The notes under the pieces: generated by a model
Database searches by the model: none
Seen by the model: only the letters and a program-made list of their open reading frames with translations
What the model was told of the DNA's origin: nothing
Position numbers and translations under genes: made by a program
NCBI RefSeq assembly: GCF_965638725.1
Contig: NC_134962.1
Location: 503,501-567,500, forward strand
Reading direction: 5' to 3'
From: Aptenodytes patagonicus
Lineage: Eukaryota; Chordata; Aves; Sphenisciformes; Spheniscidae
DNA length: 64,000 bases
In this document: piece after piece, positions 1-64,000 of the stretch
How positions within the stretch are numbered: position 1 is the first letter of the stretch
Layout: the number at the start of each line of letters is the position of its first letter

Positions 1-82
1 TTTGCCCCCTCCTGCCCACAGGCAGCACCGCTGGCCAGGCAGAGGATGCTCGCAGCCTGGTGGCACGGGCACCCAGGCTCAC

Positions 83-2661
<2,579 letters not shown>

Positions 2662-2933
2662 CTGCGGGGGGCGGGAGGGGAGGTCGGGGCGCCGCTCGCC
2701 GGGAACGGCGGCGGCCCCAGCAGCGCCCCGCGACTGCCCCGCACCCGACCCGGCCACCCCGGGCCCGGGCCTGGCCCCGGCCGCCCCGCCGGCTCCCCCC
2801 GGCCCGATCTCCCCCGCCGGCCCCGGCCCCGCTCCGGTCCCGTCCCGTCGCGCTGACCCCGGCCGCTCCCGGCGCGGCTCCCGCAGGCGGCGATCCCGGC
2901 GGGCACATGACACCCGCCCATATGACCTCCGGC

Positions 2934-2970
2934 GCTCACGTGAGCGGGGCGGGGCCTCGCGACGGCCAAT
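2934..2970 (-). promoter_or_regulatory. CTSA promoter: palindromic CACGTG E-box plus CCAAT box
   Basis: A 12-base palindrome GCTCACGTGAGC lies at 2934-2945, followed by a CCAAT box at 2966-2970. The E-box resembles the CLEAR element through which TFEB/MITF factors drive lysosomal genes. It sits about 270 bp before the CTSA start codon. The binding role is inferred from the motif alone. Confidence 0.55.
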
Positions 2971-3234
2971 CAGCGCCCCGGGGGCGGCCGGCCCCTGCCC
3001 CCGTCCCGCGCGCGCACGTGGGAGCGGCTCCGGCCCCGGGACCCCCGGGGGGGGCCGCAGCCGGGGGGTCTCCGCTCCCGGCGCCACGCGGGAGCCCCCA
3101 CGGTGCCCGCGGCGCGGGGAGCCCCGGCACCGGAGGGAGCGGGGAGCCGGGCCCGGCGGGAGCCCTCGGCCCCTCTGCGGGCACGACGGCGGCAGCCGGC
3201 GGCGGGGGTGCGGCGCCCGGTGGGCGCCGCCGGG

Positions 3235-3440
3235 CGCTGCCGGGCACAGGTGGGCGCTGCCGGGCACGGCCGGGCACCGCCGGGTACGGATGGGCATCAC
3301 CGGGTACCGCCGGGCACGGCCGGGTACTGCCGGGCACAGGTGGGCGCTGCCGGGCACGGCCGGCTGCCACCGGGCACGGCCGGGCACAGACGGGCATCAC
3401 CGGGTACCGCCGGGCACTGCCGGGCAGCGCCGGGCAGGCA
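3235..3440. repeat. GC-rich minisatellite, about 10 bp unit
   Basis: Imperfect tandem copies of a roughly 10-base unit (GCCGGGCACN with variants GGGTACN and GGGCATCA) fill the space between the CTSA and NEURL2 promoters. Higher-order copies of about 50-100 bp are also visible. All frames stay open through it, so the long Pro/Arg/Gly-rich frames here are not genes. Confidence 0.85.
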
Positions 3441-3611
3441 CCGCGTGGGGTGCCTGCGGGCCCGGAGAGCCCCGGTGGGGCCCGGCTGCGTCCCAGCAGA
3501 CGCGGGGTCCCCTCCCGCCCTTCCCCGCGGCACTAGGACCCCTCCGAGCCACCCCCGCTGTCCCTGCCCGGAGGAGCCGTCACCGCCTCGCAGCAGCTGT
3601 GACGGGGACAG

Positions 3612-3621
3612 TTAAAAATAG
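3612..3621 (+). promoter_or_regulatory. MEF2-like site just before the NEURL2 start
   Basis: TTAAAAATAG fits the MEF2 consensus YTAWWWWTAR and ends 11 bases before the ATG at 3633. NEURL2 (Ozz) is muscle-expressed in mammals, so a MEF2 site is plausible. It is the only A/T-rich block in an otherwise G+C-dominated stretch. It could instead be a TATA-like element for a transcript with almost no leader. Confidence 0.5.
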
Positions 3622-3632
3622 CAGTGGCGGCG

Positions 3633-6600
3633 ATGGCTGCCCGGTGCCGCCTCGCCGCACGCTTCCACCGCGTCCACGGCGCCAACGTCCGCCTGGACGC
3701 CTCGCGCACGCGGGCCACCCGGGTGGAGAGCTTCGCCAACGGGCTCTGCTTCAGCCAGGAGCCGCTGGCGCCCGGGCAGATCTTCCTGGTGGAGATCGAG
3801 GAGAAGGAGCTGGGCTGGTGCGGGCACCTGCGCGTGGGGCTGACAGCCCACGACCCCCAGAGCCTGGAGGTGGTGCCCGAGTACTCGCTCCCGGACCTGG
3901 TCAACATGGGGGACACCTGGGTGTTCGCCATCACCCGGAGCCACAACCGTGTCGCGGTGGACGGGGAGGAGGCGCCGGCGCGGGCGCGGGGCCCCCACTG
4001 GGAGCCCTTCCTGCTGATCGAGCAGGTGAGGATCCCCCGTGACACGCTGGTGGGGCGCAGCAGGCCCGGGCGCTACAGCCACATCCTGGATGACCTGTAC
4101 AAGATGAACGTACTGCCCGCGACCGCCCGGCGCAGCCGGATCGGCGTGCTGTACGCCCCGCAGCCCGACGGCACCGCCGACATGCACATCATCATCAACG
4201 GGGAGGACATGGGGCCGAGCGCCAGGCACCTGCCCACCGCCCGCCCGCTCTACGCCGTGGTCGACGTCTTCGCCTCCACCAAGAGCGTCCGGGTCATCCC
4301 GGTGGAATATGGCTGTAGGTACCTGCCCCCTCCCTGGGGCATGTCCTGCAAGGGCCAGGAGCCGGGGCGCGAGGGGGCTCCGGTGGGGTCACCCCATAGT
4401 CCCCAACAGTCGGAGCGTCAGAGCGTGCCACGGGGCAGAGGGACGCGGGGTAGAGGGCACAGGAGAGCCCCCGGCCCCTGCGGAGCACGGGCGAGACCCC
4501 ACACTGCCACTGACAGGTGGTGTCTCCCAAAAGCTCCGCCACGCGGGGCTGCGCCCGGGCTGGGGGAGAGCTCGCACCAGCTCCCAGCAGTGGCGGTTGG
4601 GGCAGAGCCCAGCCTGGTTGCCCTTCCCGAGCGGAGCGATGGGGGCGGGTGTTCTGGGCTGCCCCGGACCGGGGGCTGCGGCACCGCGGAGCTGTGCCCC
4701 CGCAGTGCCACGCTCATCCCCAGCCAGACGGATGGGGATCCCATCCCCCCGACCGGAGCCCAGTGCCGGTGCTCACGGAGCTGCTTCTTGGGGGCTGGCG
4801 AGCCCTCACCGTGCCCAGCCTCGCCCCACGGGCACGCAGCAGCCCGGAGCCAAGCAACGTCCTGCCTTGGCATCAAAACATCCGGCTGTGCCCCGCTGCC
4901 CACCTCGGCACGTACGCCGCGCCCCCGCGCCTGCCGCGTGCCCCGGCTGCGGGGTGCCCTGGGCAGGCGCTCCGTGATGCCATCGGAGGTTGGGCAATAT
5001 CCGGCATCCCTCAGCCGGCTGGGGAGGGGCCAGGAAGGCTGGCGCTGGTCGCTGGCTCTTGCGTGGAGTCAGGCTAATAAGTGCTAATTAGCACCATACT
5101 GGAAAAATCAGCAGATGCCGAGGATCAGGTGAGAGGAGAGCCAGGAGGAGAGCTAGCGCCTGGGTGACGGTGGCTAGCCGTGAGCTGTCATGCTGCCGTG
5201 CCACCTTTGCTTTACATCAGCAGGATAATTCGCTGTCTGCACCCTGGGTGCAAGGCCGCAGACAGAAACAAGCCCAGACCTGACGGCCGAGGGGCCGGCT
5301 GCCCCCGACCGCCGGGAGCCACCGCTTCTCTCGTTGGCACAAAGTTCAGCCGCTTCTGTCTCAAGGCTGAAATCCAGGATTCTCCCTGCCAGCTGCTGCG
5401 AGCCGGGTTATCCAAACAGGGAGGTTAAATGTGCCCGGCCACCCAGGCCCCCCTGCCCCGGGAGTGTGCTGAGGGCGACCGGCCGGAGCACGCTGCAGGA
5501 GGCCGCTGAGCCGCCTCAGAGGGCCCGTCCCCGGCCGCTCGGGAGGGACTGGCGCTGGTAGCACGTACCTCTGGGAGAGCTGCCCCCTTCCCACCGCACC
5601 GCAGGCCGTGGGTCCCCGCGAGCACCGGGGCTGGCGCAGGCACTGCTGCAGAGGTGCAATCTAGCTTCCCGCCCTCAACAAAGATCTCAGTAGCTCCGGT
5701 TTCTGCAACACTTCCGTAGGGTTTAAAAATCGGTCTCAGTGCAGTTCTATTCCTGGCCGGGGTCCGGCTGGTGAAGTGAAAACCAGAAGTGAGCAGCTGA
5801 GCCGCCGGCAACATGCGATGCGGCATGGGGGGGCAGGGAGCAGGAGAGGCAAAGGGCATCTGCCACTAGTCACCCAGCACTCAGCATTACGCAGCCCTGC
5901 GCCGCCGAGGTGAAGATAAGCACTCCAGCCATCCGAAAACAGCCCCAAGGTCGGGAGCCGGCTGGGCACAGCGCGGTTGTGCTTGGCAGAGCTCTGCTCT
6001 GCCCGGTGCCGGCACGAGCCCCCGGAGGCACCGGCCCCGCAGCCAGAGAGGTGCTCAGCTACGTGCAGGCGAAATGGCCAGGTCCCACCCGTGGCTCCGC
6101 TCCGGCCGAGCACGATGCCCTGGGGTGCTCTCCTCCGGTTCGGCTCTTGGAGGCAGCGGATGAACCAAGGCCCACGGGCTGCGCCTGAGTCAGCTCTTGT
6201 TTAAAATCTGAGGAAAGCACTGGCCGCAGCTAATTGCACCCACGCCGCTGAGCCACCAAGGGCTCCTGAAAGAGGAATCCCACAGGGGCGCGTGTCACAG
6301 GAGCAGGAACCGGGCAGAGCCCGCGCAGGTGGCCACGGGAACGGCTCAGAAGATGGTTGTCTCAAAGGCATCGCCGGAGCTGTCTCTGCAGGCAGCACAG
6401 CCCCGGCCTGCGGGCGCCCACCCGGCAGCCTGGCGCCGGCGCCAGTGGAAGCGGACCAGCGGAGCAGGTTGGAAGGAAAGCACAGTGTGGGCGTGTGAGA
6501 CCCCAGGGAGCCGCTCGACAGCCCCCAGGGAAAACAAATGCAGACCAGCCATGGTAACGCACGGCTCGGGCATATAACTGTCCCCCAACCTTCCTCCCGG

Positions 6601-6973
6601 TAACGGGAAGAGCTTCACAGCCCAGGGCCCTCAGGCTCCTGTCCCAGCCGGAGTACCTTGGCGCCGGCTCTCCCGCACAGCTGGCTCGAGCCCAGGGCAG
6701 GACGATGCCTGCTTCTGCCGCAGAGCAAGCTCACCCACCGCTGCCCTAAAACACAGTGCCTCCGGGGAGCCTCGGGGCCCATCTCCTCCGCACCCCTCTG
6801 CTCTCGGCCTTGCCGGTGACTCGGCCAACTCAGCTGCTTCTTTCTGTTCTCTTCCAGTCCCCTCCCTGCAGACCCTCTGCCGGCTGGTCATCCAGAAGCA
6901 CATCGTCCACCGCCTGGCCATCGATGGCCTGGACCTGCCCCCGCCGCTGAAGAGCTTCTGCAAACACGAGTGA
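3633..6973 (+). CDS. NEURL2: Neuralized-like protein 2 (Ozz E3 ligase subunit)
   Basis: Two exons, 3633-4314 and 6858-6973, join in frame (split codon after EYG) to a protein of 265 residues; human NEURL2 has 285. A neuralized homology repeat runs from RFHRVHGANV near the N-terminus to about residue 225, with strong blocks such as VEIEEKELGWCGHLR and GTADMHIIINGEDMGPSA. The last exon encodes a short SOCS-box-like tail (LCRLVIQKHIVHRLAIDG). In mammals Ozz recruits Elongin B/C and Cullin-5 and targets muscle proteins such as beta-catenin and embryonic myosin. The ATG at 3633 is chosen over a GTG nine bases upstream. The 2.5 kb intron holds nothing I recognise. A MEF2-like site precedes the start. 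Confidence 0.95.
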
Positions 6974-7264
6974 GGCGTTGAGGGCGCTGCCCCGGGCCAT
7001 CCCCCGCGCCAACAGTCCCCCCAGCGACGGCCGGCAGGCTGCCCGGGCAGTATCTGTGCCCCCCGCTGCCCCCTCCACCTCCCGGGGCCCACCGGCACGC
7101 AGCCCCCCTTGCCCCCAGGGCGCCTGTGCGCAGGGCACGTGCTGCCAAAGGGCCAACGCAAGAGCCCGGGCAGCGCGGCAGAGCATCGGAGGGACTTTCC
7201 TCCGTGCAGACAGGTGCGGCAGGGCTGGCGCGGGGGCAGGAGGGTGGCACAGGGCAGAGCGAGC

Positions 7265-7270
7265 AATAAA
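7265..7270 (+). terminator. NEURL2 poly(A) signal
   Basis: AATAAA about 290 bases after the NEURL2 stop codon, in a GC-rich background where the hexamer is rare. Confidence 0.7.
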
Positions 7271-8040
7271 GCGCTTCCAGCCAGAAAGCGAGCGTGCTGT
7301 GGGGAGTGCTGGCGCATGCAGCAACGCAGGGGGAGTGGCGATTGCTGCCGGACCCGCGCCAGGCCCGCTGCTGTCGGGGCCGTGCTGACAGCTGGCACTG
7401 CCCGCAGCAGGAGGCCCCGTGCACCAGGATGCCGGTGGAGCCGGCACCGAAGGACCCGCAGAGCCCCTGCAGCCAGGAGACCCAGCCCCGCCAGTGGGAT
7501 CCCCATGGGATGAGGCCTTGGCGTGTGCCCAGCACCAGACCAGTTCTCGATGGGGCAAGGCCAGCGCTGGGCAGCTCTGGGGGCTCCCATCTGGGGGAGG
7601 AAGCTGCGGCTTTGGGTATTTTAGTCCCCAGCCAAGGGGACCTTCTTCCCCTTCCACGTCAGGGCATTTCGTGTGGCTGTAGGGGGTGCTTCAGGGGAGC
7701 TGCCTTCCAGTAAGGTGGGAAGAGTTCTGTCAAAGGAGGGCTCGGGGGGCTGGCACCCTCCCGCGCTTCAGCAGCCACTCGTGGGAGCGGTTCACCCTCC
7801 AGCGAGGAACAAAGCTGGGCCCGTGAGCCTGCGAGCACGGCCCTCAACGCTGCTGGGCTCGGGACCTGCCCGTGGCCCGGGAACGAAGCTAGGATTGCCC
7901 TAGGATCAGAGCAAGGGTCAGGCCGAGTGGAGCGTGGGAGGGCACGGCCCAACGCTCAGGCAGAGGGTAAATTACAGCTGGGCACTTGTCCCAGCCGGGC
8001 AGTTTCGCTCTTGGGAAAGATGTTTACCCCGAGAGCGGGG

Positions 8041-8664
8041 ATGAGTTATTTCCTGTGCTCCCAGCAGGGAGGTGGACGGGGCGGATGCTGGAGGGAAACC
8101 CGCAGTGCCCAGGGAGCCGCGCTGGCAGCAGCCGTTGCTCAAGCACGTGTCTGTGGCCATGGAGCTGGTCACAGCGACCCGGCGCAGGGTCCAGCTACCC
8201 CGCCTCGCCAGCTGGGGAGGGGAGCCCAGCGCTCCCCAGCTCCGGGAGCCGGCACTGGGCCCTCCTCCAGACACCTCATCCTCCGGCTGGTGGGGATGGC
8301 AGCTGGCGTTCCCGCAGTGCCTGTGCCGGGCTGGGAGGGGAGGCAGGGTCGGAGCTGCACAGAGCAAGAGGCAGAGGAAAGAGCCCTCCGAAAATCAGAG
8401 GGGTGCCCACACACGCCAGGAAGAGAGATGGCAAGGGGGCCAGCAGGCAGGGCCTTCCAGGCCTCTCGAACAGCACGGCTGAGGGGTGAAATGAGCAGCT
8501 CCAAGTTTACAGAAAGGTGTTTTAGGAAACACTACACTATATTTAGTCGGAGAGATTCGATAGTATCAGATAATGTTACAAAACCCTCGATCGAGAGGAA
8601 ATCCCCAACCACGCAGCAGTCCTACTCCTGCGACGGGCCAACTCTACCAAAACCAAAGCATTAA
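8041..8664 (+). CDS. SPATA25: Candidate SPATA25 ortholog or remnant
   Basis: An open frame starting ATG-AGT-TAT-TTC reads MSYFLCSQQGG and ends with TAA at 8664, giving 207 residues if unspliced. Human SPATA25, as I recall it, also begins MSYF, has about 227 residues, and contains a hydrophobic block ending AGIPTVPVPG; here LILRLVGMAAGVPAVPVPG occurs in the same frame. Strand and position (between NEURL2 and ZSWIM1) are those of mammalian SPATA25. Against it: the middle is much shorter, the human tail is not recognisable, and the last 50 residues come from an A/T-rich stretch unlike coding sequence around it. It may be a diverged gene with an unseen splice, or a decaying one. Confidence 0.4.
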   Translation: MSYFLCSQQGGGRGGCWRETRSAQGAALAAAVAQARVCGHGAGHSDPAQGPATPPRQLGRGAQRSPAPGAGTGPSSRHLILRLVGMAAGVPAVPVPGWEGRQGRSCTEQEAEERALRKSEGCPHTPGREMARGPAGRAFQASRTARLRGEMSSSKFTERCFRKHYTIFSRRDSIVSDNVTKPSIERKSPTTQQSYSCDGPTLPKPKH

Positions 8665-9335
8665 TGAAGGAAGCGCTGATCGGGTAAAACGCCGACGGTG
8701 ACTGAACCACAGCAATGAGTGAGGTCTCCCGACGCCCCCCCGTGCCACGTCCCGCAGGACGCAGCCTGCCGCGTCCCAGCACGATGGGCTTTGGAGCTGC
8801 TGGTGTTGGAGTTGCTCTTGCTGGCGAGGGGGGGACAGGGAGCTCACCCAGCCCAAGAGCAACGCCCAAGGGCTGGAGCTTGTTTGCTCTTCTTGGTATT
8901 TTTTCCTCCCCCACCCCATCTCATGCGTTTAAAGCCTTTGCTCTCCACCTCACCGCAGCTTTGTTTGCACTGCTGTGACCCCCAGCATCCCTCCCACCTC
9001 CCCCAGCACACGAGCTGTTGACGAGGGAGGGCGGGTTCCCCTTTCTGAGGAATTGAGAGCAGCTGCCGTAACCAAACAACTCCTCTGCTCCAGACCGCGG
9101 GCTGCGCGGCCGGCAGCGGAGATTGCCACCCTCCGGATCTGCTGCCTCCTAACAAGCAGGCTCGCTCCATTAACTGGAGGGCACCGCAACGAGGCAAGAC
9201 CACCAAGAAGCGCCCTTCAAAGCCCTGCCTGATCTCATGAGCCGAGCGAGCCCCACCGTCCCCTCCTGCCAGCAGGGAGGGGCGGCCGCAGCTGGCGCAG
9301 AGACAAGACGCAGCTCCTGAGCGATACAAGGCCGA

Positions 9336-9341
9336 TTTATT
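9336..9341 (-). terminator. ZSWIM1 poly(A) signal
   Basis: AATAAA on the minus strand (TTTATT on plus), about 420 bases past the ZSWIM1 stop codon. Nothing else between 8665 and 9330 looks coding. Confidence 0.7.
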
Positions 9342-9758
9342 GGCTTTGTTGCACAACACATCGCAGCAGGATGCTGGAAAGACCTGCAGGCACTGGCCAC
9401 AGATCAAGTAATTTTGTCACATGTTATTATACCATCATCTCCCACGCCGCACCACCCATGGCTGGCTCCCAGCCACATCTCCTGTTAGCCAGGTCAGCGG
9501 CTGGTTACCCATTCCAGCGCGGTCTGGAGTTCCCAATCCAGTTCCTCAGCTGCCCCGTGCAAGAGGCGATGCTTGCTCGGCAGATAAAGGACCCAAACTG
9601 CCCCTTCCATGCCGAGCCCCGAGGGAGTGACAGGCTGAGGGGAGTAAAGGGGGAAGCTGGGACACCGGTGGAGTGATGAACAGGCCTCCTGCACATCTGC
9701 TGCCCTGCTGCTCCCGAGGACCCGCACACGGAGCGGCCAGCTCGGCTCCCACTCGGCG

Positions 9759-11468
9759 CTACAGCTTCACCTCGACGTAGGGCCCGATCCAGCTGTCAGC
9801 CAGCTCCCGGAGGGTCCTGTACCTGCACTCAAACTCCTCCCTGCTGCAGTGGGTGAGAAGCCGGCTGATCTCCGCCGTGAGGAAGGACACCACCAGGGAT
9901 TTATCCAAGGACTTGTTCCAGGAGCTCTTCAGGACCTCCAAGAGGCCATCAGCACTGTCTCGCCCGGCCTGATGGGCATCGCGTCCCTTCTGCCGCTGTC
10001 TGCTGAGCATCTCTGGCTGCAAGGTCTTCCTGTCCGAATTCAGCACGGCCAAGATGTGCCGGCAGGGCAGCTGGAAGACCTGGTTGAAGTGGCAAGTGCA
10101 GCTGCTCAGGCCTTTCAGGTCCACCCTGTGGGCATCCTCCAGGACCTGTATGCTGAGAGCGTCCTCCCCGGCGCCTATCAGCTGCACGGACTTCTGAACC
10201 ACCGCAAACTCGCTCAGGCACAGCCTGGCAGCAGGCTCCGCGCAAATATCCCTCAAAGACTGCTTGATGAGCTCTTCAGTCCTTCGGTTAATTTCCTCCT
10301 CGCTGTCACCCTCCGGGTTTTCCGTGGCCTCCAGTTTGGCCACAGGAGATGAAGGATCTAATGAGGACTGAGGGCTCGCGGGCTCGTTCCGGAGGAGGAG
10401 GAGAGCCTGGGGGATTTCAGGCTGACGCTGAAGAGCCGTGGGGAGCCGAGGAGCTGCCGGTGGACTCTGGAGAACAATCACGGGGCTCTTAGCAGCTGTG
10501 AGAGAGGCTGCCACCGGCTGCTGCTGCTGAGCTGCTGCCGTGGTGGGGCAGGCCTGGACAGAGCTCTGAGATGGCTTCCCCTGGCATGCCAGAGGGGCGA
10601 GAGGCAGACCCAAGGCAGGCAGGCTTTGGGGAGCTGCCTGAGCAGCACGGTGATCAGGACGGGTAGTGGAGCACGTCGCGGTATCAGGAGTGCTCTTAGA
10701 AACACACTTTTGGTAGTGCTGGGCTAAGGAGGTGATGCAGCTCTCCAGAGAGAGCCCAGTGCTGAAAACCTGGCTTAACCCCTGGGTGACCACCTCCAGG
10801 TCCCTAAAGTAGTTACTGCTGTCCCCCCACGTCCTCTCCCTGTGCACGGCCCAGATCTCATCATCAAGCAGCCAGTGAATATGGAGCTGAGGCAGCAAGT
10901 CCGGTGTCACGAGGTCCCCCAGGAGGGCGTGCATCTTCCTGCGGCTGCTCTCGGTGGCTGCGCACATGGTGTCGCTCAGGGCGGCCAGGATCAGGCGCTC
11001 GGCGCGGCCCTCCAAGGCCAGCCGCTGGATCTGCTGCTGCAGGCGCTTGCAGAGGTGGAAGACGGAGAGGTGCACCTCTGCTGCGGGAAAGGCCTGGGCG
11101 AGCGCCGGCGGCTGGGGGAGGCCGGGGCCCACCAGGAGGAGCCGGGTCTCGGCCCAGGCGGGGTTGAAGGCCCTGAATGCCCCGTACATGCGGGACAGGC
11201 TTCCCGCCGACTCGTCCCGCGGGACGGCGAGATGCACCACCCTGGCCATGCCGCCCCGCAGCGCTGGGGCCGGCCCGGCCACCAGGAACACGTAGAGCGC
11301 CCGGCCCGCCGGCCCGCCCGCCCGGTGCACCAGCAGCGCCCGGGGGAAGCGGGCGAAGACACCGCCCATGGCGGCGCTCTGGAAGCTGACGGAGGCCATG
11401 CCGCCGCCCGCGCCCAGCTCGTAGGCCACCAGGGAGCCGCGGCCCGGGCCCGGCGGGGCCCGCGCCAT
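9759..11468 (-). CDS. ZSWIM1: Zinc finger SWIM domain protein 1
   Basis: A single uninterrupted exon of 569 residues (human ZSWIM1 has about 485). The SWIM zinc motif reads CTCHFNQVFQLPCRHILAVL, the expected CxC...CxH pattern. The N-terminal 250 residues (FNPAWAETRLLLVGPGL, HLSVFHLCKRLQQQI) match the transposase-like core shared with ZSWIM3. A low-complexity Ser/Ala/Pro/Gln linker of roughly 120 residues, much of it before the SWIM motif, explains the greater length. The start is the first ATG (11468), in a CpG-rich promoter with CCAAT, CRE and a 19-bp repeat. It lies 399 bp downstream of ZSWIM3 in the same orientation. Molecular role is not established; family members are thought to act in protein or DNA binding. 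Confidence 0.93.
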   Translation of the reverse strand: MARAPPGPGRGSLVAYELGAGGGMASVSFQSAAMGGVFARFPRALLVHRAGGPAGRALYVFLVAGPAPALRGGMARVVHLAVPRDESAGSLSRMYGAFRAFNPAWAETRLLLVGPGLPQPPALAQAFPAAEVHLSVFHLCKRLQQQIQRLALEGRAERLILAALSDTMCAATESSRRKMHALLGDLVTPDLLPQLHIHWLLDDEIWAVHRERTWGDSSNYFRDLEVVTQGLSQVFSTGLSLESCITSLAQHYQKCVSKSTPDTATCSTTRPDHRAAQAAPQSLPALGLPLAPLACQGKPSQSSVQACPTTAAAQQQQPVAASLTAAKSPVIVLQSPPAAPRLPTALQRQPEIPQALLLLRNEPASPQSSLDPSSPVAKLEATENPEGDSEEEINRRTEELIKQSLRDICAEPAARLCLSEFAVVQKSVQLIGAGEDALSIQVLEDAHRVDLKGLSSCTCHFNQVFQLPCRHILAVLNSDRKTLQPEMLSRQRQKGRDAHQAGRDSADGLLEVLKSSWNKSLDKSLVVSFLTAEISRLLTHCSREEFECRYRTLRELADSWIGPYVEVKL

Positions 11469-11626
11469 CGCCGGCCCTGCCAGTGTCGGAACGGGCGCGC
11501 TCGGCGGCGGGACGCTCCCGCCCCGCGGCCGCCGCTACCGGGGGAACAATATCCCGGTATGCCCCGCGCCACCGCCTCCTCAGGGGAGTGCGCCTCGGCA
11601 CGCCCCGCTCCCTTCCGGGGACGCCA

Positions 11627-11656
11627 CCAATCACCGTCGGGCGCGCCGTGACGTCA
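11627..11656 (-). promoter_or_regulatory. ZSWIM1 promoter: CCAAT box and CRE
   Basis: CCAAT at 11627-11631 and a perfect palindromic CRE, TGACGTCA, at 11649-11656, 160-190 bp before the ZSWIM1 ATG. The pair fits a constitutive CpG promoter lying between ZSWIM3 and ZSWIM1. Confidence 0.6.
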
Positions 11657-11697
11657 GGCAGCGCTCGGGGCCCTCTGCCGGCTGGGGGCGGGCACGG

Positions 11698-11754
11698 CCC
11701 CGCCGCCCGCCCGGGGCCCCGCCGCCCGCCCGGGGCCCCGCCGCCCGCCCGGGG
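11698..11754. repeat. 19-bp tandem repeat, three copies
   Basis: Three exact copies of a C/G-only 19-mer (CCCCGCCGCCCGCCCGGGG) just upstream of the ZSWIM1 promoter elements. Likely a recent slippage product; each copy could bind Sp1-like factors. Confidence 0.9.
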
Positions 11755-11867
11755 CCCCGCGGGACAGGCGGGCTCGGGCGCTGCCCGGAGCAGCCGCCGT
11801 ACGGCGCAGAGGGCCGGGGACCGCCGGGAGCTCCCCTCCGCCATCACACGTCTCCTCGGCGCCGCCG

Positions 11868-14800
11868 TTACCCAGAGCAGTGCGGGGTCAGCGGCTCCTT
11901 CCCAGCCGCCTGCCCCGGCCCCGGCGACCCAGCCCAGGCGGCCAGGATCGCCGCCAGCGCGGAGCCGCGCTCCGCCAGCTCCTCCCCCTCGCACTGCATC
12001 AGCAGGGTGGCCAGCTCCAGGCTGAGGGACCGGACTCTCTCCCCCCTGCCCTCCAGCCGGCTGCCCGCCGAGCCCCCGCCGCGGCCCGGGAGGCTGGCCC
12101 CAGGGGCCGGGAGCTGCTGGTGCCTCCGCTGCCAGCGCCTGCACACCATGCCTTCCTCCACACGCCCCCGGTGCGCCTGCAGCACAGCCAGGACGTGCCT
12201 GCAGGGGAGCTGGTAGCGGCGGTGGAAGCAGCAGCTGCAGCTCCGGCAGTCCCGGCTCACCCGGTGCACGTCTTCCAGCAGCCGAACCGCGAGGCTGCCC
12301 GGCGTGGGGCTGAGCAGCTGGGTGGACGCCTGCACCACCTCCCACTCCTTCAGGCACAGCCAGGAGCCCAGGTCCGTACAGCTCTCCCGGAGTGTGGCCA
12401 GCACACAGCCCGTCCCCGCTGCGGCAGCCTGCCCAGCGGGCTCGGGGCGCTCGGCAAGAGCCAGAGAGCCAGAAACGGGACCTGGTTCTGCTGCTGCAGC
12501 ACCGGCACGTGCGTCAGGCTCCTCCTGGAGGCTGCTCCGACTGTCCTCCTCAGTGCTTGAGAAACCCTGGTTCAGGCTTTCCAAGCCTGTGGAATCAAGG
12601 CAGTCTGCACACTCCAGAAAACAAAGAACGCTCGCCTCCAAGGACGGCTGCTGGCCAAAGAGACTGGATATTCGGTGCGTGATGAGGTCCAGGCTGTCCA
12701 TGTGCGTGCTGCAGGAGTGCAGCCCTTTCTCCACGTGCATGCACCACAGCAGCTCGCAGGAGAACCAGTTGGCTTGCAGGTAGTCGTACAGCTCCGGGCT
12801 GACCACACGCTTCACCAGCTGGGACAGGGCATCCAGGCTTGCAGCCGAAGGGGAAAACACGGCCTTCTGCAAGGCCAGCGTCAAGTTCTGCTTGAAGGAA
12901 GAGGAGATTTCTGCTTCCCTCACGTTCTTCTCAAGGAGTCGGACAGTGTGATAGACAGAAAGGAGCACCTGGGCAGAGGGAAAGAGCTCGTGGAGGATGG
13001 CTTTGTGAAAGAAGGACACGTCCACAAAAACAGCCTGGACCTTTTGCCACTCGGGGTTGAACTCCTTGAAGACGGTCAGCATTTTCCTGACGCTGTGTCC
13101 TGCGTCGTACTTCAGCAGTGACAAGTGTACCACTTTCCCCACTCGCTCCTTACTCTCTACTAGGAAAGCGTAGAGGACGTGTCTCCCCTCGCTCGGCACC
13201 CTGTGCAGCAGGAGGCTCTCGGGGAACTGCATAAACGAGCTCTTCATCTTGCTGGTCTGGAAGCTGAGTCTGTCCAGGCCGTGGTCGCTGTCTGCGCTAA
13301 TTGAGGCCAGCGAGCCCCTGTCTACCCTCAGGAAGGTTTTCATGACCTCAGCAACCCTGACGAGCACCGAGGCCGAGGCATTTTCCTTCGCTGCCTCAGG
13401 GAGCGTGGGAGCCCTGTACAGAGCAGGCGCCCCGTCCACCGGTTGTCCCACAACCACGTGCAAGTCCTCATCCGCCGCAGCACTGCTGTCGGTCCCACCC
13501 GCCTGCTGCTGCTTACGCAGTTTTGTAGCAGGGCCCTCACGTGCCACGGCGCTTGCCGTCACAGCGGTGGCTCTGGTCAGGGAAAACACCGGGTCCGCAT
13601 GGATGTGGTTGCTGTTCAGTTCGCTGATCACGAGCCGGTCTATGTCCTCCTTATATTGCAACACAAAATAAGCCGGACACAAGCTGGGCTGCTGCTTTCT
13701 CTTCTTGCTGTATTTTTGGGTCCGAGCACAACCAAACTTCACCCGCATGAACCTGCAAGCGTTGAGAAAGCGTTAACGGGGGCAGCAATGGTGGTGTAGG
13801 CTGCCAGCATTTAGTTTTGACTTTTCTTGCATGCCAACTCTATACTCAGTTAGTGAGCACAAAAAACCCCCACACACGTGCCAGTCAGACATGTGGGCTG
13901 GCTTCTTGCTCAGCAAAGCCTGGGGTAAGCTCAAACACAGGAGAAACAGAGGAACCGAGAGTTACAACAGCCACGACCAGACACTACAAAGCAGCCCCAG
14001 CTCTTGTTCCCAACAGCGCCTCTATTTCTGCTCTCCAGAAACAGCAAAGCCGTCAATGAAAACTTGATACCTGCGTGTTTGTGCCTTGCTCTCTTACAGC
14101 ACGTATCATTTCTGCAACTCCTCTGCATCTGGAGGAGCAGGCTAGAACATAGCAAGAAAGGCTTCAAGGCATGAGATTAAATTATATTTTAAGGTGGCAA
14201 GGGGAGTGGTTGTGTAACTGGAGAACGGCCTTGCAGCCTTTGCACACACAAGCAGATCCACCGACTGGGACGGAAACGAGACAGTGTCACGGCATCACTA
14301 GACCCGTTCAGATAAGCAAAGGCTGCGGAATCGAGTACTGCGAGAGGGAAACCTGACAACACCTTTCCCTTGCAGTGCGGTAAAGGCAGCTAGGGAACGC
14401 TAGCGGACGCCAATATTTAGCGTCCTGCTACTTGAGCGGAAAAAGGCAGGAGCTATAGTTTGTCAGCAGTTTCAAAGATCAAAGCTACAGGTTTTGCTAC
14501 AAGAGGCAAAGAGAATCGTCGAGCCGAAAGGCAGAGTAAACCAGAGCTAAGCAGCAGAGGACGGCGGAGCGCCAGCCGGGGAACGAGGGGGCAGCGAGAG
14601 GGCCGGGACACAGCTATATGCAGCGAGGGGGGAGGCAGGAGCGGCACAAGAACAGCCGAGACCACGAAAACGGCAAGCGCGTGACATAACCAACCGTGCC
14701 CCCCTCTACGGGTGCGTTACGCTACCGGGATCATCCCTCCCGCAGTCACAGAGAGCCCGGCCGCAACAGCGTTCAGCCGGGCGCGGACGAGAGCTTGCGC

Positions 14801-15227
14801 CCTGCGGAAGGGCGCGGGTTTGGGGTTTGCGAGCCGGCTGACGGCTCTGCCTGCGGCGCGCTCCGCTGCGGGCAGGGCGCTCCTGCGTGGGCCCGTTCCC
14901 CGAGCCCGCGTGGGGGCCTCCGCCGGCCAGCGCCGAACCCCCCCCCCCCACCACCCCGCAGCACGGCGCGGGGCGCACGGCCCTGCCTCAGGGACCGCCG
15001 CTGCGAGGCGCCGAGCCAGCCCGGCCTGGCGGGGCAGGGCCACGCAGCGGCCCGGGGCCGCGGCGGCCTTACATGACATCCTCGCGGACGGCGGTGCCGT
15101 GCTGCCGGTTGTGGCAGCGGACGGAGACGCAGCTCCGCAGGCCGTAGCGGCACCCCTGCGCCAGCTTGTAGGCGCGGAACCGCTCCCTGAAGTCCTCGTA
15201 GCTCCTGAAGCGGGCCCCCAGCTCCAT
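11868..15227 (-). CDS. ZSWIM3: Zinc finger SWIM domain protein 3
   Basis: Two exons, 15073-15227 and 11868-13752, join in frame within the codon before FMRVKFGC and give 679 residues (human 696). Exon 1 encodes the conserved N-terminal block MELGARFRSYEDFRERF. Exon 2 carries CPAYFVLQY, FQTSKMKSSFMQFPESLLLH, a transposase-like core (FNPEWQKVQAVFVD) and the SWIM motif CSCCFHRRYQLPCRHVLAVL, followed by MVCRRWQRRHQ. The architecture is that of mammalian ZSWIM3, including the single intron. ZSWIM1 and ZSWIM3 appear to be old tandem duplicates whose core resembles Mutator-like transposases (inference from family knowledge). I find no AATAAA or ATTAAA between its stop codon and the ZSWIM1 start. Confidence 0.94.
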
Positions 15228-15533
15228 GGCGGGCGCCGGGCCCGGGACCCCCGGGGCCGGAGATCCAGCCCCGCGGCCTCCGCCCGCCAAGCGGGAGCGC
15301 GCTGCCCCCGCCGCCTGTATTAAACCCGCTGGGGCGGCGCCCGCACCCTGAATATGGCCAATCAGAGGCGTTCTCTCCGGATTGGCAGGAGGCGAGCCAA
15401 CCAGCCCAGAGCTTTCCGCCACCACCCGGGTGACTGGCGGCTCGACGGCCCAATCAGTTGGCGGTCCCCGCTCCGCCGCGCGGCGGCCGGATGTCGCCGC
15501 TGTCAGTGGCGCCCGTTCCGGGTCGCTGAGGCG
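15228..15533. promoter_or_regulatory. Bidirectional ZSWIM3/ACOT8 promoter
   Basis: Only 306 bp separate the divergent start codons of ZSWIM3 (15227, minus) and ACOT8 (15534, plus). The interval is a CpG island with three CCAAT boxes: 15358-15362, an inverted one at 15381-15385, and 15450-15454. This is the usual arrangement of an NF-Y driven bidirectional promoter. Confidence 0.75.
15491..15529 (+). other. Short upstream ORF in the ACOT8 leader
   Basis: A 12-codon frame, MSPLSVAPVPGR, stops four bases before the ACOT8 ATG. If the leader includes it, it could lower initiation at the main ATG or allow reinitiation. Whether the transcription start lies upstream of it cannot be seen here. Confidence 0.4.
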
Positions 15534-17818
15534 ATGGCGGCGACGGGCGGCGACGGGGGGGCTGGCGCGGGGCCGGGGCCGGGGCCGGGGCGGCCGCCGC
15601 CGCCCGGGGACCTGCGGAGCGTGCTGATCACGAGCGTGCTGAACCTGGAGCGGCTGGAGCTCGACCTCTTCAGGTGCGCGGGGGCAGCGGGCCGCCGGGA
15701 CCGGGCCGCCCTCACCGCCGCCGCCCTCACCGCCGCCGCCTTCTCCCCCGCAGGGGCCGGCACCACTGGGTGCCCGCTACGCAGCGCCTCTTCGGCGGGC
15801 AGATCGTGGGCCAGGCCCTGGTGGCGGCCGCCCGCGCCGTTAGCCGCGACGAACAGGTCCACTCGCTGCACTGCTACTTCGTGCGGGCAGGTGGGCCGGG
15901 CCCGGGGGGAACCGGGCTGCGGGAAGTGGGGACGAGCCGGTGAGCCCCGGCGGCTGGGGGGCGGGGTGGGAGGAGCAGGTCAGGGACCGGGGGGGGGGGC
16001 CGGGCTGCTCATCCCAGGGTCGGGGGGTGCCTGGGGCTGAGAGACGGCGGTGGGGCGGACGGGTGATTGTGGAGGGTGGGGCGGGGGACGGGGTGCAGGG
16101 GGTCGGGGAGGCTGGGGCTTACGGTGGGACTGGGGCCAGGCAGTGAATCCAGCGGCTGAGGGGCTGGGGAAGCTGGGGCTGAGGCCCGCGGGGGTGAGCA
16201 GGTGCCGCCATCCCGGCTCCAGCACAGCAGAGAGAGGGTGGCACTGCCAGCTCAGGGCACAGCAGGCTCAGCCCGCCTGGCCCCAGTGCTTGGCCTCTGT
16301 AGGTCAGGTCCCCTCTGTGGTGCGTGGTGGCCCAATGGCAGAACGTCCCTTTTCTGTCCCAGGGGACCCCCAGGTGCCGGTGCTGTACGAGGTGGAGCGG
16401 ACCCGTACAGGGAAGAGCTTCTCTGTTCGTTCTGTAAAGGCCATCCAGCACGGAAAGCCGATCTTCATCTGCCAGGCCTCCTTCCAGCTCTCCCAGGGGA
16501 GCCCAGTGCAGCACCAGTTCACCATGCCTGCCGTGCCGCCCCCTGAGGAGCTGCTGACGCAAGAGGAGCTCATCCAGAAGTTCCTGCAGTGAGTGGGGTG
16601 GAAGGGGCACGCCGGGGATGCCCTTCTCTGCGGCTGGGGCTTAGGGAGGCGCAGGGATTGGGGCGACTGCCTGAGGAGTTCCCAAATATGCCTGGGAGGG
16701 GAGTAGAGAAGCAGGACAGGACAGGGCAGGAGCCGTGCCCCTCCTGCCTTTCTGTGTGGCCCTGGGTCCCTGGGCTGAAGCCGCTGCCAGCAGGACGTGC
16801 CCCTGGCCTGCCTGGAATTAACCTCACTTCTCCGTGTTGGTCTACAGGAATCCTAACTTGGCGGAGAGATACAGAAAGCATCTCAACAAGATTCAAGCCG
16901 AAGATGTGCCGATTGATATCAAACCCGTGAACCCGCCAGATATATTCTGCTCGGAGCTGCAGGAGCCAAAGCAGCTCTTCTGGGTGCGAGCACGAGGCTA
17001 CATAGGTGGGTCCTGCTGGGAGGGTGGTCCAGCTGCCTCACGAGCCGAGGGCTCAGGCTCAAGCTCAAGCTCACGCTGTGGAGCATCCTCGTGATGGAGT
17101 GGGCCGAGAGGGTTGTGATTCAGAGGCTGTCTGCACCCTAAGCCTGCGGGGAAGCCTGGGGATTTCAAGGCTGGAATACGGGTGTGGGTGCCTGAGCGTG
17201 AAGTGATGCCTGTGTGCCGTGCTCAGCCACGGCGGGCTTTCCCCAGGGGGCACGGCAAGGGGAGCGCGTCTGAAAGAGCATCTCGGCTCTGCTTGGCCAG
17301 CAGCTGAGCCTCGGGGAAGCAGAGCTCCTGGGGCTTTGCCTCGCGCTACGTGCCCATGCTTGTCCCATGGCCACCCTGTGGGGGACGGGCAGTGCCGGTT
17401 GCTTTGCAGGAGAGACTGACATGAAGGTGCACTGCTGTGTGGCTGCCTACATCTCCGACTACGCCTTCCTGGGCACGGCCCTGCTCCCGCACCGGCAGTA
17501 CCGCATCAAGTTCATGGTGTCCCTCGACCATTCCATGTGGTTCCATGCGCCCTTCCGAGCGGACCACTGGATGCTGTACGAGTGCGAGAGCCCCTGGGCT
17601 GGTGAGTCCTCACCGCATTCCCTGGGACCCACGCGGCAAAGGCCAGCCCTGCCTGTGCCGGGGGGCGGCGGGCCGCGGTCTGACAGGCGCTCTCTGCAGG
17701 CGGGTGCCGGGGACTGGTGCAGGGACGGCTGTGGCGCAGGGACGGGGTCCTGGCGGTCACCTGCGCGCAGGAAGGAGTCATCAGGGTGGAGCAAACGCCA
17801 AACCAGAGCAAGCTCTAG
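15534..17818 (+). CDS. ACOT8: Acyl-CoA thioesterase 8, peroxisomal
   Basis: Six exons: 15534-15673, 15754-15890, 16363-16588, 16848-17005, 17410-17601 and 17700-17818. They join in frame to 323 residues (human about 319). The protein hydrolyses acyl-CoAs in peroxisomes and has two hot-dog folds: the first includes FGGQIVGQALVAAA and LHCYFVRAG, the second VAAYISDYAFLGTALLP and VSLDHSMWFHAPFRADHW. The Asp in SDYAFLG, the Ser in LDHSMWFH and the Gln in CAQEGVIRV correspond to the proposed catalytic residues of the family. The C-terminus is SKL, a canonical type 1 peroxisomal import signal. The N-terminal 30 residues are Gly/Pro-rich and differ from mammals. Shares its promoter with ZSWIM3. Confidence 0.97.
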
Positions 17819-18079
17819 CTGAGGAATTCCCCGCGGGCTGGGGCTCAGGCACGCCGAGGGAGGGATCCCAGGACCAAAACAGATGTGGGCAAGGCGCGAC
17901 CTGGGTGGCAGCAGGAAGGAGCCTTGAAAGAGACTGGGCTGGATCCAGCACTGCGGAGAATGCTGGTGCCAGAGGCCCTCTGCGACGGGTGGGGACCCAC
18001 AGAGGCATCCCCTGTGACCGACTGCCAGCTGCATAGCACGTAACCGCACACTACGATCGGCCACCCTTCACCTGCCTTA

Positions 18080-18085
18080 AATAAA
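18080..18085 (+). terminator. ACOT8 poly(A) signal
   Basis: AATAAA about 260 bases after the ACOT8 stop, followed by a GT-rich stretch. SNX21 converges from the right with its own signals at 18516-18540, so the two 3' ends face each other across about 430 bp. Confidence 0.75.
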
Positions 18086-18515
18086 GCCGTCATGTGAACA
18101 GCTGGGCTCCGTCCCCTGGAGTTTGTCCCCTTGGCCCCCGTGATTGTGCTTGCCCGAGGCAGCCTCTCCTGGCAGGGGGAGGGCGGGCAGCGCCGGGGGC
18201 ACTGGGGGCCGGCTCTGACCCCGCAGCAGGCTGGGTCGCAGGAGGGGAAAGTGCTACTACGGCACATGTAGCTTCCCCTTCTCACTTCTCCTGCCCTCCT
18301 CGTGCCCCTGGTGCATCAGTTGCTGCTTCTGCTTGCCCTCGGTCTCCTCCCCAGGGCCGGGCTCGGGCTCGGGCCCAGCCACTGGGAGCCGGGGAAAGGG
18401 CACGAGTCAGCTCCCACCTCAGCGTGGGGGGCTTGAGGCTTCCCGCTGATGGTGCCCTGGGGGAAGCGAAGCTGAACAGACACAGAAGGCGCCTTGCTCT
18501 TCTTCCTACCAAGAC

Positions 18516-18521
18516 TTTATT
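18516..18521 (-). terminator. SNX21 poly(A) signal
   Basis: AATAAA on minus at 18516-18521, with a second copy on minus around 18535-18540. Both lie about 400 bases past the SNX21 stop codon. Confidence 0.7.
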
Positions 18522-18934
18522 AAATAAAGTCCTTTTTATTATATAAGTTTTATGGGAAGCTCCTGGCAAGAGCCCCAGACCCTGCCAGAAGCCTTCCTGT
18601 TCCCTTACGCAGTGCCAGTATGTCCCAGCTAAAGTCCCGTCCACTCTAGAAGTCCCCCCGCAGAGGGAGAGCCGGCTCCTGGCAGTGCCGGTGTGGGTGG
18701 CGAGCGCCCGTGAGCACACGTGAGCACCCGGCCCCGTGGGACGGACTAACCACAGAGAAAGTGCATTTTTGAGGCAGCTCCCGGGCGTGGGCCGTGCTGC
18801 CCGCGGGAGCGCAGCGCTGCCTCCCTGCCCCATCCCCGCCCGTGGCATCGCCCTCGCTGCTCCCGGCCACCCCGGGCACGAGCCCCACGTGGCCCTCTGC
18901 CTTCCTGCCAGCGCGGGCGCCGGCGGTGGGACGC

Positions 18935-20526
18935 TCACTCCAGAGGCTCCTTGATCAGGCACTCCTTCAGGGTGGGCTGCTGCTGCAGGGGCGGCCCGGC
19001 CTCCCGCAGGTCCTGCAGCCGGGCCTCCGAGCGCCGCTTGTCCTTGCCCACCTTCCAGGCCAGGTGGACGTGGGCCTGCAGGAAGGGCCCCAGCAGCGGG
19101 TGGCTGCCTTGGGCCTCCAGCAGCTGCAGCGCCTGCTCGCAGCAGCTGTGGGCCTCGCCGAGCTCATCCAGCTCCTGGTGGCAGACAGCCAGCCCGGCCA
19201 GCGTCAGGAGGAAGCGGCCGGAGCCACAGACCCCCAGCCGGTCCTGCAGCCGGTAGGCGTTGGCCCAGGTGGCCAGGGCCTCGCGGTACATGCCGGTGCA
19301 GGTCAGGCGCTGTGCAGCCCGCAGGTCCTGCAGGAAGAAGAACTCGAGGAACTCGGGGGAGCGGCGTATCTCGGCGATGGAGTGCAGGTGGGACAGGAAC
19401 TGCTCGAAGGCTCGGCTCCGCTTGGCAATGGTCTCGGCGGTGAAGTTCCGGCGCAGCCTCTTCCTGGGGAAGGCGATGCCAGCCATGTCGCAGCCGAAGC
19501 GGCAGCGCAGGCGGCGGTTCAGCCGCTCGAAGTCCGAGTAGCGCCGGGCGATGGCGGCAGGGGCCTTGTCGAACCGGCCGGAGCGGATCAGGTAGATGGT
19601 GTAGAGCTGCGGGGGGGAGCCGGGTGTCAGGGCGGTGCCATGGGTGCGCTGCTCCCGCGGGGCCGGGCAGAGCCGGGTGTGCGGCCGCAGAGGGGCCACG
19701 GGGCGGTTTGCCCAGGCAGGAGGGAGCAGGCTGGGCTGCCGCAGCTGCAGCACCCATTGGCGATAGTTACCTGAGGCTCATCTGAGCCGCCAGCACCGTC
19801 CGAGCAGCACGGGGAAAGACAGAGAGAAATAAGCGCCAGCCCCGTGGGACCCCTGCCCCGGGAGGGAGCAGGACCCGCGGCCACCTCTGCGCCCACCCCA
19901 CACCCACCCCGCGCTCACCCAGCCCCGCCGGGCTCACTCACCACGTACTTGGAGGAGCGCTCGCTGACCACACTGGCGCTGGTGACCTCGAAGAGCAGCC
20001 GCTGCGGTGCCAGGCTGCCCCGCGACTTCCTCCACAGCTCCTGCAGCTGCCGGGTCAGCAGGCTGCCGCCGGGGCGCTCTGCACCGGGAGAGGGGTGTCA
20101 GCCCGACTGCTGCGGGGACGGGGCTCTCCCAGCGCCCCGACGTCTCTGGGCCGCTGGCCCCCACCCTCACTTGGGTCCCCCCCAGGGTGCTGCTGCCCCG
20201 GGGAGCAGGGCTGCCCCAGCCCCCCCAGCACACCAGCCCCAGCACCTGCCTCCATCCTCTGCACCCGCTGCCGCGCCTGTCGGCTGCGGCGGCTCCCCCA
20301 GCTCCACTCCAGCACCGTCCTCCTCCTCCTCTTCCTCGTCCTCCTCCTCCTCGTGGCTGGTGAAGCTCAGGGTGCCGCTGAGGCGCGTCGACAGCCCCTC
20401 CGTGTCGTCCTCCAGCTCTGAGCTCTCTGGGAAGTCCTCTGCCTCGGAGCCGCCACGCACCCGCTCCTCCCGGCCGCCTTCTCCAGCCAGCGCGTGCCGC
20501 AGGCGGTGCAGGATGCGGGCGGCCAT
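18935..20526 (-). CDS. SNX21: Sorting nexin 21
   Basis: Three coding exons, 20265-20526, 19942-20078 and 18935-19606, give 356 residues (human 373). The N-terminal exon encodes an acidic tract rich in Glu/Asp after FPESSELEDD and LSGTLSFTS, both recognisable in the human protein. A PX domain follows (LLFEVTSASVV, ARRYSDFERLNRRL, FPRKRLRRNFTAETIA), which binds phosphoinositides on endosomes. The last 130 residues form the TPR-like C-terminal domain (SLTCTG-type block, LLTLAGLAVCHQELDELGEA) ending LKECLIKEPLE. A good splice acceptor 14 bases before the ATG (20526) suggests a noncoding first exon further upstream, around 20.8-21.0 kb. Confidence 0.95.
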
Positions 20527-20540
20527 CCCGTCCAGCCCAG

Positions 20541-22722
20541 CTGCCGAAGGGGGGGGTCAGGCCTGGTTGCCCCAACACGGTGGGACGGGCAGGGGGCCAG
20601 GGGCTGCTCGCCGCTGCCGCACTGTGCTGCCCACCACGGCCCAGCGCAGCGCCGGCAGCCAAGGGCACCGCACGGGCCTGGGCTGGCACAGCCCGTCCGC
20701 GGGACACCCCGACCCTGGGACAACCGCCCCGGTGCAGCCCCGGGCCCCTCCTCGCCCCCAGCCCCGGCCCAGCCCGCTCCCGCCTTCGCCCCAGCCCGGT
20801 GCAGCAGCGTCCCCGCTGCGGGCGGTGCCGGCCCGGTCCGTACCGTGCTGGCCCGGGCCGTGCCGTGCCGAGCCGGGCGTTGCCGAGCGATGGCTGCTCC
20901 GCCGCGGCTCGTCCCGGGATCCTCCCTGCGCGGCTCCGCCTCCGCCGGGGACCCGGATCGCGGCCGGCACGGCCCGGCATTGCCTGGCACGGCCCGGCAC
21001 GGGTCAGGGCAGGTCTGCCCGGCGCTGCCCGCAGTGCCTGCCTGCCCTCCGCTGCCAGCCCCTGCCCGGGCCGAGCCGGGCACCGCTCCCGTAATCCCCT
21101 GCCCCCTGGATAGGGGTGCCCCTGGCTGGGGCCGCAGGAGCCCCACACCCCGGCGCCTGGCACTGCGGGGTCCTGATACCCCAGTACCCCCATGTCTTCG
21201 TACCTCAATACCCCGGTACCCCGCACCCAGGCTCTCGGTCCCACTGTGCCGCAGCCCCTGAGGGACGTCCCCTGGGCTGCCCTGGCACCCCACCGCCCTT
21301 GCCCCAGCCAGCCTCGCCACGAGCCCCGTGCAGCTGGGCTGCACCCTTGGCACTCACCCTGCCTTACTTGGCACCACACCCGCTCCCTCCTCGCCGCTTT
21401 CTTGGGAATGTCTATTAATATCGAGGAACCAGCCCAGCTGCTGCCATCGCTCTGCCCCTGCTTGCCTGCTGCGCCCTGCTCCAGCACCCCGCACCCTGCC
21501 CGGGCTTGGACGGGGATCCCTGCACTCCCCTGGGTGCGGGAGGGTCTGGGGGGGCTTCTGCACCCAGTGCCCGGGCGGCCCCAAAGCCTCCCCAGCCCCT
21601 CCCTGCCCAGCTGCTGGGCAGGGTGGGATGCACCAGGGGCTGGGCTGGTGCAGGGAATGGGGGACCTGGCAAAACCAGGAGGCAGGGAACATCCTGGATG
21701 TCCCTGGCGCTGGGACCGTGCAGGACAGGGTGTGGTCAGCCTGGCCCCGCTGCAGCCCTGAGTCCTCGTGCAACCCCCTGGAGCACCATGGGCACGGGCC
21801 ACTTGGCCAGCGTGTCCCAAAGCCACTAGCCCCAGCCAGGCCCTGGCAAAGGTGGCTGGCATGGGCTGTGGTGTGTGAGGAGGCGCCCGGGCAGGTTTCC
21901 CACTCTCCCGGCAGCATGGAAAGACGGGTCCTTTTCCGGACCCAGGTGCCAGGTGCCAAAGGTGCCGGGGACCCCGTAGTGCAGGGGGGGCATGCTCCAC
22001 GCTCCCTCAGGGGCTTCACGCCCCAGGCACCGCTGGGGCCTCCTTCCTCCTCCAGGGCGGGTTGCTGCAGCACGGGTCTGCCCCAACCCACCCAAGCAGA
22101 AAATGGGGGTGAAAGGAGGGGGCCGGAGGTGGTGGAGCGAGGCTGGAGCCCCTGGGGTCTTGGGGGGGTGAGGGAGGGCACACTGCGCCGGGGGAGCCTG
22201 GCCCATGGTGGGAGCCTGTCCCAGGCAGGGTTGTGGGTTCAGCAGGGGAGCAGGCGATGGTCCATCCCTGCGGCGTTGGGGCAGACAGGTGGGCGCAGGG
22301 GGAAGCCCTGGCCCCCTTGTTTGGGTGATGCTGGCCACTCTGGGGCTATTTTTAACCCCCTCCTTGCTGAGCTGCTCCAGGCAGGGGGGGTGCTGCAGGG
22401 GGGGGCAGAGCCGCCCTCCTGTCAAGGCTCTGGTGTCCCTCCCTGGAGGGCTTGAATTTCTATCCCGGCTTCAGATCCACGTTTAATCCCCAGCTCTTGG
22501 CCAATAACGCTTTGGCTAAATTAGGTAAAATGCACCTGTTGCCAATGAGCGGGGCCGGATCGCCACCGGGGAGCTGATAGGCTGCCGGGGCCGGGGGGCC
22601 AGCAGTTGGGGGCAGGCCACGCAGCAGGGACGCTACAAATTGGGGCGCCAGGGTCACCAGGGAGCTTCTGGGGACTTGTGCTGCAGGAGGCGGTGACTCC
22701 CTGGGGGAGGGAAGCAGCAGAA
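20541..22722. other. SNX21/TNNC2 intergenic region, no gene seen
   Basis: The left part (to about 21.1 kb) is the CpG-rich SNX21 promoter and probable noncoding first exon. From 21.1 to 22.3 kb the sequence is rich in short C/G/A strings with open but uninformative frames on both strands; nothing matches a family I know. The last 400 bp form the TNNC2 promoter region. Confidence 0.5.
22346..22546 (+). promoter_or_regulatory. TNNC2 upstream muscle elements (MEF2, E-box, CCAAT)
   Basis: CTATTTTTAA at 22346-22355 fits MEF2 exactly. A myogenic-type E-box CACCTG lies at 22533-22538 and a CCAAT at 22542-22546. These stand 180-380 bp before the start codon, as in other fast-muscle promoters. Intron 1 (22735-23492) also holds a CArG-like CCTATAAGG and an A/T block near 23.18 kb, a possible intronic enhancer. 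Confidence 0.55.
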
Positions 22723-24357
22723 ATGGCTTCAATGGTAAGAGCCCCCATGCTGCCATGAGCCGCGTGCTGCATGCCACATGCTGCATGCTGGGCTGAGACA
22801 CAGCAGGGCAGGAGGCACCGGGCACCGCATATGCCCGGTGGATCTGGGCTGCTGAGGCACCTCTGCAGATGGTGGTGGGGAGGCGGTCCCCGGGGCCGGG
22901 CTGACCGTGGCGGGCGAGGGTAGGGAGGCGTCGGGGTGGTGCAGGGTCCCCACGGGACGTGCCCCAGAGAGGGACCGTGCAGCTGCCTGAGCGGCACGAG
23001 TGCCTGGGGATGCTGGCTCAGCCCTGGCCGGAGCTTGGGGCTGTGCGGAGGCGGCGGTGGCAGGGGGCGGCTGAAAGCCAAGCGCTGGGTCATGCGACAT
23101 GGTGTCACCACTGGCTCCGCAGCCGGCCCACACCTCCAGGAGAAACTCGATCGAGGCCGACAGGTGCCTATGGCCCTGCTGCTCCCTATAAGGGGAGCTG
23201 AGGAGATCCCAAAAATAGCACTGCGTGCCTGGAATGCCAAGGCTGCACCCGGGGACTGCGGCCCCTGCGCCATGGAGCTCCCCCGCCCAGCTGGTGGGGG
23301 GGCCCTGGGCAGGCAGCTCCCCGTAGCCCACCGCTCTCACAGATGCCTGGGTGGCACCACAGCGGCAGGGTCCGCAGCTCGCCCCGGCATGGCCCTGTGC
23401 TCCAGCTGGGCAGGGGCTCTCCCAGCACCCATGCAAGGGGCTCCCAGGCACGCCGTGGGCAGCCGCGGTGACCGCTCTCCCCTGCCTTGCAGACGGACCA
23501 GCAGGCTGAAGCCCGTGCCTTCCTCAGCGAGGAGATGATCGCAGGTGAGCATGGAGGTGGCAGGGAGAGGGGCCAGACCTGGTCAAGGCATGGGGCTGGG
23601 CTCTGTCCTGCTGCCGCGCCCCCATCCCACGCGCTGCCTGGCCCTGACCCCCTGCTTCCCCTCAGAGTTTAAGGCCGCCTTCGACATGTTTGATGCGGAC
23701 GGCGGCGGGGACATCAGCACCAAGGAGCTGGGGACAGTGATGAGGATGCTGGGCCAGAACCCCACCAAGGAGGAGCTGGACGCCATCATAGAGGAGGTGG
23801 ACGAGGATGGTGAGAGGCCCTCGGTGGCGGGTGGCGGGCGGTGGGTGCCAGGTGGGCAGCCTGACCCGTGCTCGGCTTCCTCCCTGTAGGCAGCGGCACC
23901 ATCGACTTCGAGGAGTTCCTGGTGATGATGGTGCGCCAGATGAAGGAGGACGCCAAGGGCAAGTCCGAGGAGGAGTTGGCCAACTGCTTCCGCATCTTTG
24001 ACCGGTGAGTGGGGGGTTGATGCGTGCCTGCCTGCCCCTGTGCATGGGGGTGAGCGGGGTCACATCCTGCCCTCACCCTCCTGCAGGAATGCGGACGGGT
24101 TCATTGACATCGAGGAGCTGAGTGAGATCCTGAGGGCCACTGGGGAGCACGTCACCGAGGAGGACATAGAGGACCTGATGAAGGACTCGGACAAGAACAA
24201 CGATGGCCGCATCGACTTCGACGGTGAGCGATGGCCCCAACCCTTGCCCTGTGGCCGCCCCGGCCGAGTGCCCATGCTGCCTGCCCTGGGCACGGCTGAG
24301 GGCTGAGCGTGCCGCTCTCTTGCAGAGTTCCTGAAGATGATGGAGGGTGTGCAGTAA
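22723..24357 (+). CDS. TNNC2: Troponin C, fast skeletal muscle
   Basis: Six exons: 22723-22734, 23493-23544, 23666-23809, 23890-24004, 24087-24223 and 24326-24357. They close to 163 residues, the avian length, starting MASMTDQQAEA (mammals lack the first three residues). Four EF-hand loops are intact: [36 protein letters not shown] and [12 protein letters not shown], so all four calcium sites should bind. It is the calcium sensor of the fast thin filament, together with troponins I and T. The first exon codes only four residues, as in other troponin C genes. Chicken has Lys where this bird has Arg at the start of loop three (from memory), so the source is probably not chicken. Confidence 0.98.
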
Positions 24358-24557
24358 GGGACCAGACATTCCTCGGGCCGGCCGCTGCGCCCAGCCCTGC
24401 TCCACCGCTGCCCAGGGAGCAGCAGCTCCACAGCGCCCGGCCCCTGGCCGCCTGCGCTGGCTGGGACCCTGCCCCATGCAGGGGCCCCAGTCTCACCCCA
24501 TCGCCGGTGGCTGAGCTTTTCCTCCAGTCTGTCGCATGCAGTTTCAGTCTGAGCCTC

Positions 24558-24563
24558 ATTAAA
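24558..24563 (+). terminator. TNNC2 poly(A) signal (ATTAAA)
   Basis: The common variant ATTAAA, 200 bases past the stop codon; a GT-rich element (ggtgcgggggtttgtgtg) follows within 30 bases. Confidence 0.65.
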
Positions 24564-25396
24564 AGGGGAAAGGCTTGAGCTGCTGGTGCGGGGGTTTGTG
24601 TGGGGAGGGGACCGCGGCACTGTGCCCCCTGCGCCGCTCCCCAGGGAGGGGGACGTGTCTGGGTGGCTGCCCCACACCCCATGCCGGTCAGGCTCACCCC
24701 CGCGGGCTGTGCCAGCAGGGTGCGGGGGCAGCGGTTCCCACGGGCTGCTGGGCGGGCGCCAGCGATGAGCTCAGACTTTCCATGCGGAGCGGCTGGTTCA
24801 CACGCCAGCGGGTGATGGAGCACGGCCCCAGCGGGCAGCGAAGCTCTGGGAGCCAGGGGCCCTGGGGTGCTGCTCCTGCCCACTCCAGGGCAGGGCTGTG
24901 GGACCACAAGGGATTTGGGGAGCCACCACTGCCTGCCCCGCACTAAGACACCATGTCCCACCCAAAAGGGCACAGGGGACCTGGCTACAAGGTGGGGGGG
25001 CAGCAGCAGCCCCATCTCTGCAGGGTCAAGGTGATGCTGGAGCTGCCGTGCCTGGACAGCCTGTACCAGCCCGCCGTGCATCACTGCTCCCTGGGGACCC
25101 GCTCCTCCCCAGGCACTTGCAGCGGCTCCATGCAGCCTCTCCAGCCAGGGAGGAGCACAACAGGGGGGGGACAAGGAGGGCGCACTCCCCAGGCTGGGGT
25201 GGGTGGGGGCCAGGGAACACCCAGCACATGTGGGGACAGCAGGACTGGCACTGTGCAGCTGGTGGGACGCAGGGACACGGCTCAGAGCCCATCACATCCC
25301 TGCAGCACAGCACTGCGACACAGGGGAGCTGAGGCCCCCAGGGACCTGGAGGCTGCTGCGGAGGATCCTGGCCCTGCCCCGTCCTCACAGGGCACA

Positions 25397-26188
25397 ATGG
25401 CACCGGGGAGAAGGGACGCGTGCCGTGTGCGGGGGGCAGCAGGGACATGCGCAGCTGCCCAGGCCGCCCTCTGCAAGGTCACAGCTGGGCACCGGCAGCT
25501 GGTGCTGCAGCTTGGGGGCAGCGCTGATGGCCCCCGGCTGCGGGAGGAGCGGTGCAGGAGGAGTGCGGAGGCCCGCGAGCTCAGCACCGGTAAGGAAGGG
25601 GCTGCTGCCCCAGGCAGCGGGGGGGGGGGGGGGGGGGGGGGGAAGGCCTGGGGGCAGCAGCCACAGTGCCCCCCCTGCACCCACACTGGGGCTGGTGGAG
25701 GGGCTTCAGGGCCGCCCCAGCTCAGTGTCCCCTGTCCCATAGGGCTGCGGCACGCACTGCTGGCGGGGCTGCGGCAGGTACCAGTGAGCCCCGAGGAGCG
25801 GCAGGAGCTGGAGCGGTTGTGGGTGCTCTTCCTCTCTGCCCTGGAGCTCTTCCTGCAGGACCTGTGCCGAGCTCACCACCTCTGCCAGCTCTTCTCCACA
25901 CAGGGGGGTGGCGGGGCCCCACTGCGCACTGGGCTGGGGGGCCGGGGGCCACCCGGCCGCAAGGGGAGCCGGCGAGGTGGGGGTCCCACGCAGCCCCCAG
26001 CCACCCCACGCCTGGAGGAGGAGATCGAGCAGGTGAGGGCCACGCTGGCAGAGATGGAGAGCAGAGCCAACATCCCGCTGTGGACGGTGGAGGCCACACA
26101 GCCGGTAGAGACGGGCAGCACTGCAGCCCCTGAGGCCAGGGCAGCTCAGTGGGGACCTCGCACTGGGCACTGCTGCAGGGTGCTCTGA
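25397..26188 (+). CDS. R7-family RGS-binding protein relative (RGS9BP/RGS7BP-like)
   Basis: Two exons, 25397-25589 and 25743-26188, join in frame to 212 residues. The sequence follows RGS9BP (R9AP): RQLVLQLGGSADGPRLREE matches the R9AP block LVLTVGGSADSQNLRQE, then ERQELERLWVLFLSALELF (R9AP has ERLWVAF), then LEEEIEQVRATLAEME and IPLWTVEATQ (R9AP VPRWTVQARQ). Such proteins anchor RGS9/7-Gbeta5 complexes at membranes. R9AP ends in a membrane helix and RGS7BP in palmitoylated cysteines; this one has no helix and ends GHCCRVL, which could be a CaaX box (X = Leu) with a neighbouring Cys. The start is uncertain: ATG 25397 follows a possible acceptor, so an upstream exon may exist. The intron holds a run of about 24 G. 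I know no such gene between TNNC2 and UBE2C in mammals. Confidence 0.75.
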   Translation: MAPGRRDACRVRGAAGTCAAAQAALCKVTAGHRQLVLQLGGSADGPRLREERCRRSAEARELSTGKEGAAAPGSGGGGGGGGKAWGQQPQCPPCTHTGAGGGASGPPQLSVPCPIGLRHALLAGLRQVPVSPEERQELERLWVLFLSALELFLQDLCRAHHLCQLFSTQGGGGAPLRTGLGGRGPPGRKGSRRGGGPTQPPATPRLEEEIEQVRATLAEMESRANIPLWTVEATQPVETGSTAAPEARAAQWGPRTGHCCRVL

Positions 26189-26466
26189 CAGGGGGGCAGG
26201 AGAGGAGGCGGCAGGGCTGGCACCCCCAGTGCACACTCCGGCCTCACAGAGCAGCAGCCCCGGGCAGGCGGTGCTGGGGGCTGCCCCCACCCTGTGCGGG
26301 GAATGGGACCAGCTCCAGGCACTCTAAGTGTTAACAAAGCCTGTGTTACCCTATGGGGGTCGGTGTCCCTCCCTTCCTGCCCACGCTTGCAGAGGGGCCA
26401 GTGGGACCCTGGGGCTGGGCTGACTGAGAGAAGGTGCCTCCAGGTACTCACTGGGTGCCAGGCTGC

Positions 26467-26504
26467 AATAAAATCCCCTGAAAAGTTATAAACATGCATT
26501 TATT
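26467..26504. terminator. Two opposed poly(A) signals: RGS-binding gene (+) and UBE2C (-)
   Basis: AATAAA on plus at 26467-26472 serves the RGS-binding-protein relative; AATAAA on minus at 26499-26504 serves UBE2C. Only 26 bases separate them, so the two mRNAs probably overlap at their 3' ends. Confidence 0.7.
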
Positions 26505-26644
26505 TATACATTAACTATGGCTCGGACTGCAAAATTAATTTAAAAACAGCCTATGATACAGAAAGCCGCGGGGAGCGGCTGGACAGGGAGCGGAGAGACC
26601 CAGGTACGACAGAGAGAGGCGGTGAGAGGAGGCGGCGGCGCGGG

Positions 26645-27838
26645 TCAGGTTTCCTGGCTCTTGGCCTGCTTGGCGTACGTCTCCCGCACATACTTCTTGT
26701 AGGCTGAGGAGAGAGGGAGGCGCAGGGCTGAGGGTCCTGGGGCAGCCGCGGGGCTGGGCAGGCAGCGGGACGCAGCAGGGTTGGGGGGCTGCACCACTGC
26801 CACCCCGGAGGGAGGGAGGGAGGAGGGGGGGGCACCCGCCCTGAGCACTCACCGACTTGGTTCTTCCAGAGCTCAGCAGCGTGTGTGTTCAGGGGGCTCT
26901 CGATGTTCGGCTCTGGGGACGGGGGCTAGGTCAGCGGGCGGGGTGGCCTGGACCCCCGAGCCCCGCCACCCAGCGCGGCACTGGGGGTGGGTTAGCCCCA
27001 CCACTACCCCCCCCCCCCAGCACCCCACTGCAGCATGGCCGTGGGACCCACCTGCCAGCAGGCTCTGGATGGAGAGCAGGATGGTGCGGACGTCGTAGAG
27101 GGCCGACCACTTGTCCTTGAGGATGTCGAGGCAGATGTTGCCCTGGGTGTCGACATTGGGGTGGTAGCAGGGCGTCAGGAACCGCACCGTGGGCGCGGTG
27201 TAGGGGTACCCGCTGGGGAACTCCAGCGACAGCCTGTACCGCAGCTCCTCGTAGGCCTGGGGGCAGGAGTTAGGGCAGGGGCCACAGCCCCGGGCGGGGG
27301 GGCAGCCCCAGCCCCGGGGGAACCGGGGTGCAGGGGGAGCCCCAGCTTGGGGGGGGGGGGGGTGCGGGGAGGACTGAGACCACCCTCAGCCGGGGGGAGC
27401 AGGGTGGACCTGCCCGGGGTCCCGCCGTGCCGGGTCCCGGCCGCTCACCGTGCCGGCTGCGCCGTCGATGGTCCCGATCCACTTGAAGAGGTTGTCGGAC
27501 TCGGGGAAGGCGGAGATGCCTTTGTCACCGGACATCTGCGGGGGCAGCGCGTCAGGGCGGCCCGGGACCCCCCGGCTCGGCCCCGGGACCGCCCCCCCCG
27601 CCCCGGCTCGGCCCCGGGACCCCACTCACCATGAGCGCCATCAGCTCCTGCTGCAGCCTGCGGGGGAAGCACACGTTACCGGTCCGGTCCGGCGGGGCAG
27701 CCCCCAGCCCCGAGCCCCCGCCCCGGCCCCAGCTCACCTCTTCCCCACCGAGCCGCGGGCCGCCGTGGCCCCCGCCTCAGCCGCTTTGCGGGCGGCCGCG
27801 CTGGGCACGGCGGCTGGGTCGGCGTTCTGCGAGGCCAT
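26645..27838 (-). CDS. UBE2C: Ubiquitin-conjugating enzyme E2 C (UbcH10)
   Basis: Six exons: 27738-27838, 27630-27657, 27449-27535, 27052-27256, 26853-26912 and 26645-26703, giving 179 residues, the same as human. The UBC fold is complete: [52 protein letters not shown] with the catalytic Cys, then [17 protein letters not shown]. The Ala/Lys/Arg-rich N-terminal extension begins [10 protein letters not shown] as in mammals. UBE2C initiates Lys11 ubiquitin chains with the anaphase-promoting complex. The C-terminal tail (SKQ/AKQ type) is diverged. The promoter carries CCAAT boxes and a CHR-like hexamer, as expected for a G2/M gene. Confidence 0.98.
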
Positions 27839-28095
27839 GGCGGCTCCCGGGGGCGCTGGGCGACGCAATCGCCTCCGGCCGCCGCTGCCCGGCGGTTCAC
27901 GGCGCTGGACGCGGCTCTCGCTCCCGGGCGGCGCCGCACCGGGCTGCGCTCGGCACAGGACCCGGCCCCCGCTGCGGCAGGGCTCTCTCGGTGCCGAGCG
28001 GCGGCTCTCCGGCGGGACTCTCCGGTGCGGCAGCCCGGTCCGGTCCGGCCCGGCCCGGGTCCTGCCGGCTCCCTCCGCCCCGCTCCCGCGCCCCG

Positions 28096-28249
28096 TTTGA
28101 ATGTTTCCAACGTCCGGCCCCTCCGCCAATCAGCGCGCAGCCCCGTTCGAGCCGGCCAATCGCCGCTCGCCGGGGATGCGGCTGCCGCGGTAACTGCCGG
28201 CGGCCGCGGGATTGGCCGCCGGGCGCCTCCGCGGAAACGTCGCGATTGG
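28096..28249 (-). promoter_or_regulatory. UBE2C cell-cycle promoter: four CCAAT boxes and a CHR-like hexamer
   Basis: Reading toward UBE2C: CCAAT elements at 28245-28249, 28211-28215, 28156-28160 and 28126-28130, then TTTGAA/TTCAAA at 28096-28101. The CHR-like hexamer stands about 25-30 bp from the nearest CCAAT, the spacing seen in NF-Y/DREAM/MuvB regulated mitotic genes. No TATA box is present. Confidence 0.6.
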
Positions 28250-28309
28250 CCGCTGCCCCGCGAGGCGGAGCCGCGGGTCCCGGCCGGCCCTTAAAGGACC
28301 AGACAGCCC

Positions 28310-28331
28310 CCCCCCCCCCCCCCCCCCCCCC
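28310..28331. repeat. Poly-C/poly-G run
   Basis: An unbroken run of over 20 cytosines between the UBE2C promoter and the DNTTIP1 3' end. Similar G runs occur at 25620-25642 and 59140-59153. These are G-quadruplex prone and places where base counts in an assembly are least reliable. Confidence 0.85.
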
Positions 28332-28367
28332 TTCCCCAGGAGGCGGCGGAGGCGGGTGCGAAGCGGC

Positions 28368-28373
28368 TTTATT
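28368..28373 (-). terminator. DNTTIP1 poly(A) signal
   Basis: AATAAA on minus, about 45 bases past the expected DNTTIP1 stop. In the sequence as given the DNTTIP1 frame is still open when it reaches this signal. Confidence 0.7.
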
Positions 28374-28416
28374 GGGGGCCCGGGGGGGGCCCGGGGGGGC
28401 CCCGGGGGGCGGTTCT

Positions 28417-31400
28417 TCAGGGTTCGGGGGGCCCTCGGGGGGCGGCGCGTCCACCCCGCGGCGAAGCGTCTCCATGTGCTTCTGCATCTTCTCCGTCATC
28501 CAGGCCGGCGGGACGAAGGGCTTCAGCTCCTCCAGCCGCAGGTCGACGGAGTCCCTGGGGAGAGGCGGGCTGAGACGGGGGGGGACCCCGGCACCCACCA
28601 CGGACCCCCAGCCAGCACCGAGCCCAAACCCCCAGCACCCACCACGGACCCCCAGCCAGCACCGAGCCCAAACCCCCGGCACCCACCACGGACCCCCAGC
28701 CAGCACCGAGCCCAAACCCCCAGTACCCACCACGGACCCCTGGCACCAACCCCCAGCCAGCACCAAGCCCTCAACCGGCGCCGAGCCCCGCAACCGGCAC
28801 AGAGCAGGGCCCCTCCAGCACGGGCCCGCCCTGCAGTGGAGCACCAGGGCAGGCACGGCGGAGGCCCCCAGGGCAGCAGCCCCAGGCACGGCAGCAGCCC
28901 CAGGCACGGCAGCACACACGGCACCTCTGCTTCGGTCCTCACCTGTAATCGTCCACTGGCAGCCAAATCCCAATGTCCTCTTCGATGAGGAGGTAGGCCT
29001 GCAGCACAAGGCGGGGGGACACCTCAGGGCTGCTGCGCACCTGCTCCGGCACCCACGAGGGGCAGCGAGGGCAGCACCGCATCCCCCGTCCCCAGCCAGC
29101 GCAGAGCCGCTGCTCCCCGCGGGAGCCGGCTGCGCCTCCTGGCCTGCCGGCCTCCTGGCCTGCGCTGCTCGCCCTCGTGTGCGCCCGGACCCCAAGGGGC
29201 AGCGGACGGACCTCCGCAGCGCCCTGGGAGCAGCTCTGCCTCCGCGCACCCTGCCTAGCCTCCTGCCAAAGCCGCCTTTCCCGCAGCACACCGCTCGCTG
29301 CACGCGCCCTGGCTCGCTGCTCCTCCGCCCGTCCTAGCCCTGCGGTGGGTCTTTGCGCGGTTCCTGCCGGCTGCAGGAGCCGCGAGCCCGGGCGTACTCA
29401 CCATCTTGCCCCCAGTGGCCCTCATGTGCTGCTGCTCTGCCAGCCAGTGCTTATCTTGCGGGTCGGCTGCGTACTGCAATAAAGCAGCAAGGACCTAGCT
29501 GAACACAGGCAACAGACCTTCCGCTCTGACCACCCTCCTGCCGGGACGCTGCGCCCCGCTCCAGCGCTCCCTCAAGCGCATTGCCCCCCGCAGTGCTGCC
29601 CAGCGGGGGCTGCCGGGGGGAGGGCTCAGCTCTGCCTGCTGTTTCTCCAACCTCAAGCCCTGGCTCCAGGCAAACCCACCGCCTCGGAGGCTGCGCTAAG
29701 CCGTTAACTTATGTTCCGGTGTGCTAGCCAGACCGTGTGTATGTGCTCCAAGATAACAAACAAGGGCGTGGGGGAGGAAGAAAACAAGCGAGCCGAAGCA
29801 CACGCTCCTGATTCCCATCGGAAACCGTTTCTGAGCAAACCCCGAAGGAGGAAGCGTCCTGCTGCGGCATCTGACCTTAAAGAGGTGGGGATGCTTGATG
29901 TAGAGTCGCCCTCTTGTTCCTCCCATCCCGAGAGCTCTGAAAGAGGAACACGAGGGGGTGTTACACCTGTGCGGAGGGCGGCCGTGGCGATACAGGGACA
30001 CCTCCTCTCCTCCCCAGGCCCTTCCTACTGCTTTTGAGGCAGAGAAGCGAAGTGACGGGAGGAGTCTTACGGGCTCCTGCCTTGGAGACACCACCCTCCA
30101 TCGACAGGGCCATTCCTTACTTGTTTGCTCGAGATCCCAGCACAAAGGTTGTGGTTTCAGTCAGTCGGGATGGATCCCACTACAGAGTAATTGGAAAAGG
30201 GGCAACATTAGAAATGAAGCTGGTGCCGGCCCATGCTCCACGAGCCTCGGCTCTCTGACAGGGAACCTCGGAACCGCCCCCGGCCTGGGAGGGAGGGAGC
30301 GAGCTGGCCACAGACCTCTGGACTTCCGCAGAGGAGGGACGTTACATTCCCTCTGGGCTGATCTAAGCAGTCTCCCTCGTGGGAAACGCTTGTGGGATCC
30401 TCCTGGCTACTACTGCTCACCCCGGGTCTCCTAACAGCGGCACCACACCGCAGAGCTACAGGCTACAGTGCCTGGGGGAGACAAGCAAAGGCCTCCAGGC
30501 ACTTCGCTCCTCTTCTTGCTTCTCTCCTGCACTGCAGGGGCCCGTCGGGGCAGAGCACAGCTCAGCGCTGTCCTCTGCTCCCGCAGCAGTAGGGCTCTGC
30601 TGGCAGAAGCAAAGGGGAGGAGAGGGTGAGCCCAGCAGTGTCGGCCAGCCAATACCTTTGGTCCATCCCTTCTCACGGGCTCAGAGACTTTGAGCTTCCA
30701 CCTGAGGGGAAGGAAAATGCAGTAAGAACGAGTCCCTGCGGGACCAGCGCAGTCACCACCACGGCACCAGCAGCAGGGACTGAGCCCCAGCCCTTCCAGA
30801 TCCGCCTTCCTTCACACCCTCCATTCCCCTGCAGTGCCCAACTCCGGACCCTCACCTCTGCTGCACGTTCTCCTCTCCCCAGCTGCCAAGATCCCACCAC
30901 CACCCGTGCCTCGCACTGCTCACTCTGCATGGTCCCATCTGGACCTTTTCACCCCTTCGGGCCTGTTTTAAAACCGCTTCCTTGAAGGTCTTTGCCTCCT
31001 GCGGGGAACAGCTCAACCTAAAACCCTCCTGCCCTCCCTCTGGCACTCCCCCTGCACCTTTCCTTTGTGCAGGAGGGGAAGGAGACCGCAGGGTTTCTGT
31101 ACTCCCCCATTCGGGCAGTCTCATTTCCCCCCCGCTCTCCCAAAACAGGGGCTCTAGCTCAGGACCCATACTCACGCAGCCATGCCCGAGACCCCGCGAT
31201 CGTTCGACAGGCTCTGCCCTGGAGGCCGCCCCTTTCTCTGCGTGGAAGAAATCCTTCAGTGACACAGCTGTGCAGGCTGAGAGAACCCCCTCGTTACCCA
31301 CCCGCTCCCAGGGAAGCTGCTCTTTTTGTCACGAGCAAGAAATGCTAGCTGGCACAAGAGCGAACACCTCCGAGGCACCCCAAAAGCTGTCTGTGCACTT

Positions 31401-33472
31401 GCGCACGCTCTTACTGTGGGAATGGCCAGGAACGAGGAGCAGGCTTCCCGAAACATAAAATCCCTTGTGCGGAAAACCCTCCTACCTTTTTGGGAACGGG
31501 GCTCCCTCGACGATTCAGCTCCTCATCCATCTGTCGGGCACGCTGGAAGAGGAACGGCAGTGGGATGAGCAGGGCCCTTCTCCCCGCCTGGTCATGCAGG
31601 ACCCCACGCAGCCAGCCGGCCGCTCTCTCCTTTGCCACGCTCGAGGCAGAGAGCACAAGCGTGCAGGGAAACGCCGACCCCACCCCGTCTCGGTGAGAAG
31701 CGCCGAACTGCACTAAGCAGCGACTGTGCCTGGGCTTTTCGTTGCCCTGCAGGTACCGCTCCCTCCTAACCTCACATCCCCCAGCTCTGCCTCCTGGCTG
31801 GTGCACCGATGGACAAGAGGCAGAGAACAAAGCAATTCCAACCCCTCTCCTCCTTCTCCCAGCTCTTACAAGCCATTTAAGCCTCTGGGAACAATAACAA
31901 CTTTTACCTTTGGTACTGCCTGCTCGTGGGGCAACCTGGGAACAACCTTTTTGCCGTCAGAGAACAGCAGTTTGGCCTGCAAGAAGAGAAAGAAGGGTTA
32001 CCCGATTCCGGGTCCAGAGAGGGACCTGCCAGCAACCCCCACTTTCGTGTATCTGCCCGAAAGCCCTGCAACAGCTCTGCTTTCGGAGCGCCGCCATGCA
32101 GTGCTTTTACAGACGGCGAGATGCGAAAGCACAGTCTGAGCGTGACAAAGCCTTGGCAACTGCAGCAAGACATGAAAGACAAAAATCCCGCCCTCCCCCC
32201 CCCCCACCCCACCCCCACCAGGACTCTCCGACGGGTGCCAGGGGGCCGGTCTCTGTGGAAGCTCCAGCCGCGCGACACGTGCCAACAGAGCGGCAGCGGA
32301 GAGCAGCAGTGGAAAGCAGCAGCACGAGCCGCCCGGCCCTGACTGCTCTCCTCCTCCTAGCGAGAACGAAGCAAAGCACAGCGACCGCTCAAGGGCTGCG
32401 GATGTTCCCCCCGGCTAATGGCAAAGCCATTAAGAGGGATGTGTCCTAGCCAGGCTGCTCTGCTCGGCCAGGCGCCAGGCTCTGCCGAGGAAGCGGAGCC
32501 CCTCGCTAGTGCCCACCTGCTCCAGGCAGCTCCGACACGTCTCCTGGATGAGCTGCTCCGGGTCCACCTCCTCCCCGACATTATCGCGCACGTTGATTGC
32601 TGCCTTCTGGAAAAACTGGAGAGGAGGCGGCAGGAGAGGGTTAGAGCCTGAGCAGCCAGGCAGTGTCGGGGCAGGCACGCGGGCCCAGCTCCCACGCTGC
32701 GCCCACACACCCGCGGCCACAAGAAAGGTGCGACGGCCTCACGTGGCGCCTGGAAGCGGAGCGCTCTCTACGCAGCCCGCGACGGGACAGGGCGGCGGGG
32801 CCTGTCCCTGCAGCTCTCACCTTCATGTACTTGTTGAAGACGCCCCGGATTTCCTCGTTGATGCTGGGCTGCAGGACAGCTCGCAGCAGGTCCATGGACA
32901 CGGCCGGGTCCGTGAAGCTGACGGTGGAGGAGTCAGGTGGGGGGCGCGGGACCCCCCTTGCTCCAGTCTGGTCTTAGCCCAGATCCCCCCCCCTCCGGTC
33001 TGGTGCCCAGTCCAGCCAGCCCGGTCCAGCCCCCTCCCTCTGTTCAACCTTCCCCCTCGGGTCCCTCTGGCCCGGGCTCCCCCACCGCCACCCCCTGCCC
33101 AGCCCAGCCCAGCCCCTGCCCGGCCCACTCCCCTTCCCGCCCCCGGCCCAGCTCCCCGCCGGCTCGGTCCCATCCCGCCTCCCCACCGGCCCGGTCCCTC
33201 CGGCGGAGGCCGCGGCCCGCCCGTACCTGGTGGTCATCTGGGAGCGCCGGCCGCGCCGCTGCACCTGCCGGTGCTTGATCATGATGTTCCAGGGGCTCTG
33301 CGGGACACACGCGTCAGCCGCGGCCGGCCCGCCCGGCCCCGGCCCCGGCCGCGGCCCCGGCCCCGGCCCCGGCCCCCCGCCTCACCGTGCTGACCAGCTG
33401 CTCCTCGGCGCCGCCCGGGCCCTCCTCGCCCGGCGGCCCCGGCTGCTGCTCCGCATCGCGGGCGGCGCCCAT
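28417..33472 (-). CDS. DNTTIP1: Deoxynucleotidyltransferase terminal-interacting protein 1 (TdIF1)
   Basis: Thirteen exons: 33386-33472, 33227-33297, 32821-32917, 32517-32615, 31908-31976, 31486-31542, 31176-31237, 30656-30701, 30121-30179, 29876-29936, 29402-29473, 28943-28998 and a last one from 28554 down. All borders agree in phase and follow the human protein: SPWNIMIKHRQVQRRGRRSQ, INEEIRGVFNKYM, RKGRPPG with its AT-hook-like motif, ALGMGGTRGRLYIKHPHLFK, and WMTEKMQKHMETLR. DNTTIP1 dimerises through its N-terminal domain and belongs to the mitotic histone deacetylase complex MiDAC with HDAC1/2 and MIDEAS. The end is unclear: the frame has no stop before the AATAAA. A TGA at 28417-28419 lies in another frame, just after C/G runs, so one miscounted base would explain it. 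Confidence 0.93.
28591..28745. repeat. 44-bp tandem repeat in the last DNTTIP1 intron
   Basis: Copies start at 28591, 28635, 28679 and 28723, an exact 44-base period, about 3.5 units that are nearly identical (starting GCACCCACCACGGACCCCCA). Recent expansion; likely polymorphic. Confidence 0.92.
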
Positions 33473-36400
33473 GGCGGCGGCCGCCCCGGCCCGCGCGACC
33501 GGAAGCGCCGGGCCCAGCGCGCCTCCTCGGCCCGCGGCGCCCCGGCCGCGCGTCGGAAGTGACGGGCTGCCACGGCAACGGCGCCGGGGGGTCCCGGGCG
33601 GGGGGTCCCGGGCGGGGGGTGCGGGGGCGAGTCCCGGCCCGGCGCGGGGGAGCGGGGCGCCCCGGGGGGGGGGACGGGGGGACGCGGGGACGCGGGGACG
33701 CGGGGGGGTGTCTGCGGACGGGGCCGCGGGGCGGTTTCCGGCTGTCCGAGGAGGCGGCCGCGGGGCCAGCGACCCCCGTCCTGCCGGCTCGGCCGCGGCC
33801 TGGCCTGGCCTGGAGGAGGCGGCCGGAGCCCGCCGGGCTGCTGGGCACGGCAGCCTCCCCCGGGTCGCCCCGCGGCGGCGGCGGCGGCGGCCGGGGGCGG
33901 TGGGGCGGAGCAGCGAGCTGGATGCAGACAGCCCGAGGGGGCGAGGCCGGCCGGCCGACCTCGCCGTTGTCAGTCCAAAGACGCCCCCGTTTGCTTCCCC
34001 CCGTGCCTCCGCCGTTGTTTTTCCCTCGTGGCGTATTTTAAACCTCGCCCCTCGGCGTGCGTAGCCCCTCTCGTACATGCAGGGGTGCGAGGTCGTGTAA
34101 GAACACGCAGCAACAGAGAAGTCCTTAGCTCTAAAGAAGCGTGGCTTCGTGGGTGAACGCAGCGGTGGACCGTCACCTCTAAAATAATCCTAAGTCCTAA
34201 AGCCTTAAACGGTCGCGCTGTTCCGCCGTTCCACCTAGGAACGGGGCCTGTCTCGGATGACACCGGTGCTGTATCGACCCTGCCCGCGAGACCGAAGCAA
34301 CCGCAGCTGCAGAAATGCGAATGTTTGTCCTTCCACCATCTGTGTGTTCTTTGTTGTGTTATTCTACGCCTCAAATAGAAAAATAAACCCGTTGCTGTTC
34401 CGATTGACTTTTTCCTGCGAGTCTTTCATCTTTCTGGAATCTCATTGTTTATCTGAGGAAGCGCTCAAAACCAGCGTTCCCTCGTCTCGTCTAATGTGTG
34501 CAGAACAGTCAAAATGACTTGTCTGTCGCTTTCTAGACCTTTTTACCATGTGTCGTGGTCAACAGGAAGCTCTTCTGTTGGGTCAGGTGGATAACAACGT
34601 TTCCTTTGGTTAAAAATCATTTGCTGTTTTGCTGGTAATGTTTTTCCTTGTTACTTCCAAGGTGGTTGTAAGATAAACCAAACAAACGGGATTTCCCAAA
34701 GCACACGGTGCTGAGGCCGTTCAGTGTCTCGTGTTCAGAGCGGCCGGTGTGGAGGATGGTGCAGAACAGACGCGTGCTCGAGCAGCCATTCCCAGTTCGC
34801 TGTCCTCGCGCGCTCTGTGTGCGAGTGGGGAAGCACTTTGTGCCACGGAGAGGGAAAGCAGATTCTCCTTCTCTGCCAGGTTTGCCGGACGCTGCAGACC
34901 AGCGCCTGCGGTGCAGGCACGCGTGGTGGTGCCTCCAGAGGACGGTCCGTTGGTGTCTCTCGGCATTTGTCGCTGCAGCCTGTGGCCGTGTCCCCCCAGC
35001 GTGACCGGTGTGATTCTTCCGCCGTAGCCGTCGGGCCAGCAGTAACCACTCTCGGCACCCACGGGAGACCGGACTGGCTGCGGGAGGAGAGGCTGGGTGA
35101 CTCACGGGCTCACGTGCTGGAAGAGGCTCCTGCCCTTGTTGTCTCCTTCCTGCCGCTTTGGCCGGGGCTGCATCAGCCCGGGATGAGATCAGGCCGTTAC
35201 AGAAACCTGACCTGCGGATGTGGGGCCAATCAAGTCATCATCAGTGTTGCCATAACTTCATTATCATCAGCACCGGGCTTTTTATGTGCTTATTTTGGTT
35301 GCTCCAAATTGTTAGCAACAAAAGTTGGACGTTGTCCAGAGGAGAGGAAAAATAACTATGGATGTAGAAACTCATGGGGAAAGGTGAAAAGGATGGTTTT
35401 GTTTAACCTGTGAAAGCTCGATAGAGAGAGGGCTCAGCTCTGTACGTGTGCTGCAGAGGGGACACCGTGAGAGGACAAAAGTCCTTGTGTTGGTTTGAAT
35501 CAAGTGAGACTTGGACCAGATCTTTGGAAAAACTTTCCAGTTACGAGACGACTTAAATCCTGGAACAAGTTCTCAATAAAGGAGTCCCCTCTTTGCAGGG
35601 ATAGGGATGTCTTTTTAAGAGCACGTCAGAACGATGTCTGTCAGGGAATCACCTAAATGTAACTGATGAGATGACTTGTTTGGATCTCCTCCAGTCCCCA
35701 GTTTTTAATGGTAATTTTTCCGTGGATCTGTGCGGTAGGTGCGCATGACAAAACACACCAGCCTGCGAATGTCTGCCAGACACGAACAGCCGTTTCGCAG
35801 CTGGGGTTACCTGAGTTCTTCTTTGATTCACAGAGAGACTTTGGACAAGTCCTGCCTGTCTCCAGTGTCCTCAGTGTGGATAGGCTTGTGGGGCGGGCAG
35901 GCTTTTGGCGGCAGCGGAAAGCCTGTTGGGCCCAATCCCACATCCTGGTTTGGCAGCGAGACTCTTGCGGGCAAAGCTTTGTTATCCCGCTGGATCTTCA
36001 GGACGGTGTTGGGTCTGCCCTTGCAGGTCACTGCAGGGCCGCGGCGTAAGAGGACGAGCAGCACAGGGGGGTCGGGAAGGAGGAATGGGATCGTAGCCTG
36101 TAAACTTTAACTGCATGACATTATTCCTTAGCATCAAACACTGTAAAATTATACCAGCCTTCACAGAAAGACGGCTGGCAGGACATCGCAGAGGAGCCTG
36201 CGTTTCAGTAGGCTGAGGAAGGGGAACAGAAGGGAGAGAGAAACCGAGCGGTTTGAATGCCAAGAGCCCCTTTCCCATCGATCCATGTCAGCCTCAGGAA
36301 GCAGCGGGGACGTTCCGTGTCTGCGGAGCCAGGTGGGCACGTGGAGGGGGTCTGAGGTGAGCTCCTGGCACCCCGTGGAAGCGGGGTTTATGTGGATGCT

Positions 36401-38624
36401 GCAAGCTCTGCATCGGAGTAGTGACGACCTGCCCTGGCCGCAGCCCAGCCGTCCCCGGGAGGATCCGGGTGCAGGAGCAGCGCTGCTCGTCACTGTGGGC
36501 ATTTGCTCTTTTTTTCCAGGTCTTTACTCGCTCTGGCTTTTCCTTTTGCAAACGACTGCGGCACCAGTGTCTGTAAGATCCTGGTGAGGGGCTGCACACG
36601 CCTGCCGCGTCCTGCCACAGCAGAAGATGCGATTTTTTGGTTTACTTTTCTCTATTCACCCCCTGGCTTCTCATGAGACTGGTGCTGCACTGCAGGTAAT
36701 CAATGAGAACCATGAAATGGCTGATGAGGAGAGGGGAAACACAACCAAAAAGCATTCGGAGGCCCAAATAATGTTCCTGGTGGGCACACAGCGATCATTA
36801 GTCCCTCCCGAGAGCGAGCCAGAGGGCTCTGGTGCACATCCCCACTCTCCATGGACCTGCGCTGCCATGTGCGATGGGTGCAGGTACGGTCCTGCTCTGC
36901 GGGATCCGAATCGTGTCGCTGGAACAGGACCTGCAGGATTCATCTCTCCGAGGTGTTTATTTCAGTAGAGAAATGTGCTTGTAAGGCGTTCTCCTTCATT
37001 AGTTCCCTAAATGTTAACCAATATTATGGTCTGCTAAAACGGAAAGGTGCCAAAATGATGGCGTTGTTCCCAAGAGCTGGCGGGCGAGTGTGGGGGCAGA
37101 GGTAGAGGCAGAGCTCTCCGCCGCGGCAGTCCCGGGGTTGGAAGGAGCCCCGCGGTCCCGCAAGTTGTTCCGGATCGTTCGCCAGATGCGTGGAAGGGAG
37201 TCGGTGCTGCCGACGCCAGCAGGATGGCACAAACTGCTCCGCGGGGTGTCCTGCTTGACAGTGATTAACAGCGACAGCAGCGCACGATAAGCACTGGGCC
37301 GTTGGGTTAAGCCGTGGAGCTGCGCGGTGTGAAACATTGGATCTTCAACAGACGCGGGCGGTTTGCGTGGAAATTGCATCCAAATTGAGTCACGGCCACG
37401 AGGAGAAGACTCAACCTGTACTTAAAGCATATTTCTTGCAATGAGCCCTCTTCCCACACAGGTTTGGCAGCACGGAGCCGTGCACCTTCCTGCTCCTGAG
37501 TCACACTTGCACAGTCCCTTGCGCTGCACCTGCATCGCTTTGACGTGACTTTGATGGAAAGCTCTTTGAGCAGGAACTTTGCCTTTTCAGTTTTCACGGC
37601 ACACACTTGCTTAGAATCGTAGAAATAATGTCGAGCTCAAACCAATTAATTTCACTCGCCCCACAGTTGCAGATTTAAACTCTGTCTTTTGATCCAGCAA
37701 GTCCAACCCATTCTTGCCTGGTGCTGGTGTGTCCTGGCCAGACCAGTCCTTAAATTCTCCTATAATAGTGACTGCACTTTGGTTTGTGTGCAATTGAAGA
37801 AGAAATAATTAAGTAGGGAAGGAAAAAATTATGAAATCAGATTCTGACTAGCACTTCTGTGTGACTTGAGAATAACTTAATTTAAATGGGTTGACACTCA
37901 CATAATTGAAGTTACTACTTAATCTGTTATCTCAAACATATTAAATAAGTCTTTACCCTGAAATCAGATGCAGAGAAAAGGGAAGTAAATGTGGCAGTAC
38001 ATTTAATTTTTCATTTACTCTTAATGTGGGTCTCCAGTGAAGGCCGGCAGTTTGGACCTGGGGTTTGAAGGCAGATTCCCGTGCTCTCCTCGCCTTGGGT
38101 GAGCTCTCGTCCTTGAAATCCTGAGACTTTTCCCTCCAGAGAGCTCCATTTCATCGGAGCACCGTTTCACCGGAGCAGACCCTTCTGCTGGATTCGCAGC
38201 AGCGGGGAGCAGCCTGAGCTCCGGTCCCCGGCTGCCGAGGGGAAACGGTTCCTCTGCTTACGGTTCTCCAGGGACTGTGGGCACTCGACCTGGTGAAAGG
38301 GATGCTCAGCCTTGTCCTTAGGCTGGGGAGTCTCAGCCGTGGGCAAAATAGTCTCGACTCAAGGTAATTTTTAATTAATTTAATCTATTGCCGGTTAACA
38401 CAAACTTCTACTCACTGATTAGGGATAACAGATGCGCCCACTGGCTGCAGCTCGGGGCAGCCCGTGGCCTCCTCCCGCACACGCACTGCTGCCTAAACCG
38501 GTCAATCCGTGCCCAAAACAGCCCTCAGAGGTGAACGGATAGGGTGCTCGTGTGTGCACTAGCTGGGCGCTGACGCTGCCTACGGATGCCGTGTGCTCCC
38601 CTGGGTCCCTGTGCTGTGCTGTTT

Positions 38625-38741
38625 GGGTGCTCCTACGGGAATTACCTTGGTGTTCATGTAGGTGATAACTGCGCGCTCCTGCGTGAACTCATTCGGTGCT
38701 CATGCATGCAATTATTGAATGCTCGTGTAAATTCACTGGGC
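38625..38741. repeat. Degenerate tandem repeat, about 22-24 bp unit
   Basis: Five diverged copies of a unit like GGTGCTCATGTAGGTGAATTA follow one another. The repeat core GTGCTC(A/C)TG recurs in each. It also weakly extends to the left (GTGCTCGTGTG near 38.55 kb). Confidence 0.55.
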
Positions 38742-40341
38742 ATGGACACTAAACCCTGCAATTTATGTTCAAGAGTTCCCAGAAAGCTGCTCTGAGGGCA
38801 CCTTGCCGGAGTCTCCGGCTGGGCTGGATGAAGGATTGCACCGAGTTCTGCCTGCTCCTGGTGCGTGCCCAGGTCCGCGCGGGGCTGCCCCGCGGTAACA
38901 GGGGATTTGGGGAGGGCACAAAGGAGAAGGACCCCGTGGGGCTGGGGGACAGCGTTAATTTGCTGAGGAAACTTTCAGCTCGCACATTGGGATGCCAAAA
39001 CCTGGGGATTTACATTAGTAACATAGAAAGAGCTGGAGCACGCTGCTTGTGAACGGAACAAGCAAATGAAATATTGGGTTTAGAGACAGATTTTCAAAAA
39101 AAGCCTTGAATATTGGGCCTGCAAAAATCTGCAAATAGTGGCTCCTGTGCGAAACAGCAGCCTTGGGGACAAGGGGCATTTGCATGTGGAAGGAGGGAGC
39201 TCCCCAGCGCTGCTGCCTGGGTGGGTGCTCATCCCCTGCACCTATTTCGTCTGAGACTGTGAGGCAGGGACGGGCTCCTGCCTGCGGGCAGAGCCCAGCG
39301 CTGGGGCAGTGCAGGTGGCCGCTGCTGTTGATAAAGCTCGCTCACAGTTTCCCAAACATCTTTCTGAGCAGTGTCGCGGCTGCTGCTGTCTGCCAGGAGA
39401 TGCCCCGCCTCAGTCGAGAGCTCTCGTCTTTAAAACTGCACCAGGTTTTGCATGTGCGTGCTTCCCACTGTACTGTCCCTCACAGTTTTAACACAGCAGT
39501 GACACGAGGAAAAGAAACTGGTGGTGCTGCATAACGAGAAGTGGTCCGGCTGCCAGGGGCGTTTATTCCTGCTGGTTTTTAAATACAGCAGTTCACCAAA
39601 GCGATGGTACGGGACCTGCGCAGCGAGCGCTGTGCTCCCGCGGGACGGTGGCAGATGGTGCCGTTCTGGACGGGGCTGCCTCTGGGCTGGCCCTTTCTTT
39701 CCCTGCAGCTAACTCGGACTGTCTTTGCAAATCCCATTTAACAAAGCAACGGCACTGGAGGCCTGCTCCTTCACACACCTCCCAGAACGCTCTCGGGGAA
39801 GTGGGAGATGCCCTGGCAGAGGCAGCACTGGTGGCAGGACCAGCGCTGCCTGAAGGATCCCGGTCCCCGGGGTGGGGACCTGCCCAAAGGGACCGGCAGG
39901 AACGGGACCGATCGGGAGCGGGCGTGGGTAGCCCTGCCTTTTCCTGCCCAGCATCGCAGGGAGGCATCGGCAGCGTCCTGCGCGCTGGGGCTCGGGGAGG
40001 ATGGTTTGTCCCTAGTGCTGCTGGGCGGCAGTGGCAGAGGGGTCGGTCACAGCCTTCAGCAAGGTGGTAGGGATTCCCATCAAGAGCAGCGGTGAAGAAT
40101 CTGCCTCCCTGCAGCCGGGGCTCGCCCTTCCCCTCTCCCCGTCCCTGTGCTGTCCTCCCTGCGCTGTGCCGACTGCGGATCCAGCCGACTCTGGATCCTG
40201 CTCCTGCCTTGGTTGTGGGTGGAGAAAGGCAGCTGGAGTGGCTCTTTAGAAAACAGAATTACAGTAAAACGTGGGAGGTTCCTACAAGTCACCTGCGAGC
40301 TGCTTCCTCCCATTCCCAGACCCGGGCTGCCTGGGAGGAAC

Positions 40342-40347
40342 TTTAAA
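40342..40347 (+). promoter_or_regulatory. TTTAAA box of gene A
   Basis: TTTAAA 45 bases before the ATG at 40387. The same box at a like distance precedes four other genes of the cluster. Confidence 0.55.
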
Positions 40348-40386
40348 TTGCTGCCCGGCTCAGCCCTGGCCACTGGCTCCGGCAGC

Positions 40387-43254
40387 ATGACTGCGAGAGG
40401 CATCTTCCTGCTGGGGCTCCTCGCCCTGTGGGCAGAGCTGCAGGCAGCACCCACTGCAGGCAAGTACGGGCGCGATGGAAACACCCGGCCTCTCTAGATT
40501 TTAAGAATATTTTCCGTATTTTCATAGAATTATAGAGTCACAGAATGGTTTGGGTTGGAAGGGACCTTTAAAGTTCATCTAGTCCAACCCCCCTGCAACG
40601 AGCAGGGACATCTTCAGCTAGATCAGTGTTGATGATGATGTTCAGTGATGTGTGTTTAAATGTCTGTTTTCATCCTTGTATTTATGAAAGCTTCCTGTGA
40701 AGAGTTGTAACCCTTGTGAGGTTTAGCCCTTGCTTAAATTTTATAATCTTCGTGTTCTGCAAAACTCCTGCTGAGGACGGAGACGGCGGTGGTACCAGCA
40801 CGCAGGCGTAGGGATGCTCGCGAGGAGGTTTGTCAGTTGAACCGGCGACCAGGGCAGGGACCGGTGGAAATGTCAGCCTGGCCAGGCCCCTGGGGTGCTG
40901 CAGATGGGACCGAGACGGGCTGGACCGGACCCAGACTGGGCTGCCTGGGGGGGGGCCAGAATGGTCCCTCCCGGCTGGGCAGAGCAGCTTCCATCCACGG
41001 GGCTGGGACCCCCTGGGGCGAGTGGGGACCCCCACCCCTCACAGCCCTGCTCGGGGCATCTCTAACCAAAATAAGAACCTGCAGGTTGTTAGAGCCGAGC
41101 TCCAGCGGGCTGAGCTCTGCTGCCCACCCGCCTGTGCCTGCCTTGGACCTGAGCGCAGCACGTTCCTTGCCCGGGCTGGCAGCTGGCCCTGCGCTTTGCT
41201 TCGTGGCAGGTTCAGGGCATCTCCCCCCGCCCGTGAGCCCTCCGAAAGCACCAGCCCCGCCAGGGAGGTGCAGCTCTGGGAGAAAGGAAATTCTCAAAGA
41301 AGAATTATTTTTCCTTCTCTTTTTTTTTTTTTTTTAAATGGCCAACTTTCAAAGAAGTGAAAATTGCGTTTCTTTTGAATGATCAGTGAAGTGATTTTGA
41401 GAGCAGTGTTTGATATTTTACAGAACCCCTTCTTTCTGAATGCTCCTGCATGTGTTGCAAGCCGGGCTGTTTTATTCTAAGGCTTAAAGTCCGAGGCAGC
41501 AGCGGCTCCTGCGCAGCGGGAGCCAGGTTTGCTGTTGCTCTGTGTAACAAGACGCTGGGGCCATGGCACGCTGATAAAAATGTGTTGAAGAAACTCGAGT
41601 TTCTTTTGGTCTCGGTTTACAGCCTGGTTTTAAGCCTTACGATACAACCCGCCTTTTGCCAGCAAGCCGGCAGCGCTGGTGCCTGCATTGCTAACATGTT
41701 GGTCCCGTGCCCTGTCCCAGAGCGATGTCAAGGTGCCAGCACTGCCGGTGGGGAGCCTCGTGCCGCGCTGCTCCGCTGCTGAGCGGGATCGCTTGCTGCT
41801 GCTCAACAGGAGAGCGTGCAGCTAAATACGCTTACTGATATATTTATGCCCTGGTTAAATAGCACATGCTGCATTTGTATTTGTTTTGCTAAGAAGTTGC
41901 TAGTGCAACGTTCACCTGTCCCCTGCACCCCCCCGGGAGCACCCCAGGACACACGCACGCCGGCCCCACCACAACGCTGCCACGCGCCGGGAGGCACTGG
42001 CGTGGCCCGGAGGGCTGTGTTGCCCTGGCTGTGCAGGCAGCAGTGGGCAGGCAGAGGCCTGAAATCCCACCGGGAAACGCCGCAGGGGAGAAGGCAGCCA
42101 TGCGGCGCCATGGCAAAGCCGGCTGCTGCGAGCACGGGGAGCGTCCTGCCCTCGATGCCCCGGCTCAGCATCAAAGTGCCAAGTCTGAGACCCTGAGCCA
42201 TCAAGGGGCAGATCCCTGTGGGCTTTGCCCATCCAGGAGCCCTGTGCAGTGTCACGGGGTGCTGGCGGGTGGGAGCTGTGGGTGGAAGCCGTGGGTGGGA
42301 GCCGTGGGTGGGAGGGCAGCGCAGGGCTGGTGCCCCGGGGCTGACGCTGCTGCTTTCTGCTCCCTTCCAGGGCTCCCCGGAGCAGCCCCTGCCAGGTGGC
42401 CACAGCCAGGGCAGCCTGGAAGCACTCTGCCGGGGAAGAGCCCTTTGCCTGGGGAAGAGCCCAGCGCGGTGGGTTGCCCCTGTCCGCAGCCCGGCAGGGT
42501 TGCCCCGGAGGGGAAGTGGGAGTCGGGTGCGGAGCGGGTGGGTAAGGACCAGCGCCCGCCCGGGGCTGAGCCGGTGGCTGCTGCAACACCCGCGTCGGGG
42601 AAGAAGCCGGTGACTGGGGGGGAGCCTGCAGTGGGGAACAAGCCCACGCTGGCTGGGAAGCCAGACACTGGGAAGAAACCCAGTTCAGGGAAAAAGCCAG
42701 GGTGTTGGGGGAAGACTGAGACTAGGGAAAAGCCAGAGGTCACAGTGAAGCCAGAAACCGGGGTGAAGCCGGAGACTGGAGGGAAGCCAGACAGTGGGGG
42801 GAAGCCGGAGGCTGCGGGGAAGCCGGAGACTGGAGGGAAGCCGGAGGTTGGGGGGAAGCCGGAGGCTGGGGAGAAACCTGTGCTGGGGGAGAAGCCGGAG
42901 ACCGGGGGGAAGCCAGAGAGTGAGGGGAAGCCTGAGGCGGGAGAGAAGCCTGAGTCTGACCAGGGTGACAGTGGGGAGGATGATGACAGTGATGATGACG
43001 ATGATGATGATGACGACGATGACGACGACGACGACGATGATGATGATGATAAAAATGAGTATGGCGATGACGACGGTGATTACGATGACGACTACGACGA
43101 TGATGACGACGATGATGATGACGACTACGACGACGACTACGACGATGATGACGACGACGACGACGACGATGACGGAGATGATGGTGGTGATGATGATGAT
43201 GATGACGACAGTGATGATGGTGGTGGTGGTGGTGACGGCGATGAAGCTTGGTGA
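40387..43254 (+). CDS. Gene A: secreted Lys-Pro-repeat, poly-aspartate protein (unrecognised)
   Basis: Exon 1 (40387-40459) encodes a signal peptide (MTARGIFLLGLLALWAE, cleavage likely near QAAPTA). Its donor is CAG then gcaagt, a strong GC-type site. Exon 2 (42371-43254) joins in frame and ends at TGA; total 318 residues. Residues 25-100 are Pro/Gly/Ala-rich with one CPC. Residues about 100-220 hold some twenty Lys-Pro dipeptides, becoming regular hexapeptides such as GGKPEA, AGKPET, GEKPES. Residues about 220-318 are almost pure Asp with a few Tyr, Gly and Ser. The signal exon / large repeat exon plan and the locus recall trappins and semenogelins, whose hexapeptide repeats are transglutaminase substrates. 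The acid tail would bind calcium strongly. Function is unknown; an eggshell or other mineral-matrix role is only a guess. AATAAA follows at 43409. Confidence 0.75.
40460..42370 (+). other. Intron of gene A
   Basis: A GC-AG intron of 1.9 kb. It contains a CR1 LINE tail near its start and a T-run at about 41320-41336. No further exon was recognised in it. Confidence 0.6.
40523..40640 (-). mobile_element. CR1 LINE, truncated 3' end
   Basis: The strings atagaattatagagtcacag, ggtttgggttggaagggacc and ttcatctagtccaacccccc are the reverse complement of the well-known 3' end of avian CR1 elements. The element lies on the minus strand and is 5' truncated to about 120 bases, with its ATTCTATG-type tail at the low-coordinate end. 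It is the only CR1 copy I find in the window. Confidence 0.9.
42968..43251 (+). repeat. GAT/GAC codon repeat
   Basis: About 280 bases of mixed GAT and GAC triplets encoding the Asp tail of gene A. The synonymous mixture, rather than one pure triplet, suggests that aspartate itself is being kept. On the minus strand it creates false Val/Ile-rich and His-rich frames. Confidence 0.9.
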
Positions 43255-43408
43255 CCAATGCTGCAGGGTGTGCGAGGAGCGTGTGGGGCAATGAGAGCCC
43301 GTGGTGGGTTGGCACAGGGGCGGCCACCCCTGGCTTCCTCCTCTGCCTCCCTCTGCCAGGGCTGGTCCCAGGCACCAATGGCATTTTGGGCAGGACCTAC
43401 TCTTTCCT

Positions 43409-43414
43409 AATAAA
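43409..43414 (+). terminator. Gene A poly(A) signal
   Basis: AATAAA 155 bases after the stop codon of the Asp-rich gene. From here to 44.37 kb I see no gene. Confidence 0.75.
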
Positions 43415-44368
43415 CCCCACATTGGGCCACCGGCTTGGTGTGACAAGCTGTCCCTGGACAGTGCCTGGCACGGCCAGGCCATCGTGGCTGCCCCAGCCCT
43501 GCCCCGGGCACAGGGAGCTCCTGCGCTCGCTCCTGCCCGGCATGGGCTCGGCGGGGCTCTTTGCACGGTGATGTGAGTCTGTCCCCCGTGGAAGAGCCAC
43601 AGGGATGGTCCCAACCGGGCGCCCGCCCAGGACCAGCAGAGTATCTCTGGGCCAGGAGAAACCTCCCTGTGGGGTCTGTCCCCCCCAGCTCCCTGGGGCT
43701 CCCTGGGGCGAGCTGCTCTGTGGCCAAGGCCCCCCGGCATCCTCCAAAAGCAGCCGCCATGGCAGGGCTTGGTCAGGAGCCACGCGAGCATGGACACCCA
43801 CAGGTCCCAGATCTGGTGGTTTTGCACAGGCGGTGTGCCGGGGTGCTGGGAGCCTCGCCTGTGCCCGCCGTGCTGCGTCGTGCCGTGCTGGCAGTGGGGT
43901 CAGGAGCTGGGGGACCGCTGCCTGTGCAGGATGTGAGGGGCACTGCCAACTGACCCCCGAGGGCTCAGGGCAGCCCCGACACACTCCTGCTGCGGAGCTG
44001 CACTAAGGTGAGGTTGGGGCCGGCTGTGCTGCCGTGGCCCTGGGGCAAGCCTGGGTCCTCTGTGGGGGCATGATGGAGTCCCGCCAGGCACCTGCTCCCA
44101 GGAGGGTCTCTGGGAATAAGAACGAGCCTGGTCCCGGCAGGGATGGATGGACCTGTGGAGTTTGGGCAGGACTTGTGTGCAGGTCCCCGGGGACATGCCA
44201 GCTGCAGTGGCACAGCCCCTGCCCGGGACCCCATCCCTCCTGCAGGAGCCGAAGGTCCCACGGAGGCTGGCGGGGGATCACCAGGAGACTGACACAGCAG
44301 AAGCCAGCCAGTGTTCATTGCAGACTGGGTTTACTGGGGGGTGGGAGGGCACGGAGACCCCCCCGTGC

Positions 44369-44908
44369 TCAGCATGGAGCTGAGCGCGAGGGGGTGGAGG
44401 TGGGATCGGGGGGACGGGTGCTTATCCAGCAGTTGATGGATCCCTCCATGGCCAGCTGTCCAGCTGTCTGGTACGGGGTGGCTGCACACTCTGGGTCCTT
44501 GGTCTGGGTCCAGGTGGGGGCTAGGTGAATCCTGGGGAGAAACGGGAGTGTCCATGTCCCAAGCCCTTGCTTTGGAGCACGCCAGGGCGTAGCCGTTGGC
44601 CCCACAGCAGGGCCCTGGGGCAAGGGCTCCCAAGACCCCGTGCACCCCTCCCAGGGGAGCTGTCGGGGGGTTTGCTGGTCACTTCTGCAGTGTGCGAGGA
44701 TGTGTGGGGAGATGGCACTGCTGTGCGGGACGCTGCACCCTGGCCATGGCTGTGCTCATCCCTGTGCATGCGGCTGTGCACCCTTGCGCAGCACCATCCC
44801 GCCAGCTCCCCACACCCGCCCTGCACCTACCCCACGCTCACCTGCGGACACCAGCCGGGCGCAGAGGCAGCAGAGCCCCAGGAGCAGGAGCAGCGACAGC
44901 AGCCGCAT
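44369..44908 (-). CDS. Gene B: small secreted peptide of the WFDC cluster (unrecognised)
   Basis: Exon 1 (44842-44908) encodes a strong signal peptide, MRLLSLLLLLGLCCLCARL, with a consensus donor in phase 1 like the signal exons of WAP genes. Exon 2 is less sure. The most protein-like choice is 44369-44520 (72 residues in total), mature part with three Cys: TKDPECAATPYQTAG, MEGSINCWISTRPPD and a terminal PC. Other acceptors also keep frame, one at 44614 giving 116 residues ending at 44331. None shows a WAP or Kunitz pattern. A TTTAAA box lies 55 bases upstream of the ATG. I do not recognise the family. Confidence 0.45.
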
Positions 44909-44957
44909 GGCGCGGGGCGGGCAGCGTGGGGGCTGCCTGTCCGGGCACAGGCAGGGG

Positions 44958-44963
44958 TTTAAA
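44958..44963 (-). promoter_or_regulatory. TTTAAA box of gene B
   Basis: TTTAAA within GGGTTTAAATCC, 55 bases before the gene B start; similar in sequence and spacing to those of genes A, D and E. Confidence 0.55.
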
Positions 44964-47900
44964 TCCTCCCGGGGCTGGAGGTTGGTCCCAGTGACCCGGT
45001 CCATGCCCCAGCACCTGGCACGCTCCGTCCGAGCGTGACCCCCCCCCGTCCCCTCCCTCCCATGGCCTGCTGCTGCTGGATGAGCCGTGCAGAGAGGCAT
45101 GAAGGTGCTGCTGCTCGGTGCTGGGCTCTGTGCAGCCCTGAGAGAGCCGTGCTGTGCTGTGCCATGCCGTGCTGTGCCACAAGATAAGAGCAGCTGGTGC
45201 AGCTTCCCACTGCGGGTGACAGGTACAGGCCAGGTGGCAGCAAGGGGCTGGGGGACCCCGGCATGGGGCTGGCTCTGCCGAGGCAGTGGAGGTGGCTCCC
45301 CAGCTGGGTGCTGTGGAGCGGCCCATGGTGCCCTGGCAGCTCTCCGGGCATTGTTCTGCCTTGGGGAACAATCGCTGGCTCCTGAGGGACGTCCTGTGAC
45401 TGGACACGGTCCACAGTCCTGCACTGCCACAGGCCCCTCAGCCCCGCACCTCCTGGCTAGCCGGTGCCCAGACGGCCCCACACCTTGGGGTGGCAGCCAG
45501 GGACCAGGACTGGCCGGGGGGATGCGGGGCCCCGGTGCTGAGGGCAGGGAGCCAGAGGCTGCGTGGGGGCTCTGCCCGGGTGCCGGGACTGCGGGGCCAT
45601 AGCACTGGGTCCCATGTCCTTGCTGGAACTGCGGCGGGTGCCCGTGCCCCTATCACGTGGTGCTGGAGCTGCCTCTCACCTCCTGCACCCTTCCAGGGGG
45701 CTGGCGGGACCGGCCACCCCAGCCCCTGTGGCCACCCGCTGCCGGGGCTCCGGGCATGGGCATGGATCTGCACCAGCACCATCGCTCCGAGGGACACAGC
45801 CCTTCCCAGGGTCTGGCTGCGCTTCCCACCCACGGCTCTGTGCGTGCCTGGAGCCCCACAGCAATCGCTTGGGCACTGGCTCTCCCGGGGGGGCCCCGAA
45901 GCCACCCCCAGCACCATGCTGAGTGGGGGTATCTGCAAGCGTGCCACAGGCTGCACCAGCAGCAGGGGCTGTCCCGGGAGCTGCTGCCTGTCCCTGGGGC
46001 TGCACCGTGCCAGCGCTGCGTGGGGCTGCAGATGGGTCTGCTGGTGCGGTGTGTCGCAAGGATGGAGGCACCGGAGCGGCTGGGGCTTTCCCTGCCGGCT
46101 CCCTTCCGGGACCGCCTGTCCCTGGGAGAGGCAGGAGGGCTCTGGCGTGCTCGGCCGGGCAGGCTGCCTGCACACACGTGTGGATGTGCATGTGCACGTG
46201 CATGTGAAATGCAAGCCGGCCAGGTGTGGACACGTGTGCGTGCATGTGCATGCGTGTGCAGTTCACGCTCCATGTGCATGTGCCATCTAAACCGTGTGTG
46301 CCCGTGTGTGCCCATCGACAGTCCAGGCTGGCTGGGTGGCACCACGCGCTTGCCAGCAGCCAGCTACGGGGGGGACCCTCTCCTGTTGGTGTGTCCCTGT
46401 GTGCGGGATGGAGGTGACCTGCAGGTGGGATGACCTGTCCCGGGAACACATGGAGTTGTGAGAAGAGGAGCAGTGGGGAGCGCTGGCTCCACTGTGCCAC
46501 GGTGTCCCCGCTCCCTGCAGGGTCTGTCCCTGTCCCTGTCCTTGTCCCTGTGTGGGCTTGTGTCAGCCCTGGGGAACGTCGGTCCCGACAGGCCAGCGGG
46601 CTCCGCGCGGGGCCAGCCAGGACGTGCCACAGCCAGTGGGACCCGCTCTGCCCCTTGGCTCCCCCAGCCCCTCTCCTGCTGCATACCCGGGCTAGGCAGG
46701 AGCATCATCCTGGTGGCACAGCCCCATCCCTGTCCCCGCTTGGTGCCCGCCCTGGGAGGTGCCACATTCCTGGGTGCTCCCTGGGCCAGGCTGCCCTGGT
46801 CGCTATTTCCGCCACGGTGGAGGTCTGGCTGGCAGCTCTGCCCTGCACGGCTGCGCCCATTACCCATGCTGCATGTCCCCTGCCGCATGAGCTGGATACG
46901 GTGGCAAGGCAGGCCAGGGGTCACCGACATGGGTCCCCCGTGGGGCATGGTTTTCTGTTGCGTGCAACCCCAACGTCTGCCTGGAAGCAGCCCCCCCCCC
47001 CCCGAACCCCAGCACCCGCGGGACCAGCTCCTGCGTCCACCGTGGCATCCCCCTGGCTTGGCCACGGCATTACCGCTGGTGCAGGGACAGCAGGGGCTGC
47101 TCTGGAAGACGATGTCAGTCGTTACAGTGATCACCTGGGTGGCTGAGATACCGTGGAGAGATAGTGGGGAAAAATGTAGCCCCAGTGGATTTTGGTGTCA
47201 TGGCCCTGCCCCCCTGCGGGGTGTGGGGTTGGGAGTTTCGGTGCCACCAGGAATGTCCTGAACAGCTCAAGGTTGTGGGAGACATGCCAAGGGCGGCTGC
47301 CAAGCTGTGGGTCTGGGACCACTGCAGTCCCGTGCAGGGATCTCCTTCCCACCGCCCGCCCTGACCCTGCCCCCCCCGACTGCCACCGGCATGGCCCTCC
47401 GGCTTTGCTCCCGCCCCGCTCGGGCTTTGCCACGTTGCCATGTCCCACACCAGGGACACTGCCGGGGTCTCCGTCCTGGGGCTTCAGAAGAGAGGCAGGG
47501 AAAAGCTGCAGTGGGGTGCGGGCAGGTTGCGGTGCCACCCTCCAAACCCCACCCTGCTCCGACTTTCCTGGCCTCTCCCCACAGAGCTCTCCTCGCCCTC
47601 CGCTTCCCGTTGGGACAGTAATTACAGCAGTAATTAGGAAGACAATTATTCCTGCTGAATGAGAACAGCTTAATCTGTTTCTCCCTCCTTTTGGCAGGTT
47701 TCACCCCACGCCCGCCCACGGGTGCCGGCGGGATGCCGGGGACCCACCTGCTGCCCGGCCCAGCGCCAGGAGCCCTGTGCTGCCGTGGGTCCGACCACCG
47801 GCCAGGACCGGGGCAGGCTGCGAGCCGAGGTGGTACCCACGGGCTCAGCCCTGTGTGTGTGACTGTCCTGCCCGGGATGTCCTCTGTCAAACTGGGGATG

Positions 47901-48383
47901 AGAAGGGGAGAAGGGGCACGTCCCTCCCCATGCGCAGCCTTTCCCTGAGGACCTGCATCGCAGGGAGAGCAGGGAGCGCAGCACCATGGTGTGCGATGCC
48001 CCAGACCCTTCCCTGGCTGATGGCTGTGCCAGAGCTGGCGGTTTTCCGTGCCCTGGCACGGCACCACCACACTCACTGGTAGCAGAGAGGCCAGCACCGA
48101 CCTCCCCCTGCCCATCCCCATCACCGGCTCGTCCCCAGGGGGCTGTGGGCAGGTGTCGGCAGTGCCCCCAGCCCAGACTGGGCACACCGCTGCCGCCCAG
48201 CTGGACTCCCCATGGGCTGCACCAGAGCAGCCGTCCTGTCCTACCGGTCCCCCCAGCTCGAGGGCTGCGGCCGGGATGCCGCCGGGGAGGCCGGGCCCTG
48301 CCTGGGTGCGGCTCGTTACCCGCATGGCAGGAATTAGCTGGGCTCGGGCGCCAGCTCCGCTCCCTCCGCCCCACCAGCACACC
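44964..48383. other. Intergenic region between genes B and C
   Basis: No exon with a Cys pattern, signal peptide plus donor, or known motif was found. Contents: a purine-pyrimidine alternating (TGCATG/TGTGCG)n stretch at about 46170-46300, a TCCCTG repeat near 46512-46553, and a short A/T-rich island at 47615-47690 that stands out from its surroundings. Long frames here follow the GC bias. Confidence 0.5.
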
Positions 48384-48389
48384 TTAAAT
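48384..48389 (+). promoter_or_regulatory. TTAAAT box of gene C
   Basis: CTTAAATCC lies 52 bases before the gene C ATG, a variant of the box in front of the other cluster genes. Confidence 0.45.
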
Positions 48390-48435
48390 CCCAGCCCGCC
48401 GCACCCGGGGCCCAGACCCGGCTGCCCAGGGCACC

Positions 48436-49446
48436 ATGGAGCTGCCGCCCAGCTGCCTCCTCCTCCTCCTTGCAGTCCTGCTCCCCCTCGCCGCACTGTC
48501 TGGCCCGGCCCTGCACACAGCTGGAAGAGAGGAGCCAGGGACGGGTGAGTGTGCCTGGGGCACGTCCCGAGGACAGGGATGCTTTGGGTGCCGCTGCTGC
48601 CTGGTGCTCCCCACTGCTCTGCGTGATGCTGGGTGTCTGCGGGGGCACAGGGCTGTGGGCGATCGGGGTCTGGCCCTGGGGCACTGGGGGGCTGCTCAGC
48701 CCCCAGCTCTGCGGCTCTCCCCAGCGTCCCAGCCGCTGTGTCCCACAGCAAAGGCTGGGTACTGCTACCACATCCCAGAGGTGGAGGACCTGCTGGACGA
48801 GGACTGCGGCACCTGCCGCAGGGACGTCTCATGCTCCCGCTGCACCAGCGATGCCAGCTGTCCCGGTGCCACCAAGTGCTGCCCCAGCAAGTGTGGCTAC
48901 ACGTGCCAGGAGCCGGTGCTGGGTGAGGGCTCGGTGCTGTGGCGGTGGGGCTCTGGAACGGCAGTGTGGTGAGCGCAGGGGAGGGCAACAGGAGGGGTGA
49001 GCCAAGGCAACCGGGAAGGGGGTTCTCTGGGGTGACCCTGAGCTCTTGCCGCATCCTGCAGACCCGGGGGGGCACCACGCTGTGCAGTGGGGGAGCACCT
49101 GGGCTGCTGGCGCGTGGGGCAAGCGGGCGCAGAGCTGGCTGCCAGCGGGAAGGGTTCGGCAGCGAGAGGGGACCAGAGCTGTGCAGACTTCTCTGAGGGC
49201 CCCGGGAGCACCAAGCCCCACGGTGTCCCCATCCCATTGCCGGCTCAGCCCATTCCCCTTGGACTGCCAGATTTCTGCTACCTGCCCTCCGTCTGCGGGA
49301 GCTGCAAGGCACTCTTCCGCCGCTTCTTCTTCAACGCCTCCAGCCAGCAGTGTGAGGAGTTCATCTACGGCGGCTGCGGTGGCAACAGGAACAACTTCGA
49401 GACGGAGGGCGAGTGCTTCCAGGCCTGCTCCCATATCGGTAACTAG
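48436..49446 (+). CDS. Gene C: WAP + Kunitz inhibitor, EPPIN / ovocalyxin-25-like
   Basis: Three exons, 48436-48544, 48749-48922 and 49271-49446, all phase 1, give 152 residues. Exon 1 is a signal peptide. Exon 2 is a WAP domain ([13 protein letters not shown], then [17 protein letters not shown]) with ten Cys instead of eight. Exon 3 is a Kunitz domain: [34 protein letters not shown], with seven Cys, the extra one just before the inhibitory loop (SVCGSCKA). Lys in the P1 position predicts trypsin-like targets. WAP followed by Kunitz is the plan of mammalian EPPIN and WFDC6 at this locus and, from memory, of the chicken eggshell protein ovocalyxin-25. Orthology to one or the other is not settled here. 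A weak AATACA lies near 49846. Confidence 0.85.
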
Positions 49447-50367
49447 CTGTGTGCCGTGTGCCGCGTGCCGTGTGCTGTGGCCAGCAGCTGCTCCTGCCCC
49501 TGGCGATGCCCAGCCCAGCCCCGCTCCTGACCCCCAGTCTCTCAGTTCCAGGTGCCTGATAGCGCCGGCCCGGGGAGCACGGTGGCCTCTGCACGGCCCC
49601 TGCCCGGGGGAAGCTGCTGCCAGTGGCCACGTCCCCGGCCACGTCCCTGCAGGGAGCCATTCCCCGCAGGGCTGGCGGTGACCGGTGCTGCTTCCCGGGG
49701 CGGCCATGCTGGGGGCTGTGGCTCACCCGGGGATGCTCACCAGCCCGAGGGCAGGGTTGTGCACCCACAGCAGCACGGCTGCCCCCTCCTGTGTCGTGGT
49801 GCCCGACCGCAGGAGCCCGGCCCTCCCCTGGGGCTGTGACACTTCAATACAAGGACGGGTCCTTGGATGAGCACGTCTGGGTCTTGTCCTTCCTGCCTGT
49901 GCGGGCAGGAGCAGGCAGTGCCCATCCCTCTGGGCCGCCCCCCCTTGCTGGGACCGGGCGGTGGGTGCCTTCAGAGCACTACATGGCGGCCCCAGAGCTC
50001 ACCCTGGCCACTGGATGGGCTCCCAGCCCCGGCTCTGCTCTCAAGCTGCTGACGTGACCTGGCTGGGAGCTAAAGCGACCCAATGGAGGAGACATGGCCC
50101 CTGCCTCAATGGATGCCCGGGGCGGTGCCCATCCTGCAGCCTGCCCCAGACCCAAGGCTGTGCCTGCACTGCATCGCTGGCCCCATGGTGCTGACTCTGG
50201 CGTGGGCTGAGCCCCCTGGCCCCAGCCCGGTGGGACCATCCCTTCCCCTGCGAGGCCCTGGCGATGCTGGGGCTGCTCTGGGAGCACAAGGGGCCGTCCC
50301 AGGGCCTGGTGGGGCCAGCCCAGTGCTGCCGAGACTTGGGGGCAGATGAAGGTGGCCACGCATGCAC

Positions 50368-50373
50368 TTTATT
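50368..50373 (-). terminator. Gene D poly(A) signal
   Basis: AATAAA on minus, about 100 bases after the proposed gene D stop at 50472. Confidence 0.7.
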
Positions 50374-50471
50374 GCTGGAGGTGGTGGGAGGGGACAGGCC
50401 AGCTGGGGCCCATGACCGCCCCGTGTCCCCTAACGAAGGTGTCTTCCTGCCATGGAGCTGCTGCTCTCCTG

Positions 50472-53400
50472 TCATGCAGTGTCTGAAAAGGAGGATGTGC
50501 TTTTAGGGAGCCCTGAGGTTGCGGGGGAGAGGGACTGGCGGCCATGGTTGCAGCTGAGCACAGCCGGCTCTGGTGAGAGCTTCCTCCCACTCTGCGTCCC
50601 TTCGGGTCCCCGTGCCCCGAAGGCATGTCTCTGCTGGGAGCAAAGCAATGGTGCAGCAGCAGGAGCCGTCCCTGCGGTGATGCCGAGCCGGGAGCATGCT
50701 GAGGGCTGTGCCCTTCATGCAGGTCTGGCTGGCACCCCGCATGCCCCGGTGCCAGCCCTGGTGCCAGCCCCAGCTTGGCAGCCCTGAGCCCCCTTACCAC
50801 CAGGCACCCGTGTGCAGACGTGGCCGCAGCCATTGCTGCAGCACTTGTGGCCCCAGGGACACTCCTCGTCGAGGCTGCACAGGTCCAGGCACGTCCCACG
50901 GCCCCTGGGGACGGGGCACGCTCCCTCTCTGCCTGCAAGGCAGAGCACCCCACCATGGGGCACCCGGCTGGGGGGCACCCCATGGCTCCTGGGGCAATGC
51001 CTGGGTCCTGTCTGGCTGAGCTGCATCTCACCTCCGGGGATGTCCATGCAGACGCGGCCACAGCTGCTGCGGGTGCACCTCTGTCCCCAGGGACACTGTG
51101 AGTCAGCCTCGCACTCCTCCGTGCACTGCTTGGCTCTGTGCTGTGGCACGACCGCAGCATCACGCTCTGCGGGCAGGAGAGGACAGTCACGTGGCGGCTC
51201 TGAGCTGAGGCCATGTGTGCTCATCACTTGCACGGAAAGAGGGGGAGGCATGGAAAGAAGGACGGGGGCAGATTGTGTCCCTGGAGCGGGGAGGATGCGG
51301 GATCCTGTGGGCACAGCCACCTCGGCAGCCCCCGGTACAGGGCTCCAGCGTGGTGACAGTGCGGAGTCCTCACTGGGGAGGGAGGGCCAGGATGCCCCTG
51401 CGAGGACGGTGTCGGGGAGACCCCAGGCTCCATCCCTGCTGGGCTGAGCTGGGTGGGGGGACCCATGCCCTGGTGCAAGTGGCTGACCTTGCAGAGAGGC
51501 TGGCATGCAGACGTGGCCGCAGCCGTTGCTGCAGCACTTGTGGCCCCAGGGACACTCCTCGTCGAAGCTGCACAGGTCCAGGCACGTCCCCCCCTCCCTG
51601 GGGATGGGGCACACTCCCACTCTGCCTGCAAGGCAAACACCCGGCTGGGGGCACCCGGCTGGGGGCATCCCACCGTGGGGCACCCCGGGGCAGCCCCACA
51701 CGGCTCCTGGGGGGCCTGGCTGGCTCTCACCTCCAGGAATGTCCATGCAGATGTGGCTGCAGCCGATGCTGGTGCACCTCTGCCCCTGGGGACACTGAGA
51801 GTCGGCCTCACACTCCTCCATGCACTGGCCACTGGCCCTGTCCTGGCTCTCTGCAGGGGCACAGTGACCCGCTGTTGCCCAGCTGCTGTGGGGGGCTGGT
51901 GGCCGGCTTTCCCCTGGGCAGGCTGCTCCTGCTACCTCTGGGCACGGCCATGCACTCCCAGCTGCAGCCGGTGTTGCAGCACTTCTCCTCTCGACGGCAG
52001 ACGCTGTCATCCAGGCACCGGCTCCCATGCCTGCGCCGGGGGTCCCAGCACGGCTCTGCCCGAGGGCACTCCCCAGGGTGCTCTGCAGGAGGAGGGGAGC
52101 CGGGCAAGGGCGCGGGGTCCCTGCGCGTCCCAGCCCCACTTGCATGCTGCTGCCCCATGCCGGTGGCCGGGCTGCCAGCACTCACCTCTGGCAGGGCGGG
52201 CGCAGCGCATGGCGCAGCCAGAGAAGCAGCACTTCTCCTGCCGAGGACAGTCCCTGTCATGGGTGCAGGAGTCCTCCTCCACGCACGGCTCCGGCGTCTG
52301 CCGCGGCCTCACCTTCGGGCACTCGCCGGGTTTGTCTGAGAGGGGCGGGAAGGGGCAGCAGGGGCAGGGGCAAGCAACCCCCTGGACTGTGGGCACCTGC
52401 CTTCCCGGAGCCCCGGGTCACCCTGACGGCTGCACCCCAGGGGGTCTGAGCACCTGCCCTGCGGCAGCACCTCCTCACATCCTGCCCTGCAGGAGGTTTG
52501 CCAGCGTGCTCGGTGGCGTGCGGCACTGCCATCCCGGTGACTGTCTCCTCACCTCGTTCAGGGGCCGAGCACACATGGCCACATCTGCTGCTGCAGCACT
52601 TCTCAGTCCCCGGGCACTGCCAGTCCCCAGCGCAGGTGGTGCCGCATGGGGCTGCGGTGGTCGGCGCCTCCTCGGCCAAGGGGCAGATGCCTGGTTTCTC
52701 TGGGGGGCAGGAGGCAGTGGGGCTGGGGATGCAGGGGGCAACGGCGGGTCTCCCCCACCCAGACCTGCAGCCCCTGGTGCTGAGTGGGGGACCCCTGCCT
52801 GCTGCTTCCCTGCCCTGCCCAGTGTGAGGCCAAGCAGCTCGCACCTCGGGATGGGGGCAGGCAGGCGTAGTCGCAGCCGTGCAGGCAGCACTTCTCCTCG
52901 CCGGGGCACTCGGCGTCGTGCCGGCACCAGGCTCTGCATTCGTAACTGGGGAACAGCCCGGCGTGGGCCGGGCAGAAGCCGGCCTTCCCTGCAGGGCACG
53001 GCGCGGGGTAGCTGTGGTGCCCTTGGGATGGCTGCACGGACTTACACTGCAGCCTGGCCACCCCCGTGGGGCACGCAGCCCCCTTGGCACCACAGCCCCC
53101 TTGGCACCGCGGCCCCCTCAGCACCGTGGCCCTGGGTGCACCAGGCACCGCAGCACGGCTCTGCCCTGTGGCAACGTTGCGGCATCTCCTCCCGTGGGAA
53201 CCACGGGGCTGGCACCAGACCCCTCTGCCAAGGGGCATGGGGGCTGTGGAGGGGAGCCGCCCTTGCCCCTGTGGCTCGCCGGATTGAGCTGCTCCCCATG
53301 TCCCACCTTGGCGCTCAGCGTTGCACAACCCCGCGCACTGGCCGCCGCAGCACATCTCCCCGGCGCCACAGTCTCTGTCACTCCAGCACCTTGTCCCCTC

Positions 53401-56400
53401 CCGCCAGGCTGGCGCGGCCGTGGGGACCCCTGCGAGGCAGACGACTCGTGGCTGCACGTAGGGCCGGGGATGCCAGCAGGGACCGGGACACATCCATCCC
53501 CTCCATCAGTCCTGGGCTCCCACCCAGCCCCGCTCCGTGCCCTCCTGGCACTGGGACAGCAGCTGAGGAGGCAGCGTGGCACCACCCAGCTCCTGCCCCG
53601 GCCACAGCACTCACCTGCTGCCTCAGCACGGCACTCTGGCCTGCACCAGTGCTGGCAGCACGTCTCCAGGCGTGGGCAGTCCCCATCCCCGCGGCAGCTC
53701 TTTCCCCGATGTCGTTCTACAACGCAGGCAGCAGCGGGGCTGGGGTAGCGTCTGCCCTGCACATGCCGAGGGGTCCCAACCGCAGCGCGGGGCAGCTTGG
53801 CACTGGGGACCCCGAGTTGGCTGGGGTGCAGGGCCCCGGGGGTCCCAGCCCGGGTGGGTCCCCACAGCCCTTCCCTTCTGCTTCACCGGGGTCCCCATCC
53901 CCTTGGCTCCTGGCACTGCTCGGAGGCACAGCCGCAGGGACCAGGGCAAGCACAGCTGTCGGAGCTCCGGGGCGGCTCCCTTCCCCCTCACCTCGTCCGT
54001 CTGCATGGCACTCCCGGCTGCACCGTTGGTGACAGCACACCTCGGATGTGGGACAGTCTTGGTCCTGGTGGCACCTCTGCTGGTGGTGCGGCTGTGGGGT
54101 GGCTGGGGCAGGGCTGGTGTCCTCTGCGCCGTGGAGCAGAGGTGCTGGCAGGGAGGCGGTGAGAATGGGATAGTGGCCTCGCCAGAGGGTGGCCTCACTG
54201 TCCCCTCCCCACACCAGCACCCACCTGGGAGCTGCGTGGTAGGTCCCCACCCCGGCCCCTCTCTGCCTGTCATGGGTAACGCCCCAGTGGCACCGCAGCC
54301 CCAAACACCGTGTCCCCCTGTGCACGTGTCTGGGCAATGCTGGTGCATGGCTGAAGCCACAGCCCTGCTGGCAGCATTTGCCTCCCATGCCACCACGTTG
54401 GCAGGAGGCCCTGGCATGGGGAGGGTGCGGGGCGGGGGCGGCACTGGCCCCTGGCACAGCCAGGCTCACCATGCAGTGGGGCCAGGCAGGCGAACCCGCA
54501 GGCGAGGGGGCAGCACTTGGCGCTGCCGGGGCAGTCGGTGTCCTGGGCGCAGGGGTCCTGGCACGGCGGGTCAGTGCCCAGCGGGGGGCTGGCGGGGCAG
54601 GCGCCGGGTTTCACTGGGGACAGCAGCGAGAGGTCGGGGACAGGCAGCAGCTCTCCTGCCAGCCCCACCAGCCCTGACAGAGCCCACCCCAGCGAGCACA
54701 GGGCGAGGGGGCCCCCGTTGTGCCACAGCTCTGTGCCTCGGGGCGGCTGCAGCCCCACGGCATCACCCTTGGTCCCCAAGCCACAGCCCTGCCCACGCTG
54801 CCCGTCCCATCCTGTCTCACCAGCCGGGGCTGCCGGCAGGCACTGGCGGCCACAGCTGCTGTTGCAGCATTTCTGCGCGTCGGGGCAGTCGCTGTCGCCT
54901 TGGCACTGCTCCCGGCACGGCCCCGCCGGCCCTGGCTGCGCTGCAGGGCACTCCCCGGGTTTGGGTTGGCCTGGTGGAGCACAGCAGGCGTGAGGCTTCA
55001 GCATCCCCAACTGGCTGCCCTGCCCGCCCCGGGACTCCCCAGCCCCTCGCTGTGATCCACACACGCCCAGCGCCCAGCAGCCGCATCCCAGCGTTGGGTT
55101 TCCCTGGCAGCTGCCAGGAGCTGCTGGTGTAGGGGAAGCGGCGTGCGGCCGCCCCAGGGGCCCATGGCGGGGAGGTGGCAGAAGTCTACAGCATGGAGGG
55201 GCCCCGTGGCCACCCCGCAGTGAGCCGGGGCTCTCCCACTGCCACGCTCCCAGCCGGCCCCTGTGGAAGCCTTACTCTGCACCGGCTCCAGGCAGGCAGG
55301 GCCGCAGCCCAGCGGGCAGCACTTCTGCGCTCCCAGGCAGTCCTTGTCCTCCAGGCAGGGGAAGGAGCAGGGGTAAAAGAGCCCCTCGGGGGCTGCCGCC
55401 GGGCAGGCGCCGGGTTTCTCTGCAATGCCGAGTAGCATGGGGCTGAGAGGTGAGGCTGCACCAGTGGTGTCCCAGGGCAGTGCTGGGAAACCTGACCCTG
55501 CCGGACCTGTCTGCCTGCCCCTGCCAGACCCCTCTGCCTGACCCTGGCTGGACCCCACCATGTGCCCTGTCCCGGACCCCTCCACATGCCCTATGCCAGC
55601 CTTGGGAGCCGTGGGCAGAAGGCTGCCAGTGGCACGGAGAGAGCTGCTCTGTGGCAATGGGGATGGCACAAGGGTGGGGACAGGGACAGGGAGGAAGGGT
55701 GTTGGCTGTCCCACGACAGAGGTGGTGCTGGTGGCCATGCCACGGTGCCGTACCTTCTGCTGGGGGGGTACAGCGGAGCCGGCACTCCCGGGGGCAGCAC
55801 TTGTGCCAGCCGGGGCAGCTGGAGTCGTTGGCACAGAGGGGGGGCTCCAGGCGCAGGCAGCGCGTGAAGTCCCGTGGGCACCTCCCTGGCTTCTGGGGCT
55901 CCCCTGTGGTAGGATGGCGGCGTCAGGGCAGCGCCAGGCGGCAGAGCTCCTCACCCTCCGACCCCTGGGGAGCGGGGCGTGGGTCGCCCCTGCGGGGGAC
56001 AGGGGACCGAAGCGGGGAGCGCAGCCTGGTGGGGCAGGGTCCTGGCAGGAGCTCAGCCTCTTGGGGCCCCAGGCCAGGGGCCTGGCTCACACTGACTCTC
56101 CCTCGCTGGCACAGCAGTGCCCGGCCGATGGCAATGCCCAGAGTCGCCAGGCAGAGCCCGGGGTGCGGGCAGCCCTGCTGCTGTGGCAGGTGAGGGACTG
56201 GTTGGAGCGGGGCTGGAGACTCCCCTGCAGCACGGCCCCGGGACTGCTGTACCCCCACACCGAGACCTGCACAGCACAGCATGGCATGGCATGGGGCTAT
56301 GTGTGCCCTCGCAAGGCAGTGAGTGCCACAAGGAGTATTGCTGGCCTTGCCAGGGAGAAGCCAGAACCGAGCCAGCACTGGCTGGTGGTCAGGATCTATC

Positions 56401-57579
56401 CCTGAGCATCCTGCTGCCCCATGCATCCTCATTGCAAGCAGCGTGCTCCACGCCGCTGCCTCCTCCTCCTCTTCCTCCTCCTCCTGGCACCCTGTGCTCA
56501 TCTTGGCCATGCTGGGAAAATCAGGACAGCTTGCCTTTGGCACAGGCGCGAGTGAGCTCCAGCTGGCACCTGTGCCCGGCTCCTGCCCGTCAGCCGGGAG
56601 ATGCCGCGGGGGCAGCAGTTTCTGCAAACACCCCTTGCCGGCTCCTGGCAGGGCTGTGCTGTTTGGGCTGCAAACAGAGACGCTGCCGGGAGGTTTCACT
56701 CCAAACAGCAGCTGTTTTGTTAAAACAAAGAAGGAGCCCGGCCGTTGTCTTGGGGTGGGTAAAGCAGCACCGCAGCTGGGCACAACCGCCCCCGGCATTG
56801 CCCCCACGGCGGGGGGGCCCCGGCAGCAGGGATCTGTGCCCAGGAAGTGGCACCCACGGTCCAGGCCCCTCTGCTGGGGTTTGGGCCTGTCCCCGTGGTC
56901 GGGGGCCACATGCAGGGGTGGGGAAGAGACGGGAGGTGTGAGGAGCAGAGCCCGAACACTTGCAGGGCCACAGGTGTGGGGGTCCGTGCAGCCCTGGCCC
57001 CCTGCCCAGCCCCCGCCTGCCCCCATTAGCACCCTCCTCACTTCTGCCTTCACCGTGCAGCCCCTGCTCTGCCCAGAGACCCCTCCTCGGCGCCAGGACA
57101 GGCGCTGGGCTCTGCAGGCACAGACGTCCCAAATCCAGGTCTGCCACTGTCGGTGTGGGGGTGCCCAGGGAGGCCGGGAGAGCCCCTGCTGCGTGCGGCA
57201 CCCCTGGGTGCTGACAGCTGCTGTGCACGCAGGGTGCAGGGGGTGCACGTGGGGGTGCAGGGTATGGACACATGCCTGTGCAGCCCGGGGTGGGAGCGGG
57301 CTCCCTGAGGCAGCAGGGCTGCGGTGCAGGCGCTGCAGCCAGCTGGGACACGGTCCCCACCAGCATGTGCTGGGCAGTGCCAGCATGTGCCAGGCAGGGA
57401 CAGAGGGGACATGGCAGGGGCACGGGGGGGACGAGGTGCAAGGAGCTGGCCCTAGGATGCCTGTGCCTGGCAGCTGCCGGGTTTTTCTGCCGGTACTCAC
57501 CGCCTTTCTCCTGTGGTGCAGTGCCCGGCTTTGCCCTGAGGATGAGGAGCCCCAGGAGGAGGAAAACCCCCAGCCTCAT
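50472..57579 (-). CDS. Gene D: multi-WAP secreted protein with about 15 WAP modules
   Basis: Seventeen exons, all phase 1: signal 57501-57579; WAP modules 55754-55903, 55276-55419, 54821-54970, 54470-54613, 53992-54144, 53615-53716, 53307-53429, 52845-52988, 52553-52699, 52186-52335, 51936-52082, 51731-51850, 51488-51625, 51032-51166, 50798-50932; last exon 50472-50512. The frame closes to 733 residues. Ten modules have all eight Cys. Modules 5-7 lack the first two Cys. Modules 12 and 14 lack exactly Cys1 and Cys6, which pair in known WAP folds, so one disulphide was lost as a unit. Modules 12-13 and 14-15 are a tandem two-exon duplication. WAP proteins inhibit serine proteases and are often antimicrobial; this one would be secreted and multivalent. 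No mammalian WFDC protein I know has more than a few modules. No internal signal exon was seen, but splitting into two genes cannot be ruled out. Confidence 0.85.
54300..54415 (-). pseudogene. Decayed WAP exon inside gene D
   Basis: Between modules 4 and 5 the minus strand reads [18 protein letters not shown], the second half of a WAP domain. The acceptor just upstream leaves phase 2 rather than phase 1, the first half of the domain is missing, and no proper donor follows. It is probably a lost exon. Confidence 0.5.
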
Positions 57580-57612
57580 GGTGCTGCCGGGTATGTCGTG
57601 CGTGTCCGGGGG

Positions 57613-57618
57613 TTTAAA
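57613..57618 (-). promoter_or_regulatory. TTTAAA box of gene D
   Basis: GGTTTAAAG lies 39 bases before the gene D start codon, matching the cluster pattern. Confidence 0.55.
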
Positions 57619-58597
57619 GTTTCTGGCGCGGGTGCCCGGGGTGATGGGGCAGCTGAAGCCGGGCTGCTGGCTGTGGCAGGCTGACCGTGCCGCAGGCAGG
57701 AGCAGGAGGAGGGGCAGTTCCCAGAACCCATCGGCGCCCCGCCAGCCATGCCGCTTATCTCCAGCCGAGCTGTGCTTTCGGGTCAGGGTGACCCACGGGG
57801 CTGGGGAGGGCAGCTGGGGTCAGGCGGCTGCTGTCCCCCGTGGCGCACAACCCCATCCCTGCCGCAGCTGCCTGTGACCCCCTGCCTGGGTTTGCCTCTA
57901 GCCCTGCTTGCCCCTTGCATCCCTGGGGTGGGGGCCGTGGACAGACCCCATGGCTTGGCCCCGGCATGGCAGCGGGAGCAGCCAGAGGGGCTCTGCCAGC
58001 TCTGCCGCCGTGGTGCTGCCCCGCAGCTGTGGCTTGGCTCAGCTGGGCATAGCTTCCACGCATGGGACCGCTCAGGATCCGGCACCACTAGGTGGGAGAG
58101 GTGTCCTGGGCCAGCTCAGTGTCCCAGCATGGTGATGGGGCTGGGCTGGGACCGGGGAGTGAGCGGGTCCTGCTGTGGCCCCTGGCATGTGGGTGCTGCT
58201 CCCTGCCCCCTTCCCTGTCTGGGTGCTTCATCTACCCCGACCCGTGACTGCTTTTCCAACCCGGTTTTTACACTTTGCAATGCAAATGAGCCCTTCCTTG
58301 GCGCAAGGAATCTGAGGGAACTGGTTTCTGCACTCCAGTCCATGACTGCCGAGGGGACATCGGTGTGGCCTCCGGACCCAGTGGGATGGTCACCACGGGG
58401 CGATGATGGCTGGAGGGGGCCCGCATGGAAACGGGAACCTCTCCCTGCCCCAGGGCGGCGGCTGCCTGCAGGAACGGGTGCCGGGCACCTGCTTGCACCT
58501 CCCTGCCTGTGTGCAGCCCAGGGCTGCCTGCACCTCCTGGGAACCCGCAGCAGAGCACAGGGATGGCGACCCAGAGCAGAAGGTGGCCATGTGCCAG

Positions 58598-58603
58598 TTT
58601 ATT
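58598..58603 (-). terminator. Gene E poly(A) signal
   Basis: AATAAA on minus about 150 bases past the proposed gene E stop codon. Confidence 0.7.
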
Positions 58604-58748
58604 CTATTTCAGTGCTGTGAAGCGGCCGGGGCCGATAGGAATGCAGGGGTTTGCCTCTGTGCCTGGGCTGCCAGGAGCCTTGCCCTAGTGTGGGGTGGTG
58701 CGGGCGGCGTGCAGCCCTCGATGGCGCGGCTGGGAGGGGCTGGGCGTG

Positions 58749-61445
58749 CTAGGGATCCCGGCCAGGACCATCAGAGCAATGCCAGTGCCATCTTGCTGGC
58801 GGTGCAGAGGGTCCGGCGCAGGGACGGGCGCGGGGGGCAGTGGGCGCTGCTGGCGGCAGCACCTCTTTGCTCACCCACAGGGGTGTGGTGGCAGCAGGGT
58901 GGGGAGTGGCCCCGAAACAGCAGCTCCTGGTGCAACCCTTCCCGGCCAGGGCTAGGCTGTGCCTGGAAGTGCAGGTGATGAGGTGGTCAGTGCAGGATGG
59001 GTGCTCCCGCCCCGAGGGATGAGGGGCCCTGGGATGCCCCCACCTTGGGCCCTCCTCAGTCCCCTCCAGGCTGGACCCGCTGCAGGGGCGAGACCTGCGC
59101 AGTGCCCTGGGCTGCTGGGACCCAGGAGGTGGCAGGCTGGGGGGGGGGGGGGGCCTTACCCCGCAGCAGGGTGATGCATGCCCGGCCGCAGCCCCGCAGG
59201 CAGCACTTCTGGCCGGGGGGGCAATCCTTGTCCTGCAGGCACAGGAGGAGGCACTCGGCCGCCTGGTCACCATCACCCATGGGGGGACAGAGCCCGGGCC
59301 GCACTGGCACATGCGGAGAGAGGGAGGGGTGAGGGGATTACCTCCTGTGGGCAGGGCACCCCTCTGGGGTGGGGGAGCTGCCCTGCCCACAGGGGGTGAG
59401 CCCCTCACCTGGCTCCTGCCCCATGGCGACAGCAGCTGGGTCCCCATGCTCTCATCACCCCCCAGGAGGGTCACGGTGAGAGGCAGCCCCTGGGGAGGGC
59501 GGGTACAGCCAAGGGGGTGCCAGCCCTGGCCAGGGGTGCTCAGCCTGGGACAGGGCAGGGAGGGGACACAGGGGGTCTTGGCCCCACAGGGTGCCGGTGA
59601 CTTTACCCTCAGTGGGTGGTTTGCAGACATGGCCACAGCCGGTGGTGCAGCACTTGGCAGCCCCGGGGCAGTCGCCGTCGGTGTCACACAGCTCCAGGCA
59701 GGGTCCCAGGGAGCCCCGCAGCACCACAGGGCATGCACCGGGCTTTGCTGCGGCACGGCGGCTCCCTAGTGACAACAGAGACCGTGGCTGTGCCGGAATG
59801 CTGCTTCCCCCAGCCCCGCTCCTGGCATGGCCTCGGTCTCCATCCTGCCCCCCCGTGCTGCCCCCCATCCTGCCCCCATCCTGGCCCCATCTTCCCTCCC
59901 AGAGCCCCATGCTGCCCTCAGCTGCCAGCCTCACACCCAGACCAGTCTGACCCAGTGGACCAGTCACAGCTCAATATGGGATGCCAGCTATCAGCTGGAG
60001 CGGTGAGGGACAACCCTGGCTCCAGTCCCCACCAACACCCAGCCCGAGTGCGGTGCAGGATGGGGGTGCAGGATGGGGTGAAGCCCCACGCCTGCTCGGG
60101 GCCATCACCCACCCGTCACAGAGGAGCTGAGCACAGGGATCCCTTCCCACAGCGCCCAGAGGGCCTGCCTCCGCCCAGGGGCTCACGAGGGCCGGGGCTG
60201 TGCCTGGGGTCGGTGTGCGGCACTGGGAGCCGCAGCCAGCGGCACACGCTCCCCAGGGCCTGGATGGCTGCCACCAGCTGCACACTCGGCCAGGCACGGC
60301 CACTGGGGCTTGTCTGGCGGCACGGCTGGGCACACGCCGGGCTTTGCCGGGGAGGAGCTGTGCTACCACCGGTGTGGCTGCAGAGTGGATGTGGGGTGGC
60401 CGCAGGGCGGCTGTGGGGCAGCCATGGACAGTGCCAGGGGCACACACGCTTGGGTGGGGGGATGCGTGAGCCTGGTGAGCCCTGGCCCTGGGGGGAGCGG
60501 GGCCTGCGGGCACCCAGCCCCAGGAGGAGAGATGGCAGGGCTGTACCTGTGTCCGGGGGGGCGCAGGACAGCCCACAGCCAGAGAAACAGCACTTGCGGT
60601 CCCCAGGGCAGTCTCGGTCATCGGTGCAGCGGTTGGGGCAGGCAGCAGCGCTCCTCTGGGCACGCTTCCGCGGGCAGGGGCCAGGTTTGGCTGGAGGGGA
60701 GGGGAGGCTCAGGGCTTGGCGTGCAGCCAGCCTGGCCCCACAGCGCCCGCGGCTCCCCCACAGAGTGATGGGGGCTGTGGACCCGTGGGGCTCTCCCGTG
60801 GGTCTCCATCTTCAGCCCAGCACGGGGACAGCGAGGCCACCTTACCTGGTTCGGCACGCATGCAGTGGGCGCAGCAGCCGCGGGTGCAGCACTTCTCTCC
60901 GGGGCTGCACGCGGTGTCGTTGTGGCAGCTCGTCCTGCAGCTCTCCCCGCTGGCACTGCTGGCGCGAGGGCAGTAGCCCGGGCTCTCTGCAGAGGGAGAT
61001 GCTCCATGCGGCCATGTGCCCAGGGAGTGGGGCTCGTAGCAGGGGCACCCGACATGGGCACTGGCCCCCACCCACATCCCACCCGTCGCCCAGTCCCCAC
61101 GCTGGCATCTCTCTGGGGGGAGCTGGCGGTACCTGTGGTGGGGAGGAGGCAGGTCCTGACCTGCCCACTCTGGCAGCACTTCTCAGCGCCGGGGCAGCTG
61201 TGGTCAGAGAGGCAGAACAGCCTGGGGGGACGTGGAGCTCTGCTCCCCGCCGCTGGGCACTTGCCCACTTTGCCAGGGGCAGGCAGGGCAGCGGGGGGCC
61301 AGCGTCCCTGTGGGGCACGGCGCGGTGCTGGGGTGACTGCGGGGGCAGCGCCTTGGTCCCCGGTGCGGTGCTGGTGGGCCGGGGTGGGTGGTAGCTCCAC
61401 AAACAGTGCCAGGAGCACCAGGAGGAGGGTGCGCTTACCCGGCAT
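58749..61445 (-). CDS. Gene E: five-WAP secreted protein
   Basis: Six exons, 61133-61445, 60846-60986, 60547-60690, 59607-59747, 59160-59303 and 58749-58795, close in frame to 309 residues. Exon 1 is unusual: signal peptide (MPGKRTLLLVLLALFVELPP), a Pro/Ala-rich linker and a first WAP module all in one exon, with no intron after the signal. That module is degenerate, with six Cys (CLSDHSCPGAEKCC). Module 2 has nine Cys (CTRGCCAHC). Modules 3-5 are regular (DDRDCPGDRKCCFSGCG; DGDCPGAAKCCTTGCG; DKDCPPGQKCCLRGCG). The last exon adds a short tail (ARWHWHCSDGPGRDP). WAP borders are phase 1. A decayed WAP exon sits between modules 3 and 4. Likely a secreted protease inhibitor or antimicrobial; a link to mammalian WFDC3 or WFDC8 is possible but not shown. 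Confidence 0.82.
60203..60350 (-). pseudogene. Decayed WAP exon inside gene E
   Basis: On minus the stretch begins AKPGVCPAVPPDKPQWPC and LAEC in one frame, then continues in another frame as CAAGCGSQCRTP. A WAP domain is thus split by a frame change, the CC pair is gone, and the position where the acceptor AG should be reads ccccgg. The exon would be skipped. Confidence 0.6.
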
Positions 61446-61490
61446 TGTGCTGCTGTCGGGGGGCTGTGCTGCTGGGCCCGCTGGCCAGGA

Positions 61491-61496
61491 TTTAAA
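61491..61496 (-). promoter_or_regulatory. TTTAAA box of gene E
   Basis: GATTTAAACCC lies 51 bases before the gene E start codon. The surrounding GGATTTAAACCCTGCC is close to the gene B box read on the same strand (GGATTTAAACCCCTGCC). Confidence 0.6.
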
Positions 61497-62673
61497 CCCT
61501 GCCAGGGCGGGGGCTGGCCAAGCCGAGCTGCTCCTTCCCATGGCAGCACTGTATTGAGACCGTGGGAGTGCCAGGCACGAACAATCCGCCTTGGGGGAGA
61601 CTCCTGGGGCAGTGCTGGGCTCGCAGCCTGTGGCTGACGCATCCTCCACAGCACGCCCTTTCCAGGTCACCAGTGACCCGCGAGCAGCCGGGCTGGGGGG
61701 ACAGGCAGCGCTCTGGGAGCCCCACTGCCTGTGCTCTCCAATGGCGAGCAGGGATGGGACACAGGGGAGCAATGTCCTGTCCCTGGTCCTCAGCGTCCAC
61801 CCAGTCCTGCCCGGGGAGCGTTGTCAGTTGCCTCCCGGCACGCATGGAGCGGGAAGAGCTGCTGTGGAGAGCCATGGTGCTGAGCCAGGGTGGACCAGCC
61901 TGCACCCACACTGCAGGGAGAGGGGGAAACAGAACCGGGCACCCGGCTGTGCCAGGCAGGATGCAGGGCTCACTTTGCCTTGGGGCACAGCTGTGCTCTG
62001 TCCCCTGCCAAAGGTGGGGGCCCTGGGGTGCCAGCCCCTCGAAGGCATGTGGGACTGCTTGCTCTGGTCCTGGGGGCTGGGAGTGGGAGTGGGGTGGGTG
62101 CAGGAGGGCCGGGGCATCAGGAGCCCTGCGGGGAGCAGGAGGTGCCTGGGAGAGTGGGGCAGGAGCAGGAGTGGGGCCCAGCTCTGAGCAGGCAGGGGAG
62201 GGACGGGGCAGGGGCAGGCATGGGGCAAGGGCATGTGGGCTTCACTGCCCACAGCTCCTTTGGGCTCCTGCCATGGGCAACGTGCCACTGCCGGGCTGGG
62301 AGCATGTGGGGCAGGAGGGGGTTTGGGTGATGCTTGTGCAACGGCACACGCTAGCAGTCTCCCCGTCCCCCGGCCATCATAGAGCAGAGAATGGCCCCGT
62401 GCCAGGGCAGCCCGGGCCGTAGGGCCGTGGGGCAGCCGGGGCTGTGGCGCAGCCCCGGGCAGGGGCGCAGGCTGGGGACACTTGGAGACACGGTGCAGCC
62501 AGTCAGCGCTGGCGCTTGTCGTGTGCAGCCCTTCCAGGCGGCCCCAGCACTGGCACCAGCTCTCAGCAGCAGCTGTGGTGGGCAGGATGCGGCTGGGAGT
62601 GGGCAGAGTGGCTGCCCAGCCAGGAGCGTGGCGTGACGGAGAGGCGGCCACGAGCGCGGCAGGGAGAGGCTGC
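61497..62673. other. Intergenic region between genes E and F
   Basis: G-rich strings, open frames on both strands from composition, and no WAP, Kunitz or signal exon. Nothing recognised. Confidence 0.45.
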
Positions 62674-62679
62674 TTTATT
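62674..62679 (-). terminator. Gene F poly(A) signal
   Basis: AATAAA on minus, about 285 bases past the stop codon of the WFDC2-like exon. An intron in the 3' UTR is possible, since GAG then gtcagt follows the stop directly. Confidence 0.65.
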
Positions 62680-62962
62680 GGTGAAAGTGCGGGGGGCTGT
62701 GGCGCACCCCAAGCAGGGGACCCTGGAGAGGAAGCTGAGGCTGAAGGCTCCGAGCTGGGAGCGCGGCCGGGCCGGGAGGGACTGTGCGGGGCCAGGGCCT
62801 GGGCGTGCAGGACTCACGTCGGGCAGCAGCTTCCCTGTGGCCAGGCTGGCAGGAGGCGGCTGCGCCTGCAAAGGGAGCAGAGAGCCATGAGTGGGACAGG
62901 CGCGCGGGTGCTGTGCCGTGGGTGCTGCGGGAACCCTGGGGTCGGTGGGTGCCTGACTGACC

Positions 62963-63114
62963 TCAGTGGAGGGGTGTCACACAGGAGACCTTGCCACAGC
63001 CGTTCCTGCAGCACTTCTGGCTCCCAGAGCAGTTGGAGTCCGTCTTGCACTGGTTCATGCAGACGCCTAGCATGGGGATCCCCGGACTGACGGGTGGGCA
63101 GGTTCCGGGCTTCT
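62963..63114 (-). CDS. WFDC2: Gene F: WFDC2 (HE4)-like, last coding exon; gene continues past the right edge
   Basis: One phase 1 WAP exon with all eight Cys ends in a stop after SCVTPLH. The block [15 protein letters not shown] is, as I recall, the same as the end of human WFDC2 (HE4), and [16 protein letters not shown] follows human PQLGLCRDQCQVDSQC. WFDC2 is a secreted two-WAP protein of epithelia and the male tract. The signal exon and a good N-terminal WAP were not found in the window and should lie to the right. A damaged WAP-like stretch at about 63.38-63.55 kb is noted separately. Human WFDC2 also borders the WFDC cluster, which supports the call. Confidence 0.75.
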
Positions 63115-63374
63115 CTGCAAAGGCGAAGGGACACGGCCTGAGACCCGCCGGCCCCAGCACGAGGGGCAAGGCTGGCCCTGCAGCTTCCGGAGCCGCAGGC
63201 ATGGCCCTGGCCCCTGGCTGCCGCGGAGGAGGGACCCCTGTGCCGGCCGGCAGCTCCCCCACCCCATGCTTCTGCCCACTGGTGCTCCTGCCAGCCTGAC
63301 CCGATGGGGACACGTTGGGGAGGCCATGCAGTGTGGTGATCCCCCATGGTCCCTGTGCTCAGCCTCCCGCTCAG

Positions 63375-63550
63375 GGGTGCATGGCTGGCACAGGACGCGC
63401 AGCCGCAGCACGCAGTCCCGGTGGCAGCCTTGGCCCCGCTTTCCCCCACAGCTGTCGTGGACAGCTCCAGCCATGCGCTCGTGGCGCGTGGGCTCAGCTC
63501 AGGCCTCAGCGAGGGGCACGTGCCCCCCAGACAGCCTGTGCCCTGGCTGC
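63375..63550 (-). pseudogene. WAP-like remnant upstream of the WFDC2-like exon
   Basis: After a plausible phase 1 acceptor the minus strand reads CLGGTCPSLRPEL and later TACCGCASCASHA, which look like the first and last parts of a WAP domain. The middle Cys residues are missing from this frame, and the expected GT donor after LSG is GG. It may be a decayed N-terminal WAP of gene F, or a strongly diverged exon. Confidence 0.35.
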
Positions 63551-64000
63551 GTGGGGCCCCTGCCCTGCCGTCCCGCTGCCTGCTGCTGCCTGCCACCAGC
63601 ACCGGGCTCCCGGCTCTGCACCACGCCGTCCTCTGCTGTGGCACAGCCAGGCCAGCTCTGTCCTTGCAGGCGGCGATGGAGGTACCGGAGCCTCTGGTTC
63701 ACATCCGTGTGTTTGCAGCTGGAGATCCCACATCCTGTGCCCGTCTACCGGGGCTGCTCTCCAGCAGGACCGGCGCGGAGAGCGTACTCAGCCAGGTGGC
63801 TGTGGGGCCATGTCCGGCGCAGGGCCGGGGATGGCGCCGTTGGGAGACTCTTCCCAGGCGCGGGGTCGGGAGGCAGGACAGTGCCCACATCCCAGGCCGG
63901 CAGCTGCCCACGGCGAGGCTGAGTGGGCAGCGAGGGCTGTGAGGGGGAGCAGCGCAGGCCCCTGCCCTCTGCACTGGCCCCAGCGTTGTTCTGAGGCGTC

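Follow-up and report, generated by a model that had tools for sequence, protein, structure and literature searches.

A candidate WFDC-derived gene for a secreted Lys-Pro-repeat and poly-aspartate protein in Aptenodytes patagonicus

Organization of the locus

The DNA analyzed in this study (the window) is a stretch of 64,000 nucleotides from Aptenodytes patagonicus, corresponding to positions 503501-567500 of one contig (C14:503501-567500) in a genome assembly of 1.35 Gb in 618 contigs. A candidate gene sits within it between DNTTIP1 and the WFDC cluster, in keeping with an earlier note on this DNA, which had placed a probable secreted-protein gene at the head of that cluster. On one side, a match to DNTTIP1_dimer (PF18192) is found on the minus strand at C14:536017-536398 (window 32517-32898); on the other, the first WAP match past the candidate begins at window position 48754. 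The genome contains at least 39 WAP (PF00095) matches, and the cluster spans C14:552254 to 589490.

The coding sequence of the candidate lies on the plus strand and is divided between two exons. The coding part of exon 1 (40387-40459) specifies a predicted signal peptide, MTARGIFLLGLLALWAELQAAPTA, with a phase-1 end at 40459, whereas that of exon 2 (42371-43254) encodes a neutral spacer, the Lys-Pro hexapeptides, and an Asp tail, followed by a TGA stop codon at 43252-43254. The 40459/42371 join and the outer coordinates had been proposed before and are exact: the two exons are spliced in frame to give a coding sequence of 957 nt (318 residues), with the junction CAG/GCAAGT ... CCCTTCCAG/GG. 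The predicted GC-AG intron (40460-42370) is 1,911 bases long and carries, at about 40528-40590, a stretch that we take to be CR1-like. A TATA-like box at 40342-40349 (+), approximately 45 bases before the ATG, aligned with the TATA-like boxes of three WFDC signal exons.

Both splice sites of this intron are strong. Donors were scored with a donor matrix, the GT/GC pair itself being excluded from the score; the GC donor of the candidate scored 8.66, compared to 2.60 for the best of the 102 GT sites that exon 1 and the intron contain, and four donors of the WFDC cluster fell below it, at 2.99 to 6.22. Only two acceptors on the plus strand from 40460 to 45690, those at 42370 and 43359, passed a filter of 83% pyrimidine. 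An AATAAA poly(A) signal is located at 43409-43414 (+), 155 bases past the stop codon. In the region from 43331 to 43420 (+), the strong acceptor located past the stop codon and before this signal would allow a noncoding third exon (43360-43430; end approximate), as in the REST genes discussed below; the donors that precede acceptor 43359 are weak (best score, 2.93), and the alternative is a plain 3' untranslated region. When the 3' end was compared with 45 other poly(A)-signal segments, no homology to WFDC genes was detected (best score of 23, with shuffles reaching 22).

Downstream on the same strand, at 48436-49428 (+), the next WFDC gene has its own TATA-like box and a signal exon at 48436, and encodes a WAP domain (48754-48915) and a Kunitz domain (49273-49428); it is possibly ovocalyxin-25-like. 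Two further features of the neighborhood were observed. One is an orphan exon of signal-like sequence, MRLLSLLLLLGLCCLCARLVSA, on the minus strand at 44842-44908, whose donor is good; an antisense gene using it was considered and rejected, since it had no homology to exon 1 of the candidate (score of 23, which is background) and no partner exon was seen by eye. In addition, a near-identical tandem duplication extends over C14:566500-592000 (from window position 63000, approximately); the copies are offset by 13,481 bases and were 95 to 100% identical in 24 comparison steps, each of 500 bases. The duplicated block carries WFDC genes, one of which has three WAP domains and one Kunitz domain, and the duplication is either recent or an artefact of assembly.

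Relationship of exon 1 to WFDC signal exons

A filter for hydrophobic signal exons ending in phase 1 was applied to 104 kb and returned 20 rows, six of which were aligned to the candidate; the rows left unaligned were copies lying in the duplicated block, second donors for an exon already listed, and stretches that on visual inspection were not taken for signal exons. The aligned query consisted of 300 bases of upstream sequence, exon 1, and 60 bases of downstream sequence, and each comparison was accompanied by 200 shuffles. Three signal exons from the WFDC cluster, at C14:568194, 572008, and 561001 (minus strand), had scores of 57, 43, and 40, respectively, against shuffle maxima of 33, 35, and 29, so that none of the 200 shuffles reached the observed value in any of the three comparisons. 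The scores of the other three signal-type exons (23, 27, and 26) were at the level of background, being reached by 114, 36, and 59 of the 200 shuffles; because two of these three exons belong to genes of the WFDC cluster, it follows that the first exons of WFDC genes are not all alike.

The match to the best partner covers the TATA-like box, the short 5' leader, and the signal peptide to its end, and GLLALWAEL is read in both exons. A multiple alignment of the four sequences stacks TTTAAA, TTAAA, TATAAA, and TTTAAA upstream of exon 1. The phase-1 end was set by the filter itself; therefore, the phase shared by these signal exons does not constitute independent support.

As a target-free check, 3.7 kb around the candidate was compared by blastn with the other 100 kb, which gave 20 rows at an E value of 1 or less. 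The first four rows were two of the aligned WFDC signal exons and their duplicate copies (E values of 4e-6 and 6e-4), the fifth was a stretch of the intron (E value of 0.008), and the third WFDC signal exon appeared at an E value of 0.027. The start of exon 2 matched C14:510333 at a similar E value (about 0.027), which was taken as chance. A search of the genome with exon 1 DNA matched only exon 1 itself; the first pass of this search was coarse and also missed the paralogous exons found by blastn. Judged by the alignments and by blastn, exon 1 and its upstream TATA-like box are homologous to the signal exons of three WFDC genes in the same cluster, and the WFDC ancestry suggested in the earlier note is upheld for this exon.

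Predicted protein and evidence for coding

In the predicted protein, the signal peptide is followed by the spacer (77 residues; net charge of 0), the Lys-Pro hexapeptides, and the Asp tail. The hexapeptides had been estimated at about twenty; there are indeed 20 slots (42604-42963), but Lys-Pro occupies only 18 of them, with one EP and one KT. The region of 119 residues to which they belong had been described as a Lys-rich half; it is hardly cationic, having 23 K/R versus 20 D/E (net charge of +3), and it contains no Gln. Similarly, the tail had been described as nearly 100 residues of almost pure Asp. It is an Asp-dominated tail of 98 residues with a net charge of -71, but it is not pure: 69 residues are Asp, the longest unbroken run is 20, and Gly, Tyr, Ser, Lys, Asn, and Glu interrupt it. 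Three S-x-E/D motifs are present in the predicted protein, and a search of it for an N-glycosylation motif found none. This charge layout, like the anatomy of the gene and the homology of exon 1, is a property of the sequence itself, and the composition suggests a disordered secreted chain, one half of which is near neutral and the other a polyanion.

A Pfam search with the predicted protein returned nothing up to an E value of 10. No second copy was found in the genome: a protein search with the chain minus the Asp run recovered its own two exons and then four weak matches (E values of 0.008 to 0.70), three of which contain stop codons. Matches in the PDB to 5vj4_A (E value of 8.8e-6) and 8vzn_A (E value of 0.35) were confined to the Lys-Pro region and were discounted as low complexity. 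The expected tryptic peptides of the protein include WPQPGQPGSTLPGK, SPLPGEEPSAVGCPCPQPGR, and DQRPPGAEPVAAATPASGK. Lys-Pro bonds are not generally cut by trypsin. Most of the Lys-Pro half would remain joined to the first part of the tail in one peptide of about 109 residues, and the remainder of the tail counts about 66 residues; because trypsin would leave peptides of these sizes, standard proteomics could miss the protein. No description of the gene was found in the openly available texts that were searched. Word searches in eggshell and oviduct texts revealed no Lys-Pro/poly-Asp protein of this kind, and a word search of PMC3999959 gave no occurrence.

Open reading frames alone prove nothing at this locus, because long antisense frames, too, stay open across the repeats, and the length of the open frame was for that reason rejected as evidence for a gene. 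Among the 20 Lys-Pro units, pN/pS in the coding frame was 0.58 (0.47 to 0.75 in a bootstrap over units, with 0 of 500 replicates at 1 or above). The two remaining forward frames gave 1.11 and 0.99, and the reverse frames gave 1.22, 1.05, and 0.62; we think that the reverse frame at 0.62 has its wobble column in common with the coding frame. In an 18-column permutation null, 20 of 500 permutations were as low as the observed value. The mean entropy of the units at codon positions 1, 2, and 3 was 0.74, 0.85, and 1.18, respectively, and all four Pro codons occur. These values point to units that favor silent change, with a modest contrast in pN/pS.

In the Asp-rich tract (42976-43245; 90 codons examined), 35 codons are GAT and 32 are GAC, a mixture that had been put forward as an argument that Asp is selected. 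Departures by transition numbered 4, 11, and 32 at codon positions 1, 2, and 3, respectively (chi-square P value of 1.3e-6), although this statistic, like those of the repeats, is limited by the nonindependence of tandem copies and by an ancestral codon that is not established. The third-position excess agrees with the argument, but maintenance of Asp by selection is suggestive only. Read in reverse as poly-Ser, the tract contains stop codons.

The repeats also underlie the alternative that the locus makes no functional protein and consists of a duplicated WFDC promoter and signal exon beside simple-sequence expansions that are open by luck, with little or no transcription. Several frames are held open by the repeats, antisense frames included; TRF detects 18-base arrays and 3- to 12-base arrays; and the permutation support for coding is limited to the figure given above. 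Nevertheless, the donor and acceptor are strong and in the right phase, the third positions are the most variable in both the Lys-Pro units and the Asp tract, and every Pro codon is used, and we regard a locus without a functional product as unlikely. The features that exceed chance are the WFDC homology of both exon 1 and the sequence upstream of it, the splice sites, and, more weakly, the codon pattern. The feature is real and likely to be a gene with a clear origin for exon 1; we think it probable that this gene is also expressed. It may already have an automatic annotation in bird gene databases.

Possible function and comparison with known systems

The best explanation of these data, which as a whole we favor tentatively and with slightly less than even confidence, is that the candidate is a functional gene for a secreted protein with a mineral-binding poly-Asp tail and that its likeliest site of action is the oviduct or eggshell. 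It can be envisioned that a duplicated WFDC promoter and signal exon became joined through the GC-AG intron to a repeat-expanded exon, which would have produced a protein without a WAP domain. Cleavage of the signal peptide would then yield a disordered product in which a Lys-Pro polyampholyte stands between a neutral spacer and the highly negative tail (-71). The poly-Asp tail would bind Ca2+ or carbonate mineral and steer its precipitation, the Lys-Pro half might tether the protein to the matrix or to other acidic proteins, and the most likely setting would be the oviduct or eggshell. We infer transcription, secretion, disorder, calcium binding, and tissue. If the gene is real and expressed, then a calcium- or mineral-binding role is more likely than not; an eggshell role in particular, taken overall, is conceivable but doubtful. 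The argument from the neighborhood for a role in the egg is weak: a WFDC product, whey acidic protein 3, was detected in chicken egg white (PMC4904793), and the WAP and Kunitz domains of the downstream WFDC gene are those described for ovocalyxin-25 (PMC4550075).

The same polyanion could instead be secreted in the gut, airway, skin, or male tract and bind metals there in host defense or buffering rather than in mineral formation. Such a role would fit the antiprotease and antimicrobial roles of the neighboring WFDC genes, and poly-Asp could perhaps chelate Ca, Zn, or Mn; however, the candidate has neither a WAP domain nor any other defense domain, and we do not expect this reading to be correct. 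Less probable still is a structural or coagulum protein that is cross-linked by transglutaminase in the manner of semenogelins or trappins. The repeats, the two-exon plan, the WFDC ancestry of exon 1, and the presence of Lys are consistent with such a protein, but the claim that the hexapeptides are transglutaminase substrates does not survive the lack of Gln throughout the 119 residues, since the Lys-Pro region could offer lysine only and the acyl side would not be self-supplied. Finally, that exon 1 is an alternative first exon of the downstream WAP and Kunitz gene and exon 2 an intronic repeat is highly improbable, for although the strand is the same and the phase is compatible, the downstream gene begins with a TATA-like box and a signal exon (48436) of its own and the strong acceptor at 42370 lies in between.

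Among known systems, the closest by origin are genes related to the WFDC family. The candidate shares with trappin-2/elafin (PI3) a WFDC-type signal exon and hexapeptide repeats, and a promoter and signal exon homologous to those of WFDC genes were found; unlike trappin-2/elafin, it has no WAP domain and no Gln in its repeats. No WAP core motif was present in 40387-43254, and no PF00095 match fell at C14:543887-546754 among the 39 matches listed. Membership of the trappins is ruled out by the lack of a WAP domain and of Gln in the repeats, and of the likeness to trappin- and semenogelin-type genes that the earlier note had drawn, only the semenogelin-type plan is retained. One report states that typical trappins were not found in chicken or zebra finch (PMC2831891).

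The REST genes (semenogelins, rodent Svs, guinea-pig Svp, and rabbit SVP200) resemble the candidate in having a WFDC-related signal exon and one large repetitive coding exon. According to PMC7556508, REST genes combine a signal exon akin to that of WFDC genes with one major coding exon, adjoin WFDC genes, and have in most cases lost the WAP domain, their locus in rodents and lagomorphs lying between Matn4 and Kcns1. In the candidate, homology to WFDC/PI3-type signal exons was found against WFDC genes of the same genome, and a single major coding exon is predicted from the sequence. It differs from the REST genes in repeats that lack Gln, in its Asp tail, in a third exon that is unproven, and, to the extent examined, in its locus, where the neighbor is DNTTIP1. 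The candidate is probably a REST-like gene of separate origin; if it is expressed, a WFDC gene would once more have given rise to a repetitive structural protein, as is known for the semen genes of mammals, but with a very different product.

Likenesses of another kind are found among proteins of mineralized structures, and the binding of calcium carbonate by poly-Asp segments speaks for the mineral-binding reading. Struthiocalcin-1 from ostrich eggshell, presumably with a C-type-lectin-like fold, has a run of Asp for which simulation shows calcite binding; in contrast to the candidate, the run consists of only four Asp residues. Its DDDD peptide showed the strongest computed calcite binding among the peptides compared, and the DDDD region survives longest in ostrich eggshell (PMC5039028). 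Ovocalyxin-25, which is described in PMC4550075 as being made up of WAP and Kunitz domains, fits the genes of the cluster, whereas the candidate has no inhibitor domains.

A likeness of layout is seen with aspein from pearl oysters, which, according to PMC9496343, has a signal sequence, an uncharged N-terminal part, and a poly-D domain and promotes calcite. Like aspein, the candidate has a signal sequence, an uncharged N-terminal part, and a poly-Asp domain, and its sequence predicts a chain with a long Asp domain that would be secreted and disordered. The resemblance is one of layout; homology to a mollusc protein is not expected, and aspein has a DA domain where the candidate has Lys-Pro repeats; that the candidate is a vertebrate counterpart of aspein is possible but somewhat unlikely. 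With its long poly-Asp tail, the predicted secreted protein would be a direct candidate for the control of calcium carbonate in the eggshell.
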